In this document: piece after piece, positions 1-52,378 of the stretch
How positions within the stretch are numbered: position 1 is the first letter of the stretch
Layout: each line of letters opens with the position of its first letter
The notes under the pieces: model-generated
The model's database searches: none
Seen by the model: the letters and a program-made list of their open reading frames with translations, nothing else
Told to the model about the DNA's origin: nothing
Position numbers and translations under genes: made by a program
Assembly (NCBI GenBank): GCA_902510475.1
Contig: CABXCC010000007.1
Coordinates: forward strand, 1 to 52,378
Length of the DNA stretch: 52,378 bases
Source: an uncultured Bacteroidota bacterium
GTDB lineage: Bacteria > Bacteroidota > Bacteroidia > Flavobacteriales > Flavobacteriaceae
Reading direction: 5' to 3'

Positions 1-492
1 GAATCTGAAAGAGATTTAAAATATATAATTGCTCCGCACGAAATAGGTGAAAACTGTAATAGAATAAAACAAAAAATTAAAAAAAGATCTGTTCTTTTTT
101 CAGAAATAAAATCAAATCAATCTAAGGGTGATTTTTCATGTTTAATAATTGATAATATTGGGATGCTATCTTCATTATATTCTTACTGCACATTAGCATA
201 TGTTGGTGGGGGTATGGGAACAACAGGACTGCATAATACCTTGGAGCCAGCTTCATTTGGAAAGCCCATTATAATTGGTAAAAATTACAAAACATTTGAC
301 GAAGCTAGGATGATGATTAAAAATGGAGGAATGATCAGTGTATCTAACAACTATAAAGAGTTTTATAATTCATTTGAAAAAGCATTAAGTGATAAAGATG
401 AATTAAATAGAATGTCAAATAGTAATTCTGACTATTTCAAAAAGCAAAAAGGAGCTATCAATCTAATTTTAAATCATATAAAAAACGAATAA
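1..492 (+). CDS. waaA: 3-deoxy-D-manno-octulosonic acid (Kdo) transferase, C-terminal part (partial)
   Basis: The frame is open from the first base, so the 5' end lies outside the window; about 163 residues are seen. WaaA/KdtA transfers Kdo from CMP-Kdo to lipid A precursor at the inner membrane. The visible part is the GT-B C-terminal domain: IIAPHEI, then IDNIGMLSSLYSY, the glycine-rich GGGMGTTGLHNTLEP segment and the FGKPIIIGKNYKTFDEA stretch, all typical of the nucleotide-sugar binding half of WaaA. The internal Met at 163 is not the start, because the conserved motifs begin upstream of it. The gene ends 8 bases before a strong hairpin terminator. The family call is confident from these motifs; the missing N-terminal acceptor domain cannot be judged. 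Confidence 0.93.
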   Translation, partial: ESERDLKYIIAPHEIGENCNRIKQKIKKRSVLFSEIKSNQSKGDFSCLIIDNIGMLSSLYSYCTLAYVGGGMGTTGLHNTLEPASFGKPIIIGKNYKTFDEARMMIKNGGMISVSNNYKEFYNSFEKALSDKDELNRMSNSNSDYFKKQKGAINLILNHIKNE

Positions 493-500
493 AAAATAAA

Positions 501-527
501 AAAAGGGGGATGTACTACCCCCCTTTT
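501..527. terminator. G/C-tract hairpin terminator, bidirectional
   Basis: A perfect 9-bp stem (AAAAGGGGG at 501-509 with CCCCCTTTT at 519-527) closes a 9-base loop. It sits just after the waaA stop. On the minus strand it is followed by a long T-rich tail (complement of the A-run at 491-504), so it would also stop leftward transcripts coming from the attenuator at 557-707. Confidence 0.8.
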
Positions 528-562
528 AACATAAACAAACTAACTAAACTAATTATAAAAAA

Positions 563-589
563 AAAAGCTTATCATGATGATAAGCTTTT
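563..589 (-). terminator. Attenuator terminator hairpin of the orphan trp leader
   Basis: A perfect 12-bp stem (AAAAGCTTATCA at 563-574 with TGATAAGCTTTT at 578-589) closes a 3-base loop. On the minus strand it is followed by further T residues (complement of the A-run at 557-562), the form of an intrinsic terminator for leftward transcription. On the plus strand the only T-run is inside the stem. It lies 25 bases after the stop of the Trp-rich leader peptide at 615-671, which makes it the 3:4 stem of an attenuator. Confidence 0.75.
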
Positions 590-614
590 GAAATATTGTC
601 ATATAGCGATTACC

Positions 615-671
615 TCATGAAACGTTAATATCATGTAACCACCACCAGTTATTTAAAAATAATTTTTTCAT
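615..671 (-). CDS. trpL: Trp-rich leader peptide (trpL-like), 18 aa
   Basis: The reading frame ATG...TGA encodes MKKLFLNNWWWLHDINVS. Three consecutive Trp codons (TGG x3, positions 639-647) in so short a peptide, a MKK-type start, and a U-tailed terminator hairpin 25 bases after the stop are hallmarks of a trp operon leader peptide. In such systems, ribosome stalling at the Trp codons when charged tRNA-Trp is scarce lets the antiterminator form. The start codon is only about 5 bases after a possible -7 box (677-684), so translation may be nearly leaderless. There is no trpE or other biosynthetic gene downstream in the window. The peptide could act in cis on nothing, act in trans, or be a remnant of a relocated trp operon. 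Confidence 0.65.
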   Translation of the reverse strand: MKKLFLNNWWWLHDINVS

Positions 672-676
672 TAGTA

Positions 677-707
677 TAAAGATAGTGATCTATTTATTTA
701 TTGAAAA
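677..707 (-). promoter_or_regulatory. Possible promoter of the trp leader RNA
   Basis: On the minus strand TATCTTTA (677-684) matches the Bacteroidota -7 consensus TAnnTTTG except for the last base. A TTTT (704-707) lies 19 bases upstream, where the -33 TTTG/TTG is expected. Both boxes are imperfect, so this is a tentative call. Confidence 0.35.
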
Positions 708-744
708 GGTATTCACAAAAAATTTTTTAATTTATTTTTTTTGA

Positions 745-774
745 TTGAATACCCGATTAAATAGTCGACATTTG
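745..774 (+). promoter_or_regulatory. Possible promoter of the DEAD-box helicase gene
   Basis: TTG at 745-747 is followed after 19 bases by GACATTTG (767-774), one mismatch from the Bacteroidota -7 consensus TAnnTTTG. The helicase ATG is at 792, which would give a leader of roughly 10 bases. It is divergent from the trp leader promoter in the same intergenic stretch. Confidence 0.4.
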
Positions 775-791
775 CACGATTAAATAATTTA

Positions 792-2519
792 ATGACAAAG
801 TTTAAAGAATTAGGAGTTAATAAAGAATTGTGCAAGGCAATCGAGGAACTGGGTTTTAAAAAACCAACAGAAGTTCAAAAAGAATCAATCCCTTTTTTAC
901 TTACGGAAAATGAGGACCTAATCGCACTTGCTCAAACAGGTACAGGTAAAACAGCTGCTTTTGGCTTGCCTGCCATTCAACAAGTTGATGTAGAAAATAA
1001 AAATGTTCAAGTAATAATTCTTTGTCCAACTCGTGAATTGTGCGTTCAGATTTGTAAAGATTTAGAATCCTATTCAAAATACGTTAAAGGTATTAAGCTT
1101 TTATCTGTTTACGGAGGTACAAACATTGAAACACAAATTAAATCTTTGAAAAAAGGAGTTCAGATTGTAGTTGGAACACCTGGAAGAACCAAAGATTTAT
1201 TAAAAAGAAAAAATCTAAAACTTGAACTAGTTAACAGGGTAATTCTTGATGAGGCAGATGAAATGCTTAGCATGGGATTCAAGGATGATTTAGATTTTAT
1301 TTTAGATAAAACCTCATCAAATAGGCAAACAATGTTGTTTTCAGCAACAATATCTAAAGAAGTTAAAAGTATCTCAAAAAAATATATGAGAGATGCTAAA
1401 GAAATTACCGTTTCCAAAATAAATTCAACCGCAAAAAACATTGAACATCATATTTATAATGTAAGCTCAAGAAATAAATATGAGGCATTAAAAAGAATTG
1501 CTGATTTTAATCCAAATATTTATGGAATAGTTTTCTGTAGAACAAAAAGACATACCAAAGAAATAGCTAATAAGTTCATGGCTGAAGGTTATAATGCTGA
1601 TGCAATTCATGGAGATCTTTCTCAAAATCAAAGAGATGAAGTGATGCAGAGGTTTAGAGATAAGTCTTTGCAGATATTAATTGCTACTGATGTTGCCGCG
1701 AGAGGTCTAGATGTTGATAATATTACACACGTAATTAATTATTCACTTCCTGACGACCCTGAGGTTTATGTTCATAGAAGTGGTAGAACCGCTAGAGCTG
1801 GAAAAAGCGGAATTTCAATCGCTATTTCAAATGAAAGCGAAAGAAGAAAAATAAAATCTATAGAAAAAAAGGGAGCTATAAAATTCATTCCAAAAGAGGT
1901 CCCAACAGGAAGCGAAATATGTTCAAATCAGTTATTTAAGCTGATAGATAAAATTGAAAATGTTGATGTTGATGAGGAGCAAATCAAACCTTTTTTAGAA
2001 AATATATACAAAAAACTTGAATGGCTAAGCCGAGAAGAATTAATTAAAAGATTTGTGTCTGCTGAATTTAATAGATTTTTAAAATATTATAAAGAATCCA
2101 ATAAACTGCCTTCCAAAAGGTCAAAAGATAAAAGAAGCTCTAAAAGAGGTGATAGAAATGGAAAATCATTAACAGCATTTTCTATTAATATCGGAAGAAA
2201 ACACAGAGCAACTCCATTAGATATTATTTCTATTGTAAATAGAGCATTAAAATCTAATAGTATTGAAATCGGTAAAATTGAATTAGGTAGATATCAAACA
2301 TTTTTTGAGATTGATAAAGACTATAAGGATGATTTTATAAAAAATATTAAAAAAATTGATTTTAAGGGGAATGATTTGGTTTTAGCAGAGCCATCCGATC
2401 TTGATCAAAATCCTTCTAAAAGAAGAAAAGATAGAGGGAATAGAAGAAATCGTGGTAAAAGATCTGACTCTAGAAATTCATCAAGAAAGAGAAAAAAGAA
2501 AAAATCAAGATTTAGATAA
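792..2519 (+). CDS. deaD: DEAD-box ATP-dependent RNA helicase with DbpA-type RNA-binding domain
   Basis: This 575-residue RNA helicase has the motifs in order: Q-motif region (about 4-31), Walker A TGTGKT (49-54), PTREL (79-83), TPGR (129-132), DEAD (153-156), SAT (184-186), an IVFCRTKR segment, ARGLD (303-307) and HRSGR (328-332). Around residues 455-525 there is a DbpA/CsdA-like RNA-recognition domain (FSINIGRKHRATPLDI). The last 40 or so residues are a very basic Arg/Lys/Ser tail, probably disordered and RNA-binding. Family members unwind structured RNA in ribosome assembly, mRNA decay and cold adaptation. The gene is monocistronic, ends at a hairpin terminator, and converges with the PUL. 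The symbol follows the DeaD/CsdA group; the exact orthologue is inferred. Confidence 0.93.
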   Translation: MTKFKELGVNKELCKAIEELGFKKPTEVQKESIPFLLTENEDLIALAQTGTGKTAAFGLPAIQQVDVENKNVQVIILCPTRELCVQICKDLESYSKYVKGIKLLSVYGGTNIETQIKSLKKGVQIVVGTPGRTKDLLKRKNLKLELVNRVILDEADEMLSMGFKDDLDFILDKTSSNRQTMLFSATISKEVKSISKKYMRDAKEITVSKINSTAKNIEHHIYNVSSRNKYEALKRIADFNPNIYGIVFCRTKRHTKEIANKFMAEGYNADAIHGDLSQNQRDEVMQRFRDKSLQILIATDVAARGLDVDNITHVINYSLPDDPEVYVHRSGRTARAGKSGISIAISNESERRKIKSIEKKGAIKFIPKEVPTGSEICSNQLFKLIDKIENVDVDEEQIKPFLENIYKKLEWLSREELIKRFVSAEFNRFLKYYKESNKLPSKRSKDKRSSKRGDRNGKSLTAFSINIGRKHRATPLDIISIVNRALKSNSIEIGKIELGRYQTFFEIDKDYKDDFIKNIKKIDFKGNDLVLAEPSDLDQNPSKRRKDRGNRRNRGKRSDSRNSSRKRKKKKSRFR

Positions 2520-2531
2520 AATTGAGTTTTT

Positions 2532-2562
2532 AAACAATCCCTTCAATCTGTAAAGGGTGTTT
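2532..2562. terminator. Terminator between the convergent helicase and GH3 genes
   Basis: An imperfect hairpin (AAACA-AT-CCCTT paired with AAGGG-TGTTT) lies in the 43-base gap between two convergent genes. It is followed by a T-run on the plus strand and preceded by an A-rich stretch that gives T residues on the minus strand, so it could serve both genes. Confidence 0.6.
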
Positions 2563-4812
2563 TTAATTTAAAATCAGCTTGAATAATTTATTGAACTCAA
2601 AATCAGAACTGGGACTTATAGCTATTTCAAATTCACCAGATTCAAGAATTAATTTTCCGTTATTGTAGAATTTTAAGTCCTCGGGGGAGATCTCAAAAAC
2701 TACTGTTTTACTCTCTCCTTTTTTAAGAAATATTTTTTTAAAACCTTTTAATTCTTTAACGGGTCTGGTAATACTTCCAACTTTATCACGAATATACAAT
2801 TGAACTATCTCATGCCCGTCAAAATCCCCTGTATTAGTAATTGTTGAGCTAGCTTTTAATATTTCAGATTCTTTAACCTTGTCATTAGAAAGTTTAATTT
2901 CAGAGTATTTAAAAGTTGTATAGCTAAGGCCGTGACCAAATGGATATAATGGGGTGTTTGGCGAATCTATATAATTTGATTTATAATCTTCGGTTGGGTT
3001 TTCTTTTGAAATTGGTCTCCCTGTATTTTTTTGATTATAATAAATTGGTACTTGACCAAGATTTCTTGGAAAAGTAATGGGTAGTTTTGCAGATGGATTA
3101 TATTTTCCAAATAAAATATCTGCTACGCCAAGCCCTCCACTAGTTCCTGGATACCAAACCTCTAATATAGCATCAGCTAGAGAATCTTCAATTGTCAGAT
3201 CCAGTGGACGACCATTCATTAAAACTAAAATAATTGGTTTATTGGGTAATTCACCCCTTATAGTTTTAATCAACTGTGTTTGAATTCCAGGAAGTTTAAT
3301 ATTAGTTCTACTTGCAGCTTCTCCACTCATGTTATAATCTTCACCTAAAACCATTATTATTTTATCTGCTTTTTTGGCTATGTTTATAGCTTTATCAAAT
3401 CCACTGTAATCGTTACTTTCAATATCACAGCCCTGAGCGAACATAATGTTCGAATCATCTAAATATTCTTTTATTCCTTGAAATATACTAATCGCTTTTC
3501 CGTTTCTGTCCCCTGCAGCTGCCCAGCTCCCTATAATATTTTTTTTATCCTTTGCTAGTGGACCAATCAATGCAATAGATTGTTTTTTGTTTAATGGAAG
3601 AGTTTTATCAATATTTTTAAGTAGGACGGATGATTTAGACGCTATTTTTCTTGCAGATTCTAAAAATTCAGGACGATAGGTGATTTCTTCTTCTCTTTTT
3701 TCATTGCAATACTTATAAGGGTCATCAAATAAACCTAATTTAAATTTGGCAGTAAGAATTTTTCTACACGCTTCATTTATCAATGTTTCATCGACTTTAC
3801 CCTCAATTATCAATTCTTTTAAAAAACGTCTATATGCACCACTCATCATATCCATATCGATACCAGAATTAATAGCTAATTCAGTAGCATGTTTTTCATT
3901 TTCAGCATATCCGTGATTTACCAATTCATTAATCGCTGTATAATCTGTAACCACAAATCCGTTAAATCCCCATTCATCTCTAAGGATGTCCTTAAATATA
4001 TATTGGTTTGCTGTTGCAGGTACACCATTAAGCTCATTAAAAGCAGTCATAAATGTTTCAACACCCACATCAATTGCTGCTTTAAACGGAGGCATATATA
4101 CATTTCTAAGCTCATTATCACCCATATTAACAGTATGATAATCTCTACCTGCTTGAGCAGCTCCATATCCAACAAAATGTTTTGCACAGGCTAAAATTGT
4201 ATTATTATTAGTGAGACTATTGCCTTGAAAACCTTTAACATATGCTTTGGCAATTTTACTGGTTAAATAAACATCTTCTCCAGATCCTTCAGAAATACGT
4301 CCCCAACGAGGATCTCTTGCAATATCAATCATCGGAGCAAACGTCCAATGTACTCCAGCGGCCGAAGCTTCTTCTGCTGATATTCTGGCTACTTCCTCAA
4401 CATCTTCAAGATCCCAACCTGAGGCAATTCCTAAGTTTATGGGAAAAATTGTTTTAAAACCATGAATGACGTCATAACCAAAAAGCAAAGGAATACCTAA
4501 ACGAGTCTCCTCAACGGCAATTTTTTGTAATTCTCTGGTCCCTTTAGATGTGTATACATTTAACATTGAGCCTAAATTACCTTCTTTAAGGAATCTCATA
4601 TTATCTGAATTTACATATGGCCCCGTATTGTTCCAATCACCACTGTACATAATTGTTTGTCCAATTTTTTCATCTAATGTCATCAGACTCATGATAGAAT
4701 CTACTTTTCTGTAGATATCTGTTTCTGGATTATTATTATTATTATTTGCACTTAAATAAAGGCAGTGACTAAATATTAACAAAACAATTGTAGTTATTGA
4801 AATTTTTTTCAT
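2563..4812 (-). CDS. bglX: Glycoside hydrolase family 3 beta-glucosidase (BglX-like), exported
   Basis: An exported GH3 enzyme that removes glucose from the non-reducing end of beta-gluco-oligosaccharides. I chose the ATG at 4812 (749 aa): it begins MKKISITTIV and a signal peptide ending near LSA-NN. An upstream TTG at 4830 would add six residues. The GH3 N-terminal TIM barrel carries KHFVGYG (about 211-217) and the nucleophile Asp290 in VVTDY. The second domain carries the acid/base candidate Glu498 in SGEAASRTNIKLP, as in BglX. A fibronectin III-like domain closes the protein (about 640-745). It is the last gene of the PUL, 21 bases after the module lipoprotein. There is no T9SS tag, so a periplasmic location is likely. 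Given the GH144 partner, activity on sophoro-oligosaccharides (beta-1,2) is a reasonable inference, but GH3 specificity cannot be read directly. Confidence 0.92.
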   Translation of the reverse strand: MKKISITTIVLLIFSHCLYLSANNNNNNPETDIYRKVDSIMSLMTLDEKIGQTIMYSGDWNNTGPYVNSDNMRFLKEGNLGSMLNVYTSKGTRELQKIAVEETRLGIPLLFGYDVIHGFKTIFPINLGIASGWDLEDVEEVARISAEEASAAGVHWTFAPMIDIARDPRWGRISEGSGEDVYLTSKIAKAYVKGFQGNSLTNNNTILACAKHFVGYGAAQAGRDYHTVNMGDNELRNVYMPPFKAAIDVGVETFMTAFNELNGVPATANQYIFKDILRDEWGFNGFVVTDYTAINELVNHGYAENEKHATELAINSGIDMDMMSGAYRRFLKELIIEGKVDETLINEACRKILTAKFKLGLFDDPYKYCNEKREEEITYRPEFLESARKIASKSSVLLKNIDKTLPLNKKQSIALIGPLAKDKKNIIGSWAAAGDRNGKAISIFQGIKEYLDDSNIMFAQGCDIESNDYSGFDKAINIAKKADKIIMVLGEDYNMSGEAASRTNIKLPGIQTQLIKTIRGELPNKPIILVLMNGRPLDLTIEDSLADAILEVWYPGTSGGLGVADILFGKYNPSAKLPITFPRNLGQVPIYYNQKNTGRPISKENPTEDYKSNYIDSPNTPLYPFGHGLSYTTFKYSEIKLSNDKVKESEILKASSTITNTGDFDGHEIVQLYIRDKVGSITRPVKELKGFKKIFLKKGESKTVVFEISPEDLKFYNNGKLILESGEFEIAISPSSDFEFNKLFKLILN

Positions 4813-4833
4813 GGTTTGATAATTAATCAATTT

Positions 4834-6384
4834 CTAATTTTCTTCCCATCGAAGTTCATCAATATAATAAATATCTTCAGGGTTCCCGTTATTTTGACCG
4901 GCATTGAAAAATAAAACAAGTGTAGTATTTTCGTTACCTATTGAGTCGCTAAAATCATAAGAAAATTCTTGCCATGTATTAACCGAGCTAAAGTCTGACC
5001 ATTTTTCAATCGCGGATCCTCCTTCAAGTTTTGCTAAAACTTGAATTGATGAATTAGAGTAGAGCTTAAATTTTAATTTGTTGTGTGAATTTAAATTAAT
5101 AATTGAACCATAATTTAATATAAAGGCATCATATGCCTCTGTCCCATCATCAGTATATTGACCAACATTCTCGCTTCTGTTATCACAGCTAATTAACGGA
5201 TTTAATACACTTGGAACAGTAGTTTCAATCCCATAATTCTGTTGACAATTCCAATCACTAATTATATTATAATCTTGAACAACATTTGAACAGTTTTCGA
5301 TCACAGGCTCATCACATGGTGCAGGTAGAAACATCAAATCATCAATATAATACATATCGGTTAACGTTCCGTTTGTTACATTATGGTTAAAGAAAATTTT
5401 TAGTTGTGTTTGATCATTCGCTGATAAACTAAAATCAAATACATAATTAACCCATTCATTTGTCAAATTTATATTGTTATTTATTTCTATGGGTGATTCT
5501 CCACCCTCGAGTCTTGCCAATAGTGGTGAGCTTATGGATGAATGAATTTTTATATGTAATTGAGGATTTTCGGTAAGATTTATAGGGTCGTTAAAATTAA
5601 TTGTTAATGCATCAGACCCGTCTAATCCATCATCAGTATATTGGCCAACAAAAATACTATTATTGATTTCATTAGGATACGGGTTATTTACTGTATGAAT
5701 TTCATTATTAGCACTTAATAATTCATAATTCTGCTGACATTCAAAGTCACTTAAAATATTATTATTTTCAGTAAAATTTTCACATGGATTAACAAAAGTA
5801 TCAAAAAACAAATCGTCTATGTAATATAAGTTTGGTGTACTACCAATTACCTCAACCCCATAATTAAGAAAAACTTTTAATTTGGTATGATTTTCATATT
5901 GCCTCCAACTAAAATCAAAAATATAAATTCCCCATGCATTATCGCCATTAACATTTTGTGATTGAATAACTGGTTCAGATGAACCACCATCCATCATAAC
6001 CCGAAGTTCCCCTGAAATTTCAGTCTTGACTTTAATTTTAAAAACTGTATTAGTTGATAAATCAATGGGAGATCCATAGTCAATTTCAATAAAATCTGTT
6101 GGTTCTTGTGTGTCTGTGTATAAACCAACAAAATTACTAGTATTCAAAGGAGTTTCAGAAGGATTTCGAACAGTTTCTACATTGTCTAATATGAAATTTG
6201 ACTGACATTCAAAGTCAGTTATAATATCAGGGTTAATAATTACACCCTCTAAATCACAAGGATTGTAGCTTATAACGGGGAAGTCTTGAAAATCATCTTC
6301 ACAAGACAAAAAAATTATCAAAATCAAAAATAATAGGGAACTTTTGAGAGAAAAATTTAGGCTGTCCATAATTTGATTTTTCAT
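4834..6384 (-). CDS. Lipoprotein with three repeated beta-sandwich (CBM-like) modules
   Basis: This 516-residue protein has no recognised enzyme motif. A long N-terminal hydrophobic stretch ends in FLSC, so Cys28 would be lipidated; the acidic residues straight after it (CEDDFQDF) resemble the Bacteroidota signal for export to the cell surface. Three modules of about 150 residues follow (roughly 55-195, 210-350, 370-516), each with a VGxYTDDG-type segment, a glycine-rich LEGG segment, a W..Y.FDFS segment and a closing YYIDDL/YYIDEL. The same module occurs twice in the next gene upstream. The pattern resembles carbohydrate-binding beta-sandwich repeats seen in flavobacterial glucan loci. It lies 13 bases after the T9SS module protein in the same operon. 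A role as surface glycan-binding protein, in the place of SusE/SusF, is inferred. Confidence 0.8.
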   Translation of the reverse strand: MKNQIMDSLNFSLKSSLLFLILIIFLSCEDDFQDFPVISYNPCDLEGVIINPDIITDFECQSNFILDNVETVRNPSETPLNTSNFVGLYTDTQEPTDFIEIDYGSPIDLSTNTVFKIKVKTEISGELRVMMDGGSSEPVIQSQNVNGDNAWGIYIFDFSWRQYENHTKLKVFLNYGVEVIGSTPNLYYIDDLFFDTFVNPCENFTENNNILSDFECQQNYELLSANNEIHTVNNPYPNEINNSIFVGQYTDDGLDGSDALTINFNDPINLTENPQLHIKIHSSISSPLLARLEGGESPIEINNNINLTNEWVNYVFDFSLSANDQTQLKIFFNHNVTNGTLTDMYYIDDLMFLPAPCDEPVIENCSNVVQDYNIISDWNCQQNYGIETTVPSVLNPLISCDNRSENVGQYTDDGTEAYDAFILNYGSIINLNSHNKLKFKLYSNSSIQVLAKLEGGSAIEKWSDFSSVNTWQEFSYDFSDSIGNENTTLVLFFNAGQNNGNPEDIYYIDELRWEEN

Positions 6385-6397
6385 TTAATTTTTAAAA

Positions 6398-7603
6398 TTA
6401 TTTTTTTAATATCTTAAAAGACTCCTGTTTTGATTCAGAATATGTATTTAGAATATAAATATCAGAATCAAGATTTGAAACATCAATCTCAAAATTTTTG
6501 CTATTTATATTATTTTCATTTAAAATAAGTTTACCATGAATATCATACAACTTATACGAATTGATAATATCATTGGATCTAATATTTAAAATATTAAAAA
6601 CTGGATTTGGATAAAGAGTTAATTCAGAAATCCCTTCTTCTGTTAAAGATAAAGAGGATGTAAAACGAATATCATCAATATGATAAATATCTGTCGATGT
6701 TCCTGATTCTTGCGAAGCATTAAAGAATAAGATAAGTTTAGTATTAGCGTTACCGACAGAAGTGCTAAAATCAAAGTTAAATTCCTCCCAAGTATTTTCT
6801 TGGCTATAATCTGACCAAACCTCAGTGTCTGTATCTCCTTCTAATTTTGCTAAAACTTGAATAGAGGATGTAGAGTGTAGTTTAAAACTTAGATAAGGAT
6901 TTGAAGAAAGATCTATTTCACTTTCAAAGTCTATTAATAAATTATCCCATCCATTGGTTCCATCATCAATATATTCTCCAACGTTTGTCGATGTATTAAT
7001 CCCATCATAGAATGGATTTGATACAGTTTGAATATTCCCTGAGAGAGGAACTGAGGGGTTTAAGCTTTCAAAATCTGAAATCATCGGGAGATTATTACTC
7101 GAATTAGTAAATCTAATATCATCAATATAATATATGTCAGATGATGTTCCTGATTCTTGAGCAGCATTAAAGAACAAAACTAGTTTTGTATTACCGTTTG
7201 ATACAGCATCACTAAAATCAAAATTAAATTCTTCCCATGTGTTTTCTAAACTATAGTCTGACCATAACTCTAATTCTGAGCCTCCCTCAAGTTTAGCTAA
7301 AACTTGTATAGATGTAGGGGAATACAGCTTAAAACTAAGATAAGGATTTGAAGAAAGATCTATTACGCTTTCAAAGTCTATCAATAAATTATCCCATCCA
7401 TTAGTCCCATCATCTGAGTATTCTCCAATATTAGCTGATTTGTTAATTCCAGTCTGAAAAGCATTTACGACAGTATTAATTCCATTACCTAAAATAGTTT
7501 GACTAACATCTCCACATTCAAAATTTGTAATAACCGGGTCAGAGCATTGACCAAAGGTAAAATACCCTGAAAGTAAAGTGATAAATAGTATAAATTTTCT
7601 CAT
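6398..7603 (-). CDS. T9SS-secreted protein with two CBM-like modules
   Basis: This 401-residue protein has a signal peptide (MRKFILFITLLSGYFTFGQ). Two near-identical modules (about 20-168 and 172-317) follow, related to those of the adjacent lipoprotein, each ending YYIDDIRF or YHIDDIRF. The final 75 residues form a type IX secretion C-terminal sorting domain, with LYPNPVFNILNI at its start and a terminal ESFKILKK. It has no visible catalytic domain, so it is probably a secreted or surface-attached glycan-binding protein working with the SusC/SusD pair. It begins 67 bases after the GH144 stop. The two modules are also similar at DNA level, which suggests a recent internal duplication. Confidence 0.85.
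   Translation of the reverse strand: MRKFILFITLLSGYFTFGQCSDPVITNFECGDVSQTILGNGINTVVNAFQTGINKSANIGEYSDDGTNGWDNLLIDFESVIDLSSNPYLSFKLYSPTSIQVLAKLEGGSELELWSDYSLENTWEEFNFDFSDAVSNGNTKLVLFFNAAQESGTSSDIYYIDDIRFTNSSNNLPMISDFESLNPSVPLSGNIQTVSNPFYDGINTSTNVGEYIDDGTNGWDNLLIDFESEIDLSSNPYLSFKLHSTSSIQVLAKLEGDTDTEVWSDYSQENTWEEFNFDFSTSVGNANTKLILFFNASQESGTSTDIYHIDDIRFTSSLSLTEEGISELTLYPNPVFNILNIRSNDIINSYKLYDIHGKLILNENNINSKNFEIDVSNLDSDIYILNTYSESKQESFKILKK
6655..7540 (-). repeat. Direct intragenic repeat, period 447 bases
   Basis: Within the T9SS module gene, stretches such as GATAAGGATTTGAAGAAAG (6892 and 7339) and ATTATCCCATCCATT (6941 and 7388) recur exactly 447 bases apart, i.e. 149 codons, the length of one module. 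The surrounding sequence is closely similar too. This marks a recent tandem duplication or gene conversion of one module. Confidence 0.85.
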
Positions 7604-7670
7604 TTAATTCTTGATTTTAAAAGTTATAAATATAACATAGTTCAATTATATTTTTTTTCATATTTGAAGA

Positions 7671-9002
7671 TTAAAAACTAAAACCTAAGTTGCTTAATCC
7701 CTCAATAATTTCTTGGTCCTGCATGAATAGATTCCATAATAATTGCGATCGATAATTTTCTATCATCAATACGATTGGTCCTTGATCTATCGCTAGATAT
7801 CTATCAGAATACCAATTATAATGAATTGAAAAGGCATCAAAAAATCCATAATCACCCCACAATTCATCATTTAAATTATAATAAAAATTTTCAAGTGCTT
7901 TTTTGGATTCTAACGGAGTATAAGGGAAAGATGATAAAGCAGCTGTTGGTGAAATTACGCCTAAATCATTATTCGGACTATGTGCCGAGTATCCATTATA
8001 GTTGGTACTTGCAGTAATACCCCAACTATCTTCACTGTAACCACCAAAGTTATTTGGATTTGTCACACAATGATCGTAATTAATCAATGAGTGAGCTCTA
8101 TTTTGATCAAAATAATTTGTGTATTGATCCTCTAAATTTCTTGGATCTAATCCTACAAACGAATAATGAGAATAAAATAGGGGTCCTCCAAAATTTTCAC
8201 CTAATGGTAAAAATATATCATAAAAAGTTCCAGAATTAACAAAAGCACCGCCTCTTGTCCAGCCATCGTTATAGACTTCAGAATTAATTGGATATGTTGG
8301 TGAGGATGAAGCCAATACATATACAATAAGAGCTTCGTTCCAACCTCTAACATCTAAATTTATGGCAAAATCATGATTTGGAGACCAATGCCAAGTAATT
8401 TTATTCTGTCCTTGCGTATACCAAGACCACTCAACATCTTCCCAAATAGTTGTAATTCTATTTCTCAGCTCAATTTCCTCTTCATTATTATTTGAAAAAT
8501 ATTGTCTAGCAATCAATAAACCCTGAATTAATAGTGCTGTTTCTACTATATCACCACCGTCATCCAAATCACCAAATTCAATTGTATTTCCCGAGCTATC
8601 ATACCAGTGGGAAAAAGCTCCATGATATTTTTCAGCTCCTTCTAAAAAAGTTAAAACAGTTTCCATGCGGTTTATTACATCATCTCGGCTTACCCATCCT
8701 CTCTCAATACCAACAATGAATGAAGCAATTCCAAATCCTGAACCACCAGTTGTAATTATATTAGGTCTTTCACTGTCCTCTCTGGCCAAACCACTAACGG
8801 GTTCAGCAAAGTCCCAAAAATATTTAAAAGTTTGATGTTGTGTTAACGTTAGCAAATCTTCGAAAGGGATTACATCTACATTGTCAACAGGTATAAAGCC
8901 AACATCTGGCGGCGGCGGATCAATATCATTTGGATTTGTACAGGAAAAAATCCCAAAAAACAATGTAAGTAATCCAATTTTATAGAAAATATTTAATTTC
9001 AT
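7671..9002 (-). CDS. GH144-type endo-beta-1,2-glucanase lipoprotein (glycoamylase-like domain)
   Basis: This 443-residue lipoprotein (lipobox FSC, Cys21) has an (alpha/alpha)6-barrel domain of the Pfam glycoamylase family, which contains CAZy family GH144. Recognisable pieces are TFKYFWDFAEP near residue 58, GGSGFGIASFIVGIERGW (86-103), GGDIVETALLIQGLL (149-163) and RGWNEALIVYVLASSS (219-234). Asp151, Glu154 and Glu223 have the same mutual spacing as the essential Asp139, Glu142 and Glu211 that I recall for the Chitinophaga beta-1,2-glucanase, with a constant offset of 12. The enzyme would cut beta-1,2-glucan, or release sophorose, at the cell surface. It lies 10 bases after susD. The family is confident; substrate is inferred, since related glucans cannot be excluded. 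Confidence 0.85.
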   Translation of the reverse strand: MKLNIFYKIGLLTLFFGIFSCTNPNDIDPPPPDVGFIPVDNVDVIPFEDLLTLTQHQTFKYFWDFAEPVSGLAREDSERPNIITTGGSGFGIASFIVGIERGWVSRDDVINRMETVLTFLEGAEKYHGAFSHWYDSSGNTIEFGDLDDGGDIVETALLIQGLLIARQYFSNNNEEEIELRNRITTIWEDVEWSWYTQGQNKITWHWSPNHDFAINLDVRGWNEALIVYVLASSSPTYPINSEVYNDGWTRGGAFVNSGTFYDIFLPLGENFGGPLFYSHYSFVGLDPRNLEDQYTNYFDQNRAHSLINYDHCVTNPNNFGGYSEDSWGITASTNYNGYSAHSPNNDLGVISPTAALSSFPYTPLESKKALENFYYNLNDELWGDYGFFDAFSIHYNWYSDRYLAIDQGPIVLMIENYRSQLLWNLFMQDQEIIEGLSNLGFSF

Positions 9003-9012
9003 AATTCTTTAT

Positions 9013-10455
9013 TTACCATCCTGGGTTTTGGGTTAAAATACCATTACTTAGATCTATCTGCTGTTGAGGAATAGGGAATAACTCGTGTTTTCCAGTAACA
9101 AATGGCTTGCCTAGTGATTGTAAAACTGAGGCTGCCCTCCCTTGTCTTACCAAATCAAAGTATCTGTCATGTTCAAAAGCTAACTCCCATCTTCTCTCAT
9201 TCCAAACATCTAATAGTGTTGGGTTATTTAGAGGATTTAATCCTGCTCTAGATCTTAATTGGTTTATAGGACCTGAAACGTCACCTCCTAAATGAATTGC
9301 CGCTTCAGCATTCATTAACAAAACTTCAGCATATCTGAGTATCCTGATATTTTTACCAGTTCGCTCAAACTCTGTAAAAGCACTTGAGTAGGCTTTCTGA
9401 TTATACATTTCATTGACAACTGATTCAGGAACATATCTTCCGTCGTATAAAGTCTCACCTCTAAAAATTATAGTTGCATCTCTTCTAAGATCATTTTCCT
9501 CATAAGAATTTAGAAGGTCAGTACTAGGTACATTAAAACCCCAGCCCCAACCGCCTTCACCCCTCGCCCCCTGGGTCAAGCTATATTTATCTACCCCTAC
9601 TGACGGAATTGCACCTTTTGCTTGAATTTCAAAAATCGATTCTTCGTTGTTTTCACCAATTTCTTTCCAAATATCTTCATAATTTAATGTCAGACTATAT
9701 TCACCTGATTGAATCACTTCATTTGTCAAAGCCAGGACATTATCCCATTTTTCTTGATACATACTTACCTTAGCCAAAAGTGTTTTTGCTGCTCCCTTTG
9801 TTGCTCTTCCTAATTCAATATTAGGATATTGATTCTTGTTTGGTAGCGATTCTATTGCTTGGATCAAATCACCTTCTATAAATAAAAAAGTTTCATCAAT
9901 TGTTGCTCTACTTAATAATTCCTCAAGAGGGGAATTGATATCTGGTGTTTCTGTAATAAGTGGGAGTTCACCAAATGTTTGTAACAACCTAAAATATAAT
10001 AAGGCTCGTAAAAATTTTGCTTCTCCTAAAAGTCTTGTTTTTAATTCATTATCCAAATCATCGAATGGCTGTATTCTGTTAATAGCTTGATTAGCTCTTT
10101 GAATACCATTGAAATGACCTTCCCATAATTCAGCAACAGAAATAGATGTTGCATCATGGTTTAAGGCATCTAGTAGATGTTTATCTGAACCGGTATCTCC
10201 TGGATCACTTCCTTTATCAGCATCATCACTAGCAATACTTGTAATACCATTCCATGAAAATGAACTTACCTGCCAACTTAAAAAAATATTATAAATACCG
10301 TTTACCAGTTCAACAGCTTGTTCCTCAGTTATTGAGTTAGCAGTAATTTGATTAGCTTCTATTTCCAGAAAATCTTCAGAACAGGATGTGATAAATAAGT
10401 TTACCACTATAAATGTCCCGATTAATATTTTTAATTTACTATTATTTTTATTCAT
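9013..10455 (-). CDS. susD: SusD/RagB-family glycan-binding lipoprotein
   Basis: This 480-residue protein has a signal peptide ending in the lipobox ITSC (Cys25), followed by SEDFLEIE, an acidic surface-export signal. It shows the SusD pattern: TPR-like helices with AKFLRALLYFRLLQTFGELPLI, LLSRATIDE, AKTLLAKVSMYQEKW, the segment ILRYAEVLLMNAEAAIHLGG, WNERRWELAFEHDRYFDLVR and the C-terminal LFPIPQQQID...LTQNPGW. SusD proteins sit as a lid on the SusC channel and bind the oligosaccharide before uptake. It starts 10 bases after the susC stop, which fits co-transcription and formation of one complex. The ligand cannot be read from sequence; the neighbouring GH144 and GH3 suggest a beta-glucan. 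Confidence 0.95.
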   Translation of the reverse strand: MNKNNSKLKILIGTFIVVNLFITSCSEDFLEIEANQITANSITEEQAVELVNGIYNIFLSWQVSSFSWNGITSIASDDADKGSDPGDTGSDKHLLDALNHDATSISVAELWEGHFNGIQRANQAINRIQPFDDLDNELKTRLLGEAKFLRALLYFRLLQTFGELPLITETPDINSPLEELLSRATIDETFLFIEGDLIQAIESLPNKNQYPNIELGRATKGAAKTLLAKVSMYQEKWDNVLALTNEVIQSGEYSLTLNYEDIWKEIGENNEESIFEIQAKGAIPSVGVDKYSLTQGARGEGGWGWGFNVPSTDLLNSYEENDLRRDATIIFRGETLYDGRYVPESVVNEMYNQKAYSSAFTEFERTGKNIRILRYAEVLLMNAEAAIHLGGDVSGPINQLRSRAGLNPLNNPTLLDVWNERRWELAFEHDRYFDLVRQGRAASVLQSLGKPFVTGKHELFPIPQQQIDLSNGILTQNPGW

Positions 10456-10465
10456 AAGTAATTAA

Positions 10466-13400
10466 TTAAAACGACATATTTATTCCTAGGTAAAATGAGC
10501 TAAGCGTAGGATATGCATCCAGCTCTACTCCAGCTAAACCCATCGGATCACCCGGAAGTTCAGGTGTATACCCTGAAAATTTCTTGAGTATTAATGGATT
10601 TTTTGCCGTAAAATACAGTCTAGTATTCTTAAATAATTTTGAATTTTCTCTTTCAAATGTGTATCCTATTGTAAAATTATTAATTCTAAAATAATCTCCA
10701 GACTCTAAAAAATAGTTTGAAGAAAGAGGTACATTATTTGATGCTACAGGTGTATTGGTACTTGGCCTACCACTTGTCCAACGATTATTAAAAACAAATT
10801 GCTCAATATTCTCATTACCAAATCTTTGTGCTTTTTTACCGTTATAAACTTTATTTCCAAAACTTCCATAAGTTGCAATATTAACATCAAAGTTTTTATA
10901 AATAACTTTAATATTAAAAGAGGACACTAAAGAAGGAATATATGTACCAAAAAATCTTCTATCATTTTCATTTATCTCACCGTCATTATTTAGATCTTTA
11001 TAAACAAATTCACCACGATCATCAATTCCTGCTATTTCATATAAATAGAAGCTTCCTAAAGGTTGTCCAATTGAAACTCTTTTGGTATACTGTCCGTTAT
11101 TAATATTTCCGCCTGTTTGATTGGTAAAAAATTGATTCGATATTTTGCTTAGTTCGTTTTTATTATAAGAAAGATTTGTATTTATCGAATAAGATAGGTC
11201 ATCATTTATTTTATCCTTCCAATCTAAGCTTAGCTCTACACCTATGTTTTTAATTTCACCAACATGAGACAGAAATGGATCAAATCCAAATGTGTTAGGA
11301 AGTTGTAAGGGTAAAATAGCATTGCTGTTAACCCTTTCATAAAAATCTATTTCACCGTTAAGTTTAAAATCTAAAAGTGCGAATTCAATACCAAAGTTAA
11401 ATTCATAGGTTGATTCCCAAGACAAATCTTCTTGTACTGTAGCAGTTACCGTTCCGCCCTGTTGAACGTCCTGATTAGCTCCAAATGGATAGGAAAATCC
11501 TTGATTGTAACGAACAATATTTAAACTGGGAATCTGTGCATTACCTAATTTTCCATAACTAATTCTTGCTTTGAGTATATCAAAACCACTTTCTTGCATA
11601 AAACTTTCTTTGCTTAGGTACCAACCAGCACTTAATGCATAGAAATTACCATATCGATATTTTTCTTGAAAGAAATTTGAAGCATCTTTTCTGAATGAAA
11701 AATTAAAAAGATATTTTTTGTCAAAATCATAATTTAAACGAGAGATATATGAGTAAAGTTTTCTAGTTTCTGAGAAACCTCCTCCCGATCCTTCTGTTCC
11801 ATCGTTATTATTTCCTAAATTCAAATTAAAATTTAAATTTTCATCTGCAGGAACATTTATTCTTGACCCATAAAGTGTTTCATATTTGTTTTCTTCAGCC
11901 ACTAAACCCAAAGTGACATTAATATTGTGAGAATCGTCAAATGTTTTCTTGTAAGTAAAATAATTATCAAAAAACCAACGATAATCATTACTATGGGCCA
12001 CATATAAAACAGTTTCTGGAATTTGTTCAGCCTCTGGGTCTGTTGGTTGAAAATTATCAATTGTATTTCCAGGTTCTAACGAAAGATAGCTTGCAAGTCT
12101 ATTGTCAAAATTATAAAAACGATTATGGTTTGTTTCTACGGAAAAACGAGATGTAAAATTTAGATTATTGATAATTTCATAATCTATTTTAAACGAGCCT
12201 TGAAGTTTTAAAAAACGTTGTTTTTCATTTTGTAGATTAAGCTGTGCAACTGGATTACCCACATTATTAAAAGCAACAGAGGAACCGTATCTGCCATTTT
12301 CATCTATCACAGGAACAATTGGAGCTTGCTTATAAGCTGTTGTAAAAACACCAAAACTTTTGGGTTGTGAATTTGCAAGTTGAAAACTAATACTATGTGA
12401 ATATTTAATTTTTTCAGAAATTTTATAATCTAAATTACTTCTTAGTGTAGCTCTCTCTAATTCACTACCTTTTAAAATCCCTTGCTCCTGATTTAATCCA
12501 GCACTAAAAAAAGTTTTTAAATTTTCATTACCACCTGCAGCTGATATATTATGGTTACTTTGAAATGCTAACTGACTAATTTCTTTTATCCAATTAGTAT
12601 TATATAACTGTTCTGAGGGAAAAAAAGCACTTAAATCATTGTCATTGTTAGGATTTGAATCATTTAGAAGATTGAATAGAATTGCCTCATTACTATATGT
12701 AACAAATGAGTTTGAGTTAGCCATAACAGGCCTATAACTGATGTCTCTGATTCCGACGAAATTATCATATGATACTTTAATTTCTTCTTCCCCACCCTTT
12801 TTTGTGTTAACAATTATAACTCCGTTAGCTCCTCTATTTCCGTAAATGGCTAAAGAAGCAGCATCTTTCAAGACAGTGATAGTTTCTATATCTGCTGTGT
12901 TTATATTGTTAATATTGTTGGTCAAAATCCCATCAACAACATAAAGTGGCTCACGTCCAGCTTGTATAGTTCCAAGACCACGAATAATTACTTGTGAAGC
13001 AACTCCAGGTGCATCGGACGATATTATCTGAACACCTGCTGCCTTTCCCTGTAGTGCTTGTGTTGCATTCAAAACAGGCTCATTGGTTAAATCATCACCT
13101 TTGACTAAGCTAACAGAACTGGTTAATATTTCTTTTCTTTGATTTCCATAACCTACAACAACAACTTCGTCAAGTAAATTGATATCTTCCTTTAGAATAA
13201 TATCATTCAATTCATAATTATTTGACAATTGAAACTCTAAATTTTTGTATCCTGAGTAACTAATTAATAATATGTCATTAGTTTTTGCCTCAATTACGAA
13301 TTTACCGTCAATGTCCGACTGTACAAAATTGGAATTATTTTTAATTATAATTGATGCTCCAAAAATAGGTACACTATTTTCGTCAATAACAGTACCCGAA

Positions 13401-13477
13401 TAAAAGCTTTGTGCTATTGAGTTTAAACTGAATGTAAAAAAAAGAAAAAAGATCACATATAATCTCCCACTCATCAT
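10466..13477 (-). CDS. susC: SusC/RagA-family TonB-dependent outer-membrane transporter
   Basis: This 1003-residue protein has a signal peptide (MMSGRLYVIFFLFFTFSLNSIAQ), a carboxypeptidase-regulatory-like domain (about 26-105: GTVIDENSVPIFGASIIIK), a TonB box region DEVVVVGYG, then a plug domain with LQGKAAGVQI, VIIRGLGTI, REPLYVVDG and AIYGNRGANGVIIVNTK. The rest is the 22-strand barrel, ending in an aromatic-rich LGINMSF. It imports oligosaccharides using TonB energy together with SusD. Two adjacent ATGs (13477, 13474) are possible starts. There is no extra STN/FecR-type signalling domain, so it probably does not drive its own sigma/anti-sigma regulation. The only gap upstream is 32 bases to the FISUMP gene, so the promoter may lie inside or before that gene. 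Confidence 0.95.
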   Translation of the reverse strand: MMSGRLYVIFFLFFTFSLNSIAQSFYSGTVIDENSVPIFGASIIIKNNSNFVQSDIDGKFVIEAKTNDILLISYSGYKNLEFQLSNNYELNDIILKEDINLLDEVVVVGYGNQRKEILTSSVSLVKGDDLTNEPVLNATQALQGKAAGVQIISSDAPGVASQVIIRGLGTIQAGREPLYVVDGILTNNINNINTADIETITVLKDAASLAIYGNRGANGVIIVNTKKGGEEEIKVSYDNFVGIRDISYRPVMANSNSFVTYSNEAILFNLLNDSNPNNDNDLSAFFPSEQLYNTNWIKEISQLAFQSNHNISAAGGNENLKTFFSAGLNQEQGILKGSELERATLRSNLDYKISEKIKYSHSISFQLANSQPKSFGVFTTAYKQAPIVPVIDENGRYGSSVAFNNVGNPVAQLNLQNEKQRFLKLQGSFKIDYEIINNLNFTSRFSVETNHNRFYNFDNRLASYLSLEPGNTIDNFQPTDPEAEQIPETVLYVAHSNDYRWFFDNYFTYKKTFDDSHNINVTLGLVAEENKYETLYGSRINVPADENLNFNLNLGNNNDGTEGSGGGFSETRKLYSYISRLNYDFDKKYLFNFSFRKDASNFFQEKYRYGNFYALSAGWYLSKESFMQESGFDILKARISYGKLGNAQIPSLNIVRYNQGFSYPFGANQDVQQGGTVTATVQEDLSWESTYEFNFGIEFALLDFKLNGEIDFYERVNSNAILPLQLPNTFGFDPFLSHVGEIKNIGVELSLDWKDKINDDLSYSINTNLSYNKNELSKISNQFFTNQTGGNINNGQYTKRVSIGQPLGSFYLYEIAGIDDRGEFVYKDLNNDGEINENDRRFFGTYIPSLVSSFNIKVIYKNFDVNIATYGSFGNKVYNGKKAQRFGNENIEQFVFNNRWTSGRPSTNTPVASNNVPLSSNYFLESGDYFRINNFTIGYTFERENSKLFKNTRLYFTAKNPLILKKFSGYTPELPGDPMGLAGVELDAYPTLSSFYLGINMSF

Positions 13478-13497
13478 ATTTAGTTAGTTAATTAAAT

Positions 13498-13513
13498 TTA
13501 GTTTTAAAACTAA
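13498..13513. promoter_or_regulatory. 16-base perfect palindrome upstream of susC
   Basis: TTAGTTTTAAAACTAA overlaps the stop codon of the FISUMP gene and lies about 20 bases before the susC start. It could be an operator half-site pair or a short hairpin. AT-rich palindromes of this size also arise by chance, so the functional reading is weak. Confidence 0.25.
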
Positions 13514-14397
13514 TCCTTTACAAAACGAACAGACATACCTTGGCTCATAAAATTACCACCGTAGAGATGTGTGCTATCGCTTTCATTTCCAAGTGTATAA
13601 AACCACGCATAATCATCAAAAGATGGGGTGCTAGTCCAGAAAACTGTGAGTGAACCTGCCTCTGAAAAAGATCCAGATTGAAAACCATATCTTGTCCCAG
13701 TAGGTTTGGCATTAAAACCACTTGAATTATTTAAATATTGATCATTCCCTGGTACGCCAAATGTATTAGAGGTAATCCATCCGTATTTTGAAGCCATAGA
13801 TTTTGGGAGGGTGATGCTAGCACTAACTCCTCCGTTTAGAATCCCAGAATCTAGTTCTAACCATTCTTGGTCTGATGGCACATGCCATCCCAATGGAGCT
13901 AGTTCTTTGTTTGGAGTGTTTGGATCAGTATCGTGTATACCTGCTACTGCATACCAATTATAGAGTATTCCTTTCGTAGGGTCATTATTGTAATAACACC
14001 ATGCACCGGTAACAAGATTAGCCCACTCTGTATCATCAGTTACTTGAGGAATAGGAGTACCGTCACGGTAGGTGATTACTGCTGCATTTTGCACTGTCCA
14101 TTGTTGCACCGGATCTCCGTAGGGTAGATATCGATAAATGTTACCATCTTGATCCATAACAGTTCCACCATCCGGTTGAGATAAGTACATAAGTACATCA
14201 ATCTGGTCTTGTAAGTCAGATAACTTATTCATCAAAAAACCTAAGTTTACCGCATCTTGGGCTTCGGTTGGATCGTTAACATCTTTGATTTGGTTATTTA
14301 AAGCACTTACTGTTCCATTTAACAGGATGTCAGCTTCTTGACCTTGAGCAAAGTACAAACCAGGGATCATTACGAATGATAGAATAATTTTTTTCAT
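13510..14397 (-). CDS. Secreted FISUMP-domain protein with tail-fibre-like N-terminal region
   Basis: This 295-residue protein has a signal peptide (MKKIILSFVMIPGLYFAQGQ). Residues about 30-70 form a short helical region with DVNDPTEAQDAVNLGFL, reminiscent of the repeated segment of phage tail fibres and trimeric adhesins. From about residue 77 there is a C-type-lectin-like FISUMP domain (Fibrobacter succinogenes major paralogous domain): GNIYRYLPYGDPVQQWTVQN, WCYYNNDPTKGILYNWYAV, LAPLGWHVPSDQEW, FNAKPTGTRY and the closing MSQGMSVRFVKD. FISUMP proteins are found on Bacteroidota and Fibrobacteres surfaces; their ligands are mostly unknown. The gene looks richer in G+C than its neighbours by eye. 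It lies on the PUL strand, between the tRNA terminator and susC, and may be co-transcribed with the PUL or be an independent insertion. Confidence 0.8.
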   Translation of the reverse strand: MKKIILSFVMIPGLYFAQGQEADILLNGTVSALNNQIKDVNDPTEAQDAVNLGFLMNKLSDLQDQIDVLMYLSQPDGGTVMDQDGNIYRYLPYGDPVQQWTVQNAAVITYRDGTPIPQVTDDTEWANLVTGAWCYYNNDPTKGILYNWYAVAGIHDTDPNTPNKELAPLGWHVPSDQEWLELDSGILNGGVSASITLPKSMASKYGWITSNTFGVPGNDQYLNNSSGFNAKPTGTRYGFQSGSFSEAGSLTVFWTSTPSFDDYAWFYTLGNESDSTHLYGGNFMSQGMSVRFVKD

Positions 14398-14411
14398 ATT
14401 ACTAAATATAA

Positions 14412-14452
14412 AAAAATATCCCCAAAAATAAATAATTATTCTTGAGGATATT
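14412..14452 (-). terminator. Terminator of the tRNA-Gly/tRNA-Leu transcript
   Basis: On the minus strand a stem AATATCC (14446-14452) pairs with GGATATT (14415-14421), with further partial pairing inside the loop, and is followed by a T-run. It lies directly after the tRNA-Leu gene and 14 bases before the FISUMP start. Confidence 0.6.
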
Positions 14453-14455
14453 ATG

Positions 14456-14541
14456 TACTGAAGGCGGGACTTGAACCCGCACGGATATTACTATCCATTG
14501 GATTTTAAGTCCAACGTGTCTACCAATTCCACCACTTCAGC
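14456..14541 (-). tRNA. tRNA-Leu, anticodon TAA
   Basis: The cloverleaf can be traced on the minus strand: acceptor GCTGAAG paired with CTTCAGT (first pair G-U), D-arm GGTGGAATTGGTAGACAC, anticodon stem TTGGA/TCCAA around loop CTTAAAA (anticodon TAA at 14505-14507), a long class II variable arm, and a T-arm with GGTTCAAGTCC. The discriminator is A and the CCA end is not encoded. It is the second gene of a two-tRNA unit, 15 bases after tRNA-Gly. Confidence 0.93.
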
Positions 14542-14556
14542 ATTAAACTAATATTG

Positions 14557-14631
14557 TGGAGCGAAAGACGGGATTTGAACCCGCGACCCTCACCTTGGCA
14601 AGGTGATGCTCTACCCCTGAGCTACTTTCGC
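14557..14631 (-). tRNA. tRNA-Gly, anticodon GCC
   Basis: Minus-strand cloverleaf: acceptor GCGAAAG/CTTTCGC, D-arm AGCTCAGGGGTAGAGCA, anticodon stem TCACC/GGTGA around TTGCCAA (anticodon GCC), T-arm GGTTCAAATCC. The discriminator T is followed by an encoded CCA, unlike the neighbouring tRNA-Leu. Confidence 0.95.
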
Positions 14632-14667
14632 ATTATTTTAAAGAACCTAGCACCGTAAGTGCGGATG

Positions 14668-14675
14668 CAAATTTA
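14668..14675 (-). promoter_or_regulatory. -7 box of the tRNA promoter
   Basis: The minus strand reads TAAATTTG, a full match to the Bacteroidota -7 consensus TAnnTTTG, 36 bases before the tRNA-Gly start. The -33 region (GTTTT near 14695) is weak and overlaps the end of the GH97 gene. The leader contains a small GCAC/GTGC inverted repeat at about 14651-14662. Confidence 0.5.
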
Positions 14676-14698
14676 AGATAAATTTTGAAATATAAAAC

Positions 14699-16849
<2,151 letters not shown>

Positions 16850-16896
16850 TTATTCTTTTTTCTTTTGTTTTAAATCGTTAGTAAAAGTAAAAAACG

Positions 16897-19482
16897 TTAT
16901 TTATTAATCTTTCTTTTAAGTTCATTTAATTTAAGTAGGGCCTCAATGGGAGTTAATTCATCTAAATTTAGTTCCTCTATTTCTTTTTTTAAATCATCCA
17001 ATAAGGGGTCGCTAATATTAAAAAAATCTAATTGAGGGGAGATTTTATTAATCACCAATTCTTTAGATGATCTAGACAACTCTAATTGCTTTAGCATTTC
17101 ATTTGCTTTATCCAAAACATTTTTTGGCATACCTGCCATTTTTGCTACATGAATTCCGAAACTATGCTCACTACTTCCTGCAACTAAATTTCGTAGAAAT
17201 AATATTTGATTATTTTCTTCTTTTATTGATACGTTAAAATTTTTGATTCGATCAAAAGATTCTTCCATTTGATTCAATTCATGATAGTGAGTAGCAAATA
17301 AGGTTTTTGGTTTTGATTTATGATCATGTAAATATTCCGTAATAGCCCATGCAATTGAAATGCCGTCGTAAGTACTGGTACCTCTTCCAATTTCATCAAG
17401 TAAAATTAAACTGCGATCTGAGATATTATTTAGAATGAGAGCTGTTTCATTCATTTCTACCATAAAAGTAGATTCACCCATACTAATATTATCCGAAGCA
17501 CCTACACGAGTAAAAATTTTATCAATAATTCCCATTCTTAATTTTTCAGCAGGGACAAAACAACCAATTTGAGCAAGTAGACAGATTATTGCTGTTTGAC
17601 GTAGAATAGCTGATTTACCAGACATGTTTGGCCCAGTAATCATGATAATTTGTTGATTTTTTGAATTAAGATGAATACTATTAGGGATAAAAGGCTTGTC
17701 AATTGGCAATTGAGATTCAATGACTGGGTGTTTTCCGTTAATTATCTCAATATCTAAAGAATCGTCAATTATTGGTTTTACATAATTTTTTGAAATTGCA
17801 AGAACAGAAAATGACAATAAACAATCTAATTCTGCTATTAATTTAGAGTTGTTTTGTATGACCCTAATAAATGATTGGCAAAAATCAAGTAGCTGATCAT
17901 AAAGCATCAATTCTAATTCCGTTATTTTTTGTTCAGCACCTAATATTTTAGACTCATATTCTTTTAATTCTTCTGTGATATATCTTTCAGCATTTACCAA
18001 GGTTTGTTTTCTAATCCAATCTTCAGGTACTTTTTCTCTATGAGTATTTCTAACCTCAATATAATATCCAAATACATTATTTGAAGAAATTTTCAAAGAG
18101 GGAATATTAGTTGCTTCAGATTGCTCTTTGAGCATTTGATCAAGAAAATCTTTGTTATTTTTTGATAAGCTTCTTAACTCCATTAACTCAGATGAAAATT
18201 CTGATGAAATTGAATTGCCCTTATTAATATTAACCGGAGGTGAATCAGAAAGCGTATTACTTATTTCATTAATTAATTTATCGCAATTTTGAATTGATTT
18301 TACAATTTCATTTAATTCTAAGCAATCTGTTTTTGCTAATTCTTTACTTATTGGTTTTATTGTTTTTAGCGACTCGTTTAGATTAAATAGTTCTCTGGGG
18401 CTAATCTTCTTTGTTGATATTTTTGAAACAAGTCGTTCAAGGTCACTTATGGAGTTTAAAACCTCGATTAAAAGTTCTCTGTCCTTATCACTATCAATAA
18501 AATGTTGAACAATATTGTGTCTTTGTAAAATCAACTTTTTTTCAGTTGATGGTAATGCCAACCATCTTTTTAAGAGTCTGCCTCCCATGGGTGAAATGGT
18601 TCTGTCTATAACATCGATAAGTGATTTCCCTTCAATAGAATTGGGATGAAAAATTTCTAGATTTCTGACCGTGAATCTATCTAGCCATACATGACCTTCT
18701 TTTGGTATTCTTTTTATACTAGTAATGTGATTTAATTTGTGATGTTGAGTTTCACTTAAATAATGTAAAATTCCTGCCGCTGAAATAACACCGTCATTTA
18801 AATCATCAATTCCAAAACCTTTTAAGGATTTCGTTTCAAATTGTTTGAGAATTAATTCATTTGCAAAATCAGAATTGTATATCCACTGTTCTAAGAAAAA
18901 CAGATTATATAATTCTCCAAAAATTTCCTTAAATTTTTTCTTATGCTGCTTAGATATTAAAATTTCACTGGGATTAAAATTAGCTAATAATTTTGCTATA
19001 TATTCTGAGTCTCCTTGAGAAATTAAAAATTCTCCTGTTGAAATATCAAGAAAGGAAATACCAATATTATTACTAATAAAAACCGATGCTAAAAAATTAT
19101 TTGATTTTGGATTCAATACCCCATCGACGGAGGCTAAACCAGGTGTTATCAATTCGGTAACTCCACGCTTAACAATTTTTTTTGTTTTTTTTGGATCTTC
19201 CAATTGATCACAAATGGCAACACGAAGACCTGCCTTCACTAGCTTTGGAAGATATAAATTTAGTGAGTGATGTGGGAAACCAGCAAGTTCTGTTTCACTT
19301 TGACTTCCTGCGCCTCTTTTGGTTAAAATAATATCTAATATTTTTGAGGCTTGAATTGCATCTTCTCCAAAAGTTTCATAAAAGTCTCCAACTCTAAATA
19401 GTAACATAGCATCAGGGTATTTTGCTTTTATTGCATTATACTGCTGCATCAAAGGAGTAATTTTTTTTGTGTCTTTTTTCAA
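16897..19482 (-). CDS. mutS: DNA mismatch repair protein MutS
   Basis: This 861-residue protein has the full MutS layout. The mismatch-binding N-terminal domain carries GDFYETF (Phe34 and Glu36, the Phe-x-Glu wedge). Connector, lever and clamp domains follow (about 130-560). The ABC-type ATPase has Walker A GPNMSGKS (617-624) and Walker B/DEIGRGTS (about 696-703). MutS recognises mispaired bases and recruits MutL. The start at 19482 is TTG; the next in-frame ATG (Met12) would cut the conserved TPLMQQYNAIKAKYPDA region, so TTG is preferred. The gene is divergent from the SpoU methyltransferase, with a 91-base intergenic region. Confidence 0.97.
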   Translation of the reverse strand: MKKDTKKITPLMQQYNAIKAKYPDAMLLFRVGDFYETFGEDAIQASKILDIILTKRGAGSQSETELAGFPHHSLNLYLPKLVKAGLRVAICDQLEDPKKTKKIVKRGVTELITPGLASVDGVLNPKSNNFLASVFISNNIGISFLDISTGEFLISQGDSEYIAKLLANFNPSEILISKQHKKKFKEIFGELYNLFFLEQWIYNSDFANELILKQFETKSLKGFGIDDLNDGVISAAGILHYLSETQHHKLNHITSIKRIPKEGHVWLDRFTVRNLEIFHPNSIEGKSLIDVIDRTISPMGGRLLKRWLALPSTEKKLILQRHNIVQHFIDSDKDRELLIEVLNSISDLERLVSKISTKKISPRELFNLNESLKTIKPISKELAKTDCLELNEIVKSIQNCDKLINEISNTLSDSPPVNINKGNSISSEFSSELMELRSLSKNNKDFLDQMLKEQSEATNIPSLKISSNNVFGYYIEVRNTHREKVPEDWIRKQTLVNAERYITEELKEYESKILGAEQKITELELMLYDQLLDFCQSFIRVIQNNSKLIAELDCLLSFSVLAISKNYVKPIIDDSLDIEIINGKHPVIESQLPIDKPFIPNSIHLNSKNQQIIMITGPNMSGKSAILRQTAIICLLAQIGCFVPAEKLRMGIIDKIFTRVGASDNISMGESTFMVEMNETALILNNISDRSLILLDEIGRGTSTYDGISIAWAITEYLHDHKSKPKTLFATHYHELNQMEESFDRIKNFNVSIKEENNQILFLRNLVAGSSEHSFGIHVAKMAGMPKNVLDKANEMLKQLELSRSSKELVINKISPQLDFFNISDPLLDDLKKEIEELNLDELTPIEALLKLNELKRKINK

Positions 19483-19573
19483 AACGAAAAGTTAAATGCT
19501 ATTTTTACCACTACATCGTTACTAAAGTAATTATTATTTAGTTGTTTAAAAAACAATTGTTTAAGTTGATTAT

Positions 19574-20116
19574 ATGAAAAAATTGAAAAATAGTGAACTA
19601 AACAGAATATCTGTAAGCGGGTTTAAAAACACATCAAAATCTCCGATTATAATCATACTCGATAATATCAGAAGCGCACATAATGTTGGTAGTATATTTA
19701 GAACATGTGATGCATTTTTAATCAGTGAGATTATATTATGTGGAATAACAGCCACTCCACCGAATAATCAAATCAGAAAAACAGCATTAGGCAGTACGGA
19801 ATCTGTAGATTGGAGATATTTTGATAATATTAAAGAGGTGGTTTTAAATTTGAAAAAAGAAGGATTTCAAATTATTTCCATTGAACAAGCTGATAAGTCG
19901 TTAAAACTAGAAAAATTTAGTCCTAAAAAGAATGAAAAATATGCTTTCATTTTTGGAAATGAGATTAAGGGAATTGATCAAAAGATAATCGATATTAGTG
20001 ATGATATCATTGAAATTCCTCAATTTGGAACCAAGCATTCGTTAAATGTTTCGGTTTCAGCTGGAATTGTTATATGGGATGTTTTTTCAAAAATATCGAT
20101 TAGTCAATTTGATTAA
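19574..20116 (+). CDS. SpoU/TrmH-family RNA 2'-O-methyltransferase
   Basis: This 180-residue SPOUT (knotted) methyltransferase has motif 1 DNIRSAHNVGSIFRTCDAF (about 30-48), motif 2 IFGNEIKGI (about 130-138) and motif 3 IPQFGTKHSLNVSVSAGIVIWD (about 149-170), where the Asn-Val-Ser and Gly residues bind S-adenosylmethionine. It lacks the N-terminal substrate-binding domain found in RlmB, so it is a minimal SpoU protein. The target (tRNA Gm18 or an rRNA ribose) cannot be assigned. Its last 17 bases overlap the end of the convergent folK fusion gene. Confidence 0.88.
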   Translation: MKKLKNSELNRISVSGFKNTSKSPIIIILDNIRSAHNVGSIFRTCDAFLISEIILCGITATPPNNQIRKTALGSTESVDWRYFDNIKEVVLNLKKEGFQIISIEQADKSLKLEKFSPKKNEKYAFIFGNEIKGIDQKIIDISDDIIEIPQFGTKHSLNVSVSAGIVIWDVFSKISISQFD

Positions 20117-21224
20117 TAATTGATAAATAATCTAATCTGTTTTTTACAAAATCTATCTCTGAGACATCGATAAATTTAACATTTAAATCAGGTCTTGATT
20201 TAAAAAATTCTGAATAACTTTTATTGATACTTATTAAATATTCATCAGAAATAAATGCTTCATAATCTCTTCCTCTTTTTTTAATATTACCTTTTAAATT
20301 TTCTATGGTTTGATTTAGGAAAATAATTAAATCAGGCTTTACAATACTTTTATAAAGAGAGTAGAATAGTTTTCTGTATAAATTAAATTCATCCGAATTT
20401 AGATTTATTTTAGAGAAAATTAAAGATTTATGAATGTCATAATCACTAATTATATTTTTATTAAAAAAATTTAATTGAGATAAATCTTCGTTTGTTTGTT
20501 GATACCTATCAGCTAAAAATGACATTTCCAATTTAAATGCAAAATCTCGAGGATTCTCATAAAATTTAGCTAAAAAAGGATTATCAATATATCTTTCTAA
20601 CATCAATTTAGTGTTGAAGTCAGCTGATATTTGTTTGGATAAACTAGTTTTTCCTGAGCCTATATTTCCCTCAATCGCAATGTAATTGTAATTTCTAATA
20701 GACAGCAGATTCCCTGGGTTATTTAAAACCAAATCTTTTTTTTGAATCTTTTGATTTTGATCAAACGCCTCATAAATTTCCTTTAATGAAACCTTACTAA
20801 CTGGATGAATCAAATTTGGATCAATCTCAATCAAAGGTTCCATTACAAATCTTCTATTACACATTTCTGTATGAGGTACTTTTAATTCTTCAGAATCAAT
20901 AACTAAATCTTCAATTAAGAGAATATCTATATCAATTATTCTTGAAATATATTTGGTTTCATCGGATCTATTACGACCTAATGTTTTTTCAATTTCTAAT
21001 AATTTCTGCATCACTAAATATGGACTTATATTTGAGAAAAAAGATGCACAAATATTATAGAAATCATCTCCATCAAATCCAATTGACTCAGACTCATATA
21101 TGCATGAAATTCCTGTTAAACAAGCAATCCTAGAATGGATCAAATCCAATGATGATTGAATATTTTCAAGCCTATCTCCAATATTGGATCCAATTGAAAC
21201 ATGATATTTTTTATACAAATCCAT
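20100..21224 (-). CDS. folK: Fused HPPK (FolK) and deoxynucleoside kinase
   Basis: Two enzymes lie in one chain. Residues 1-150 are 6-hydroxymethyl-7,8-dihydropterin pyrophosphokinase of folate synthesis: SIGSNIGDRLENI, TLGRNRSDETKYISRIIDIDIL with metal-binding Asp98 and Asp100, and PHTEMCNRRFVMEPL. After a linker, residues about 180-374 are a deoxynucleoside kinase: P-loop GNIGSGKTS (186-194), LERYIDNPFLAKFYENP and a lid-type KKRGRDYE segment. I chose the ATG at 21224 (374 aa); a TTG four codons upstream adds only four residues. HPPK-dNK fusions occur in related flavobacteria. The link between folate and dTMP/dNTP supply is suggestive, but no direct coupling is known to me. The gene is convergent and overlapping with the SpoU gene. 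Confidence 0.9.
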   Translation of the reverse strand: MDLYKKYHVSIGSNIGDRLENIQSSLDLIHSRIACLTGISCIYESESIGFDGDDFYNICASFFSNISPYLVMQKLLEIEKTLGRNRSDETKYISRIIDIDILLIEDLVIDSEELKVPHTEMCNRRFVMEPLIEIDPNLIHPVSKVSLKEIYEAFDQNQKIQKKDLVLNNPGNLLSIRNYNYIAIEGNIGSGKTSLSKQISADFNTKLMLERYIDNPFLAKFYENPRDFAFKLEMSFLADRYQQTNEDLSQLNFFNKNIISDYDIHKSLIFSKINLNSDEFNLYRKLFYSLYKSIVKPDLIIFLNQTIENLKGNIKKRGRDYEAFISDEYLISINKSYSEFFKSRPDLNVKFIDVSEIDFVKNRLDYLSIINQID

Positions 21225-21260
21225 AAGAAATAACAAATTAGTTAAAAGAAATTGATTTAC

Positions 21261-21268
21261 TATATTTG
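21261..21268 (+). promoter_or_regulatory. -7 box overlapping the annotated start of the YhhQ-type gene
   Basis: TATATTTG fully matches TAnnTTTG, and its last three bases are the TTG start at 21266. If it is a working promoter, transcription starts about 21273-21276 and the real start codon is further downstream, e.g. the GTG at 21284. The -33 region is not clear. Confidence 0.4.
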
Positions 21269-21988
21269 GTTAAAGACAAAATTGTGAATTCAGAAAAAAA
21301 ATTTTTAGCCCAAAAACTTTATTTGATCCTAGCTTCGCTATTTATCACATCTTTAGTTGTTTCAAATTTAATATTTCAAAAATTTTTTTACTGGCATCCA
21401 ATAAATTTTGAAATATTTGGCGAGAAACTTTTTTACTTATCTGTTGGTATTTTGCCTTACCCTATAACCTTTTTAATCACTGACTTAATTAGCGAAATTT
21501 ACGGAAAAAAGAAAGCAAACCAGGTTGTAACGGTCGGAATATTTGCCGCAGTTTTCTCAACTCTAATTATTTACGTTGCAGATGCAGTTCCTGCTATGGA
21601 TAATTCACCCGTGGATGACATATTATTTAAAAAAGTATTTGGAAGTACTATTATTGCGGTACTTTCAAGTATGCTTAGTTACTTATTTGCACAGTACATA
21701 GATATACATATTTATCATTTTTGGAAAAATTTAACAAAGGGTAAAATGTTATGGCTAAGAAATAATTTTTCCACTTTTTTCTCTCAATTTGTTGATACTT
21801 TTACAATTATCTTTCTTCTTTGTTTAACCGATATTTTAGAGTGGGATCAGTTTTTAGGATTACTTATTTCTGGCTTTATTTTCAAAGTATTTATAGCGCT
21901 TGTAGATACTCCATTTTTATACTTAGGTGTATATATATTTAGGAAAAAATTTAATCTTGATATAAACGAAGAGCTAGATATTGACTAA
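21266..21988 (+). CDS. yhhQ: YhhQ/VUT-family queuosine precursor transporter
   Basis: This 240-residue inner-membrane protein has about six hydrophobic segments and belongs to the DUF165/VUT family. The signature ILPYPITFLITDLISEIYGKKKA (about 72-94) and the late FIALVDTPFLYLGVYIF segment are characteristic. In E. coli YhhQ imports queuosine precursors (preQ0/preQ1) for tRNA modification. No ATG exists between the upstream in-frame stop and the first membrane segment. The start is TTG (21266) or GTG (21284), and the promoter-like box at 21261-21268 favours the latter. Its stop codon overlaps the stop of the convergent DUF2797 gene. Confidence 0.9.
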   Translation: MVKDKIVNSEKKFLAQKLYLILASLFITSLVVSNLIFQKFFYWHPINFEIFGEKLFYLSVGILPYPITFLITDLISEIYGKKKANQVVTVGIFAAVFSTLIIYVADAVPAMDNSPVDDILFKKVFGSTIIAVLSSMLSYLFAQYIDIHIYHFWKNLTKGKMLWLRNNFSTFFSQFVDTFTIIFLLCLTDILEWDQFLGLLISGFIFKVFIALVDTPFLYLGVYIFRKKFNLDINEELDID

Positions 21989-22782
21989 GATTTAATAGAA
22001 ATGTTAAATAAATGACCTTCATGAGCTCTAAAATTTAAAACATTGTTATTTTCAAAAATTAGGTATTGCCCTTTGATTCCTTTTAACCTTCCTGAAAACT
22101 CAACATCTTTGGTTATTTTAACCGACTTGGGTTTATCAGGGTATTTTAAAACGGGAAAATTAATTTTAACAACTTTACTGTTATCGTTGAAATAATGTTC
22201 AAGATTACTCGGAATATATGTTTTTGCCTGTTCCTTGAAATTTAAAAGATTTACATTATCAATTTCGTTTTTTAGCATTTTTCTCCAATTCGTTTTATCA
22301 CTCATATACTTCTTTAAAGCAACCTCAGCTGTACCAGCTAAAAATCTATTTGGGGTTTCGATAATTTCAATTGCCTCATGGGCTCCCTGATCAATCCACC
22401 TATACGGCACTTGAGATTTTCTGGTTATTCCAACTTTTACTGATCCGGTGTTTGAGAGATAAACTACGTGAGGTTGTAATTGAATTTTTTTTTCGTAATC
22501 TAAATCTCTATCAGGAATATTTAAATGTGCTTTACTTAACTCTGGTTTAATAATCCATTCTCCAGCATGAGGGCTTTCAAAAAAACAACTTTTACAAAAA
22601 CCTTGTCTGAATATAGGTTGAGCTGAGGAACAGGAAAGGCAATTATATCCAAAACAATTAATTGATATATCATGATCTAAAAATTGATTTAAATGAATAT
22701 AGCTATTCTCAAATTCGACAAAATAATTTATTGTCGAATTAAATTCTGTAGTCATTTTTTTTACAACGCCTTTAAAATGCAT
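21985..22782 (-). CDS. DUF2797 protein with cysteine cluster and GIY-YIG-like segment
   Basis: The protein is 265 residues from the ATG at 22782. The open frame extends to 22962, but that part overlaps the divergent gene and looks non-coding. A cysteine cluster (Cys43, 48, 51, 63, 66) suggests a zinc ribbon. It is followed by PHAGEWIIKPE and HLNIPDRDLDYE, then HVVYLSNTGSVKVGITR (about 105-121) and RWIDQGAHEAI. The VYL-TG-VKVGITR stretch is like the core of GIY-YIG nucleases. No function is established for DUF2797 as far as I know; a nucleic-acid role is inferred from the zinc ribbon and GIY-YIG-like core. The gene is divergent from the acyl-adenylating gene, with only about 40 bases between the starts. 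Confidence 0.85.
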   Translation of the reverse strand: MHFKGVVKKMTTEFNSTINYFVEFENSYIHLNQFLDHDISINCFGYNCLSCSSAQPIFRQGFCKSCFFESPHAGEWIIKPELSKAHLNIPDRDLDYEKKIQLQPHVVYLSNTGSVKVGITRKSQVPYRWIDQGAHEAIEIIETPNRFLAGTAEVALKKYMSDKTNWRKMLKNEIDNVNLLNFKEQAKTYIPSNLEHYFNDNSKVVKINFPVLKYPDKPKSVKITKDVEFSGRLKGIKGQYLIFENNNVLNFRAHEGHLFNISIKS

Positions 22783-22823
22783 AAATTTTATTAAATTAAG
22801 GGGTCTTAAAATACAAAAAAAAC

Positions 22824-24338
22824 GTGCCAATACCCATAATAAATTCAATTGCTTCCTGGTTCTTAAAAAAGAGAATGCATCAAATTGAATTATTTGAAAA
22901 ATATCCGGGTGAGGTTCAAAATGATGTTTTATTAAATTTAATTGACAAAGCAAAAAATACAATTATTGGAAGAGATTTTGGATTCTCATCAATAAAAAGT
23001 TACGAGGACTTTTCAAAAAAGGTTCCGGCATTTAACTATGAAAACTTTTCAGATAAAATTGAATTAGCAAGAAAGGGTGAGAACAATATCTTTTGGCCAA
23101 CTAAAATTAAATGGTTTGCCAAATCAAGTGGGACAACAAATTCAAAAAGCAAATTTATTCCTGTTAGTGACGAGTCCTTGGAAGATTGCCATTATGCAGC
23201 AGGGAAAGATTTACTTTGTATGTACTTAAATAATAATTCTGATTCTCAGCTTTTTACAGGGAAAAGCTTAAGGCTTGGAGGAAGCAAAAGCCCTTATGAA
23301 AAAAATGGAACTTTTTATGGTGACCTTTCGGCAATACTAATTGATAATATGCCTTTTTGGGCTGAATTTAGTAGTACCCCAAGTAATAAAACATCATTAA
23401 TGGATGATTGGAATTATAAAATTGAAGCCATTATAAATGAAACAATCAACGAGAATGTTACTAGTCTTGCTGGAGTTCCATCTTGGATGTTGGTACTACT
23501 AAATAAGATTATTGAAAGAAATAATAAAAAATATATTTCAGAAATATGGCCAAATTTGGAGGTATATTTTCACGGAGGTGTAAGTTTTAAACCATATCTA
23601 AATCAATACAATAATATTTTAAATATTAATTCGATGCGTTATTATGAAATTTATAATGCCTCTGAAGGTTTTTTTGCTATTCAGCACGAAAACAATTCTA
23701 ACGAATTATTATTAATGCTAGATTACGGGATTTTTTATGAGTTTATAGATATGAAATGTTTTGAAACCAAAGAAGAGAAAATCATTCCTCTTTGTGAAGT
23801 TGAAAAAAATAAAAATTATGCAATATTAATTACAACCAATGCTGGCTTGTGGAGATATAAAATTGGTGATACAGTCAAGTTCACCTCTGTATCTCCATAT
23901 AAAATTATAATTACTGGTAGGACTAAACATTTCATAAATGTTTTTGGAGAAGAGGTAATTATAGAAAACACTGATAATGTAATAAATAGATTGTCTTCAA
24001 AATATAATTTGAAGATAGTAGACTATACCGTTGCGCCAATTTTCATGGAAAATAATAAAAAAGGAGCGCACGAATGGTTTATAGAGTTTAGCGAAGAACC
24101 ATATAAAAATATTAAAATAGATGAAATTATTGATAAGGAACTCAAAAAAGAAAATTCAGACTACGAAGCCAAAAGATACAATAACTTTACTCTTGAAAAA
24201 CCAAAAGTTGTAGTGGGCTCGAAAGGAGTGTTTATGAAATGGTTAGAAATAAATAATAAGCTTGGTGGACAAAATAAAATCCCAAGACTATCAAATAACA
24301 GAAAGTTTATTGAAAAACTTATTGGATTAAACAATTAG
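22824..24338 (+). CDS. GH3 auxin-responsive-promoter-type acyl-adenylating enzyme
   Basis: This 504-residue protein belongs to the family named after plant GH3 acyl-acid-amido synthetases (not glycoside hydrolase GH3). It shows the ANL-superfamily P-loop [17 protein letters not shown] (about 98-114), [13 protein letters not shown] (about 213-225), [15 protein letters not shown] (about 274-288) and [13 protein letters not shown] (about 345-357). Such enzymes activate a carboxylate as acyl-AMP and may transfer it to an amine; the bacterial substrate is unknown. The start is GTG at 22824, supported by the conserved N-terminal [19 protein letters not shown]. Its last four bases overlap the clpX stop on the other strand. 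Confidence 0.88.
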
Positions 24339-25561
24339 GATGCTGCTTTTAACTTTTCCAAGCTAATTCTTGAGAGCTGATCTTGTGCATATTTTTTTGT
24401 AACGACAAGTTTCTTTATTTCACTACCAGGTAAATTAAACATTGCATCATTTAAGATTTCTTCACATAAAGATCTTAATCCTCTAGCACCTAAATTATAA
24501 TCAATCGCTTTGTCAACTATATAATTTAAAGCACTTTTATTAATCTCTAATGAAATGTTATCCATTTCAAATAATTTTACATACTGTTTAATAAGGGCAT
24601 TTTTCGGTTCTGTTAAAATACTTAAGAGTGCACTTTTATTCAAAGGATTCATGTAGGTTACAACAGGGAGTCTTCCGATGATTTCAGGTATTAATCCAAA
24701 TTCTTTAAGATCTTTAGGATTTATATATTTTAGAATGTTGTCTTCTGAAATCTGATCTTTCCCAATACTTTTATAACCAATAACATTTAAATTTAATCTT
24801 CTTGAAATGTGTCTTTCAATTCCGTCAAAAGCACCTCCAGCTATAAATAATATTTTTTCTGTGTTTATTTCAATAAATTTTTGATCTGGATGTTTTCTTC
24901 CGCCTTTGGGAGGAACATTAACGATTGTTCCTTCCAACAACTTAAGCAATGCCTGCTGGACTCCTTCACCAGAAACGTCTCTAGTTATAGATGGGTTATC
25001 GCTTTTTCTGGCAATTTTATCAATTTCATCAATAAAAACAATTCCTCTTTCAGCTTTTTCAATATCATAATTAGCAGATTGTAATAATTTTGTTAGTATT
25101 CCTTCAACATCTTCCCCAACATAACCGGCCTCAGTTAGCACAGTGGCATCAACTATTGCCAATGGCACATCGAGCATTTTAGCTATAGTTTTCGCAATTA
25201 ATGTTTTTCCGGTACCTGTTTTACCAACCATTATGATGTTACTTTTTTCAATTTCAACATCATTTGATGTTTGCTGATTAATTCTCTTATAGTGGTTATA
25301 GACAGAAACAGAAATAACTTTTTTTGTGAAATCTTGACCAACTATATAATCATCTAGAAAAAGTTTAATTTGTTGTGGTTTTAAGGTTTGTAAATCAGAC
25401 TTTTCCTCTGATTTTTGTTGAGATTTATTTTCTTGGATTATTATTCCGTTTGCTTGTTCGATACATACATCACAAATATGGGCATCAATACCAGCAATTA
25501 ATAGGCTGGTCTGGTCTTTTTTCTTACCACAAAAAGAACAATTTAAATCTGACTTAGACAT
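24335..25561 (-). CDS. clpX: ATP-dependent Clp protease ATP-binding subunit ClpX
   Basis: This 408-residue protein is the AAA+ unfoldase that delivers substrates to ClpP. A C4 zinc finger (Cys8, Cys11, Cys30, Cys33) is followed by Walker A GKTGTGKT (113-120), the pore loop GYVGED (146-151), Walker B IVFIDEID (174-181), the GRKHPDQ loop, a sensor 2 region LGARGLRSL and a C-terminal small domain. It sits 6 bases after clpP in the tig-clpP-clpX order, a conserved proteostasis cluster. Confidence 0.97.
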
Positions 25562-25567
25562 TTCGAA

Positions 25568-26242
25568 TTAGTTTTTTGTAAGAATCTCGTCAATCATTCC
25601 GTATTCAAGAGCTTTGTCAGCTTTCATCCAATAATCTCTATCACTATCTTCATAAACCTTTTCATAATCTTGCCCCGTATGCTTACTGATAATTTTATAC
25701 AATTCTTCTTTAAGGGTTAAAATTTCACGAGTTGTAATTTCAATATCACTAGCTTGACCCTGAGCTCCGCCCAATGGTTGATGAATCATAACTCTAGAAT
25801 GAGTAAGTCCACTTCTTTTGCCTTTTTTACCAGCACATAACAAAACAGCTCCCATGGAGGCTGCCATTCCTGTACATATGGTGGCCACATCAGGCTTAAT
25901 AAGCTGCATGGTGTCATATATTCCTAGACCAGCATATACACTACCGCCAGGTGAATTTATATAAATCTGAATATCCTTTGAAGAATCTGTACTTTCAAGA
26001 AATAATAGTTGAGCTTGAATTATGTTTGCAACCTGATCGTTTATTGCAGTACCCATAAAAATTATTCTGTCCATCATCAATCTTGAAAAAACATCAAAAA
26101 TTGCAATATTCATTTGTCTTTCTTCAATAATATTAGGGGTAAGCCCCGAAGGATACATGCTACTTACAATATCATTAAAATAAGTACTGCTAATTCCTTG
26201 ATCTTTAATGGCGAATTTTTTAAACTCTTTTCCAAAGTCCAT
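25568..26242 (-). CDS. clpP: ATP-dependent Clp protease proteolytic subunit ClpP
   Basis: This 224-residue serine peptidase forms the 14-mer chamber used by ClpX. The catalytic triad is visible: Ser129 in GMAASMGAVLL, His154 in RVMIHQPLGG and Asp203 in DSDRDYWM. The spacing (25 and 49 residues) equals that of the E. coli enzyme. An N-terminal extension of about 35 residues may be a propeptide. The start ATG at 26242 is 41 bases after the tig stop. Confidence 0.97.
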   Translation of the reverse strand: MDFGKEFKKFAIKDQGISSTYFNDIVSSMYPSGLTPNIIEERQMNIAIFDVFSRLMMDRIIFMGTAINDQVANIIQAQLLFLESTDSSKDIQIYINSPGGSVYAGLGIYDTMQLIKPDVATICTGMAASMGAVLLCAGKKGKRSGLTHSRVMIHQPLGGAQGQASDIEITTREILTLKEELYKIISKHTGQDYEKVYEDSDRDYWMKADKALEYGMIDEILTKN

Positions 26243-26283
26243 ATTGTGATATTAAATTTATTTATTATAAATATAAGAATTAA

Positions 26284-27603
26284 TTATGATGGGTATACTT
26301 CCTTTATATACTCATCATATGAGACTTTTTTGAGTTTGTAATTAAAGTTTTGTTTAAAAAACTCAAGAATTCTATTACTTGTCAATTGCTCAGTTAATCT
26401 TTTAATTTCATCTTTATTGCTCATAACTCTTGCAACAATACCTTCAAGTTCTTTTTCGTCTGGAGCTGCCTGACCGTATTGCAACATCTGATTTTTAATC
26501 AATTCAGTGGTAAAACCCTTTAAATCTTCAAAATTGACCTGTAATTTATTATCAATTATAATTTTACTTTCAATAAGCTGGTATTTCATGCCCTTTTCTG
26601 ATTTTTCATATTCGGCTTGAGCTTCTTCTTGGGTAATCTTTTTTTCCGAGCTTAATTGCATCCATTTGACTAAAAATTCAGAAGGCAAGTTAATTTTTGT
26701 TGATTCAATTAAATATTCTATCGAATCATTCATTAATTTTTGATCGGTTTGATTTTCAAATTGTTTTATAAAATCATTAGAAAGCTTGTTTTTTAGTTCT
26801 GTTACATTCTTTACAGAACCTTTACCATAAACTTTATCAAATAATTCTTGGTCTAAATCTGCGGGCTCCCTCACATTTATTTCCTTAAAAATTATTGTAA
26901 TATCAGATTTAATTTCTTTGGCTTTATCAAGCTCAATTTTCAAATTTCTGGACAGTTCATAATCCTCCTTGAAAATTTTAGATGATTTCTCAGAAACTTC
27001 GTCATTAACTTTTAACCCAACTATCTTTTTTAGAAAAGCAGGCTTTAATGACTCTGTTTTAAACATACTTGAGTTATTAATCTCATCAACTTCAGAGATA
27101 AAATTGGCGGTAATTTCAAAACCTTTTTCAATTTTTGATTTTGAAATTAATTTACCGTATTGTTCCTGAATGTTTTTAATCTGATTATCTACCGACTTCT
27201 TATCGGCTTTTACTTCATATCTAACTATCGGTTTTTTAGGCTTAAAGTTTAATTTTAATTCGGGAGTATAACCAATCTCAAAATCAAAATTAATTGTTTC
27301 TAAATCCCAATCAATAGTTTCATATGATGGAATTGGTCCACCTAAAATATCTAACTTCTCATCTTGAATATATTTTTTCAGCTCAGAATCTAAGAGCTTA
27401 TTGATTTCATCAACTTTTACTGCATTTCCGTATTGTTTCTTTACCAGACCCATTGGAATGTGTCCTTTTCTAAACCCAGGAATTTTTGCTGTTTTTGTAT
27501 ACCTTTTTAATACATCATTTACCTTAGATTCATAATCAGTTTTTTCAACAACTACACTAATTTTTCCGCTAAGCTTATTTTTTTTTGATATAGATATTTT
27601 CAT
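26284..27603 (-). CDS. tig: Trigger factor chaperone
   Basis: This 439-residue ribosome-associated chaperone contacts nascent chains at the exit tunnel. The N-terminal ribosome-binding domain carries the signature GFRKGHIPMGLVKKQYG (about 43-59). The middle PPIase-like region is diverged, as usual in Bacteroidota, and the C-terminal arms are helical (about 250-430). It is the first gene of the tig-clpP-clpX unit and has a near-consensus promoter directly upstream. TIG identity is clear from the signature and the neighbours. Confidence 0.93.
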   Translation of the reverse strand: MKISISKKNKLSGKISVVVEKTDYESKVNDVLKRYTKTAKIPGFRKGHIPMGLVKKQYGNAVKVDEINKLLDSELKKYIQDEKLDILGGPIPSYETIDWDLETINFDFEIGYTPELKLNFKPKKPIVRYEVKADKKSVDNQIKNIQEQYGKLISKSKIEKGFEITANFISEVDEINNSSMFKTESLKPAFLKKIVGLKVNDEVSEKSSKIFKEDYELSRNLKIELDKAKEIKSDITIIFKEINVREPADLDQELFDKVYGKGSVKNVTELKNKLSNDFIKQFENQTDQKLMNDSIEYLIESTKINLPSEFLVKWMQLSSEKKITQEEAQAEYEKSEKGMKYQLIESKIIIDNKLQVNFEDLKGFTTELIKNQMLQYGQAAPDEKELEGIVARVMSNKDEIKRLTEQLTSNRILEFFKQNFNYKLKKVSYDEYIKEVYPS

Positions 27604-27625
27604 TTTTTTAAATAAAATTGGTCTG

Positions 27626-27656
27626 CGAAAGTACTGTTTTTTTTACAGGACTCAAA
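27626..27656 (-). promoter_or_regulatory. Promoter of the tig-clpP-clpX operon
   Basis: On the minus strand TTTG (27653-27656) and TACTTTCG (27626-27633) are separated by exactly 19 bases. This is close to the flavobacterial TTG-N19-TAnnTTTG consensus, with one mismatch in the -7 box. The tig ATG lies 22 bases downstream of the -7 box. Confidence 0.6.
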
Positions 27657-27675
27657 GATATTACTTGGTTATTGG

Positions 27676-28440
27676 TTAGAGAAGTGATATAAAATTTTTT
27701 AAAAATTCTTCACTGTTATCAGCATGAAGCCAATGGCCTGAATTTGATATTGAAATTAGTTTTGAATTTGGAAAAAGATTTAATATTGGTTTATAATCTA
27801 CATCCTTGATGTAATCAGAATTTTCACCCTTAAAAAAATATGTTGGTTTTTTAAATTGATCCGTATAGCTTATTTCCTTGCCTATCTCATCAACATTTAA
27901 ATGAAGAGATTGTAAATTAAATCTAAATTCTAAGACATGGGGCTCTTTCCAAAATAAGTTTTTCATTAAAAAATTTCTTAATGAAACGTCTTTTATTGTT
28001 TTTGACAACTCTAAATCAACATTGATTCTTTTATTTATTTTTTTTAAATCTATACTGAGCAATGCATCTAAAATATAATCATGATGTCTTTCATAAAATC
28101 TTGGGCTAGTATCAATAACAAATAATTTTGATAAAAGATTAGGGTGTTTCAAAGCAAAATTCATAACTGTTTTTCCACCCATTGAATGTCCCATAATAAT
28201 TGGCTGATGTATGTTGTGATGATTGATATATAGCAATAAATCTTCACGCATCAATTCGTAGTTAAATTCTCTAGAATGAAAACTTCTGCCATGATTTCTT
28301 TGATCAATTAAATGAACTTTGTAGTTGTTTTCTATAAGTTTTTTAGCTATTGAAATCCAATTGTCTCCACTTCCTAAAAATCCATGTAGTATTAAAATTT
28401 CATTTGCTGAGGATCCTAGTATTTTAGAGTGAAGAAGCAT
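27676..28440 (-). CDS. Alpha/beta-fold hydrolase, YbfF-like esterase
   Basis: This 254-residue protein has an oxyanion-hole LHGFLGSGDNW segment (18-28), DQRNHGRS (46-53), the nucleophile elbow GHSMGG with Ser86, and a catalytic His236 in SGHWLHAD. This pattern matches the YbfF group of esterases/thioesterases, acting in the cytoplasm (no signal peptide). The natural substrate is unknown. It follows pdxJ by 3 bases and is probably co-transcribed with it, which may be only a shared promoter. Confidence 0.88.
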   Translation of the reverse strand: MLLHSKILGSSANEILILHGFLGSGDNWISIAKKLIENNYKVHLIDQRNHGRSFHSREFNYELMREDLLLYINHHNIHQPIIMGHSMGGKTVMNFALKHPNLLSKLFVIDTSPRFYERHHDYILDALLSIDLKKINKRINVDLELSKTIKDVSLRNFLMKNLFWKEPHVLEFRFNLQSLHLNVDEIGKEISYTDQFKKPTYFFKGENSDYIKDVDYKPILNLFPNSKLISISNSGHWLHADNSEEFLKNFISLL

Positions 28441-28443
28441 AAA

Positions 28444-29157
28444 CTAAGAAAGATGTTTAAGATATCTTTTAATCGTATTTTCAAGTCCTAAAAATAAACT
28501 TTCAGTGATAAGAGAATGTCCGATAGAGACCTCTGCCAAATCCGGAATGTTTTCTTTAAAAAATCTAATATTTTTCAAAGATAAATCGTGACCTGCATTT
28601 ATTCCTATACCAGATTTTGAAATCTCAGAGGCACATATGGCATATGAATTTATAGTGGTTAAATTCTTTTGAGAAAATTCTTTTGCAAATTGTTCAGTAT
28701 ATAATTCAACTCTATTGGGGTTGATTTCACAGACCGAGTCAATATATTTTATGTCAGGATCTAAAAAAATTGAGGTTCTAATTTTATTAGACTTAAATTC
28801 ATTTACGATTTCTTTCAACATGTTTTTATTGTTAATTGTATCCCAACCAGAGTTTGAAGTAATAGCGTCAATTGCATCAGGCACCAAAGTAACCTGAGTA
28901 GGTTTTATTTTATTAACCAATTTTATAAATTTATCAATGGGATTTCCCTCAATGTTAAACTCGGTGAAAACAACTTCTTTTAATGCAATTGCATCAGCGT
29001 ATTTGATATGTCTTTCGTCAGGTCTAGGATGAATCGTAATACCATCTGCCCCAAAATCTTGTATTTTTTTAGCAAATTTTAAAATATCGGGGTAATTTCC
29101 TCCTCTCGAATTTCTTAAAGTAGCTATTTTATTGATATTGACACTTAGCTTAGTCAT
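28444..29157 (-). CDS. pdxJ: Pyridoxine 5'-phosphate synthase
   Basis: This 237-residue TIM-barrel enzyme condenses 1-deoxy-D-xylulose 5-phosphate with 3-amino-2-oxopropyl phosphate to give pyridoxine 5'-phosphate (DXP-dependent vitamin B6 pathway). The typical segments are NINKIATLRNSRGGNYPD (7-24), GADGITIHPRPDERHI (35-50), QVTLVPDA and GINAGHDLSLKNI near the C-terminus. It is divergent from nadK. Confidence 0.96.
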   Translation of the reverse strand: MTKLSVNINKIATLRNSRGGNYPDILKFAKKIQDFGADGITIHPRPDERHIKYADAIALKEVVFTEFNIEGNPIDKFIKLVNKIKPTQVTLVPDAIDAITSNSGWDTINNKNMLKEIVNEFKSNKIRTSIFLDPDIKYIDSVCEINPNRVELYTEQFAKEFSQKNLTTINSYAICASEISKSGIGINAGHDLSLKNIRFFKENIPDLAEVSIGHSLITESLFLGLENTIKRYLKHLS

Positions 29158-29250
29158 AGTAGGTTTTTTAAGTCTGGAATATTCTGTAAAACTAATTTAA
29201 TTTTACTTAATTTTGAACATCTTTAACAAGAGTTTTATAAGATTTACATT

Positions 29251-30120
29251 TTGAAAATTGCCCTATTTACGAATCCTGATGTGATTGAAAATAATGATAA
29301 TATATTTTCAGTAATCAAATCATTAATAAAAAATAAAATAGAATTTGAAATTGACATCAATTCAAAAATTTCAAAATCAGCTTTACGAAGTGCAAATATT
29401 AACCATAATATTAAAAATTTTGTTGAATTAAATGATTCCTACGATTTTGCTATTTCGGTTGGTGGAGATGGTACCATTTTAAACTCTGCAGAAAAAATTG
29501 GTGAATTGTCTATCCCCATAATCGGCCTTAATACGGGGAGACTAGGGTTCTTGGCAAATTCATCGTTAAAAAATATAGAAATGGTTATTAATAGATTAAA
29601 AAATAATGACTTTAACATTTCAAATAGATCAATGATCGAGGTGCTTTTCAACGGTAAAAAAAAATACGCTTTAAATGAAATCACAGTTTCAAGAAAAAAT
29701 ACAACGTCATTAATTACAATTGAAGCAAAACTGAACAACCAGTACCTAAACACTTATTGGGCTGACGGATTAATAGTTTCAACTCCAACAGGATCAACTG
29801 GCTATTCTCTGAGTTGTGGTGGGCCAATAATTATTCCGGAAAGTAAAAACTTTGTTTTAACCCCCATTGCACCTCACAATTTAAATGCAAGACCTCTAGT
29901 AATTTCGGATGATAAAAAAGTTGATATTTCTGTAAACGGACGTGAAAATGAATATTTAATTTCAATTGATTCAAATATATATTCTGTCCCAATCAACTTG
30001 AATATTATTGTACAAAAGGCTTTACGGTTTTTGAAAATGGTAGAATTTGATGAAGACAGCTATTTAAAAGTTCTTCGTGAAAAACTCTTATGGGGAAAAG
30101 ACAAAAGAACAAAGCAATAA
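29251..30120 (+). CDS. nadK: NAD kinase
   Basis: This 289-residue enzyme phosphorylates NAD to NADP. The signature GGDGTIL (71-77), NTGRLGFLA (about 94-102), an ALNEI segment (the conserved Asn-Glu) and DGLIVSTPTGSTGYSLSCGGP (about 171-191) are all present. The start is TTG at 29251 (MKIALFTN), supported by the usual KIAL/KIAI beta strand and the lack of an upstream ATG. It leads the nadK-porG-uppS-bamA-ompH series on the plus strand, 35 bases before porG. Confidence 0.95.
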   Translation: MKIALFTNPDVIENNDNIFSVIKSLIKNKIEFEIDINSKISKSALRSANINHNIKNFVELNDSYDFAISVGGDGTILNSAEKIGELSIPIIGLNTGRLGFLANSSLKNIEMVINRLKNNDFNISNRSMIEVLFNGKKKYALNEITVSRKNTTSLITIEAKLNNQYLNTYWADGLIVSTPTGSTGYSLSCGGPIIIPESKNFVLTPIAPHNLNARPLVISDDKKVDISVNGRENEYLISIDSNIYSVPINLNIIVQKALRFLKMVEFDEDSYLKVLREKLLWGKDKRTKQ

Positions 30121-30155
30121 AGTTCTTGCTTTTATGTTTTATTTAAAACCGTAAA

Positions 30156-30866
30156 GTGGATTTAATAAAAAAAATAACAATCATAACAACCTTATTGATT
30201 TCTAGTCTTTCAATGGCTCAGATATATGAGATTGGGTATATAACTGGTAAATCTAATTTTATAGGTGATGTGGGGGAAACAACTTTTATAAACCCCATAT
30301 ACAATCAAATCGGTGATGACTTGATAAATGGAATCAGTTTAAAGTGGAATAGGAGCCCCAGACACTCTTACAAAATGACGATTATTAACACAAATCTTGG
30401 GGCTAATGATTTGAATTCAAAAGACCCTAGAAGAATTGAAAGAGGTTATAATTTTAAAACTCCGCTCACAGAAATATCATTAGGAATTGAATTTAACATG
30501 TTGGAGTATAATCTTCACGAATATTCAAACTTATTTACCCCTTATTTTTATACAGGAGTCATTCATTCAAAATATGATAAACAAATACTTCAAGATGCTA
30601 ATATTACTAGAATTTCAAAGAAAAATACGACACTAGGAATACCTCTGGTCGTGGGGATTAAATATAGATTTTTTGAAAATTTTATAATTTCCTTTGAATT
30701 GGGTGCAAGGTATACTTTTACCGATGATATTGACGGAAATATAATATCTACAGACGAAGTAGGCTATAATTTTGGAAATATTAATAATAATGACTGGTAT
30801 ATGTTTTCTATAATGAATCTTTCATATACCTTTGGGAGAAAACCATGTTATTGTAACATAAAATGA
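30156..30866 (+). CDS. porG: PorG-like outer-membrane protein of the type IX secretion system (DUF6089)
   Basis: This 236-residue protein has a signal peptide (MDLIKKITIITTLLISSLSMAQ) followed by alternating beta strands ending in an aromatic-rich stretch (DWYMFSIMNLSYTFGRK), an 8-stranded outer-membrane barrel pattern. Its position directly before uppS and bamA matches PorG (PG0189) of Porphyromonas gingivalis, a T9SS component linked to the PorK/N ring. The ORF starts with GTG at 30156, just before the signal peptide. It overlaps uppS by four bases (ATGA), pointing to translational coupling. The PorG assignment rests on context plus barrel architecture. Confidence 0.8.
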   Translation: MDLIKKITIITTLLISSLSMAQIYEIGYITGKSNFIGDVGETTFINPIYNQIGDDLINGISLKWNRSPRHSYKMTIINTNLGANDLNSKDPRRIERGYNFKTPLTEISLGIEFNMLEYNLHEYSNLFTPYFYTGVIHSKYDKQILQDANITRISKKNTTLGIPLVVGIKYRFFENFIISFELGARYTFTDDIDGNIISTDEVGYNFGNINNNDWYMFSIMNLSYTFGRKPCYCNIK

Positions 30867-31600
30867 GTTTGTTAGAGATCGATAAAGAAAATTTGCCCAG
30901 ACATGTAGCTGTAATAATGGATGGTAACGGAAGATGGGCTAAAAAAAAGGGTCAGAGACGTGAAAATGGCCATCGAGCAGGAAGAAAAGCGGTAAAGAGA
31001 ATCGTTGAGTCATGTGCTGAACTAAAAATAAAAAATCTTACACTCTATGCTTTTTCGACTGAAAACTGGAATAGACCTAAGGTAGAAATTGACTTTCTGA
31101 TGCAGTTATTATTACTTTCCCTAAAAGATGAGTTGAAAAACTTGAATAAAAACAATATAAAATTTGAAACTATTGGTAATCTTGATAGACTTCCAAAAAA
31201 AATCAGTAATTACCTACTTAAGGTAAAAGAGCAAACTAAAAATAATTCAGCGCTTACCTTGACCCTAGCTCTGAGTTATGGAAGCAGAAGTGAAATAGTT
31301 AATGTAGTCAGGGAAATATCAGATAAAGTTAAAAATAATATAATTTCTTTAAAAAAAATTGACGAATCCGTAATAAATGACCATCTTTACACCCGTCATT
31401 TACCTGATGTAGATTTACTCATAAGAACAAGTGGCGAAAAAAGAATAAGCAACTTTTTGCTCTGGCAAATAGCATATGCTGAGTTATATTTTACTAAAAA
31501 AATGTGGCCCGACTTTGGAAAAGAAGATTTGTATAAAGCTATAATTAGTTATCAAAATAGGGAAAGAAGATTTGGAAAAACTAGTGAACAAGTTAAATAA
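30863..31600 (+). CDS. uppS: Isoprenyl transferase (undecaprenyl diphosphate synthase)
   Basis: This 245-residue cis-prenyltransferase makes the C55 lipid carrier for peptidoglycan and O-antigen. It has HVAVIMDGNGRWAKKKG (14-30) with catalytic Asp20, the segment GHRAGRKAVKRIVESCAEL, LTLYAFSTENWNRP (about 61-74) and DLLIRTSGEKRISNFLLWQIAYAELYF near the C-terminus. It is sandwiched between porG (4-base overlap) and bamA (29-base overlap). Confidence 0.97.
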   Translation: MSLLEIDKENLPRHVAVIMDGNGRWAKKKGQRRENGHRAGRKAVKRIVESCAELKIKNLTLYAFSTENWNRPKVEIDFLMQLLLLSLKDELKNLNKNNIKFETIGNLDRLPKKISNYLLKVKEQTKNNSALTLTLALSYGSRSEIVNVVREISDKVKNNIISLKKIDESVINDHLYTRHLPDVDLLIRTSGEKRISNFLLWQIAYAELYFTKKMWPDFGKEDLYKAIISYQNRERRFGKTSEQVK

Positions 31601-34169
31601 TACACAAAACACTTTAAAGGATTTTAGCCTGTTAGCTAAACTTTTGTTTTTGGGATTCATTTTTTCGTTTTCCGAATCGACATATTCACAAAATAACGTT
31701 GAGAGGTATAACATTGGTGAAATTGAAGTTTCTGGTAATACATCATTTAGTCCCCTTACAATTATTACATTTTCTGGGTTAAGAGAAGGAGATGCAATAA
31801 GTATCCCCGGTGAAAAACTTAGTAATGCGATAAAAAAGTTGTGGGGATCTAACCTATTTAGCTCTGTTAACGTTTATAAAACAAAAATTGAGGATGGGGT
31901 TATTAATCTAGAGATTGAACTTTATGATCTACCTGAACTTACCTCTCTCCAAATTTCAGGAGTCAAAAAAAGAAAGAAAGAAGAAATTATTAAGGAAAAC
32001 AAACTTCAAAGTGGAGTTAAGGTTACAGAAAATCTCATTACTACTACTAAAAATTATCTTGAAAATAAATACAGAAAAAAAGGTTATTTCAAGGCCAAGG
32101 TTATAATTAACACTGAAAAAGTAGTTGATTCCACAAATAAATCTAAAGTTAAAATGACATTAGATATTGTAAAAGGGAGTAAGCTTAAAGTGAATGAAAT
32201 AAAATTTAATGGTATTAATCAGCTTAAATCGAAAACTCTTGAAAAAGCAATGAAGAATACTAAAACAAAAAAGTTTTACAGGCTATTTAAGAGGTCAAAA
32301 TATGTGCCTGAAGACTTTAAAGAAGATCTGTTAAGTATTGTAGATAAGTACAAAGAAAATGGATACAGAGATGCTAGGATAGTCTCTGATACGATTGAAA
32401 ATAATAATGAAAGTATTGATATTTCAATAGATCTAATTGAAGGGTCTAAATACACTTTTGGTAAAATTGACTACTTAGGAAATAGTGTATACACTGACAA
32501 ACAATTAAATCAAATTTTAAGTATTAAAGAGGGTGACACATACAACGGAGTTGAACTTGAAAAGAAAATTGCAGACAAATCTGATCCTGATGCTGATGAT
32601 TTAAGCAATCTTTATCAAAATAACGGATATCTTTTTTCATCCATAACCCCTGTTGAGGTTAATGCCGATGGAAATATAATTGACCTTGAAATCAGAATTA
32701 ATGAAGGTAAGCCTGCTTATTTTAATAAAATTTCTGTTGTCGGAAATAATAAGACAAATGATCATGTTATATATAGAGAAATTAGAACCAGACCTGGCCA
32801 ATTATACAGTAAAGCCAATGTTTTTAGATCTCTTCGAGAATTGGGTCAACTTGGGTTTTTTGATCCTCAGTTAATTTCTCCTGATTTTAAGAATATTAAC
32901 CCCAATGATGGAACTGTAGATTTAGAATATACACTTGTAGAAACAGGCTCAAGTCAAATTGAACTACAAGGTGGATACGGAGGGGGTGGTTTCATTGGAA
33001 CATTAGGACTGTCTTTCAATAATTTTTCTATAAAAGATATATTTAAAAAAGAAGCATATCGACCAATACCGATGGGTGATGGGCAGAGACTTGCCTTGAG
33101 ACTTCAGGCTAGTAGATTTTACACCGTTAACAGTTTTAATTTTACCGAGCCTTGGCTTGGAGGTAAAAGACCTGTACAGTTTTCTGTACAACTATCACAA
33201 ACTAAACAATTCATGTTTAATCCATACAACTATACAGCAGATAAATCTAAATATTTTAATATTTCTGGAGTTTCTGTTGGTTTAGCTAAAAGACTAACTG
33301 TACCGGATGATTATTTTACACTATCACAATTTATTGGTTATCAATTTTATGATTTAAACGAATATAATACCGGTTTATTTACGTTTGGTAACGGATCATC
33401 TAATAATCTTTCCTACACCATTGCATTGAGTAGAAATAACACCTACACGGACCCTATTTATCCAACCGGTGGTTCAAATTTTTCTTTGTCTGCAAAAATG
33501 ACTTTTCCATACTCTGCATTTAACGATGTCGACTATAAAGCACTAAAAGACGAAAGAGACGAATTAGTAGATGAACTAGCAATTAACCCAAGCAATACCA
33601 GTGCAGGTGACAGAATTGCTGAAATTGACCAGGAAAGATACAAATGGTTAGAGTTCTATAAAATAAAATTTAAAGGGGAATGGTTTACCGCCCTTACAAA
33701 AAAGTTGGTTCTTAGACCTTCTTTTGAATTCGGTTTCCTGGGTGCTTACAACAACGACAGGGGAATTATTCCGTTCGAGAGATTTTTTCTAGGCGGTGAT
33801 GGAATGGGAATGTATAATTTAGATGGTAGAGAAAATATACCGCTAAGAGGATATCCCAATCAATCTCTTTCTGCGCAAGACGGAGGATCCATATACAATA
33901 AATATTCCTTGGAACTACGTTACCCTGTTAGTTTAGGAGAACAGGCTAAAATATTTGCTCTAACATTCGTTGAGGGTGGGGCGTCTTACAATAGTTTTAG
34001 AGATTTTGATCCTTTCCAATTAAAAAGATCTGCAGGGATTGGAGTTAGACTATTTATGCCTCAATTTGGATTATTAGGTATTGACTTTGGGCATGGTTTT
34101 GATCCTATCCCCGGGCAATCAACAAAACATGGTTGGGAAACTCATTTTATCTTTGGACAAAATTTTTAG
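31572..34169 (+). CDS. bamA: Outer-membrane protein assembly factor BamA
   Basis: This 865-residue Omp85 protein inserts beta-barrel proteins into the outer membrane. A signal peptide ends near TYSQ. Five POTRA repeats follow (about 45-450; e.g. GEIEVSGNTSFSP, INLEIELYDLPELTSLQISG, YTFGKIDYLGNSVY, AYFNKISVVGNNKT). The 16-strand barrel contains the conserved lid-loop motif region FERFFLGGDGMGMYNLDGRENIPLRGYP and ends in HFIFGQNF, with the C-terminal Phe of a beta-signal. The start is TTG (31572) within the uppS reading frame; a GTG at 31584 is an alternative. It is followed by two ompH/skp genes, as in Porphyromonas and most Bacteroidota. Confidence 0.96.
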   Translation: MEKLVNKLNNTQNTLKDFSLLAKLLFLGFIFSFSESTYSQNNVERYNIGEIEVSGNTSFSPLTIITFSGLREGDAISIPGEKLSNAIKKLWGSNLFSSVNVYKTKIEDGVINLEIELYDLPELTSLQISGVKKRKKEEIIKENKLQSGVKVTENLITTTKNYLENKYRKKGYFKAKVIINTEKVVDSTNKSKVKMTLDIVKGSKLKVNEIKFNGINQLKSKTLEKAMKNTKTKKFYRLFKRSKYVPEDFKEDLLSIVDKYKENGYRDARIVSDTIENNNESIDISIDLIEGSKYTFGKIDYLGNSVYTDKQLNQILSIKEGDTYNGVELEKKIADKSDPDADDLSNLYQNNGYLFSSITPVEVNADGNIIDLEIRINEGKPAYFNKISVVGNNKTNDHVIYREIRTRPGQLYSKANVFRSLRELGQLGFFDPQLISPDFKNINPNDGTVDLEYTLVETGSSQIELQGGYGGGGFIGTLGLSFNNFSIKDIFKKEAYRPIPMGDGQRLALRLQASRFYTVNSFNFTEPWLGGKRPVQFSVQLSQTKQFMFNPYNYTADKSKYFNISGVSVGLAKRLTVPDDYFTLSQFIGYQFYDLNEYNTGLFTFGNGSSNNLSYTIALSRNNTYTDPIYPTGGSNFSLSAKMTFPYSAFNDVDYKALKDERDELVDELAINPSNTSAGDRIAEIDQERYKWLEFYKIKFKGEWFTALTKKLVLRPSFEFGFLGAYNNDRGIIPFERFFLGGDGMGMYNLDGRENIPLRGYPNQSLSAQDGGSIYNKYSLELRYPVSLGEQAKIFALTFVEGGASYNSFRDFDPFQLKRSAGIGVRLFMPQFGLLGIDFGHGFDPIPGQSTKHGWETHFIFGQNF

Positions 34170-34191
34170 ATAGTTTATTCGTTTACATAAT

Positions 34192-34923
34192 ATGAAAAGA
34201 ATTTTAATACTTACTGTTTTACTCTATGTGAATTTAACAATGGCCCAAAGAGGGGTTAAAATTGGATATATTGATACCGAATATATACTAGAAAATTTAA
34301 CGGAATACAGTGAGGTCTCAAAAAGACTTGAAGAAAAAGCGCAAAATTGGAAAGACGAAATTTCACAAAGGTCTAGAGAAATCGAGCGAAAAAAAGAATC
34401 TCTTAATTCTGAAAGGATTTTATTGACTAAAGATTTAATAGAAGAGATTGAAAGTGAAATTGAATTTGAAGAACAAGAATTAGATGAATATCAGCAAAAA
34501 AGATTTGGAACAAGAGGAGATTTAATTCTGCAAAAGCAACAATTAATTCAACCTATCCAGGATCAAATATTTAATGCAATTAAAGAAATAGCTAAATCAA
34601 AGAATTATGATTTTATTTTTGATAAATCAGCTGATATTGTAATGCTATATTCTGACAGAAGACATGATATAAGTGATCAAATATTAAGAAATATTTCTAG
34701 AGCTAACAACCGAAAAAAGCTAGACTCAAGAAAAGATAAAAGAAAAGCAGAAAATGAAAACATAATTGATGAATCGATTATTTCTGAAAAAATTGAAAGG
34801 AATATTGATGAGAAAATTGACAATCAACCGGAAAAAACCGAATCAAACAAAAAATTAACAGTTAAAGAACTGCTAGAACAAAGAAAACAAAAAAATAGTA
34901 ATAAAAGAAAAGTAAAAGATTAG
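34192..34923 (+). CDS. ompH: OmpH/Skp-family periplasmic chaperone with long charged tail
   Basis: This 243-residue protein has a signal peptide (MKRILILTVLLYVNLTMAQ), then the OmpH/Skp pattern: KIGYIDTEYILENLTEYSEV, a long coiled coil (about 45-125, rich in Glu/Lys) and a DFIFDKSADIVMLYSD segment. About 85 residues of very charged, low-complexity sequence follow (KKLDSRKDKRKAENEN onwards), longer than in typical Skp. Skp-type trimers hold unfolded outer-membrane proteins for BamA. It starts 22 bases after bamA. Confidence 0.92.
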   Translation: MKRILILTVLLYVNLTMAQRGVKIGYIDTEYILENLTEYSEVSKRLEEKAQNWKDEISQRSREIERKKESLNSERILLTKDLIEEIESEIEFEEQELDEYQQKRFGTRGDLILQKQQLIQPIQDQIFNAIKEIAKSKNYDFIFDKSADIVMLYSDRRHDISDQILRNISRANNRKKLDSRKDKRKAENENIIDESIISEKIERNIDEKIDNQPEKTESNKKLTVKELLEQRKQKNSNKRKVKD

Positions 34924-34957
34924 TACCTTTACATTCAATAAAATTTAAAAAATAGAT

Positions 34958-35461
34958 ATGAAAAAGATTAGAATATCATTAATAGCAATCTTGTTAGCAT
35001 TTAGTTTTTCAACTTTTGCACAATCAAAAATTGCTCATATTAATACAACTGAGCTTGTTGCTGCAATGCCAGAAATGAATGATGCAAAATCTGAATTAGA
35101 AAAACTTGCAAAAACATACGAAACTGATATTCAGACCATGGCTGCTGAATTACAAAGCAAGGTAAAGCAATACGATACTGAAGCTGCTTCCCAAACAGAT
35201 GAAGAAAATGCCAAAAGACTTCAGGAAGTTCAGGGTATGGAGCAAAGTATTAGACAATATCAAGCTCAAGCCCAACAAGAATTACAAAAAAAGGAATTTG
35301 ACTTGCTAAAACCAATTACTGAAAAAGCTCAGGCTGCTATTAGTAAGGTTGCAGATTCGATGGGATTTGATTATGTGCTAGACTCAACACAAGGACAGGG
35401 AGTGATCATAGCAAATGGAACAGATTTAATGATTGATGTTAAAAAAGAGTTAGGATTCTAA
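34958..35461 (+). CDS. ompH: OmpH/Skp-family periplasmic chaperone
   Basis: This 167-residue second Skp homologue is of normal length. Its signal peptide is MKKIRISLIAILLAFSFSTFAQ, then SKIAHINTTELVAAMPEMNDAK, a coiled coil (about 45-115) and a C-terminal DYVLDSTQGQGVIIANGTDL. It lies 34 bases after the first ompH and ends at a strong terminator. The two copies probably arose by duplication and may form separate or mixed trimers. Confidence 0.94.
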   Translation: MKKIRISLIAILLAFSFSTFAQSKIAHINTTELVAAMPEMNDAKSELEKLAKTYETDIQTMAAELQSKVKQYDTEAASQTDEENAKRLQEVQGMEQSIRQYQAQAQQELQKKEFDLLKPITEKAQAAISKVADSMGFDYVLDSTQGQGVIIANGTDLMIDVKKELGF

Positions 35462-35480
35462 TTTAAAAAAACTTAAGTAT

Positions 35481-35508
35481 AAAAAGCTGTCAACTTAGAC
35501 AGCTTTTT
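35481..35508 (+). terminator. Terminator of the outer-membrane biogenesis cluster
   Basis: A perfect 11-bp stem (AAAAAGCTGTC at 35481-35491 with GACAGCTTTTT at 35498-35508) with a 6-base loop and a T-run to 35512. It follows the second ompH and ends only 12 bases before the murI ATG, so murI must have its own promoter near or within it, or rely on read-through. Confidence 0.85.
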
Positions 35509-35520
35509 TTTTATCAAAAT

Positions 35521-36297
35521 ATGAAAAAACCGATAGGATTTTTTGATTCTGGTATTGGAGGATTATCAATCCTAAATTCTTTGGTTGAAAAATTACCAAA
35601 TGAAAGCTTTATTTATTTATCTGATAATAAAAATTGTCCATACGGTAACAAGTCACATAAAGAGATAACAAATTTTAGTTTAAAAAACTCAAAAAAGTTA
35701 ATTGAGTTAAATTGTAAGATGATAATTGTTGCCTGTAATACAGCCACAACAAATTGCATTAATTTATTGCGTGAAAAAATTCCTGTACCAATAATTGGAA
35801 TTGAGCCTGGAATTAGGCCAGCTATCTTAAACACAAAAACCAAAAATATAGGAGTATTAGCAACTGAAAAAACATTAGAAAGTAAATTATTTAACAGTAC
35901 CTCTAAAGATAACATTAAAGACGGAATTAAAGTTCATGAACAGATTGGATATAGACTTGTTAATGAAATTGAAAAGGGTATTAATGGAAACATTCTGATA
36001 GAAAACTATCTAAAAAAATATTTAAGTCCGATGATCAAAAATAATATTGATTATTTAGTTTTAGGATGTACTCATTATAACTTCTTAGAAGAGAAAATAA
36101 ATAAAATATTATCAAAAAATGTAAAAATAGTTGATACTATCTCGCCTGTTACCAACCATGTTATAAAAACCTTAAAAAGTCTTAAAATAGAAAATAAAAA
36201 CAGATCAAATAATTCAATTGATATAATTTATAACGGCAATAAATTATCAAAGGAATTTATGAAAACTAATTATCAAATAAGCTATTTAGATTTTTAG
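35521..36297 (+). CDS. murI: Glutamate racemase
   Basis: This 258-residue enzyme makes D-glutamate for peptidoglycan. It has FFDSGIGGLSIL (7-18), the first catalytic cysteine in ACNTATT (Cys72) and the second in LGCTHY (Cys183), plus YLSDNKNCPYGNKS. Its stop is 1 base from the stop of the convergent PorP/SprF gene. Confidence 0.96.
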   Translation: MKKPIGFFDSGIGGLSILNSLVEKLPNESFIYLSDNKNCPYGNKSHKEITNFSLKNSKKLIELNCKMIIVACNTATTNCINLLREKIPVPIIGIEPGIRPAILNTKTKNIGVLATEKTLESKLFNSTSKDNIKDGIKVHEQIGYRLVNEIEKGINGNILIENYLKKYLSPMIKNNIDYLVLGCTHYNFLEEKINKILSKNVKIVDTISPVTNHVIKTLKSLKIENKNRSNNSIDIIYNGNKLSKEFMKTNYQISYLDF

Positions 36298-36298
36298 A

Positions 36299-37312
36299 CT
36301 ATTTTAACCACGGGCAGTTACAATTATACCTTTTCTTACGACAACCAAGATTAAATCCTAATGTAATTTGATGATAACCACCATTATTAAAAATAATAGA
36401 ATCTGATTGGTAATTAAATGAATATGCAAAAACAATACTATCATACTCAACTCCAATCATAGGGGTTATAAAGCTTGATCCCGGTTTTTCGTAAGAACCT
36501 GATTCTCTTAAAAAGGGGACATTATCATAACTGCCTCTTAGTGAAAGTCCAGCCCATAATCTACCAAAATCCATTTCCCTGTATACTTTTAGATTTAAAT
36601 CTACATAAGTTTCTTTTGTTGCTTCTTTATGAACCAACATTACTGATGGTTCATAATTCCAATTTTGCGTGTAGCTGGAAAACAGGTATCCAGTAGTAAA
36701 TAGATATGTTCTAAGGTTATTATAACTTAAACCCTGATCATTAAAATTGATTCCGTCATTGTTAAGTAAATTTTTAATGGCTCCGTGTGCGTAAAAATCA
36801 AGAAACTGATAGGAGAATCCAAAATCAAGATTAAAATCAGTTGCACTTTGTTCTATACCAGAAATTAGTGGATCAAAACCACCAGATAAAAATGCAGATT
36901 CATCCAGCTTATATTGGATTAGCCCAGCACTTAGTCCAAAGGAAAGCATATCAATATCTAATTCACTTCTGGAAAACATTATATGATGAGCATAAGTAAA
37001 GTATGCTCCGGTTTGAGAATGATATCCGTTCTCATCCTTAAAAGCTATGGCGCCAAGTGCAGATTTAGAATCACCTACTCTGCCATTAACACTTACTGTT
37101 TGAAGATTAGGAGATAAATCCTGATCAATCCATTGTTTTCTGCCAGTGAATCTGACTTTTGTACAATTTGACACCCCAGCCATTGAAGGATACAGAAGGT
37201 AATAATTATCAGTTAAATAATCAGAATAAATAGGCAATCCTTCTTGAGATGTAACTTTTGAGAATGAAAAAGCCAAAATAATCACTAAAAAAAGAAGGTT
37301 CTTATTTCTCAT
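36299..37312 (-). CDS. PorP/SprF-family type IX secretion system membrane protein
   Basis: The protein is 337 residues from the ATG at 37312, which directly precedes a signal peptide (MRNKNLLFLVIILAFSFSKVTSQ). The open frame continues 18 codons upstream, but that stretch overlaps a -7 promoter box at 37364-37371. The mature part has the family pattern: PIYSDYLTDNYYLLYPSMAGV, KVRFTGRKQWIDQD, GALGAIAFKDENG-like strands and an outer-membrane barrel ending YHQITLGFNLGC. PorP/SprF proteins anchor T9SS cargo such as gliding adhesins at the surface. No partner adhesin lies beside it. Confidence 0.88.
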   Translation of the reverse strand: MRNKNLLFLVIILAFSFSKVTSQEGLPIYSDYLTDNYYLLYPSMAGVSNCTKVRFTGRKQWIDQDLSPNLQTVSVNGRVGDSKSALGAIAFKDENGYHSQTGAYFTYAHHIMFSRSELDIDMLSFGLSAGLIQYKLDESAFLSGGFDPLISGIEQSATDFNLDFGFSYQFLDFYAHGAIKNLLNNDGINFNDQGLSYNNLRTYLFTTGYLFSSYTQNWNYEPSVMLVHKEATKETYVDLNLKVYREMDFGRLWAGLSLRGSYDNVPFLRESGSYEKPGSSFITPMIGVEYDSIVFAYSFNYQSDSIIFNNGGYHQITLGFNLGCRKKRYNCNCPWLK

Positions 37313-37363
37313 TATGTTAAGATAATAAACAAACTCAAAAATATTTTGAACATGTACATCGAC

Positions 37364-37371
37364 CAAATATA
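37364..37371 (-). promoter_or_regulatory. -7 box upstream of the PorP/SprF gene
   Basis: The minus strand reads TATATTTG, a full match to TAnnTTTG, 51 bases before the ATG at 37312. The -33 region is unclear. It supports the shorter start of the PorP/SprF gene. Confidence 0.4.
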
Positions 37372-37401
37372 TAAATTTTAATAGACATATCTTGTTAATT
37401 A

Positions 37402-37432
37402 TTTCTGTAAAGACTGATAATTACTATTTTTG
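37402..37432 (+). promoter_or_regulatory. Promoter of the NifU-type gene
   Basis: TATTTTTG (37425-37432) matches TAnnTTTG in full, and TTTCTG (37402-37407) lies at the expected -33 distance. The start ATG is at 37451, giving a leader of about 10-13 bases. Confidence 0.5.
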
Positions 37433-37450
37433 CATTTGTAAAAACAAATT

Positions 37451-38320
37451 ATGGAATTTAAAGTTAATATTGAAAGAACTCAAAATAAGTTCATTAATAA
37501 ATTTGAGGTTAGCAATTTCATTACTAATCACATAAGTAACGAATATAATAATATTGATGAGGCTAAGGATTCAAAGTTAGCCCAGGAACTTTTTTATCTG
37601 CCATTTGTAAAAAAAGTATACATAACTCCTTCATTTATTTCTATTGAAAGATTTAATATCGTTGAATGGGGTGATGTAGAAGAGGAAGTAAAAAATTTAA
37701 TCGAAAACTATTTAAATAGTGGTCAAGAAGTTATTTCAAATATAAAAGAGAAAAAAAACAATCCAATTTCTATATATACAGAAAGTACACCAAACCCAGC
37801 AGTTTTAAAGTTTGTATCAAACAAATTGATTGTTGAAAACAACTTAGAGTTTAATAATATTGATGAAGCTCAAAATATGGAGTTTGCAAAAAAATTGTTT
37901 GAGTTTTCTTATGTTAAAAATATTTTTCTAAGCAAAAACTTTGTTTCAATTACTAAATATGAAATTAAAAACTGGGATGAAATTGTTCACGAATTAAGAA
38001 GTTTCATAAAAAATTACTTAGAGAATAATAAAATACATGAGACTTTAGTTGAAAAAGAAAAAGTAGATGTTAAATTAGACGATACATCTGAAAAAATAAT
38101 TTCTATTTTAGACGAATACATTAAACCTGCCGTTTCGTCTGACGGTGGTAATATTTTATTTGACTCCTATGATTCTGAAAAAAAGTTAGTGAAAGTTATT
38201 TTACAGGGAGCCTGTAGCGGCTGTCCATCATCTACAATAACTCTAAAAAACGGAATTGAAAATATGTTAAAGGAAATGCTCCAAGGTCAGGTAGAAACCG
38301 TTGAAGCCATAAACGGATAG
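37451..38320 (+). CDS. nfu: NifU-family iron-sulfur cluster scaffold protein
   Basis: In this 289-residue protein, residues 105-195 are an Nfu N-terminal domain (YTESTPNPAVLKFVSNKLI), and residues 1-95 look like a second, more diverged copy. Residues about 213-285 are the NifU C-terminal domain, with the cluster-binding Cys255 and Cys258 in GACSGCPSST. The domain delivers Fe-S clusters to apo-proteins. The duplicated N-terminal domain is common in flavobacterial homologues. It precedes the DUF255 gene by 28 bases. Confidence 0.93.
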   Translation: MEFKVNIERTQNKFINKFEVSNFITNHISNEYNNIDEAKDSKLAQELFYLPFVKKVYITPSFISIERFNIVEWGDVEEEVKNLIENYLNSGQEVISNIKEKKNNPISIYTESTPNPAVLKFVSNKLIVENNLEFNNIDEAQNMEFAKKLFEFSYVKNIFLSKNFVSITKYEIKNWDEIVHELRSFIKNYLENNKIHETLVEKEKVDVKLDDTSEKIISILDEYIKPAVSSDGGNILFDSYDSEKKLVKVILQGACSGCPSSTITLKNGIENMLKEMLQGQVETVEAING

Positions 38321-38336
38321 AAAGTAATCTATTTTG

Positions 38337-38344
38337 TATTTTTG
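38337..38344 (+). promoter_or_regulatory. -7 box just before the DUF255 gene
   Basis: TATTTTTG matches TAnnTTTG and ends 4 bases before the ATG at 38349. If used, the transcript would be essentially leaderless. It could also be a chance match in AT-rich sequence. Confidence 0.35.
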
Positions 38345-38348
38345 AGTA

Positions 38349-40445
38349 ATGAGAAATAATTTCTTAGGCATATTAATCTTATTTTTTATTTTAATTTCAT
38401 GTAATTCAGAAATCTTAATGAATAAAGAAAATAATTTAATAAATGAATCTAGTCCATACCTTTTACAACATGCGAAAAATCCTGTTAATTGGAATCCTTG
38501 GGATAAGAAATATTTAAATATTGCAGAAAAGCAAAATAAATTGGTAATCATCAGTATTGGATATGCATCTTGTCATTGGTGTCATGTAATGGAAAGGGAA
38601 AGCTTTCAAGATAGTGCTGTTGCAAAGTTGATGAATGAAAAATTCATATCATTAAAAGTTGATCGAGAAGAGAGGCCTGATATTGATCAAGTATATATGA
38701 ATGCTATTCAGCTTATGACTGGAAGTGGAGGTTGGCCGCTAAATGTAATTGCTCTTCCAGATGGAAGACCAATTTGGGGAGGAACTTATTTTTCAAAAGA
38801 ACAATGGCTGTCGGCGTTAAATCAAATCTCCGTGATATATGAAAAAGAGCCTGAAAAATTTATTTCATATGCTGACAAAGTACAAGAAGGTATAAATTCG
38901 TTAAATATAGTTGATCCCGCAATCGATGATTTTAAATCCATTGACCTTTTAAAATATTCAGAAAAATTAATTGACAGTATTGACTTGAAATTTGGTGGGT
39001 TTAATGGAGCTCCTAAATTTATGATGCCTAACAATCTAGATTTTCTTCTTAGATACAGTGTTCAAGAAAACAATCTAAAAGCAAAAAATATTATTTTAGA
39101 ATCACTAGAGAAAATCGCATATGGCGGAATTTTTGATCATATTGAAGGTGGATTTTCTAGGTATTCAACTGATGAAAAGTGGCACATACCTCATTTCGAA
39201 AAAATGCTTTACGATAACGCTCAATTAATGAGTCTTTATTCAAAAGGTTTTAAAGTTTCTAATAAAAAACAGTTTAAAAAAGTAGTTTATAAAATTCATG
39301 AGTACATTAATAAAGAGATGAAAGATAACTCAGGTGGGTTTTATTCTTCATTAGATGCGGACAGTAAAATTGATGAAAATAATTATGTAGAAGGCGCGTA
39401 TTATTCATGGAGTTTTTCAGAGTTAAAAAATTTAATCAGCGAGGATTTTGATCTTTTTTCAAAATATTATAATGTTAACGATTATGGGTACTGGATGGAG
39501 GAAGACAAATATGTTTTAATTAATAATATTTCAGATACTGAGTTTATTTCTGAGTATAATTTAACGGAAGAAATTTTTAACAATAAATTATCAAATTGGG
39601 TGTCTATACTTAAAGAAGCAAAAAAAAATAAAAAGAAACCAAGTTTAGACTATAAAATTGTAACATCCTGGAATGGATTAATGATATCAGGATATGTAGA
39701 TGCTTATAAGGCTTTTAATGATGAAATATTTTTAAATGAAGCCATTGAGTCAGCTGAGTTTATCTATAAAAGTTTAACCAAAAATGATGGGGGTTTGTTT
39801 CATAATTATGTTAATGGTAAGAGTAAAGTCAACGGCTACCTAGAAGATTATGCAACAATTATTCAAGCTAGCCTTGATTTATATGAAATTACATTAAATC
39901 AGAAATGGATTGAAAGAGCTTTGAAACTTTCTGAGTATGTAATTAAAAATTTCTCAAAAGATGAATCAGCTTTGTTTTATTTCACATCAAAAAAAGACGA
40001 GGAATTAATTACTAGAACAATTGAATTTAGAGATAATGTTATCCCTTCTAGTAATTCAATAATGGCAAAAAATCTTTTTAAATTATATCATTATTTTGAT
40101 AAACAAGAATACTTTAATTTATCAAAGAAAATGGCACTGAGTGTCACCAACGAATTTGAAGTATATCCTAGTGGTTATTCAAACTGGTTTGATTTAATTT
40201 ATAATTTAAAATCAAAGTTTTATGAAGTGGCAATTGTAGGTGAAAACGCAATTCAAAAAGCAACAGAACTTAACACAAAATATCTTCCAAATAAATTGGT
40301 TATTGGATCCTCTACCAGTAATGATCTTCCTTTGTTACAAAACCGATTTATAAACGGTAAAACACTTATCTATGTATGTGTGAACAAAGCATGTAAAATG
40401 CCTACAGAAAACTTAGATGAATCAATTAATATGATTAATTTTTAA
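38349..40445 (+). CDS. DUF255 thioredoxin-fold lipoprotein (YyaL/SPATA20 family)
   Basis: In this 698-residue protein an N-terminal signal ends in the lipobox ISC (Cys18). The DUF255 thioredoxin-like domain begins with NLINESSPYLLQHAKNPVNW and contains CHWCHVMERESF (Cys75-x-x-Cys78), then FISLKVDREERPDIDQVYMN and TGSGGWPLNV. The remaining 450 residues are an (alpha/alpha)6-barrel like that of N-acyl-glucosamine epimerases (e.g. FDHIEGGFSRYSTDEKWHIPHFEKMLYDNAQL is conserved). The biochemical function of the family is not established. Its end overlaps the convergent tsaB by 11 bases. Confidence 0.9.
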   Translation: MRNNFLGILILFFILISCNSEILMNKENNLINESSPYLLQHAKNPVNWNPWDKKYLNIAEKQNKLVIISIGYASCHWCHVMERESFQDSAVAKLMNEKFISLKVDREERPDIDQVYMNAIQLMTGSGGWPLNVIALPDGRPIWGGTYFSKEQWLSALNQISVIYEKEPEKFISYADKVQEGINSLNIVDPAIDDFKSIDLLKYSEKLIDSIDLKFGGFNGAPKFMMPNNLDFLLRYSVQENNLKAKNIILESLEKIAYGGIFDHIEGGFSRYSTDEKWHIPHFEKMLYDNAQLMSLYSKGFKVSNKKQFKKVVYKIHEYINKEMKDNSGGFYSSLDADSKIDENNYVEGAYYSWSFSELKNLISEDFDLFSKYYNVNDYGYWMEEDKYVLINNISDTEFISEYNLTEEIFNNKLSNWVSILKEAKKNKKKPSLDYKIVTSWNGLMISGYVDAYKAFNDEIFLNEAIESAEFIYKSLTKNDGGLFHNYVNGKSKVNGYLEDYATIIQASLDLYEITLNQKWIERALKLSEYVIKNFSKDESALFYFTSKKDEELITRTIEFRDNVIPSSNSIMAKNLFKLYHYFDKQEYFNLSKKMALSVTNEFEVYPSGYSNWFDLIYNLKSKFYEVAIVGENAIQKATELNTKYLPNKLVIGSSTSNDLPLLQNRFINGKTLIYVCVNKACKMPTENLDESINMINF

Positions 40446-41118
40446 TTTTTTTTCCGCCAAATTCCTTTAAATATTTTGGTTGAAATTCTGAAATATCTAC
40501 AAAATCTTTTTTTATAAATTTTAAATGCGAAAGTATTCCCATCTCCTTTGCTGATGGAAGAGAAAAATCTGAAAATATTGCATTTTTATGATCAATAAAA
40601 TTCATTATTTTTTCATTAGAATTTCCGATAAAATTTACAGTTGAAGATTTCAAAAATTGATGAAATGAATTAGAATTTAAAACTAAAGAATCTGTTTCTA
40701 CAATTCTTTTAGGGAGCTTATTGTTATTAAATTCAAAAATCGAATAATAAATTTCATCTCTCCTAGCATCCATTGCTGAAATAATATATCCCTTTGAACA
40801 TTCTATTTTTCTTGCTAAGACATACATAGTATCTATTGCTATTAAAGGGATATCTAAAGCAAAACAAATCCCCTTAGCTGCAGAAACACCTATTCTTAAT
40901 CCTGTGTAAGACCCAGGGCCTTCAGAAATAGAAACAGCAGTTAAATCGCCTAATGGAATTTCTGTATTTTTGAATAACTTATCAATTAAAACGTGTAAAG
41001 ATTTTGAATGTGAATATTGATCAAAATTTTGTTCTACAAAATCGATAAGCTTTCCTTCTTCTGAAATGGAAACCGAACAATTAGTACTTGATGTTTCAAT
41101 ATTTAAAATTATAGACAC
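40435..41118 (-). CDS. tsaB: tRNA threonylcarbamoyladenosine biosynthesis protein TsaB
   Basis: This 227-residue ASKHA-fold protein partners TsaD in forming t6A37 of ANN-decoding tRNAs. It has ILNIETSSTNCSVSI (4-18), the SEGPGSYTGLRIGVSAAKGICFA stretch (about 65-87) and IAIDTMYVLA. It starts 4 bases after the TolC stop and is probably transcribed with the export operon, a link of position rather than function. Confidence 0.94.
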   Translation of the reverse strand: MSIILNIETSSTNCSVSISEEGKLIDFVEQNFDQYSHSKSLHVLIDKLFKNTEIPLGDLTAVSISEGPGSYTGLRIGVSAAKGICFALDIPLIAIDTMYVLARKIECSKGYIISAMDARRDEIYYSIFEFNNNKLPKRIVETDSLVLNSNSFHQFLKSSTVNFIGNSNEKIMNFIDHKNAIFSDFSLPSAKEMGILSHLKFIKKDFVDISEFQPKYLKEFGGKKIKN

Positions 41119-41122
41119 TAAA

Positions 41123-42433
41123 CTATCTTTTACCTAAATAGTAATCTAATACTTTTGTTTTAAATATGAAATCATATTTAGCATTAATTAATGAAGACCT
41201 AGCATTTAAAAGTCTAATCCTAGACTGTTCAAGATCAAATGAGTTTAAGGCACCGAGATTAAATCTTTGTTTTGAGTTTTCAAAAGCTAATTCCTGCGAT
41301 CCTAAAGATAATTTGGCAGCTTCATACGCTCTAAAAGCAGCCTTTGCATCAGTGAATGCTCTTTGAACAGTAGATACTAAATTTATTTTAACTTGATCAA
41401 GAGCTAAATTAGTTGTTTCTTCCTGAATTTTGGATTTATTTACTTGGGCTTTTGTCTGATTCCTATTAAATATCGGAATTGAAATATTCATATTAACAGA
41501 ATGGCCTTTATTATCGTTTAATTGATCAATAAATTGATCATCACTAGTTAAATTTGAAAAATTTGCTGAAGCATTGAAACCATATCCCATGGATATGTTT
41601 GGTAAATATGCACTTTTAGATATTTTAGTGCTTAATTTTGACAGCTCAATATCCCTTTCAGCTACTTTGATTTCATTTCTGTTTTCCATTGCATAATTTA
41701 TAATGGGCGCTACATCATCATACATTAGATTTGCCGAAGGTGCATCTATTTGAACAACCTCAACATCAAAATTTTCAAAGGGTAATTGGAGTAGTTGAGA
41801 TAAACTTAAAAGAGATAAAACATGGCTGTTTTCTGCTATTGTTAAGTTTTGAATATCTCTACTATATGTTGCCTGTGTTTCAATTAACGTGGTCATTGGT
41901 TCAGAACCAGCTTCAACTAAAGTTTGTACTTGAGAAACCTGAAATTTAGAAAATTCTACCTGCGAATTTGCAAGATCTAAATTTTCTTTATTAAATAAGA
42001 CATTGAGATATGCATTAGCTACATTTAATGAAATATCATCCTTTAATTTTTCAAGCTCATATTGATTCCTCTCTAAACTTAGTTTACTTTGATTTAATAA
42101 ATTTATATTTCTAAATCCGTTAAAAACGCTTTGAGAAAAACCTAATCCAAGAGATGTTGAATAGAACTCCCTATCTCTAAATTCACCCGGAAAAACTTCA
42201 ATATTTCCTAGGCTAGCTCCACCACTAATATTAGAACTAACAGCTGGTAAAAAATTTCCCTTAGCACTTACAATATCTTGTTTAGAAGACAACAAACTAT
42301 TTTGAGCCTGAAGAATTGTAATATTATTTTCTAGTGCATGCGTAACGCATTGCTCTAATGTCCAAATATTATTTTGGGCATACGAACTGCTAATTAGAAA
42401 AAAGTAAGTAGTAAGTATTATAATTTGTTTCAT
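41123..42433 (-). CDS. tolC: TolC-family outer-membrane efflux protein
   Basis: This 436-residue protein has a signal peptide (MKQIIILTTYFFLISSSYAQ), then the TolC repeat of paired long helices and short strands (WTLEQCVTHALENNITI at the start; VANAYLNVLFNKENLDLA; PIFNRNQTKAQVNKSKIQEE in the second half; the repeat FDLEQSRIRLLNARSSLINAKYDF near the end). It forms the outer-membrane channel of a tripartite exporter together with the periplasmic adaptor and ABC genes upstream in the same operon (15-base gap). Confidence 0.94.
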   Translation of the reverse strand: MKQIIILTTYFFLISSSYAQNNIWTLEQCVTHALENNITILQAQNSLLSSKQDIVSAKGNFLPAVSSNISGGASLGNIEVFPGEFRDREFYSTSLGLGFSQSVFNGFRNINLLNQSKLSLERNQYELEKLKDDISLNVANAYLNVLFNKENLDLANSQVEFSKFQVSQVQTLVEAGSEPMTTLIETQATYSRDIQNLTIAENSHVLSLLSLSQLLQLPFENFDVEVVQIDAPSANLMYDDVAPIINYAMENRNEIKVAERDIELSKLSTKISKSAYLPNISMGYGFNASANFSNLTSDDQFIDQLNDNKGHSVNMNISIPIFNRNQTKAQVNKSKIQEETTNLALDQVKINLVSTVQRAFTDAKAAFRAYEAAKLSLGSQELAFENSKQRFNLGALNSFDLEQSRIRLLNARSSLINAKYDFIFKTKVLDYYLGKR

Positions 42434-42448
42434 AATTAATTAATAATT

Positions 42449-43600
42449 TTAATCCTCTAATTCTCTTGAGTTCTCGTCTTGTCGTCTTCTTGCTTCATCA
42501 TCATCTTCATCTTCGACAGAATTCCAAACCTTAATTTTATCTCCTTCCTTAACCCCCTTTAGAATTTCAACGTTTATTCCGTCAGAAATTCCAACTTCAA
42601 CATCCTTAGTTACAAACGAACCATCTTCTTTTAGTATCTCAACAAAAGGTTTGTCCGTTATTCTATTAAACTGAAGCAAAGACTCGTTAATACATAAAAT
42701 ATTTTCTTTTTGTCCAATGGACATAATTGCATTTGCGCTGTAACCTGCTCTTACATCAACACTTTCTGGAATACTTACATCTGCTTTGATTTTGAACTGA
42801 ACCGCTCCACCTAATTCAATTCCTTTAGGTGCAACAAAAGTTAGCTTTGCACCAAATTCATCCTTTTCTAGTGCTCCGAGTATTACTTTGATTTCTGCAC
42901 CCTCTTCAAGCTTTGAAACCTCAGTTTCATCAACCTGTCCTTCAAAAATCATTTTTGTCATATCGGCAACTGTTGCTATAGTAGTCCCTGGGCTAAATGT
43001 ATTACTTTCAGTGATTGGACTCCCCTCTCTAATGGGCATTTCTAGAATTGTTCCAGAGATTTGAGATAGAACATTTGTGTTTGCAGTACTACCTCCTGTC
43101 AAAGTTCCTTGTTTAATGATTTTAAAATCATTTTCTGCCTGTTTAAGAGATTCTCTGGATTGATCCATTGACAATTGACTATTTTCAAAATCCTGTTTAG
43201 ATATGACATTCTTTTCAAATAATTTTTCACTTCGGTTATATAATTTTCTAGAATTTTCATATGATAATTTTGCCGAATTAATTCTACTGCTGGCACTAAG
43301 TAAGGCTTGTTCATTAGGAACAACTCTGATATTAGCGATTAAATCTCCTCTCATAACTATATCACCCTCTTCGACAAAAATTTTATCAATGATTCCACTT
43401 ACTTGTGGTTTCAATTCAATTTCATCTTCGGGGTTTAATTTACCTGTTGCTACAACTTCTTTTTCAATTGAAGTGTAAAAAGGCTGCTCCGTCTCATAAT
43501 CAATTATTGAAGCAGAATTTGCATTTTTAAAATAATTTAAAACGTATAATAATGATCCTATAACTAGGATTAAAACTACATACTTAATTTGTTTTCTCAT
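42449..43600 (-). CDS. macA: Periplasmic adaptor subunit (HlyD/MacA family)
   Basis: This 383-residue protein has an N-terminal membrane anchor (IKYVVLILVIGSLLYVLNYF), a lipoyl-like segment (ATGKLNPEDEIELKPQVSGIID), a coiled-coil hairpin (about 110-165) and a beta-barrel domain (FEGQVDETEVSKLEEGAEIKV). The C-terminus is strongly acidic (EDEDDDEARRR). Such adaptors bridge the inner-membrane ABC complex and TolC. The operon position (two permeases upstream, TolC downstream) fits a MacA role. Confidence 0.92.
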   Translation of the reverse strand: MRKQIKYVVLILVIGSLLYVLNYFKNANSASIIDYETEQPFYTSIEKEVVATGKLNPEDEIELKPQVSGIIDKIFVEEGDIVMRGDLIANIRVVPNEQALLSASSRINSAKLSYENSRKLYNRSEKLFEKNVISKQDFENSQLSMDQSRESLKQAENDFKIIKQGTLTGGSTANTNVLSQISGTILEMPIREGSPITESNTFSPGTTIATVADMTKMIFEGQVDETEVSKLEEGAEIKVILGALEKDEFGAKLTFVAPKGIELGGAVQFKIKADVSIPESVDVRAGYSANAIMSIGQKENILCINESLLQFNRITDKPFVEILKEDGSFVTKDVEVGISDGINVEILKGVKEGDKIKVWNSVEDEDDDEARRRQDENSRELED

Positions 43601-43620
43601 TTATCTAATATTTAATTTAT

Positions 43621-44859
43621 TTATTCTTCTCTCAAAGCATCAATGGGTTTAATGCTTGTTGCTCTATTTGCGGGAATTAACCCAATTAAGGTTCCAAATA
43701 CAACCAGTATTATTAATGAAATAAATACCACAAGTATAGGAACCGATGCGTTTATTAAGACTGAATCAGGACCACTTCCAAAAGCAGAATCCATAGCAAT
43801 TAATATCCAACCTCCGCTTATAATACCAAAAATTCCGGCAATAATGGTTAAGAAAATTGATTCTAAAACAATCTGTCTTTTTATCTCAAATGGTGTTGCT
43901 CCAATCGCTCTTCTAATTCCAATTTCTTTAGTCCTTTCTTTAACCGTGATCAATAATATATTTCCAATTGCAAATACCCCAGCAATCAAAGTAGCAATAC
44001 CCACAAACCAAGTAAGGAATTGCATTCCCATTAAAAACCCTTCAAATCTTTCGAACAATTCTCCTAAATTAAAACTACCAAAAGCACGATTGTCATCTGG
44101 ATGTACATAAGTTAAATTTTTCAACACCAGCTTTACATCATTTTCTATCTGTCTAATATTATATCCGTCTTCCCCAGTAACAGTAATCCAACCAATATTA
44201 TCACCCTGATTATAAACATCTCGAAAAGTTGTAAAAGGTATATGCAACTCTCCACCAAAATCAAAATCACCTTGCTCAAAGACTCCTATGACTTTATAAT
44301 TGATTTCGTTAATTTTAATAAATTCTCCAATAGCTTTTTCTTCAATATCAAAGAGCTGCTTATAAACATCATCAGAAATTACGGCAACTTTTTTACTATC
44401 GTCAACATCTAACTGATTGATAAACCGTCCACTTATTAAATTCTTTTTTTGAATTTGATCTAAAAGGGGGAAATCTCCTGAGAGACCAAAATTATCATAC
44501 TGAACCCCTCTTACAACCTGAACATCTTTAGAAGTTCTTGGTAAAAGAAACTTAATACCTTTGACTTGATTTTTAATTTTTTCTAAATGTGAATATTTAA
44601 GTCTAGGTCTACGACCCTCTTGATATCCTTTAAAAGCTTTACTTGTAGACTGTCCCCAAATAAAAACACTGTTGGTGGCATAATCACCAAACTGAACGCT
44701 AAACTTGTTTTCAATTCCTTTTGCAGAACCTAGAAGGCCTATTAACAATAAAATTCCCCACCACACTCCAATCATTGTAATGACAGTTCGCAACTTATTT
44801 TTTGTTAAGCTTTCCCTCAATTCTTGCCAGGTATCTTTATCGATTAAAAATTTAAACAT
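43621..44859 (-). CDS. MacB-type ABC transporter permease
   Basis: This 412-residue protein has an N-terminal transmembrane segment after KLRTVITMIGVWWGILLLIGLLG, a large periplasmic MacB-PCD domain (about 50-275), and three C-terminal helices with KERTKEIGIRRAIGATPFEIKRQIVLESIFLT, the cytoplasmic coupling region of the FtsX/MacB family. There is no fused ATPase; the ATP-binding protein is encoded separately at 46096-46785. It ends PANRATSIKPIDALREE. It lies 1 base after the previous permease gene. Confidence 0.93.
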   Translation of the reverse strand: MFKFLIDKDTWQELRESLTKNKLRTVITMIGVWWGILLLIGLLGSAKGIENKFSVQFGDYATNSVFIWGQSTSKAFKGYQEGRRPRLKYSHLEKIKNQVKGIKFLLPRTSKDVQVVRGVQYDNFGLSGDFPLLDQIQKKNLISGRFINQLDVDDSKKVAVISDDVYKQLFDIEEKAIGEFIKINEINYKVIGVFEQGDFDFGGELHIPFTTFRDVYNQGDNIGWITVTGEDGYNIRQIENDVKLVLKNLTYVHPDDNRAFGSFNLGELFERFEGFLMGMQFLTWFVGIATLIAGVFAIGNILLITVKERTKEIGIRRAIGATPFEIKRQIVLESIFLTIIAGIFGIISGGWILIAMDSAFGSGPDSVLINASVPILVVFISLIILVVFGTLIGLIPANRATSIKPIDALREE

Positions 44860-44860
44860 A

Positions 44861-46093
44861 TTATTCGTCTCTTAATGCTACAATGGGTTTGATTGATGCT
44901 GCTCTTTTAGCAGGAATATATCCGGCAAGGGTTCCAGCAATAACCAATGTTATTGTTGCTGCTAAAACTAGAGATGTACTAACTCCAGGATCCGTAATCC
45001 AATAATCCTCCAGGTTAAAACTGTTTAATACTGCCCCTCCTATAAGGAGTCCAACATATCCAGCGATAGCAGTAATAAAAATAGATTCTAAAATTATGAT
45101 TAAGATAATTGAGTTGGGTGGAGCTCCAAGTGCTTTTCTTATACCAATTTCTTTTGTTCTTTCCTTTACGATGAAAATCATAATATTACTTATTCCCACG
45201 ACTCCTGCCACTAAAGTTCCCATACCAATAATTAAAACTAGTATTGCCAAAACTCCGTTAAATTGGGTTATTTCTTGATTTTCTCTAGCTCTATTTCTAG
45301 CTCGTACTGCTGATTGATCATTTTCAGCAACAAAGAAAATATCTTTTATTTTATCAACTACCTTATTTCCAAAAGCGATCGCTTCCTGTTCGGAAAGTGA
45401 AGGATTGTAAGTAAGATTTATTTGATCGATGTAATCATTGTTTCCGTATATTTTTTGAGCAGTTGAGATGGGCATATATATTACTCTTGCTTCATTACTG
45501 TCTGAACCCTCGGTTCTTTCGACAAAAACACCAACTATCTTGAACTTTATCTTATTAAGATCAAGGTATTTTCCAATCGGATCTATATCACCAAATAAGT
45601 CTTCAACTACCAGATTTCCGATGACAATATTCTTAGTATTATTTTTTAAATCTAATGGATTTATAAACCTACCCTGTTTCATTTCTGATTTCTCAATAAA
45701 TTGATGATCTGGATTTACTGCTCTTACCGAATAATTACTTTTTTCAGTTCCAAAACTAGCAATAACATTTTTATAGACCCTACCAGTTATAAATTCAATA
45801 TCATCACTAAACTCTTCTTTTAAGGTTTTATATAATGGATTGTCAAATTGAATTCTTCTTCCTGTTTGATATCCCTCCACTGCTTTTGATGTTCGCCCAG
45901 AATAAATAAAAATTGAGTTGTTTGCATCACCATTAAATTCGTTGTTAAATGTATTTTGAAAACCATTCGCGATTCCAAATAAAATTGTAAACAACATTAT
46001 TGCAAATGCAACCGTAAATCCTGATAAAAGAGTTCTAAGTTTATTTTTATTTAAACTTTGAAATACTTCCCTAAATAACCCAAAATCGATCAT
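44861..46093 (-). CDS. MacB-type ABC transporter permease (paralogue of the following gene)
   Basis: This 410-residue protein has the same architecture as the next gene: KLRTLLSGFTVAFAIMLFTILFGIANG at the N-terminus, a MacB-type periplasmic domain, KERTKEIGIRKALGAPPNSIILIIILESIFITAIAGY and the terminal PAKRAASIKPIVALRDE. Two different permeases presumably pair as a heterodimer with one ATPase. Two bases separate it from the ATPase gene. Confidence 0.93.
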   Translation of the reverse strand: MIDFGLFREVFQSLNKNKLRTLLSGFTVAFAIMLFTILFGIANGFQNTFNNEFNGDANNSIFIYSGRTSKAVEGYQTGRRIQFDNPLYKTLKEEFSDDIEFITGRVYKNVIASFGTEKSNYSVRAVNPDHQFIEKSEMKQGRFINPLDLKNNTKNIVIGNLVVEDLFGDIDPIGKYLDLNKIKFKIVGVFVERTEGSDSNEARVIYMPISTAQKIYGNNDYIDQINLTYNPSLSEQEAIAFGNKVVDKIKDIFFVAENDQSAVRARNRARENQEITQFNGVLAILVLIIGMGTLVAGVVGISNIMIFIVKERTKEIGIRKALGAPPNSIILIIILESIFITAIAGYVGLLIGGAVLNSFNLEDYWITDPGVSTSLVLAATITLVIAGTLAGYIPAKRAASIKPIVALRDE

Positions 46094-46095
46094 TA

Positions 46096-46785
46096 TTATA
46101 ATCTGTTTTGTTTAATTTTTTTATCCTCCATAATTACACCGTCTTTTAATCTTACAATTCTTTTACACATCAAAGAAATATCTTCTTCATGTGTAACAAT
46201 TAAAATTGTTTTTCCCTCATCATTTAATTGCTGAAGGAATTGCATAATTTCATGTGATGTAGCTGAATCGAGCGCTCCTGTTGGTTCATCTGCTAGTAGT
46301 AATTTAGGTTCAGCTGCTAATGCTCTTGCAATCGCAACTCTTTGTTTTTGACCGCCTGAAAGTTCATTTGGTAAATGTGTTGACCAATCAGCTAGACCAA
46401 CTTTTTCTAAATGAAACATTGCTTTTTCTTGTCTTTCCTTTCTCTTTTGTCCCTGATAATATAATGGTAAGGCTACATTTTCAAGTGCGTTTTTGAAGTT
46501 TATTAAATTAAAAGATTGAAAAACAAAGCCCAAGAATTTATTTCTGTATTGAGCTGCTTTCTTTTCGGTTAAATCTTTTATTTCAATACCGTCTAATGTG
46601 TATTCACCCGAATCAAGTTCATCTAAGATTCCAATTATATTAAGCAATGTTGATTTTCCTGAGCCAGAGGACCCCATAATTGCAACCATTTCACCTTTGT
46701 CGACATGAAGATCAATTCCCTTGAGAACATGAAGACTTGAATCTCCCATTTTATAAGACTTGTGGAGGTTATTTATTTTAAGCAT
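46096..46785 (-). CDS. ABC transporter ATP-binding protein (MacB/LolD type)
   Basis: This 229-residue ATPase has Walker A GSSGSGKS (about 38-45), a Q-loop VFQSFNLI, the LSGGQKQRVAIARALA signature and Walker B LLLADEPTGALD. It is the first gene of the operon ATPase-permease-permease-adaptor-TolC, a MacAB-TolC-like exporter of unknown substrate (peptides, macrolides or lipoproteins in relatives). The upstream 92 bases contain no clear terminator for the oxidase operon. Confidence 0.94.
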   Translation of the reverse strand: MLKINNLHKSYKMGDSSLHVLKGIDLHVDKGEMVAIMGSSGSGKSTLLNIIGILDELDSGEYTLDGIEIKDLTEKKAAQYRNKFLGFVFQSFNLINFKNALENVALPLYYQGQKRKERQEKAMFHLEKVGLADWSTHLPNELSGGQKQRVAIARALAAEPKLLLADEPTGALDSATSHEIMQFLQQLNDEGKTILIVTHEEDISLMCKRIVRLKDGVIMEDKKIKQNRL

Positions 46786-46877
46786 TTACTTCTTTTGTTT
46801 TCTGTGGCAAAGGTTAAGAAAAACTCAGCAAAACGATGTTAATTAGTTGTTAAAAGGAGGTTAGATATTGTTAACGT

Positions 46878-47087
46878 TTATTTTTTAAATTTTTTATAAA
46901 CGAAAAATATCATGAAGAAAACGATCAAATAGGGTAAAAATGCTAGGTACATAATCCCATTATTTATTCCTTCTGCCATACCATCATTTTCACTACTTTC
47001 TAGTACAGCTCTACACATTGCACACTGCGAAAAACTTGGGATTGATAAAAAAATCAAAAAAACAGAAGTAAGTATTTTATTTTTCAT
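46878..47087 (-). CDS. Small exported membrane protein with CxxC motif, end of cytochrome oxidase operon
   Basis: The protein is 69 residues from the ATG at 47087; the longer frame to 47153 overlaps the DUF420 gene and is unlikely. A signal peptide (MKNKILTSVFLIFLSIPSFSQ) is followed immediately by Cys22-Ala-Met-Cys25, an Arg-Ala-Val-Leu-Glu segment, a short glycine/acidic stretch and one C-terminal membrane helix with a Lys-rich end. The CxxC would face the periplasm. Its place at the end of an oxidase/SCO/DUF420 operon suggests a part in copper or haem-copper oxidase assembly; this is inference. The function is not known to me. Confidence 0.8.
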   Translation of the reverse strand: MKNKILTSVFLIFLSIPSFSQCAMCRAVLESSENDGMAEGINNGIMYLAFLPYLIVFFMIFFVYKKFKK

Positions 47088-47089
47088 AA

Positions 47090-47692
47090 TTAAACGTAAT
47101 AAGGAGAAATCATTAAGTAAACTATAACTCCAGTTACCGCTACATATAACCAAATAGGAAAAGTTATTTTAGCGATTTTTTTATGTTTTTCAAAATCATT
47201 TGTAATAGCTCTTACGTATGAAACTAAAACAAAAGGGATAACCGTGATTGACAATAATATATGAGAAATTAAAATAAAATAATAAATATATTTTATTAAA
47301 CCATCCCCTTCGAATTTTGTAGGGTCACTGGTGATATGATAAGCTATGTACATAACCAAGAAACAAAGAGAAAGACCAATACAAACTTTAATTAAATTTT
47401 CATGAATAAGTCTTTTTCCCTTCTTAATAAAATAAACAGCCAAAACTAAAACAACAGCAGTTATTCCGTTAATGGTTGCATAAATTGGAGGTAAAAATTT
47501 AAGTGGTTTTACTACCGGTAAATTATCAATCAATATAATGGGTTCAAAATTTGGTGATCTTAAATCAAAAATCAATAAGTCAGCATCCCATTTTAAAAAA
47601 AGTAACAGTGCTACAACCACAGGAACTAGGACTGAAATTATTATAGTAAGCCTGTTATATAATTTTATATTAGCTGAATTCATTTTATTCAT
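47090..47692 (-). CDS. DUF420 membrane protein (CtaM-like oxidase assembly factor)
   Basis: This 200-residue protein has five hydrophobic segments and conserved His residues in VMYIAYHITSD and YYFILISHILLSITVIPFVL. DUF420 proteins include CtaM, which Staphylococcus needs to mature its haem A oxidase. The start at 47692 overlaps the SCO stop by eight bases; Met4 at 47683 is an alternative just past it. Context next to SCO and subunits III and IV supports an assembly role. Confidence 0.87.
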   Translation of the reverse strand: MNKMNSANIKLYNRLTIIISVLVPVVVALLLFLKWDADLLIFDLRSPNFEPIILIDNLPVVKPLKFLPPIYATINGITAVVLVLAVYFIKKGKRLIHENLIKVCIGLSLCFLVMYIAYHITSDPTKFEGDGLIKYIYYFILISHILLSITVIPFVLVSYVRAITNDFEKHKKIAKITFPIWLYVAVTGVIVYLMISPYYV

Positions 47693-48425
47693 TTAATAAT
47701 TTTAATAGGTCTTCTTTTAATATTGTTATTTCTTCTGCCTCACCATTATTGTCTAATTTTTCATTAAAATTAACAGACCCTTTGTAATATATTTTTGGGT
47801 TTCCAAACTCATCGACCCTGGATCTAATGTATCCCTCTTTGTCTATTATTGCAAAATAACCTGAATGTTCAAAACCATCTACAAAATCAGAACTTGCTGC
47901 AGTATATAAATTAAACCCATCATTTGCAAGTTTGTATATTTCATTTCTATCACCCGTCATGAGATTCCAGTTGGGATTTGTAATGCCATTATCTTGAGCA
48001 TATAACTGCAAAACTTCAGATGTGTCATATTCTGGATTAATCGAAAAGGATGCAATTCCAAAGTCAGGAAAAGCTGTAAAACTATTTTGAATATGTACAA
48101 GATTAGTATTCATAATTGGACAAATTGTTGTGCAGGTTGTAAAAAAGAACTCTACGATATATACTTTGCCGAGATAATCTTTATTTGATATCTGTTTTTC
48201 ATTTTGATTTATAAAAATAAAGTCTGGAACTTTTTTTCTTTCGTTATTCACTAATAAATAAGGAAGAGGATCAATATTTTTTTCAAAATTATCTAATTTT
48301 AAGCTCCTACTTTCACTTCGAGATACATCATCATTCTTAACTCGATCAATTATTCTTGGAACAAAAACTAAACCAAAGACTAATATCAGTATGATAATTA
48401 TAATATTCTTTTTATTATCCATCAT
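47685..48425 (-). CDS. sco1: SCO1/SenC-family copper chaperone
   Basis: This 246-residue protein has an N-terminal membrane anchor (NIIIIILILVFGLVFVPRII) and a periplasmic thioredoxin fold. The copper ligands are present: Cys98 and Cys102 in TTCTTICPIMN, and His187 in FEHSGYFAIID. SCO proteins help build the CuA centre of cytochrome oxidase subunit II. It overlaps the preceding cysteine-free homologue by 11 bases. Confidence 0.95.
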   Translation of the reverse strand: MMDNKKNIIIIILILVFGLVFVPRIIDRVKNDDVSRSESRSLKLDNFEKNIDPLPYLLVNNERKKVPDFIFINQNEKQISNKDYLGKVYIVEFFFTTCTTICPIMNTNLVHIQNSFTAFPDFGIASFSINPEYDTSEVLQLYAQDNGITNPNWNLMTGDRNEIYKLANDGFNLYTAASSDFVDGFEHSGYFAIIDKEGYIRSRVDEFGNPKIYYKGSVNFNEKLDNNGEAEEITILKEDLLKLLNE

Positions 48426-49131
48426 TTCCTTCCAGATTACTAATTCTTCTTATATTGGAATTAAAATTTCCTTTTCTTTTTTGTCTATACTCGGTAAATA
48501 AAATTCTAATATCATCATTCATTTTTCCTTTGATTTCAGAAACTAATATTGAGTTGTATGAGTATAGTCCAAATAAATTCACATCATTGTCTATTTGATC
48601 ATCATTCCTATCATCAATTCTACCTCTTTGATTTAATAACTTATCTATAATAAATACCCGATTAGTATAATTTGAACTGTCCAAATCATAATTAGATCTT
48701 AAGGAATTAAAAATTTCGTTAATGGACTCTTTGTCTGCATATGCAAAATGCCAATATTTTAATTCATCAGATTTTAGCAACTCTTTTCTAACTTTTTCTA
48801 ACTCAAACTCTGAATCTTTTCCTCCAATAGAAATAATTTGAAACTTTTTAAAGCCCTTAAATTTATCATAAACAAGCTCTTTTAAATTCAAAGCGCTAGT
48901 GATATTTTTTACAGGATTGTTACCAAGAAATGATAATATCGTAATGTTGTCCTTAAAAGTTGATGAATTATTATTAATAAATGTTAATGAATCTGTTTCA
49001 TTAATATCTTCACCAACTATGTCTAAAGTATTATAGTTATGGGTTGAGGGGTATAGAAACAATAAAAACACAACTGGCAACAAAAATAGAATTGCCAGAA
49101 TAAACCATTTTCTGTAAAATTTAGCAATCAC
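48415..49131 (-). CDS. Membrane-anchored SCO-like protein lacking cysteines
   Basis: This 238-residue protein has one N-terminal helix (WFILAILFLLPVVFLLFLY) and a periplasmic domain. ITILSFLGNN (about 63-72) lines up with IVEFFFTTCT of the following SCO protein, and VFIIDKLLNQRGRID (about 173-187) lines up with YFAIIDKEGYIRSRVD, so the fold is probably thioredoxin-like. It contains no cysteine at all and lacks the SCO copper ligands. It is translationally coupled to SCO (11-base overlap). A structural or partner role in oxidase assembly is inferred. No named family is recognised. Confidence 0.75.
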   Translation of the reverse strand: MIAKFYRKWFILAILFLLPVVFLLFLYPSTHNYNTLDIVGEDINETDSLTFINNNSSTFKDNITILSFLGNNPVKNITSALNLKELVYDKFKGFKKFQIISIGGKDSEFELEKVRKELLKSDELKYWHFAYADKESINEIFNSLRSNYDLDSSNYTNRVFIIDKLLNQRGRIDDRNDDQIDNDVNLFGLYSYNSILVSEIKGKMNDDIRILFTEYRQKRKGNFNSNIRRISNLEGNDG

Positions 49132-49141
49132 GATTTAAAAA

Positions 49142-49531
49142 TTAAAAGTCTGTTTTGATATAATTTGACGGATCATCAAACTCATCAAAAATATATCCAG
49201 CTTCTTGAATAAAAATAAAAGAGAGATATAAAATAAGAAAAACAGCGGTCCAAACCACAACTCTTCTTAATATTGAAGTCTCGTCTCGCATATGCATAAA
49301 GTCCCAGGTTATATAGTAAGCTTTAACTATTGTAAGAATTATAAAGACCCAGTTGAGTAATTTAAGATTTGCAAAAGACTGATTTAACACTTCTGGTTTA
49401 TAAATTCCAAGTACAACTTCAACTAGTGTTACTATCGAAAGAAGAATAAGAACTCCGATTATTTTTTGCGTATTAGATTTAAACTTAATTAAACCTCTGA
49501 ATATCTCCAATTTGTGTGCGTGTTCAGCCAT
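49142..49531 (-). CDS. Cytochrome c oxidase subunit IV (bacterial type)
   Basis: This 129-residue protein has three hydrophobic segments (IIGVLILLSIVTLVEVVLGIY, WVFIILTIVKAYYITWDFMHM, VVVWTAVFLILYLSFIFI), matching the prokaryotic subunit IV (COX4_pro) family. It lies 4 bases after subunit III in the oxidase operon. Confidence 0.9.
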   Translation of the reverse strand: MAEHAHKLEIFRGLIKFKSNTQKIIGVLILLSIVTLVEVVLGIYKPEVLNQSFANLKLLNWVFIILTIVKAYYITWDFMHMRDETSILRRVVVWTAVFLILYLSFIFIQEAGYIFDEFDDPSNYIKTDF

Positions 49532-49535
49532 ATTA

Positions 49536-50516
49536 TTATACTAAATAGAAAAATGTAAAAACAAAAACCCATACCAAATCAACAAAATGCCAATACAGTC
49601 CAACTTTTTCAACCATTTCATAACTTTTTCTTTTTTCATAAGTACCTATAATCACATTAAAGAAAATTATTATGTTTAACACTATTCCTGAAAAAACATG
49701 AAAACCATGAAAACCTGTAATAAAGAAAAAGAAATTTGCAAAAAGGGGAACTCCATACTCATTTTCATAAAGATTAGCTCCATTGACAACAGAAACCCCT
49801 GTTTCTTTTAATACATTTAATGAATCTTCTCTAGATAAAATAGTTTTATGACCATTCTCATCTAAAATTTGTTTTCTAATCAAAATATTTGGGTTTGCTT
49901 CAAAACCGGCAATTACCTCTTCGATATTAAAAGTTGGTAAGGTACCTTCATTATCATACCATATTCCATTGTAACTTTGATGTTGGTCTCTGACACTTGA
50001 AAATTCAAATGCAAAATCTTCAACAGAAACTCTTTTAGATGTTTCAGCATCCAAGAATTGTAATATATTTCCACCCTTTGTTTTAACAGCACCGTAATCG
50101 CCCTTAATGAAGGTTGCCCATTCCCAAGCTTGAGAGCCTACAAAAATAATTCCTCCAATAATTGTAAGAAACATGTAAAATGTAACTTTTGCTTTTTGCA
50201 TTTTATGCCCAGCATCTACAGCCATTACCATTGTTACAGATGACATAATCAGAACAAATGTCATAAAAGCAACATAGATCATTGGAAGTTCTTTTCCGTG
50301 AACAAACGGAACGTGTGTAAACACCTCATCAGCTATGGGCCATGAATCAGCAAACTTAAATCGAGCAAATCCATATGAAACAATAAATCCAGAAAAAGTA
50401 AGGGCATCAGAAACAATAAAAAACCACATCATCATCTTTCCATATGATGCATTCAAAGGCTTGTTTCCTCCATCCCAAATTTTGTCATTTGAAGTAGTGT
50501 TAGCAGTAGTTCCCAT
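49536..50516 (-). CDS. coxC: Cytochrome c oxidase subunit III, long form
   Basis: This 326-residue haem-copper oxidase subunit III protein begins with KMMMWFFIVSDALTFSGFIVSYG and ends with FFFITGFHGFHVFSGIVLNI and VGLYWHFVDLVWVFVFTFFYLV, the hallmarks of subunit III. It differs from a normal subunit III by a hydrophilic insert of roughly 100 residues (about 130-235) between helices. A loop rich in Glu/Asp and Lys there carries DSLNVLKETG. It pairs with the shorter subunit-III-like gene upstream (33-base gap). Confidence 0.93.
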   Translation of the reverse strand: MGTTANTTSNDKIWDGGNKPLNASYGKMMMWFFIVSDALTFSGFIVSYGFARFKFADSWPIADEVFTHVPFVHGKELPMIYVAFMTFVLIMSSVTMVMAVDAGHKMQKAKVTFYMFLTIIGGIIFVGSQAWEWATFIKGDYGAVKTKGGNILQFLDAETSKRVSVEDFAFEFSSVRDQHQSYNGIWYDNEGTLPTFNIEEVIAGFEANPNILIRKQILDENGHKTILSREDSLNVLKETGVSVVNGANLYENEYGVPLFANFFFFITGFHGFHVFSGIVLNIIIFFNVIIGTYEKRKSYEMVEKVGLYWHFVDLVWVFVFTFFYLV

Positions 50517-50549
50517 AGTTTAATTTAAAGAGATACAAAAGTAATTATT

Positions 50550-51119
50550 TTAACCGAAGAAAACCAAAAATATAAACAAGTAAATCCATAAAATGTCTAC
50601 AAAATGCCAAAATATAGAAGCCAGTTCAAAACCTATTAAATCTTTGCTATTATATAAGCCTTTTAGATTTTTTATAAGTACTACGATTAGCGCAATTAAT
50701 GCAACCATTACATGTATAGCATGGACAAAGGCTATTAAAAAAATAAAAGAACTATTTATTGTGCTTGTAGGTCCGGTAAAATGATAACCATTATCAATAA
50801 TTTGATTAAATCCTAAAAATTGTAAGACAATAAAAATTATTCCCAATAAAATCGTTGTAAACAATAGAATTGAAACGTTTTTTATTTTGTCATTTATTAA
50901 AAAACGTCTTGCAATAATTAAACAAATACTACTTAAAATGATAATCATCAAACTATAGTAAAATGCATCAGGAAGTTCAAAATTGAAAATCCAATCTTCC
51001 CTATTTTTACTAACAATAAAAGCGCTAGTTAATCCAGCAAAAGTCATAAATAATGACCCTATCCCAAACCAAAGCATCATTTTCAATGCTTTGTTTCTAT
51101 TATTTAATTGTGAACTCAT
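50550..51119 (-). CDS. Cytochrome c oxidase subunit III-like protein (short)
   Basis: This 189-residue protein has five hydrophobic helices, including MMLWFGIGSLFMTFAGLTSAFIV and ELASIFWHFVDILWIYLFIFLVFFG, a diagnostic subunit III ending. Two subunit III genes in tandem are usual in Bacteroidota oxidase operons. Its start overlaps the ctaB stop by four bases (ATGA). Confidence 0.9.
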   Translation of the reverse strand: MSSQLNNRNKALKMMLWFGIGSLFMTFAGLTSAFIVSKNREDWIFNFELPDAFYYSLMIIILSSICLIIARRFLINDKIKNVSILLFTTILLGIIFIVLQFLGFNQIIDNGYHFTGPTSTINSSFIFLIAFVHAIHVMVALIALIVVLIKNLKGLYNSKDLIGFELASIFWHFVDILWIYLFIFLVFFG

Positions 51120-52012
51120 ATAATTAAAACTTTATCTAATAAAAATGTTAATTGGACCAGCGTCAAATAAACAATACTGGTTAGCATTAATCTTTTTGCA
51201 TTTTCATTGTTACCATCAATAAAAAGTAAATAAGACTTGTATACAAGAAAAACACCCAAAATGATTACAAAAATTAAACCAAATAAACTTAATCTTAAAT
51301 TTCCTGTAATTCCAAAAAAAGGAACTATTGAAATAATAACAGCCCATATTGAATAAAATAAAATTTGAGCAGAGGTTGACTTATCTTTTTTTCCAGTTGG
51401 AAGCATTTTAAATCCAGCCTTTTTATAATCTTCACTTTGTGACCAACCGATGGACCAAAAATGTGGGAATTGCCAAAAAAACTGCATTAAAAATAATGTA
51501 ATTGCCTCGATTCCAATTTGATTTGTTGCGGCTACCCAACCAATCATAAAAGGAAATGCGCCGGGAATAGCTCCAACAAAAACAGCCAATGGACTCACTA
51601 GCTTCATTGGAGTATAAATAGCTGTATACATGAATATGGATGTAGCTGCTAAGATTGCAACTTTGATGTTTATAAAGTACATTAAAACAATACCCAAAAC
51701 CCCAGTGCTTATTGCTAGTAATAACGCTGTATTTATTTTAATTTTATTTTTAGGCAGCGGACGATTCTTGGTCCTATTCATTAATTTATCTAAATCTCTT
51801 TCAATGATTTGATTAAAAATATTAGACGAACTCACTATTAAAATTCCGCCAGTCAAAAGGAATGTTAAATCGATAAAGTTGATTGATTCAGAACCTAAAA
51901 AATAACTTATAAATGAAGAGAACACAACGCTCAGAGTTAATCTAAACTTAGTCAGTTCATTTATAATTTGTAATGTTATATTGTTTGACAACTTGAATAA
52001 ATTAAGTCGCAA
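51116..52012 (-). CDS. ctaB: Protohaem IX farnesyltransferase (haem O synthase)
   Basis: This 298-residue UbiA-family prenyltransferase attaches a farnesyl group to haem B for the oxidase. Motifs: NIFNQIIERDLDKLMNRTKNRPLP (about 62-85) and FWQFPHFWSIGWSQSEDYKKAGFKMLP in the second half, with about eight helices. The frame opens with TTG at 52012, but a perfect -7 box (52010-52017) overlaps that codon, so a second TTG at 51991 may be the true start. It is the first visible gene of the oxidase gene cluster; subunits I and II are not in the window. Confidence 0.93.
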   Translation of the reverse strand: MRLNLFKLSNNITLQIINELTKFRLTLSVVFSSFISYFLGSESINFIDLTFLLTGGILIVSSSNIFNQIIERDLDKLMNRTKNRPLPKNKIKINTALLLAISTGVLGIVLMYFINIKVAILAATSIFMYTAIYTPMKLVSPLAVFVGAIPGAFPFMIGWVAATNQIGIEAITLFLMQFFWQFPHFWSIGWSQSEDYKKAGFKMLPTGKKDKSTSAQILFYSIWAVIISIVPFFGITGNLRLSLFGLIFVIILGVFLVYKSYLLFIDGNNENAKRLMLTSIVYLTLVQLTFLLDKVLII

Positions 52013-52017
52013 ATATA
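52010..52017 (-). promoter_or_regulatory. -7 box overlapping the ctaB TTG codon
   Basis: The minus strand reads TATATTTG, a full match to TAnnTTTG. A TTTA lies about 19 bases upstream, so the -33 box is weak. If active, transcription begins inside the annotated ctaB 5' end, favouring TTG 51991 as start. Confidence 0.4.
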
Positions 52018-52057
52018 ATATATATTAAAGCCTTAATAAATTGAAACTACGAAAAAA

Positions 52058-52378
52058 TTAATCTTGAACTTGAAATATAATCGGTAAAGAATAGGGTACT
52101 GTGACAGCCACACCTCTTTGCTTTCCTGGTTGCATTTTAGGAAGTAAATTAATAACTCTTTGTGCTTCTTTTTCTAAACGTGGGTGTGGAGCTCTAGCTC
52201 TCACGCCCGTTACATCACCAGTTTTATTAATTTTAAAAATAACACTAATTCTTTGTCTTCCAGAAAGTCCTAAATCACCGGCTAAATCAGTATTAAATTT
52301 TCTCTGAACAAATTTTGCAATTTTTTCAGACATACATTTTCTCTTTTTATCATTACTTCCTCTTTCACACCCAGGGAA
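52058..52378 (-). CDS. tonB: TonB C-terminal domain protein (partial)
   Basis: The frame is open to the window edge, so the N-terminus is outside. The visible 106 residues start FPGCERGSNDKKRKCMSEKI, a pattern typical of flavobacterial TonB-like proteins just before the C-terminal domain, then FVQRKFNTDLAGDLGLSG, ISVIFKINKTGDVTGVRARAP, LPKMQPGKQRG and VPYSLPIIFQVQD. The internal Met at 52333 is not the start. Energy-transducing TonB proteins pass proton-motive force to SusC-type receptors. The usual membrane anchor would lie upstream. Confidence 0.9.
   Translation of the reverse strand, partial: FPGCERGSNDKKRKCMSEKIAKFVQRKFNTDLAGDLGLSGRQRISVIFKINKTGDVTGVRARAPHPRLEKEAQRVINLLPKMQPGKQRGVAVTVPYSLPIIFQVQD

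Follow-up and report, generated by a model that had tools for sequence, protein, structure and literature searches.

A trp attenuator with no trp gene downstream, conserved beside deaD in several species of a marine flavobacterial genus

How does a complete tryptophan attenuator come to stand where there is no trp gene for it to control, and does it still do anything there? The question is raised by the minus strand of the window, by which we mean the whole stretch of 52,378 nucleotides that was analysed (contig C7 of genome G000, an assembly of 1.23 Mb that is 65% complete). A sequence-only reading of the region had described an 18-codon ORF containing three Trp codons, together with a 1:2 stem, a 12-bp T-tailed terminator and a second terminator at 501–527, all of which were confirmed. 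The antiterminator that it proposed, 605–614 paired with 579–586, also proved correct, and a further 6 bp (615–620 with 572–577) lengthen it. It had also stated that no trp gene follows, and on the minus strand of the window there is indeed none between the leader and waaA.

Anatomy and predicted folding of the leader

The features of the locus are as follows.

1–492, plus strand: 3′ part of a waaA-like Kdo transferase gene (stop at 490–492), convergent with the leader and truncated by the contig start
495–527, minus strand: second terminator-like hairpin T2 (527–501) with T-tail, just beyond the 3′ end of the convergent waaA
528–556, minus strand: spacer between T1 and T2, with the block TTAGTTTAGTTAGTTTG at 552–536
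557–589, minus strand: terminator T1, a 12-bp hairpin (589–563) with T-tail, from the MFE fold and the terminator scan
572–620, minus strand: predicted antiterminator, 620–615 with 577–572, 614–610 with 583–579 and 607–605 with 586–584
604–647, minus strand: 1:2 stem from the fold, 647–641 with 610–604 and 635–628 with 623–616 (97.5–99% of cells paired)
671–615, minus strand: leader peptide ORF MKKLFLNNWWWLHDINVS from the ORF translation, 18 codons and a TGA stop
647–639, minus strand: three consecutive Trp codons (WWW), identical in all 19 copies found in the genus
677–684, minus strand: −7 promoter-like element TATCTTTA (TAnnTTT[GA]), ending 5 nt 5′ of the leader ATG
792–2519, plus strand: deaD, a DEAD-box RNA helicase gene, divergent neighbour of the leader

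The 163-aa waaA fragment is matched by Kdo-transferase models in a profile search, in every case below the cut-off. Scanning for sigma-70 promoters gave none at the leader. The element TAnnTTT[GA], which we take to be the Bacteroidetes-type −7 promoter consensus, ends 4–5 nt before the ATG in 19/19 genus copies, a spacing that makes the leader ORF of the genus probably leaderless; among 142 leaders from the wider family the distance is 4–5 nt in 45, and the element was not found in 44.

The MFE fold contains the 1:2 stem together with T1 (−25.2 kcal/mol, z −3.51), and when it is extended to T2 the z-score is −4.05, with none of 200 shuffles as good in either case. Four terminator-like sites were listed between 400 and 900, where shuffles average 0.1; three of the four are versions of a single hairpin. 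With a ribosome stalled on a Trp codon and the RNA behind it taken as free, the composite antiterminator is the MFE fold (−10.1 to −10.7 kcal/mol) for transcripts ending at 572 to 568, and once the transcript end reaches 566 or beyond the terminator fold beats it. A mutually exclusive terminator and antiterminator are both predicted at the leader, and are largely conserved in the genus.

The same hairpins might matter as DNA context only, with T2 and T1 ending the convergent transcript, the upstream part serving as the deaD promoter and the Trp codons as bystanders. T2 does lie just beyond the convergent gene, and the region upstream of deaD is partly conserved, but the terminator scan of 400–900 listed T1 for the minus strand alone, and the presence of the ATG, WWW, reading frame and antiterminator in all eight operon-less copies described below is not accounted for. 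We regard this explanation as improbable.

Homologues of the leader and the missing operon

BLAST matched the leader in 16 other genomes of the same genus at E 2.1e-16 or better, and a model of the genus leader scored it above 100 bits in 17 of 21 genus genomes, giving 19 copies, two each in G006 (flagged as 6% contaminated) and G017; the model had been trained on the same 19 copies that it scored, while the BLAST result is independent of them. Because the leader has homologues by both methods, a chance look-alike is ruled out. Ten copies from nine genomes (G005, G006 twice, G008, G009, G011, G013, G015, G017 and G019) lie directly 5′ of the trpE of a trpEGDCFBA operon, and in six of these nine genomes (seven copies) the other side of the leader is flanked by deaD, as in the window. 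Among the products of the G005 operon TrpG, TrpD, TrpC, TrpB and TrpA reach curated cut-offs, while the family matches of TrpE and TrpF stay below theirs; the trp sets outside G005 were assigned by ORF order, length and start.

At the family level 299 genomes were searched with the leader model (E 1e-5), of which 186 have a match and 113 none. In the 145 family loci examined outside the genus (27 + 118, with 38 of the 186 matched genomes left out), trpE lies downstream of the leader in 140 and an ORF with WW or WWW at the model start in 142. In 103 of these 142 leaders the end of the ORF and the terminator share an exact complement of at least 6 nt, as against 393 of 2840 shuffled controls. 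The five TrpE-less loci comprise two contig ends (L179, L314), one trpB2 (L156) and two aspartokinase-like genes (L308, L328). The identification as a trp attenuator is supported by both anatomy and homology, the leader being of a known, family-wide type.

Several other features of the family loci may be recorded here. At L308 and L328 (about 301–440 of the reverse complement) a T1-type terminator without Trp codons lies upstream of the aspartokinase-like genes, and these terminators are perhaps attenuators for another amino acid. In two genera a trpB2 with no adjoining trpE is directly preceded by a Trp-codon leader (L156 1501–3008 in G225; L085 13123–14622 in G020), and the TrpB-like enzyme encoded there perhaps serves in indole salvage. 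A second GC hairpin with a TAGTTTTAGTTTG-like motif lies between T1 and trpE at L088 3867–3931 and at the corresponding position in further relatives that carry the operon. No leader was found in the more distant waaA-g446-deaD relatives L346, L347, L354 and L366. A similarity to Cellulophaga phage was rejected, with a best E of only 0.3.

Seven genomes, namely that of the window (G000) and G001, G002, G003, G004, G007 and G012, have the leader beside deaD with no trp operon there; what comes after it is T2 and then a convergent waaA or g446. No match at the level of TrpE, TrpD or TrpB was found in these seven orphan genomes, the search covering these three of the seven trp products. In the trpE search, which ran from G000 to G012, the TrpE proteins of the genus gave 410–431 bits, and all that matched in the orphans was a paralogue scoring no more than 99 bits; no match, true TrpE included, reached the model cut-off. 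TrpD is present in 10 of the 21 genus genomes, and TrpB-level matches fall in the same 10. Each such absence is weakened because the genomes are incomplete; the leader site itself is assembled. Among the 11 trpD-less genomes the deaD site was found in eight, and the leader is kept in all eight, that is, in the seven orphans and in G020 with its trpB2 (NF009057 at 718 bits); in G010, G014 and G018 neither leader nor deaD was found. A new sense-gene target downstream was also considered and rejected, the next same-strand ORF lying about 1.3 kb past T2 in the near-identical G003 and being missing in G012.

It is highly probable that the window leader was left behind by a trp operon since lost, and the host has probably become a Trp auxotroph. 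The earlier suggestion of a relic of a relocated operon stands in part: relatives carry the operon at the same site and the window does not, but the trpE, trpD and trpB searches of a genome 65% complete found no copy elsewhere.

Conservation and recombination at the orphan locus

Conservation of the Trp codons and stems in relatives, the lack of which would have told against the sequence-only reading, was found, with stem cells 97.5–100% paired across the genus copies. All eight operon-less copies (the seven orphans and the second leader of G017) keep WWW, the frame, the terminator and the promoter element. A leader with no function would nevertheless look much the same if the operon had been lost recently and repeatedly, or if the stretch had been exchanged by homologous recombination, so that there had been no time for decay. 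Such a pure relic is a possibility that we take seriously while doubting it, and most of the comparisons that follow bear on it. One broken 1:2 stem pair in each of three orphans (G001, G004 and G012) is in its favour; a fourth non-standard pair, the last in the set, is found in the operon-bearing G009.

Among G001, G004 and G007, 4-fold sites of deaD and thyA differ by 54–67% in pairwise comparison, near synonymous saturation, whereas the leaders differ at 7–9 of 113 positions (6–8%) and the spacers at 2–5 of 61–65, and identity drops immediately past T2. The contrast is weaker among G000, G002 and G012, whose leaders differ by 9–10% as against 30–39% at deaD 4-fold sites; here deaD and the leader show about the same nucleotide-level similarity, and conservation of the spacer does not extend from one type to another (37–87% identity in bins +120 to +180, with G012 unlike the others). 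Within each leader type the differences amount to 4–10% and avoid the columns in which operon leaders do not vary, which speaks against a relic: orphan-variable columns avoid operon-invariant ones in one comparison at 7/73 against 13/44 (Fisher p 0.0099) and in a second at 2/73 against 11/44 (p 0.00035). Four features taken together (WWW, an ORF of 15–20 codons, terminator and antiterminator, with thresholds set by us) hold in 19/19 genus copies. When the observed number of substitutions is placed at random in the leader of a present-day relative (4000 trials, the lineages not being independent), all four survive in 1.8% of cases for G000, 1.6% for G003, 2.9% for G002, 7.4% for G001, 11% for G004 and 57% for the second leader of G017; some of the substitutions may be older than the operon loss.

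The antiterminator pairing of 615–620 with 572–577 reads UCGUGA:UCACGA in 16 copies and UCAUGA:UCAUGA in G000 and G003, both sides of one pair having changed, and in G002 the complement is restored at a shifted place. This CATGA type of leader occurs, among the 19 copies, in orphans only, and its restored pairing again tells against a relic. By pair counts the covariation is suggestive only, consisting of one pair in two sequences, with shuffles reaching the pair count in 181/500 and the cell count in 11/500.

G000 and G003 are close relatives (deaD dS 0.08) and yet differ in three residues beside WWW, so that constraint seems to reach little further than WWW and the frame. This bears on the proposal that the leader peptide acts in trans, like peTrpL of Sinorhizobium meliloti. 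WWW within an 18-codon ORF in 8/8 operon-less copies fits that proposal, as does an ORF that is probably leaderless, a feature reported for rnTrpL in PMC7298713, but the differing residues argue against it, and we hold it to be very unlikely.

Each of the eight operon-less copies has one of two exact spacer blocks, and none of the ten trpE-preceding copies does, some of the latter sharing a shorter spacer stretch. The first block is found in G012, G001, G004, G007 and the second leader of G017, and the other, TTAGTTTAGTTAGTTTG, among the loci searched, only in G000, G002 and G003 and after trpB2 in G020. Blocks restricted to orphans and shared by distant species point to an old orphan state, contrary to a recent relic. 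Signs of recent loss or exchange are found alongside. Orphan G007 and operon-bearing G005 have identical leaders over 113 nt while their flanks have diverged (81/143 deaD 4-fold sites differ), an identity also expected from recent loss or from exchange of the stretch; exchange can imitate constraint. The deaD and thyA region trees disagree, indicating that the locus recombines.

Across the deaD–waaA locus (window 1–2519 and relatives) some genomes have g446, a gene for 424 aa or the trp operon and others lack them, and the locus looks like a recombination spot. At L087 7296–13936 (G017) two trp leaders, direct repeats 6.5 kb apart, flank a single trp operon.

The second leader of G017 lies directly 3′ of trpA, and its spacer and T2 are those of the orphan G004, a close relative (deaD dS 0.22). 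The G017 operon, by comparison, is close to that of G005 (trpE dS 0.15 against thyA dS 1.49), and its trpA end resembles, by eye, the sequence upstream of the orphan leader. In G020, trpB2 is placed between T1 and a G000-type spacer. Both cases look like trp genes that entered an already orphan locus. In the tree, where G000 is represented by G003, orphan genomes are dispersed, as would be expected if the operon had been lost long ago and regained several times, and also if it had been lost repeatedly; this dispersal and the evident operon transfer in G017 also suit a relic.

A candidate function and comparison with known systems

Weighing these observations, we slightly favour the reading that the leader is an attenuator of a lost trp operon kept as a free-standing Trp-responsive RNA that acts in trans; that the orphan leader has any present function we likewise put only a little above an even chance. 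The trpEGDCFBA operon would once have stood between deaD and waaA, and its loss would have left promoter, leader, T1, spacer and T2, with every part of the switch still present. The transcript would begin at the leader ATG or close to it. Given sufficient charged tRNA-Trp, the ribosome would pass WWW and T1 would form, giving an RNA of about 115 nt; with charged tRNA-Trp in short supply it would stall, the antiterminator would form and transcription would reach T2, giving about 175 nt. Continued action of this RNA in trans would explain why the element is retained in a host that is a probable Trp auxotroph. Transcription, switching, auxotrophy and function in trans are what we infer, beyond the anatomy, the homology, the lack of an operon at the site and the conservation in orphans that the sequences show, and the stand-alone Trp-sensing small RNA proposed earlier gains its support only indirectly, through conservation in several orphans.

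Searches for a target of the leader RNA in its own genome found none. The spacer motif occurs in the window only at its own site (up to 3 mismatches), another stretch of it occurs in the genome only at its own site (up to 1 mismatch), and TGGTGGTGG occurs in the genome 20 times and its reversed control 15 times, a comparison that is uninformative.

More tentatively, and with the balance somewhat against it as a whole, loss of the operon may have made the attenuator a small RNA gene in its own right, which senses an amino acid, yields RNAs of two Trp-dependent lengths and is maintained in several species of this small-genome marine flavobacterial genus; the orphan may then have served as the place of re-entry for trp genes, a whole operon in G017 and trpB2 in G020. 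If the orphan leader works, a cis-regulator would have become a stand-alone small RNA gene by loss of its operon and retention of its switch, and bacteria that no longer make tryptophan would go on sensing charged tRNA-Trp. Were it only a relic, the leader would nonetheless mark the site of loss and regain of tryptophan synthesis by recombination between ocean bacteria.

The type of leader is known and its orphan state unusual. Bacteroid-trp leaders have a short ORF with consecutive Trp codons and are located upstream of trp genes; the window leader agrees with them in its ORF and differs in having no downstream trp gene, so that control of a downstream Trp gene, one mark of a trp attenuator, is absent. 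In the trp leader of Escherichia coli (RF00513) region 1 carries the Trp codons and the pairings are 1:2, 2:3 and 3:4. The predicted structures of the window leader follow the same logic, and RF00513 gave no listed match in window 400–900, even at E 10. The Rfam family for the type is RF01692, 'Bacteroid-trp' (Rfam title: Bacteroidetes tryptophan peptide leader), defined in PMC2864571. The window copy scores 32.6 bits against it (E 0.069 in a 501-base search), short of the gathering cut-off of 49, which the G019 operon leader of the same genus passes at 51.2 bits; on 20 loci, two pass (one in the genus), 14 are listed below the cut-off and four, the window's own locus included, are unlisted. 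Among the titles and abstract openings listed in literature searches, we found no report of a trp attenuator kept after loss of its operon. In Sinorhizobium meliloti the terminated trp attenuator RNA, rnTrpL, and its peptide, peTrpL, act in trans, and the RNA starts at the ATG and is leaderless, as PMC7298713 reports. Likened to rnTrpL by that description, the window leader resembles it as a trp attenuator whose ORF is probably leaderless, and differs in that rnTrpL still heads trpE(G) whereas the window leader heads no trp gene.
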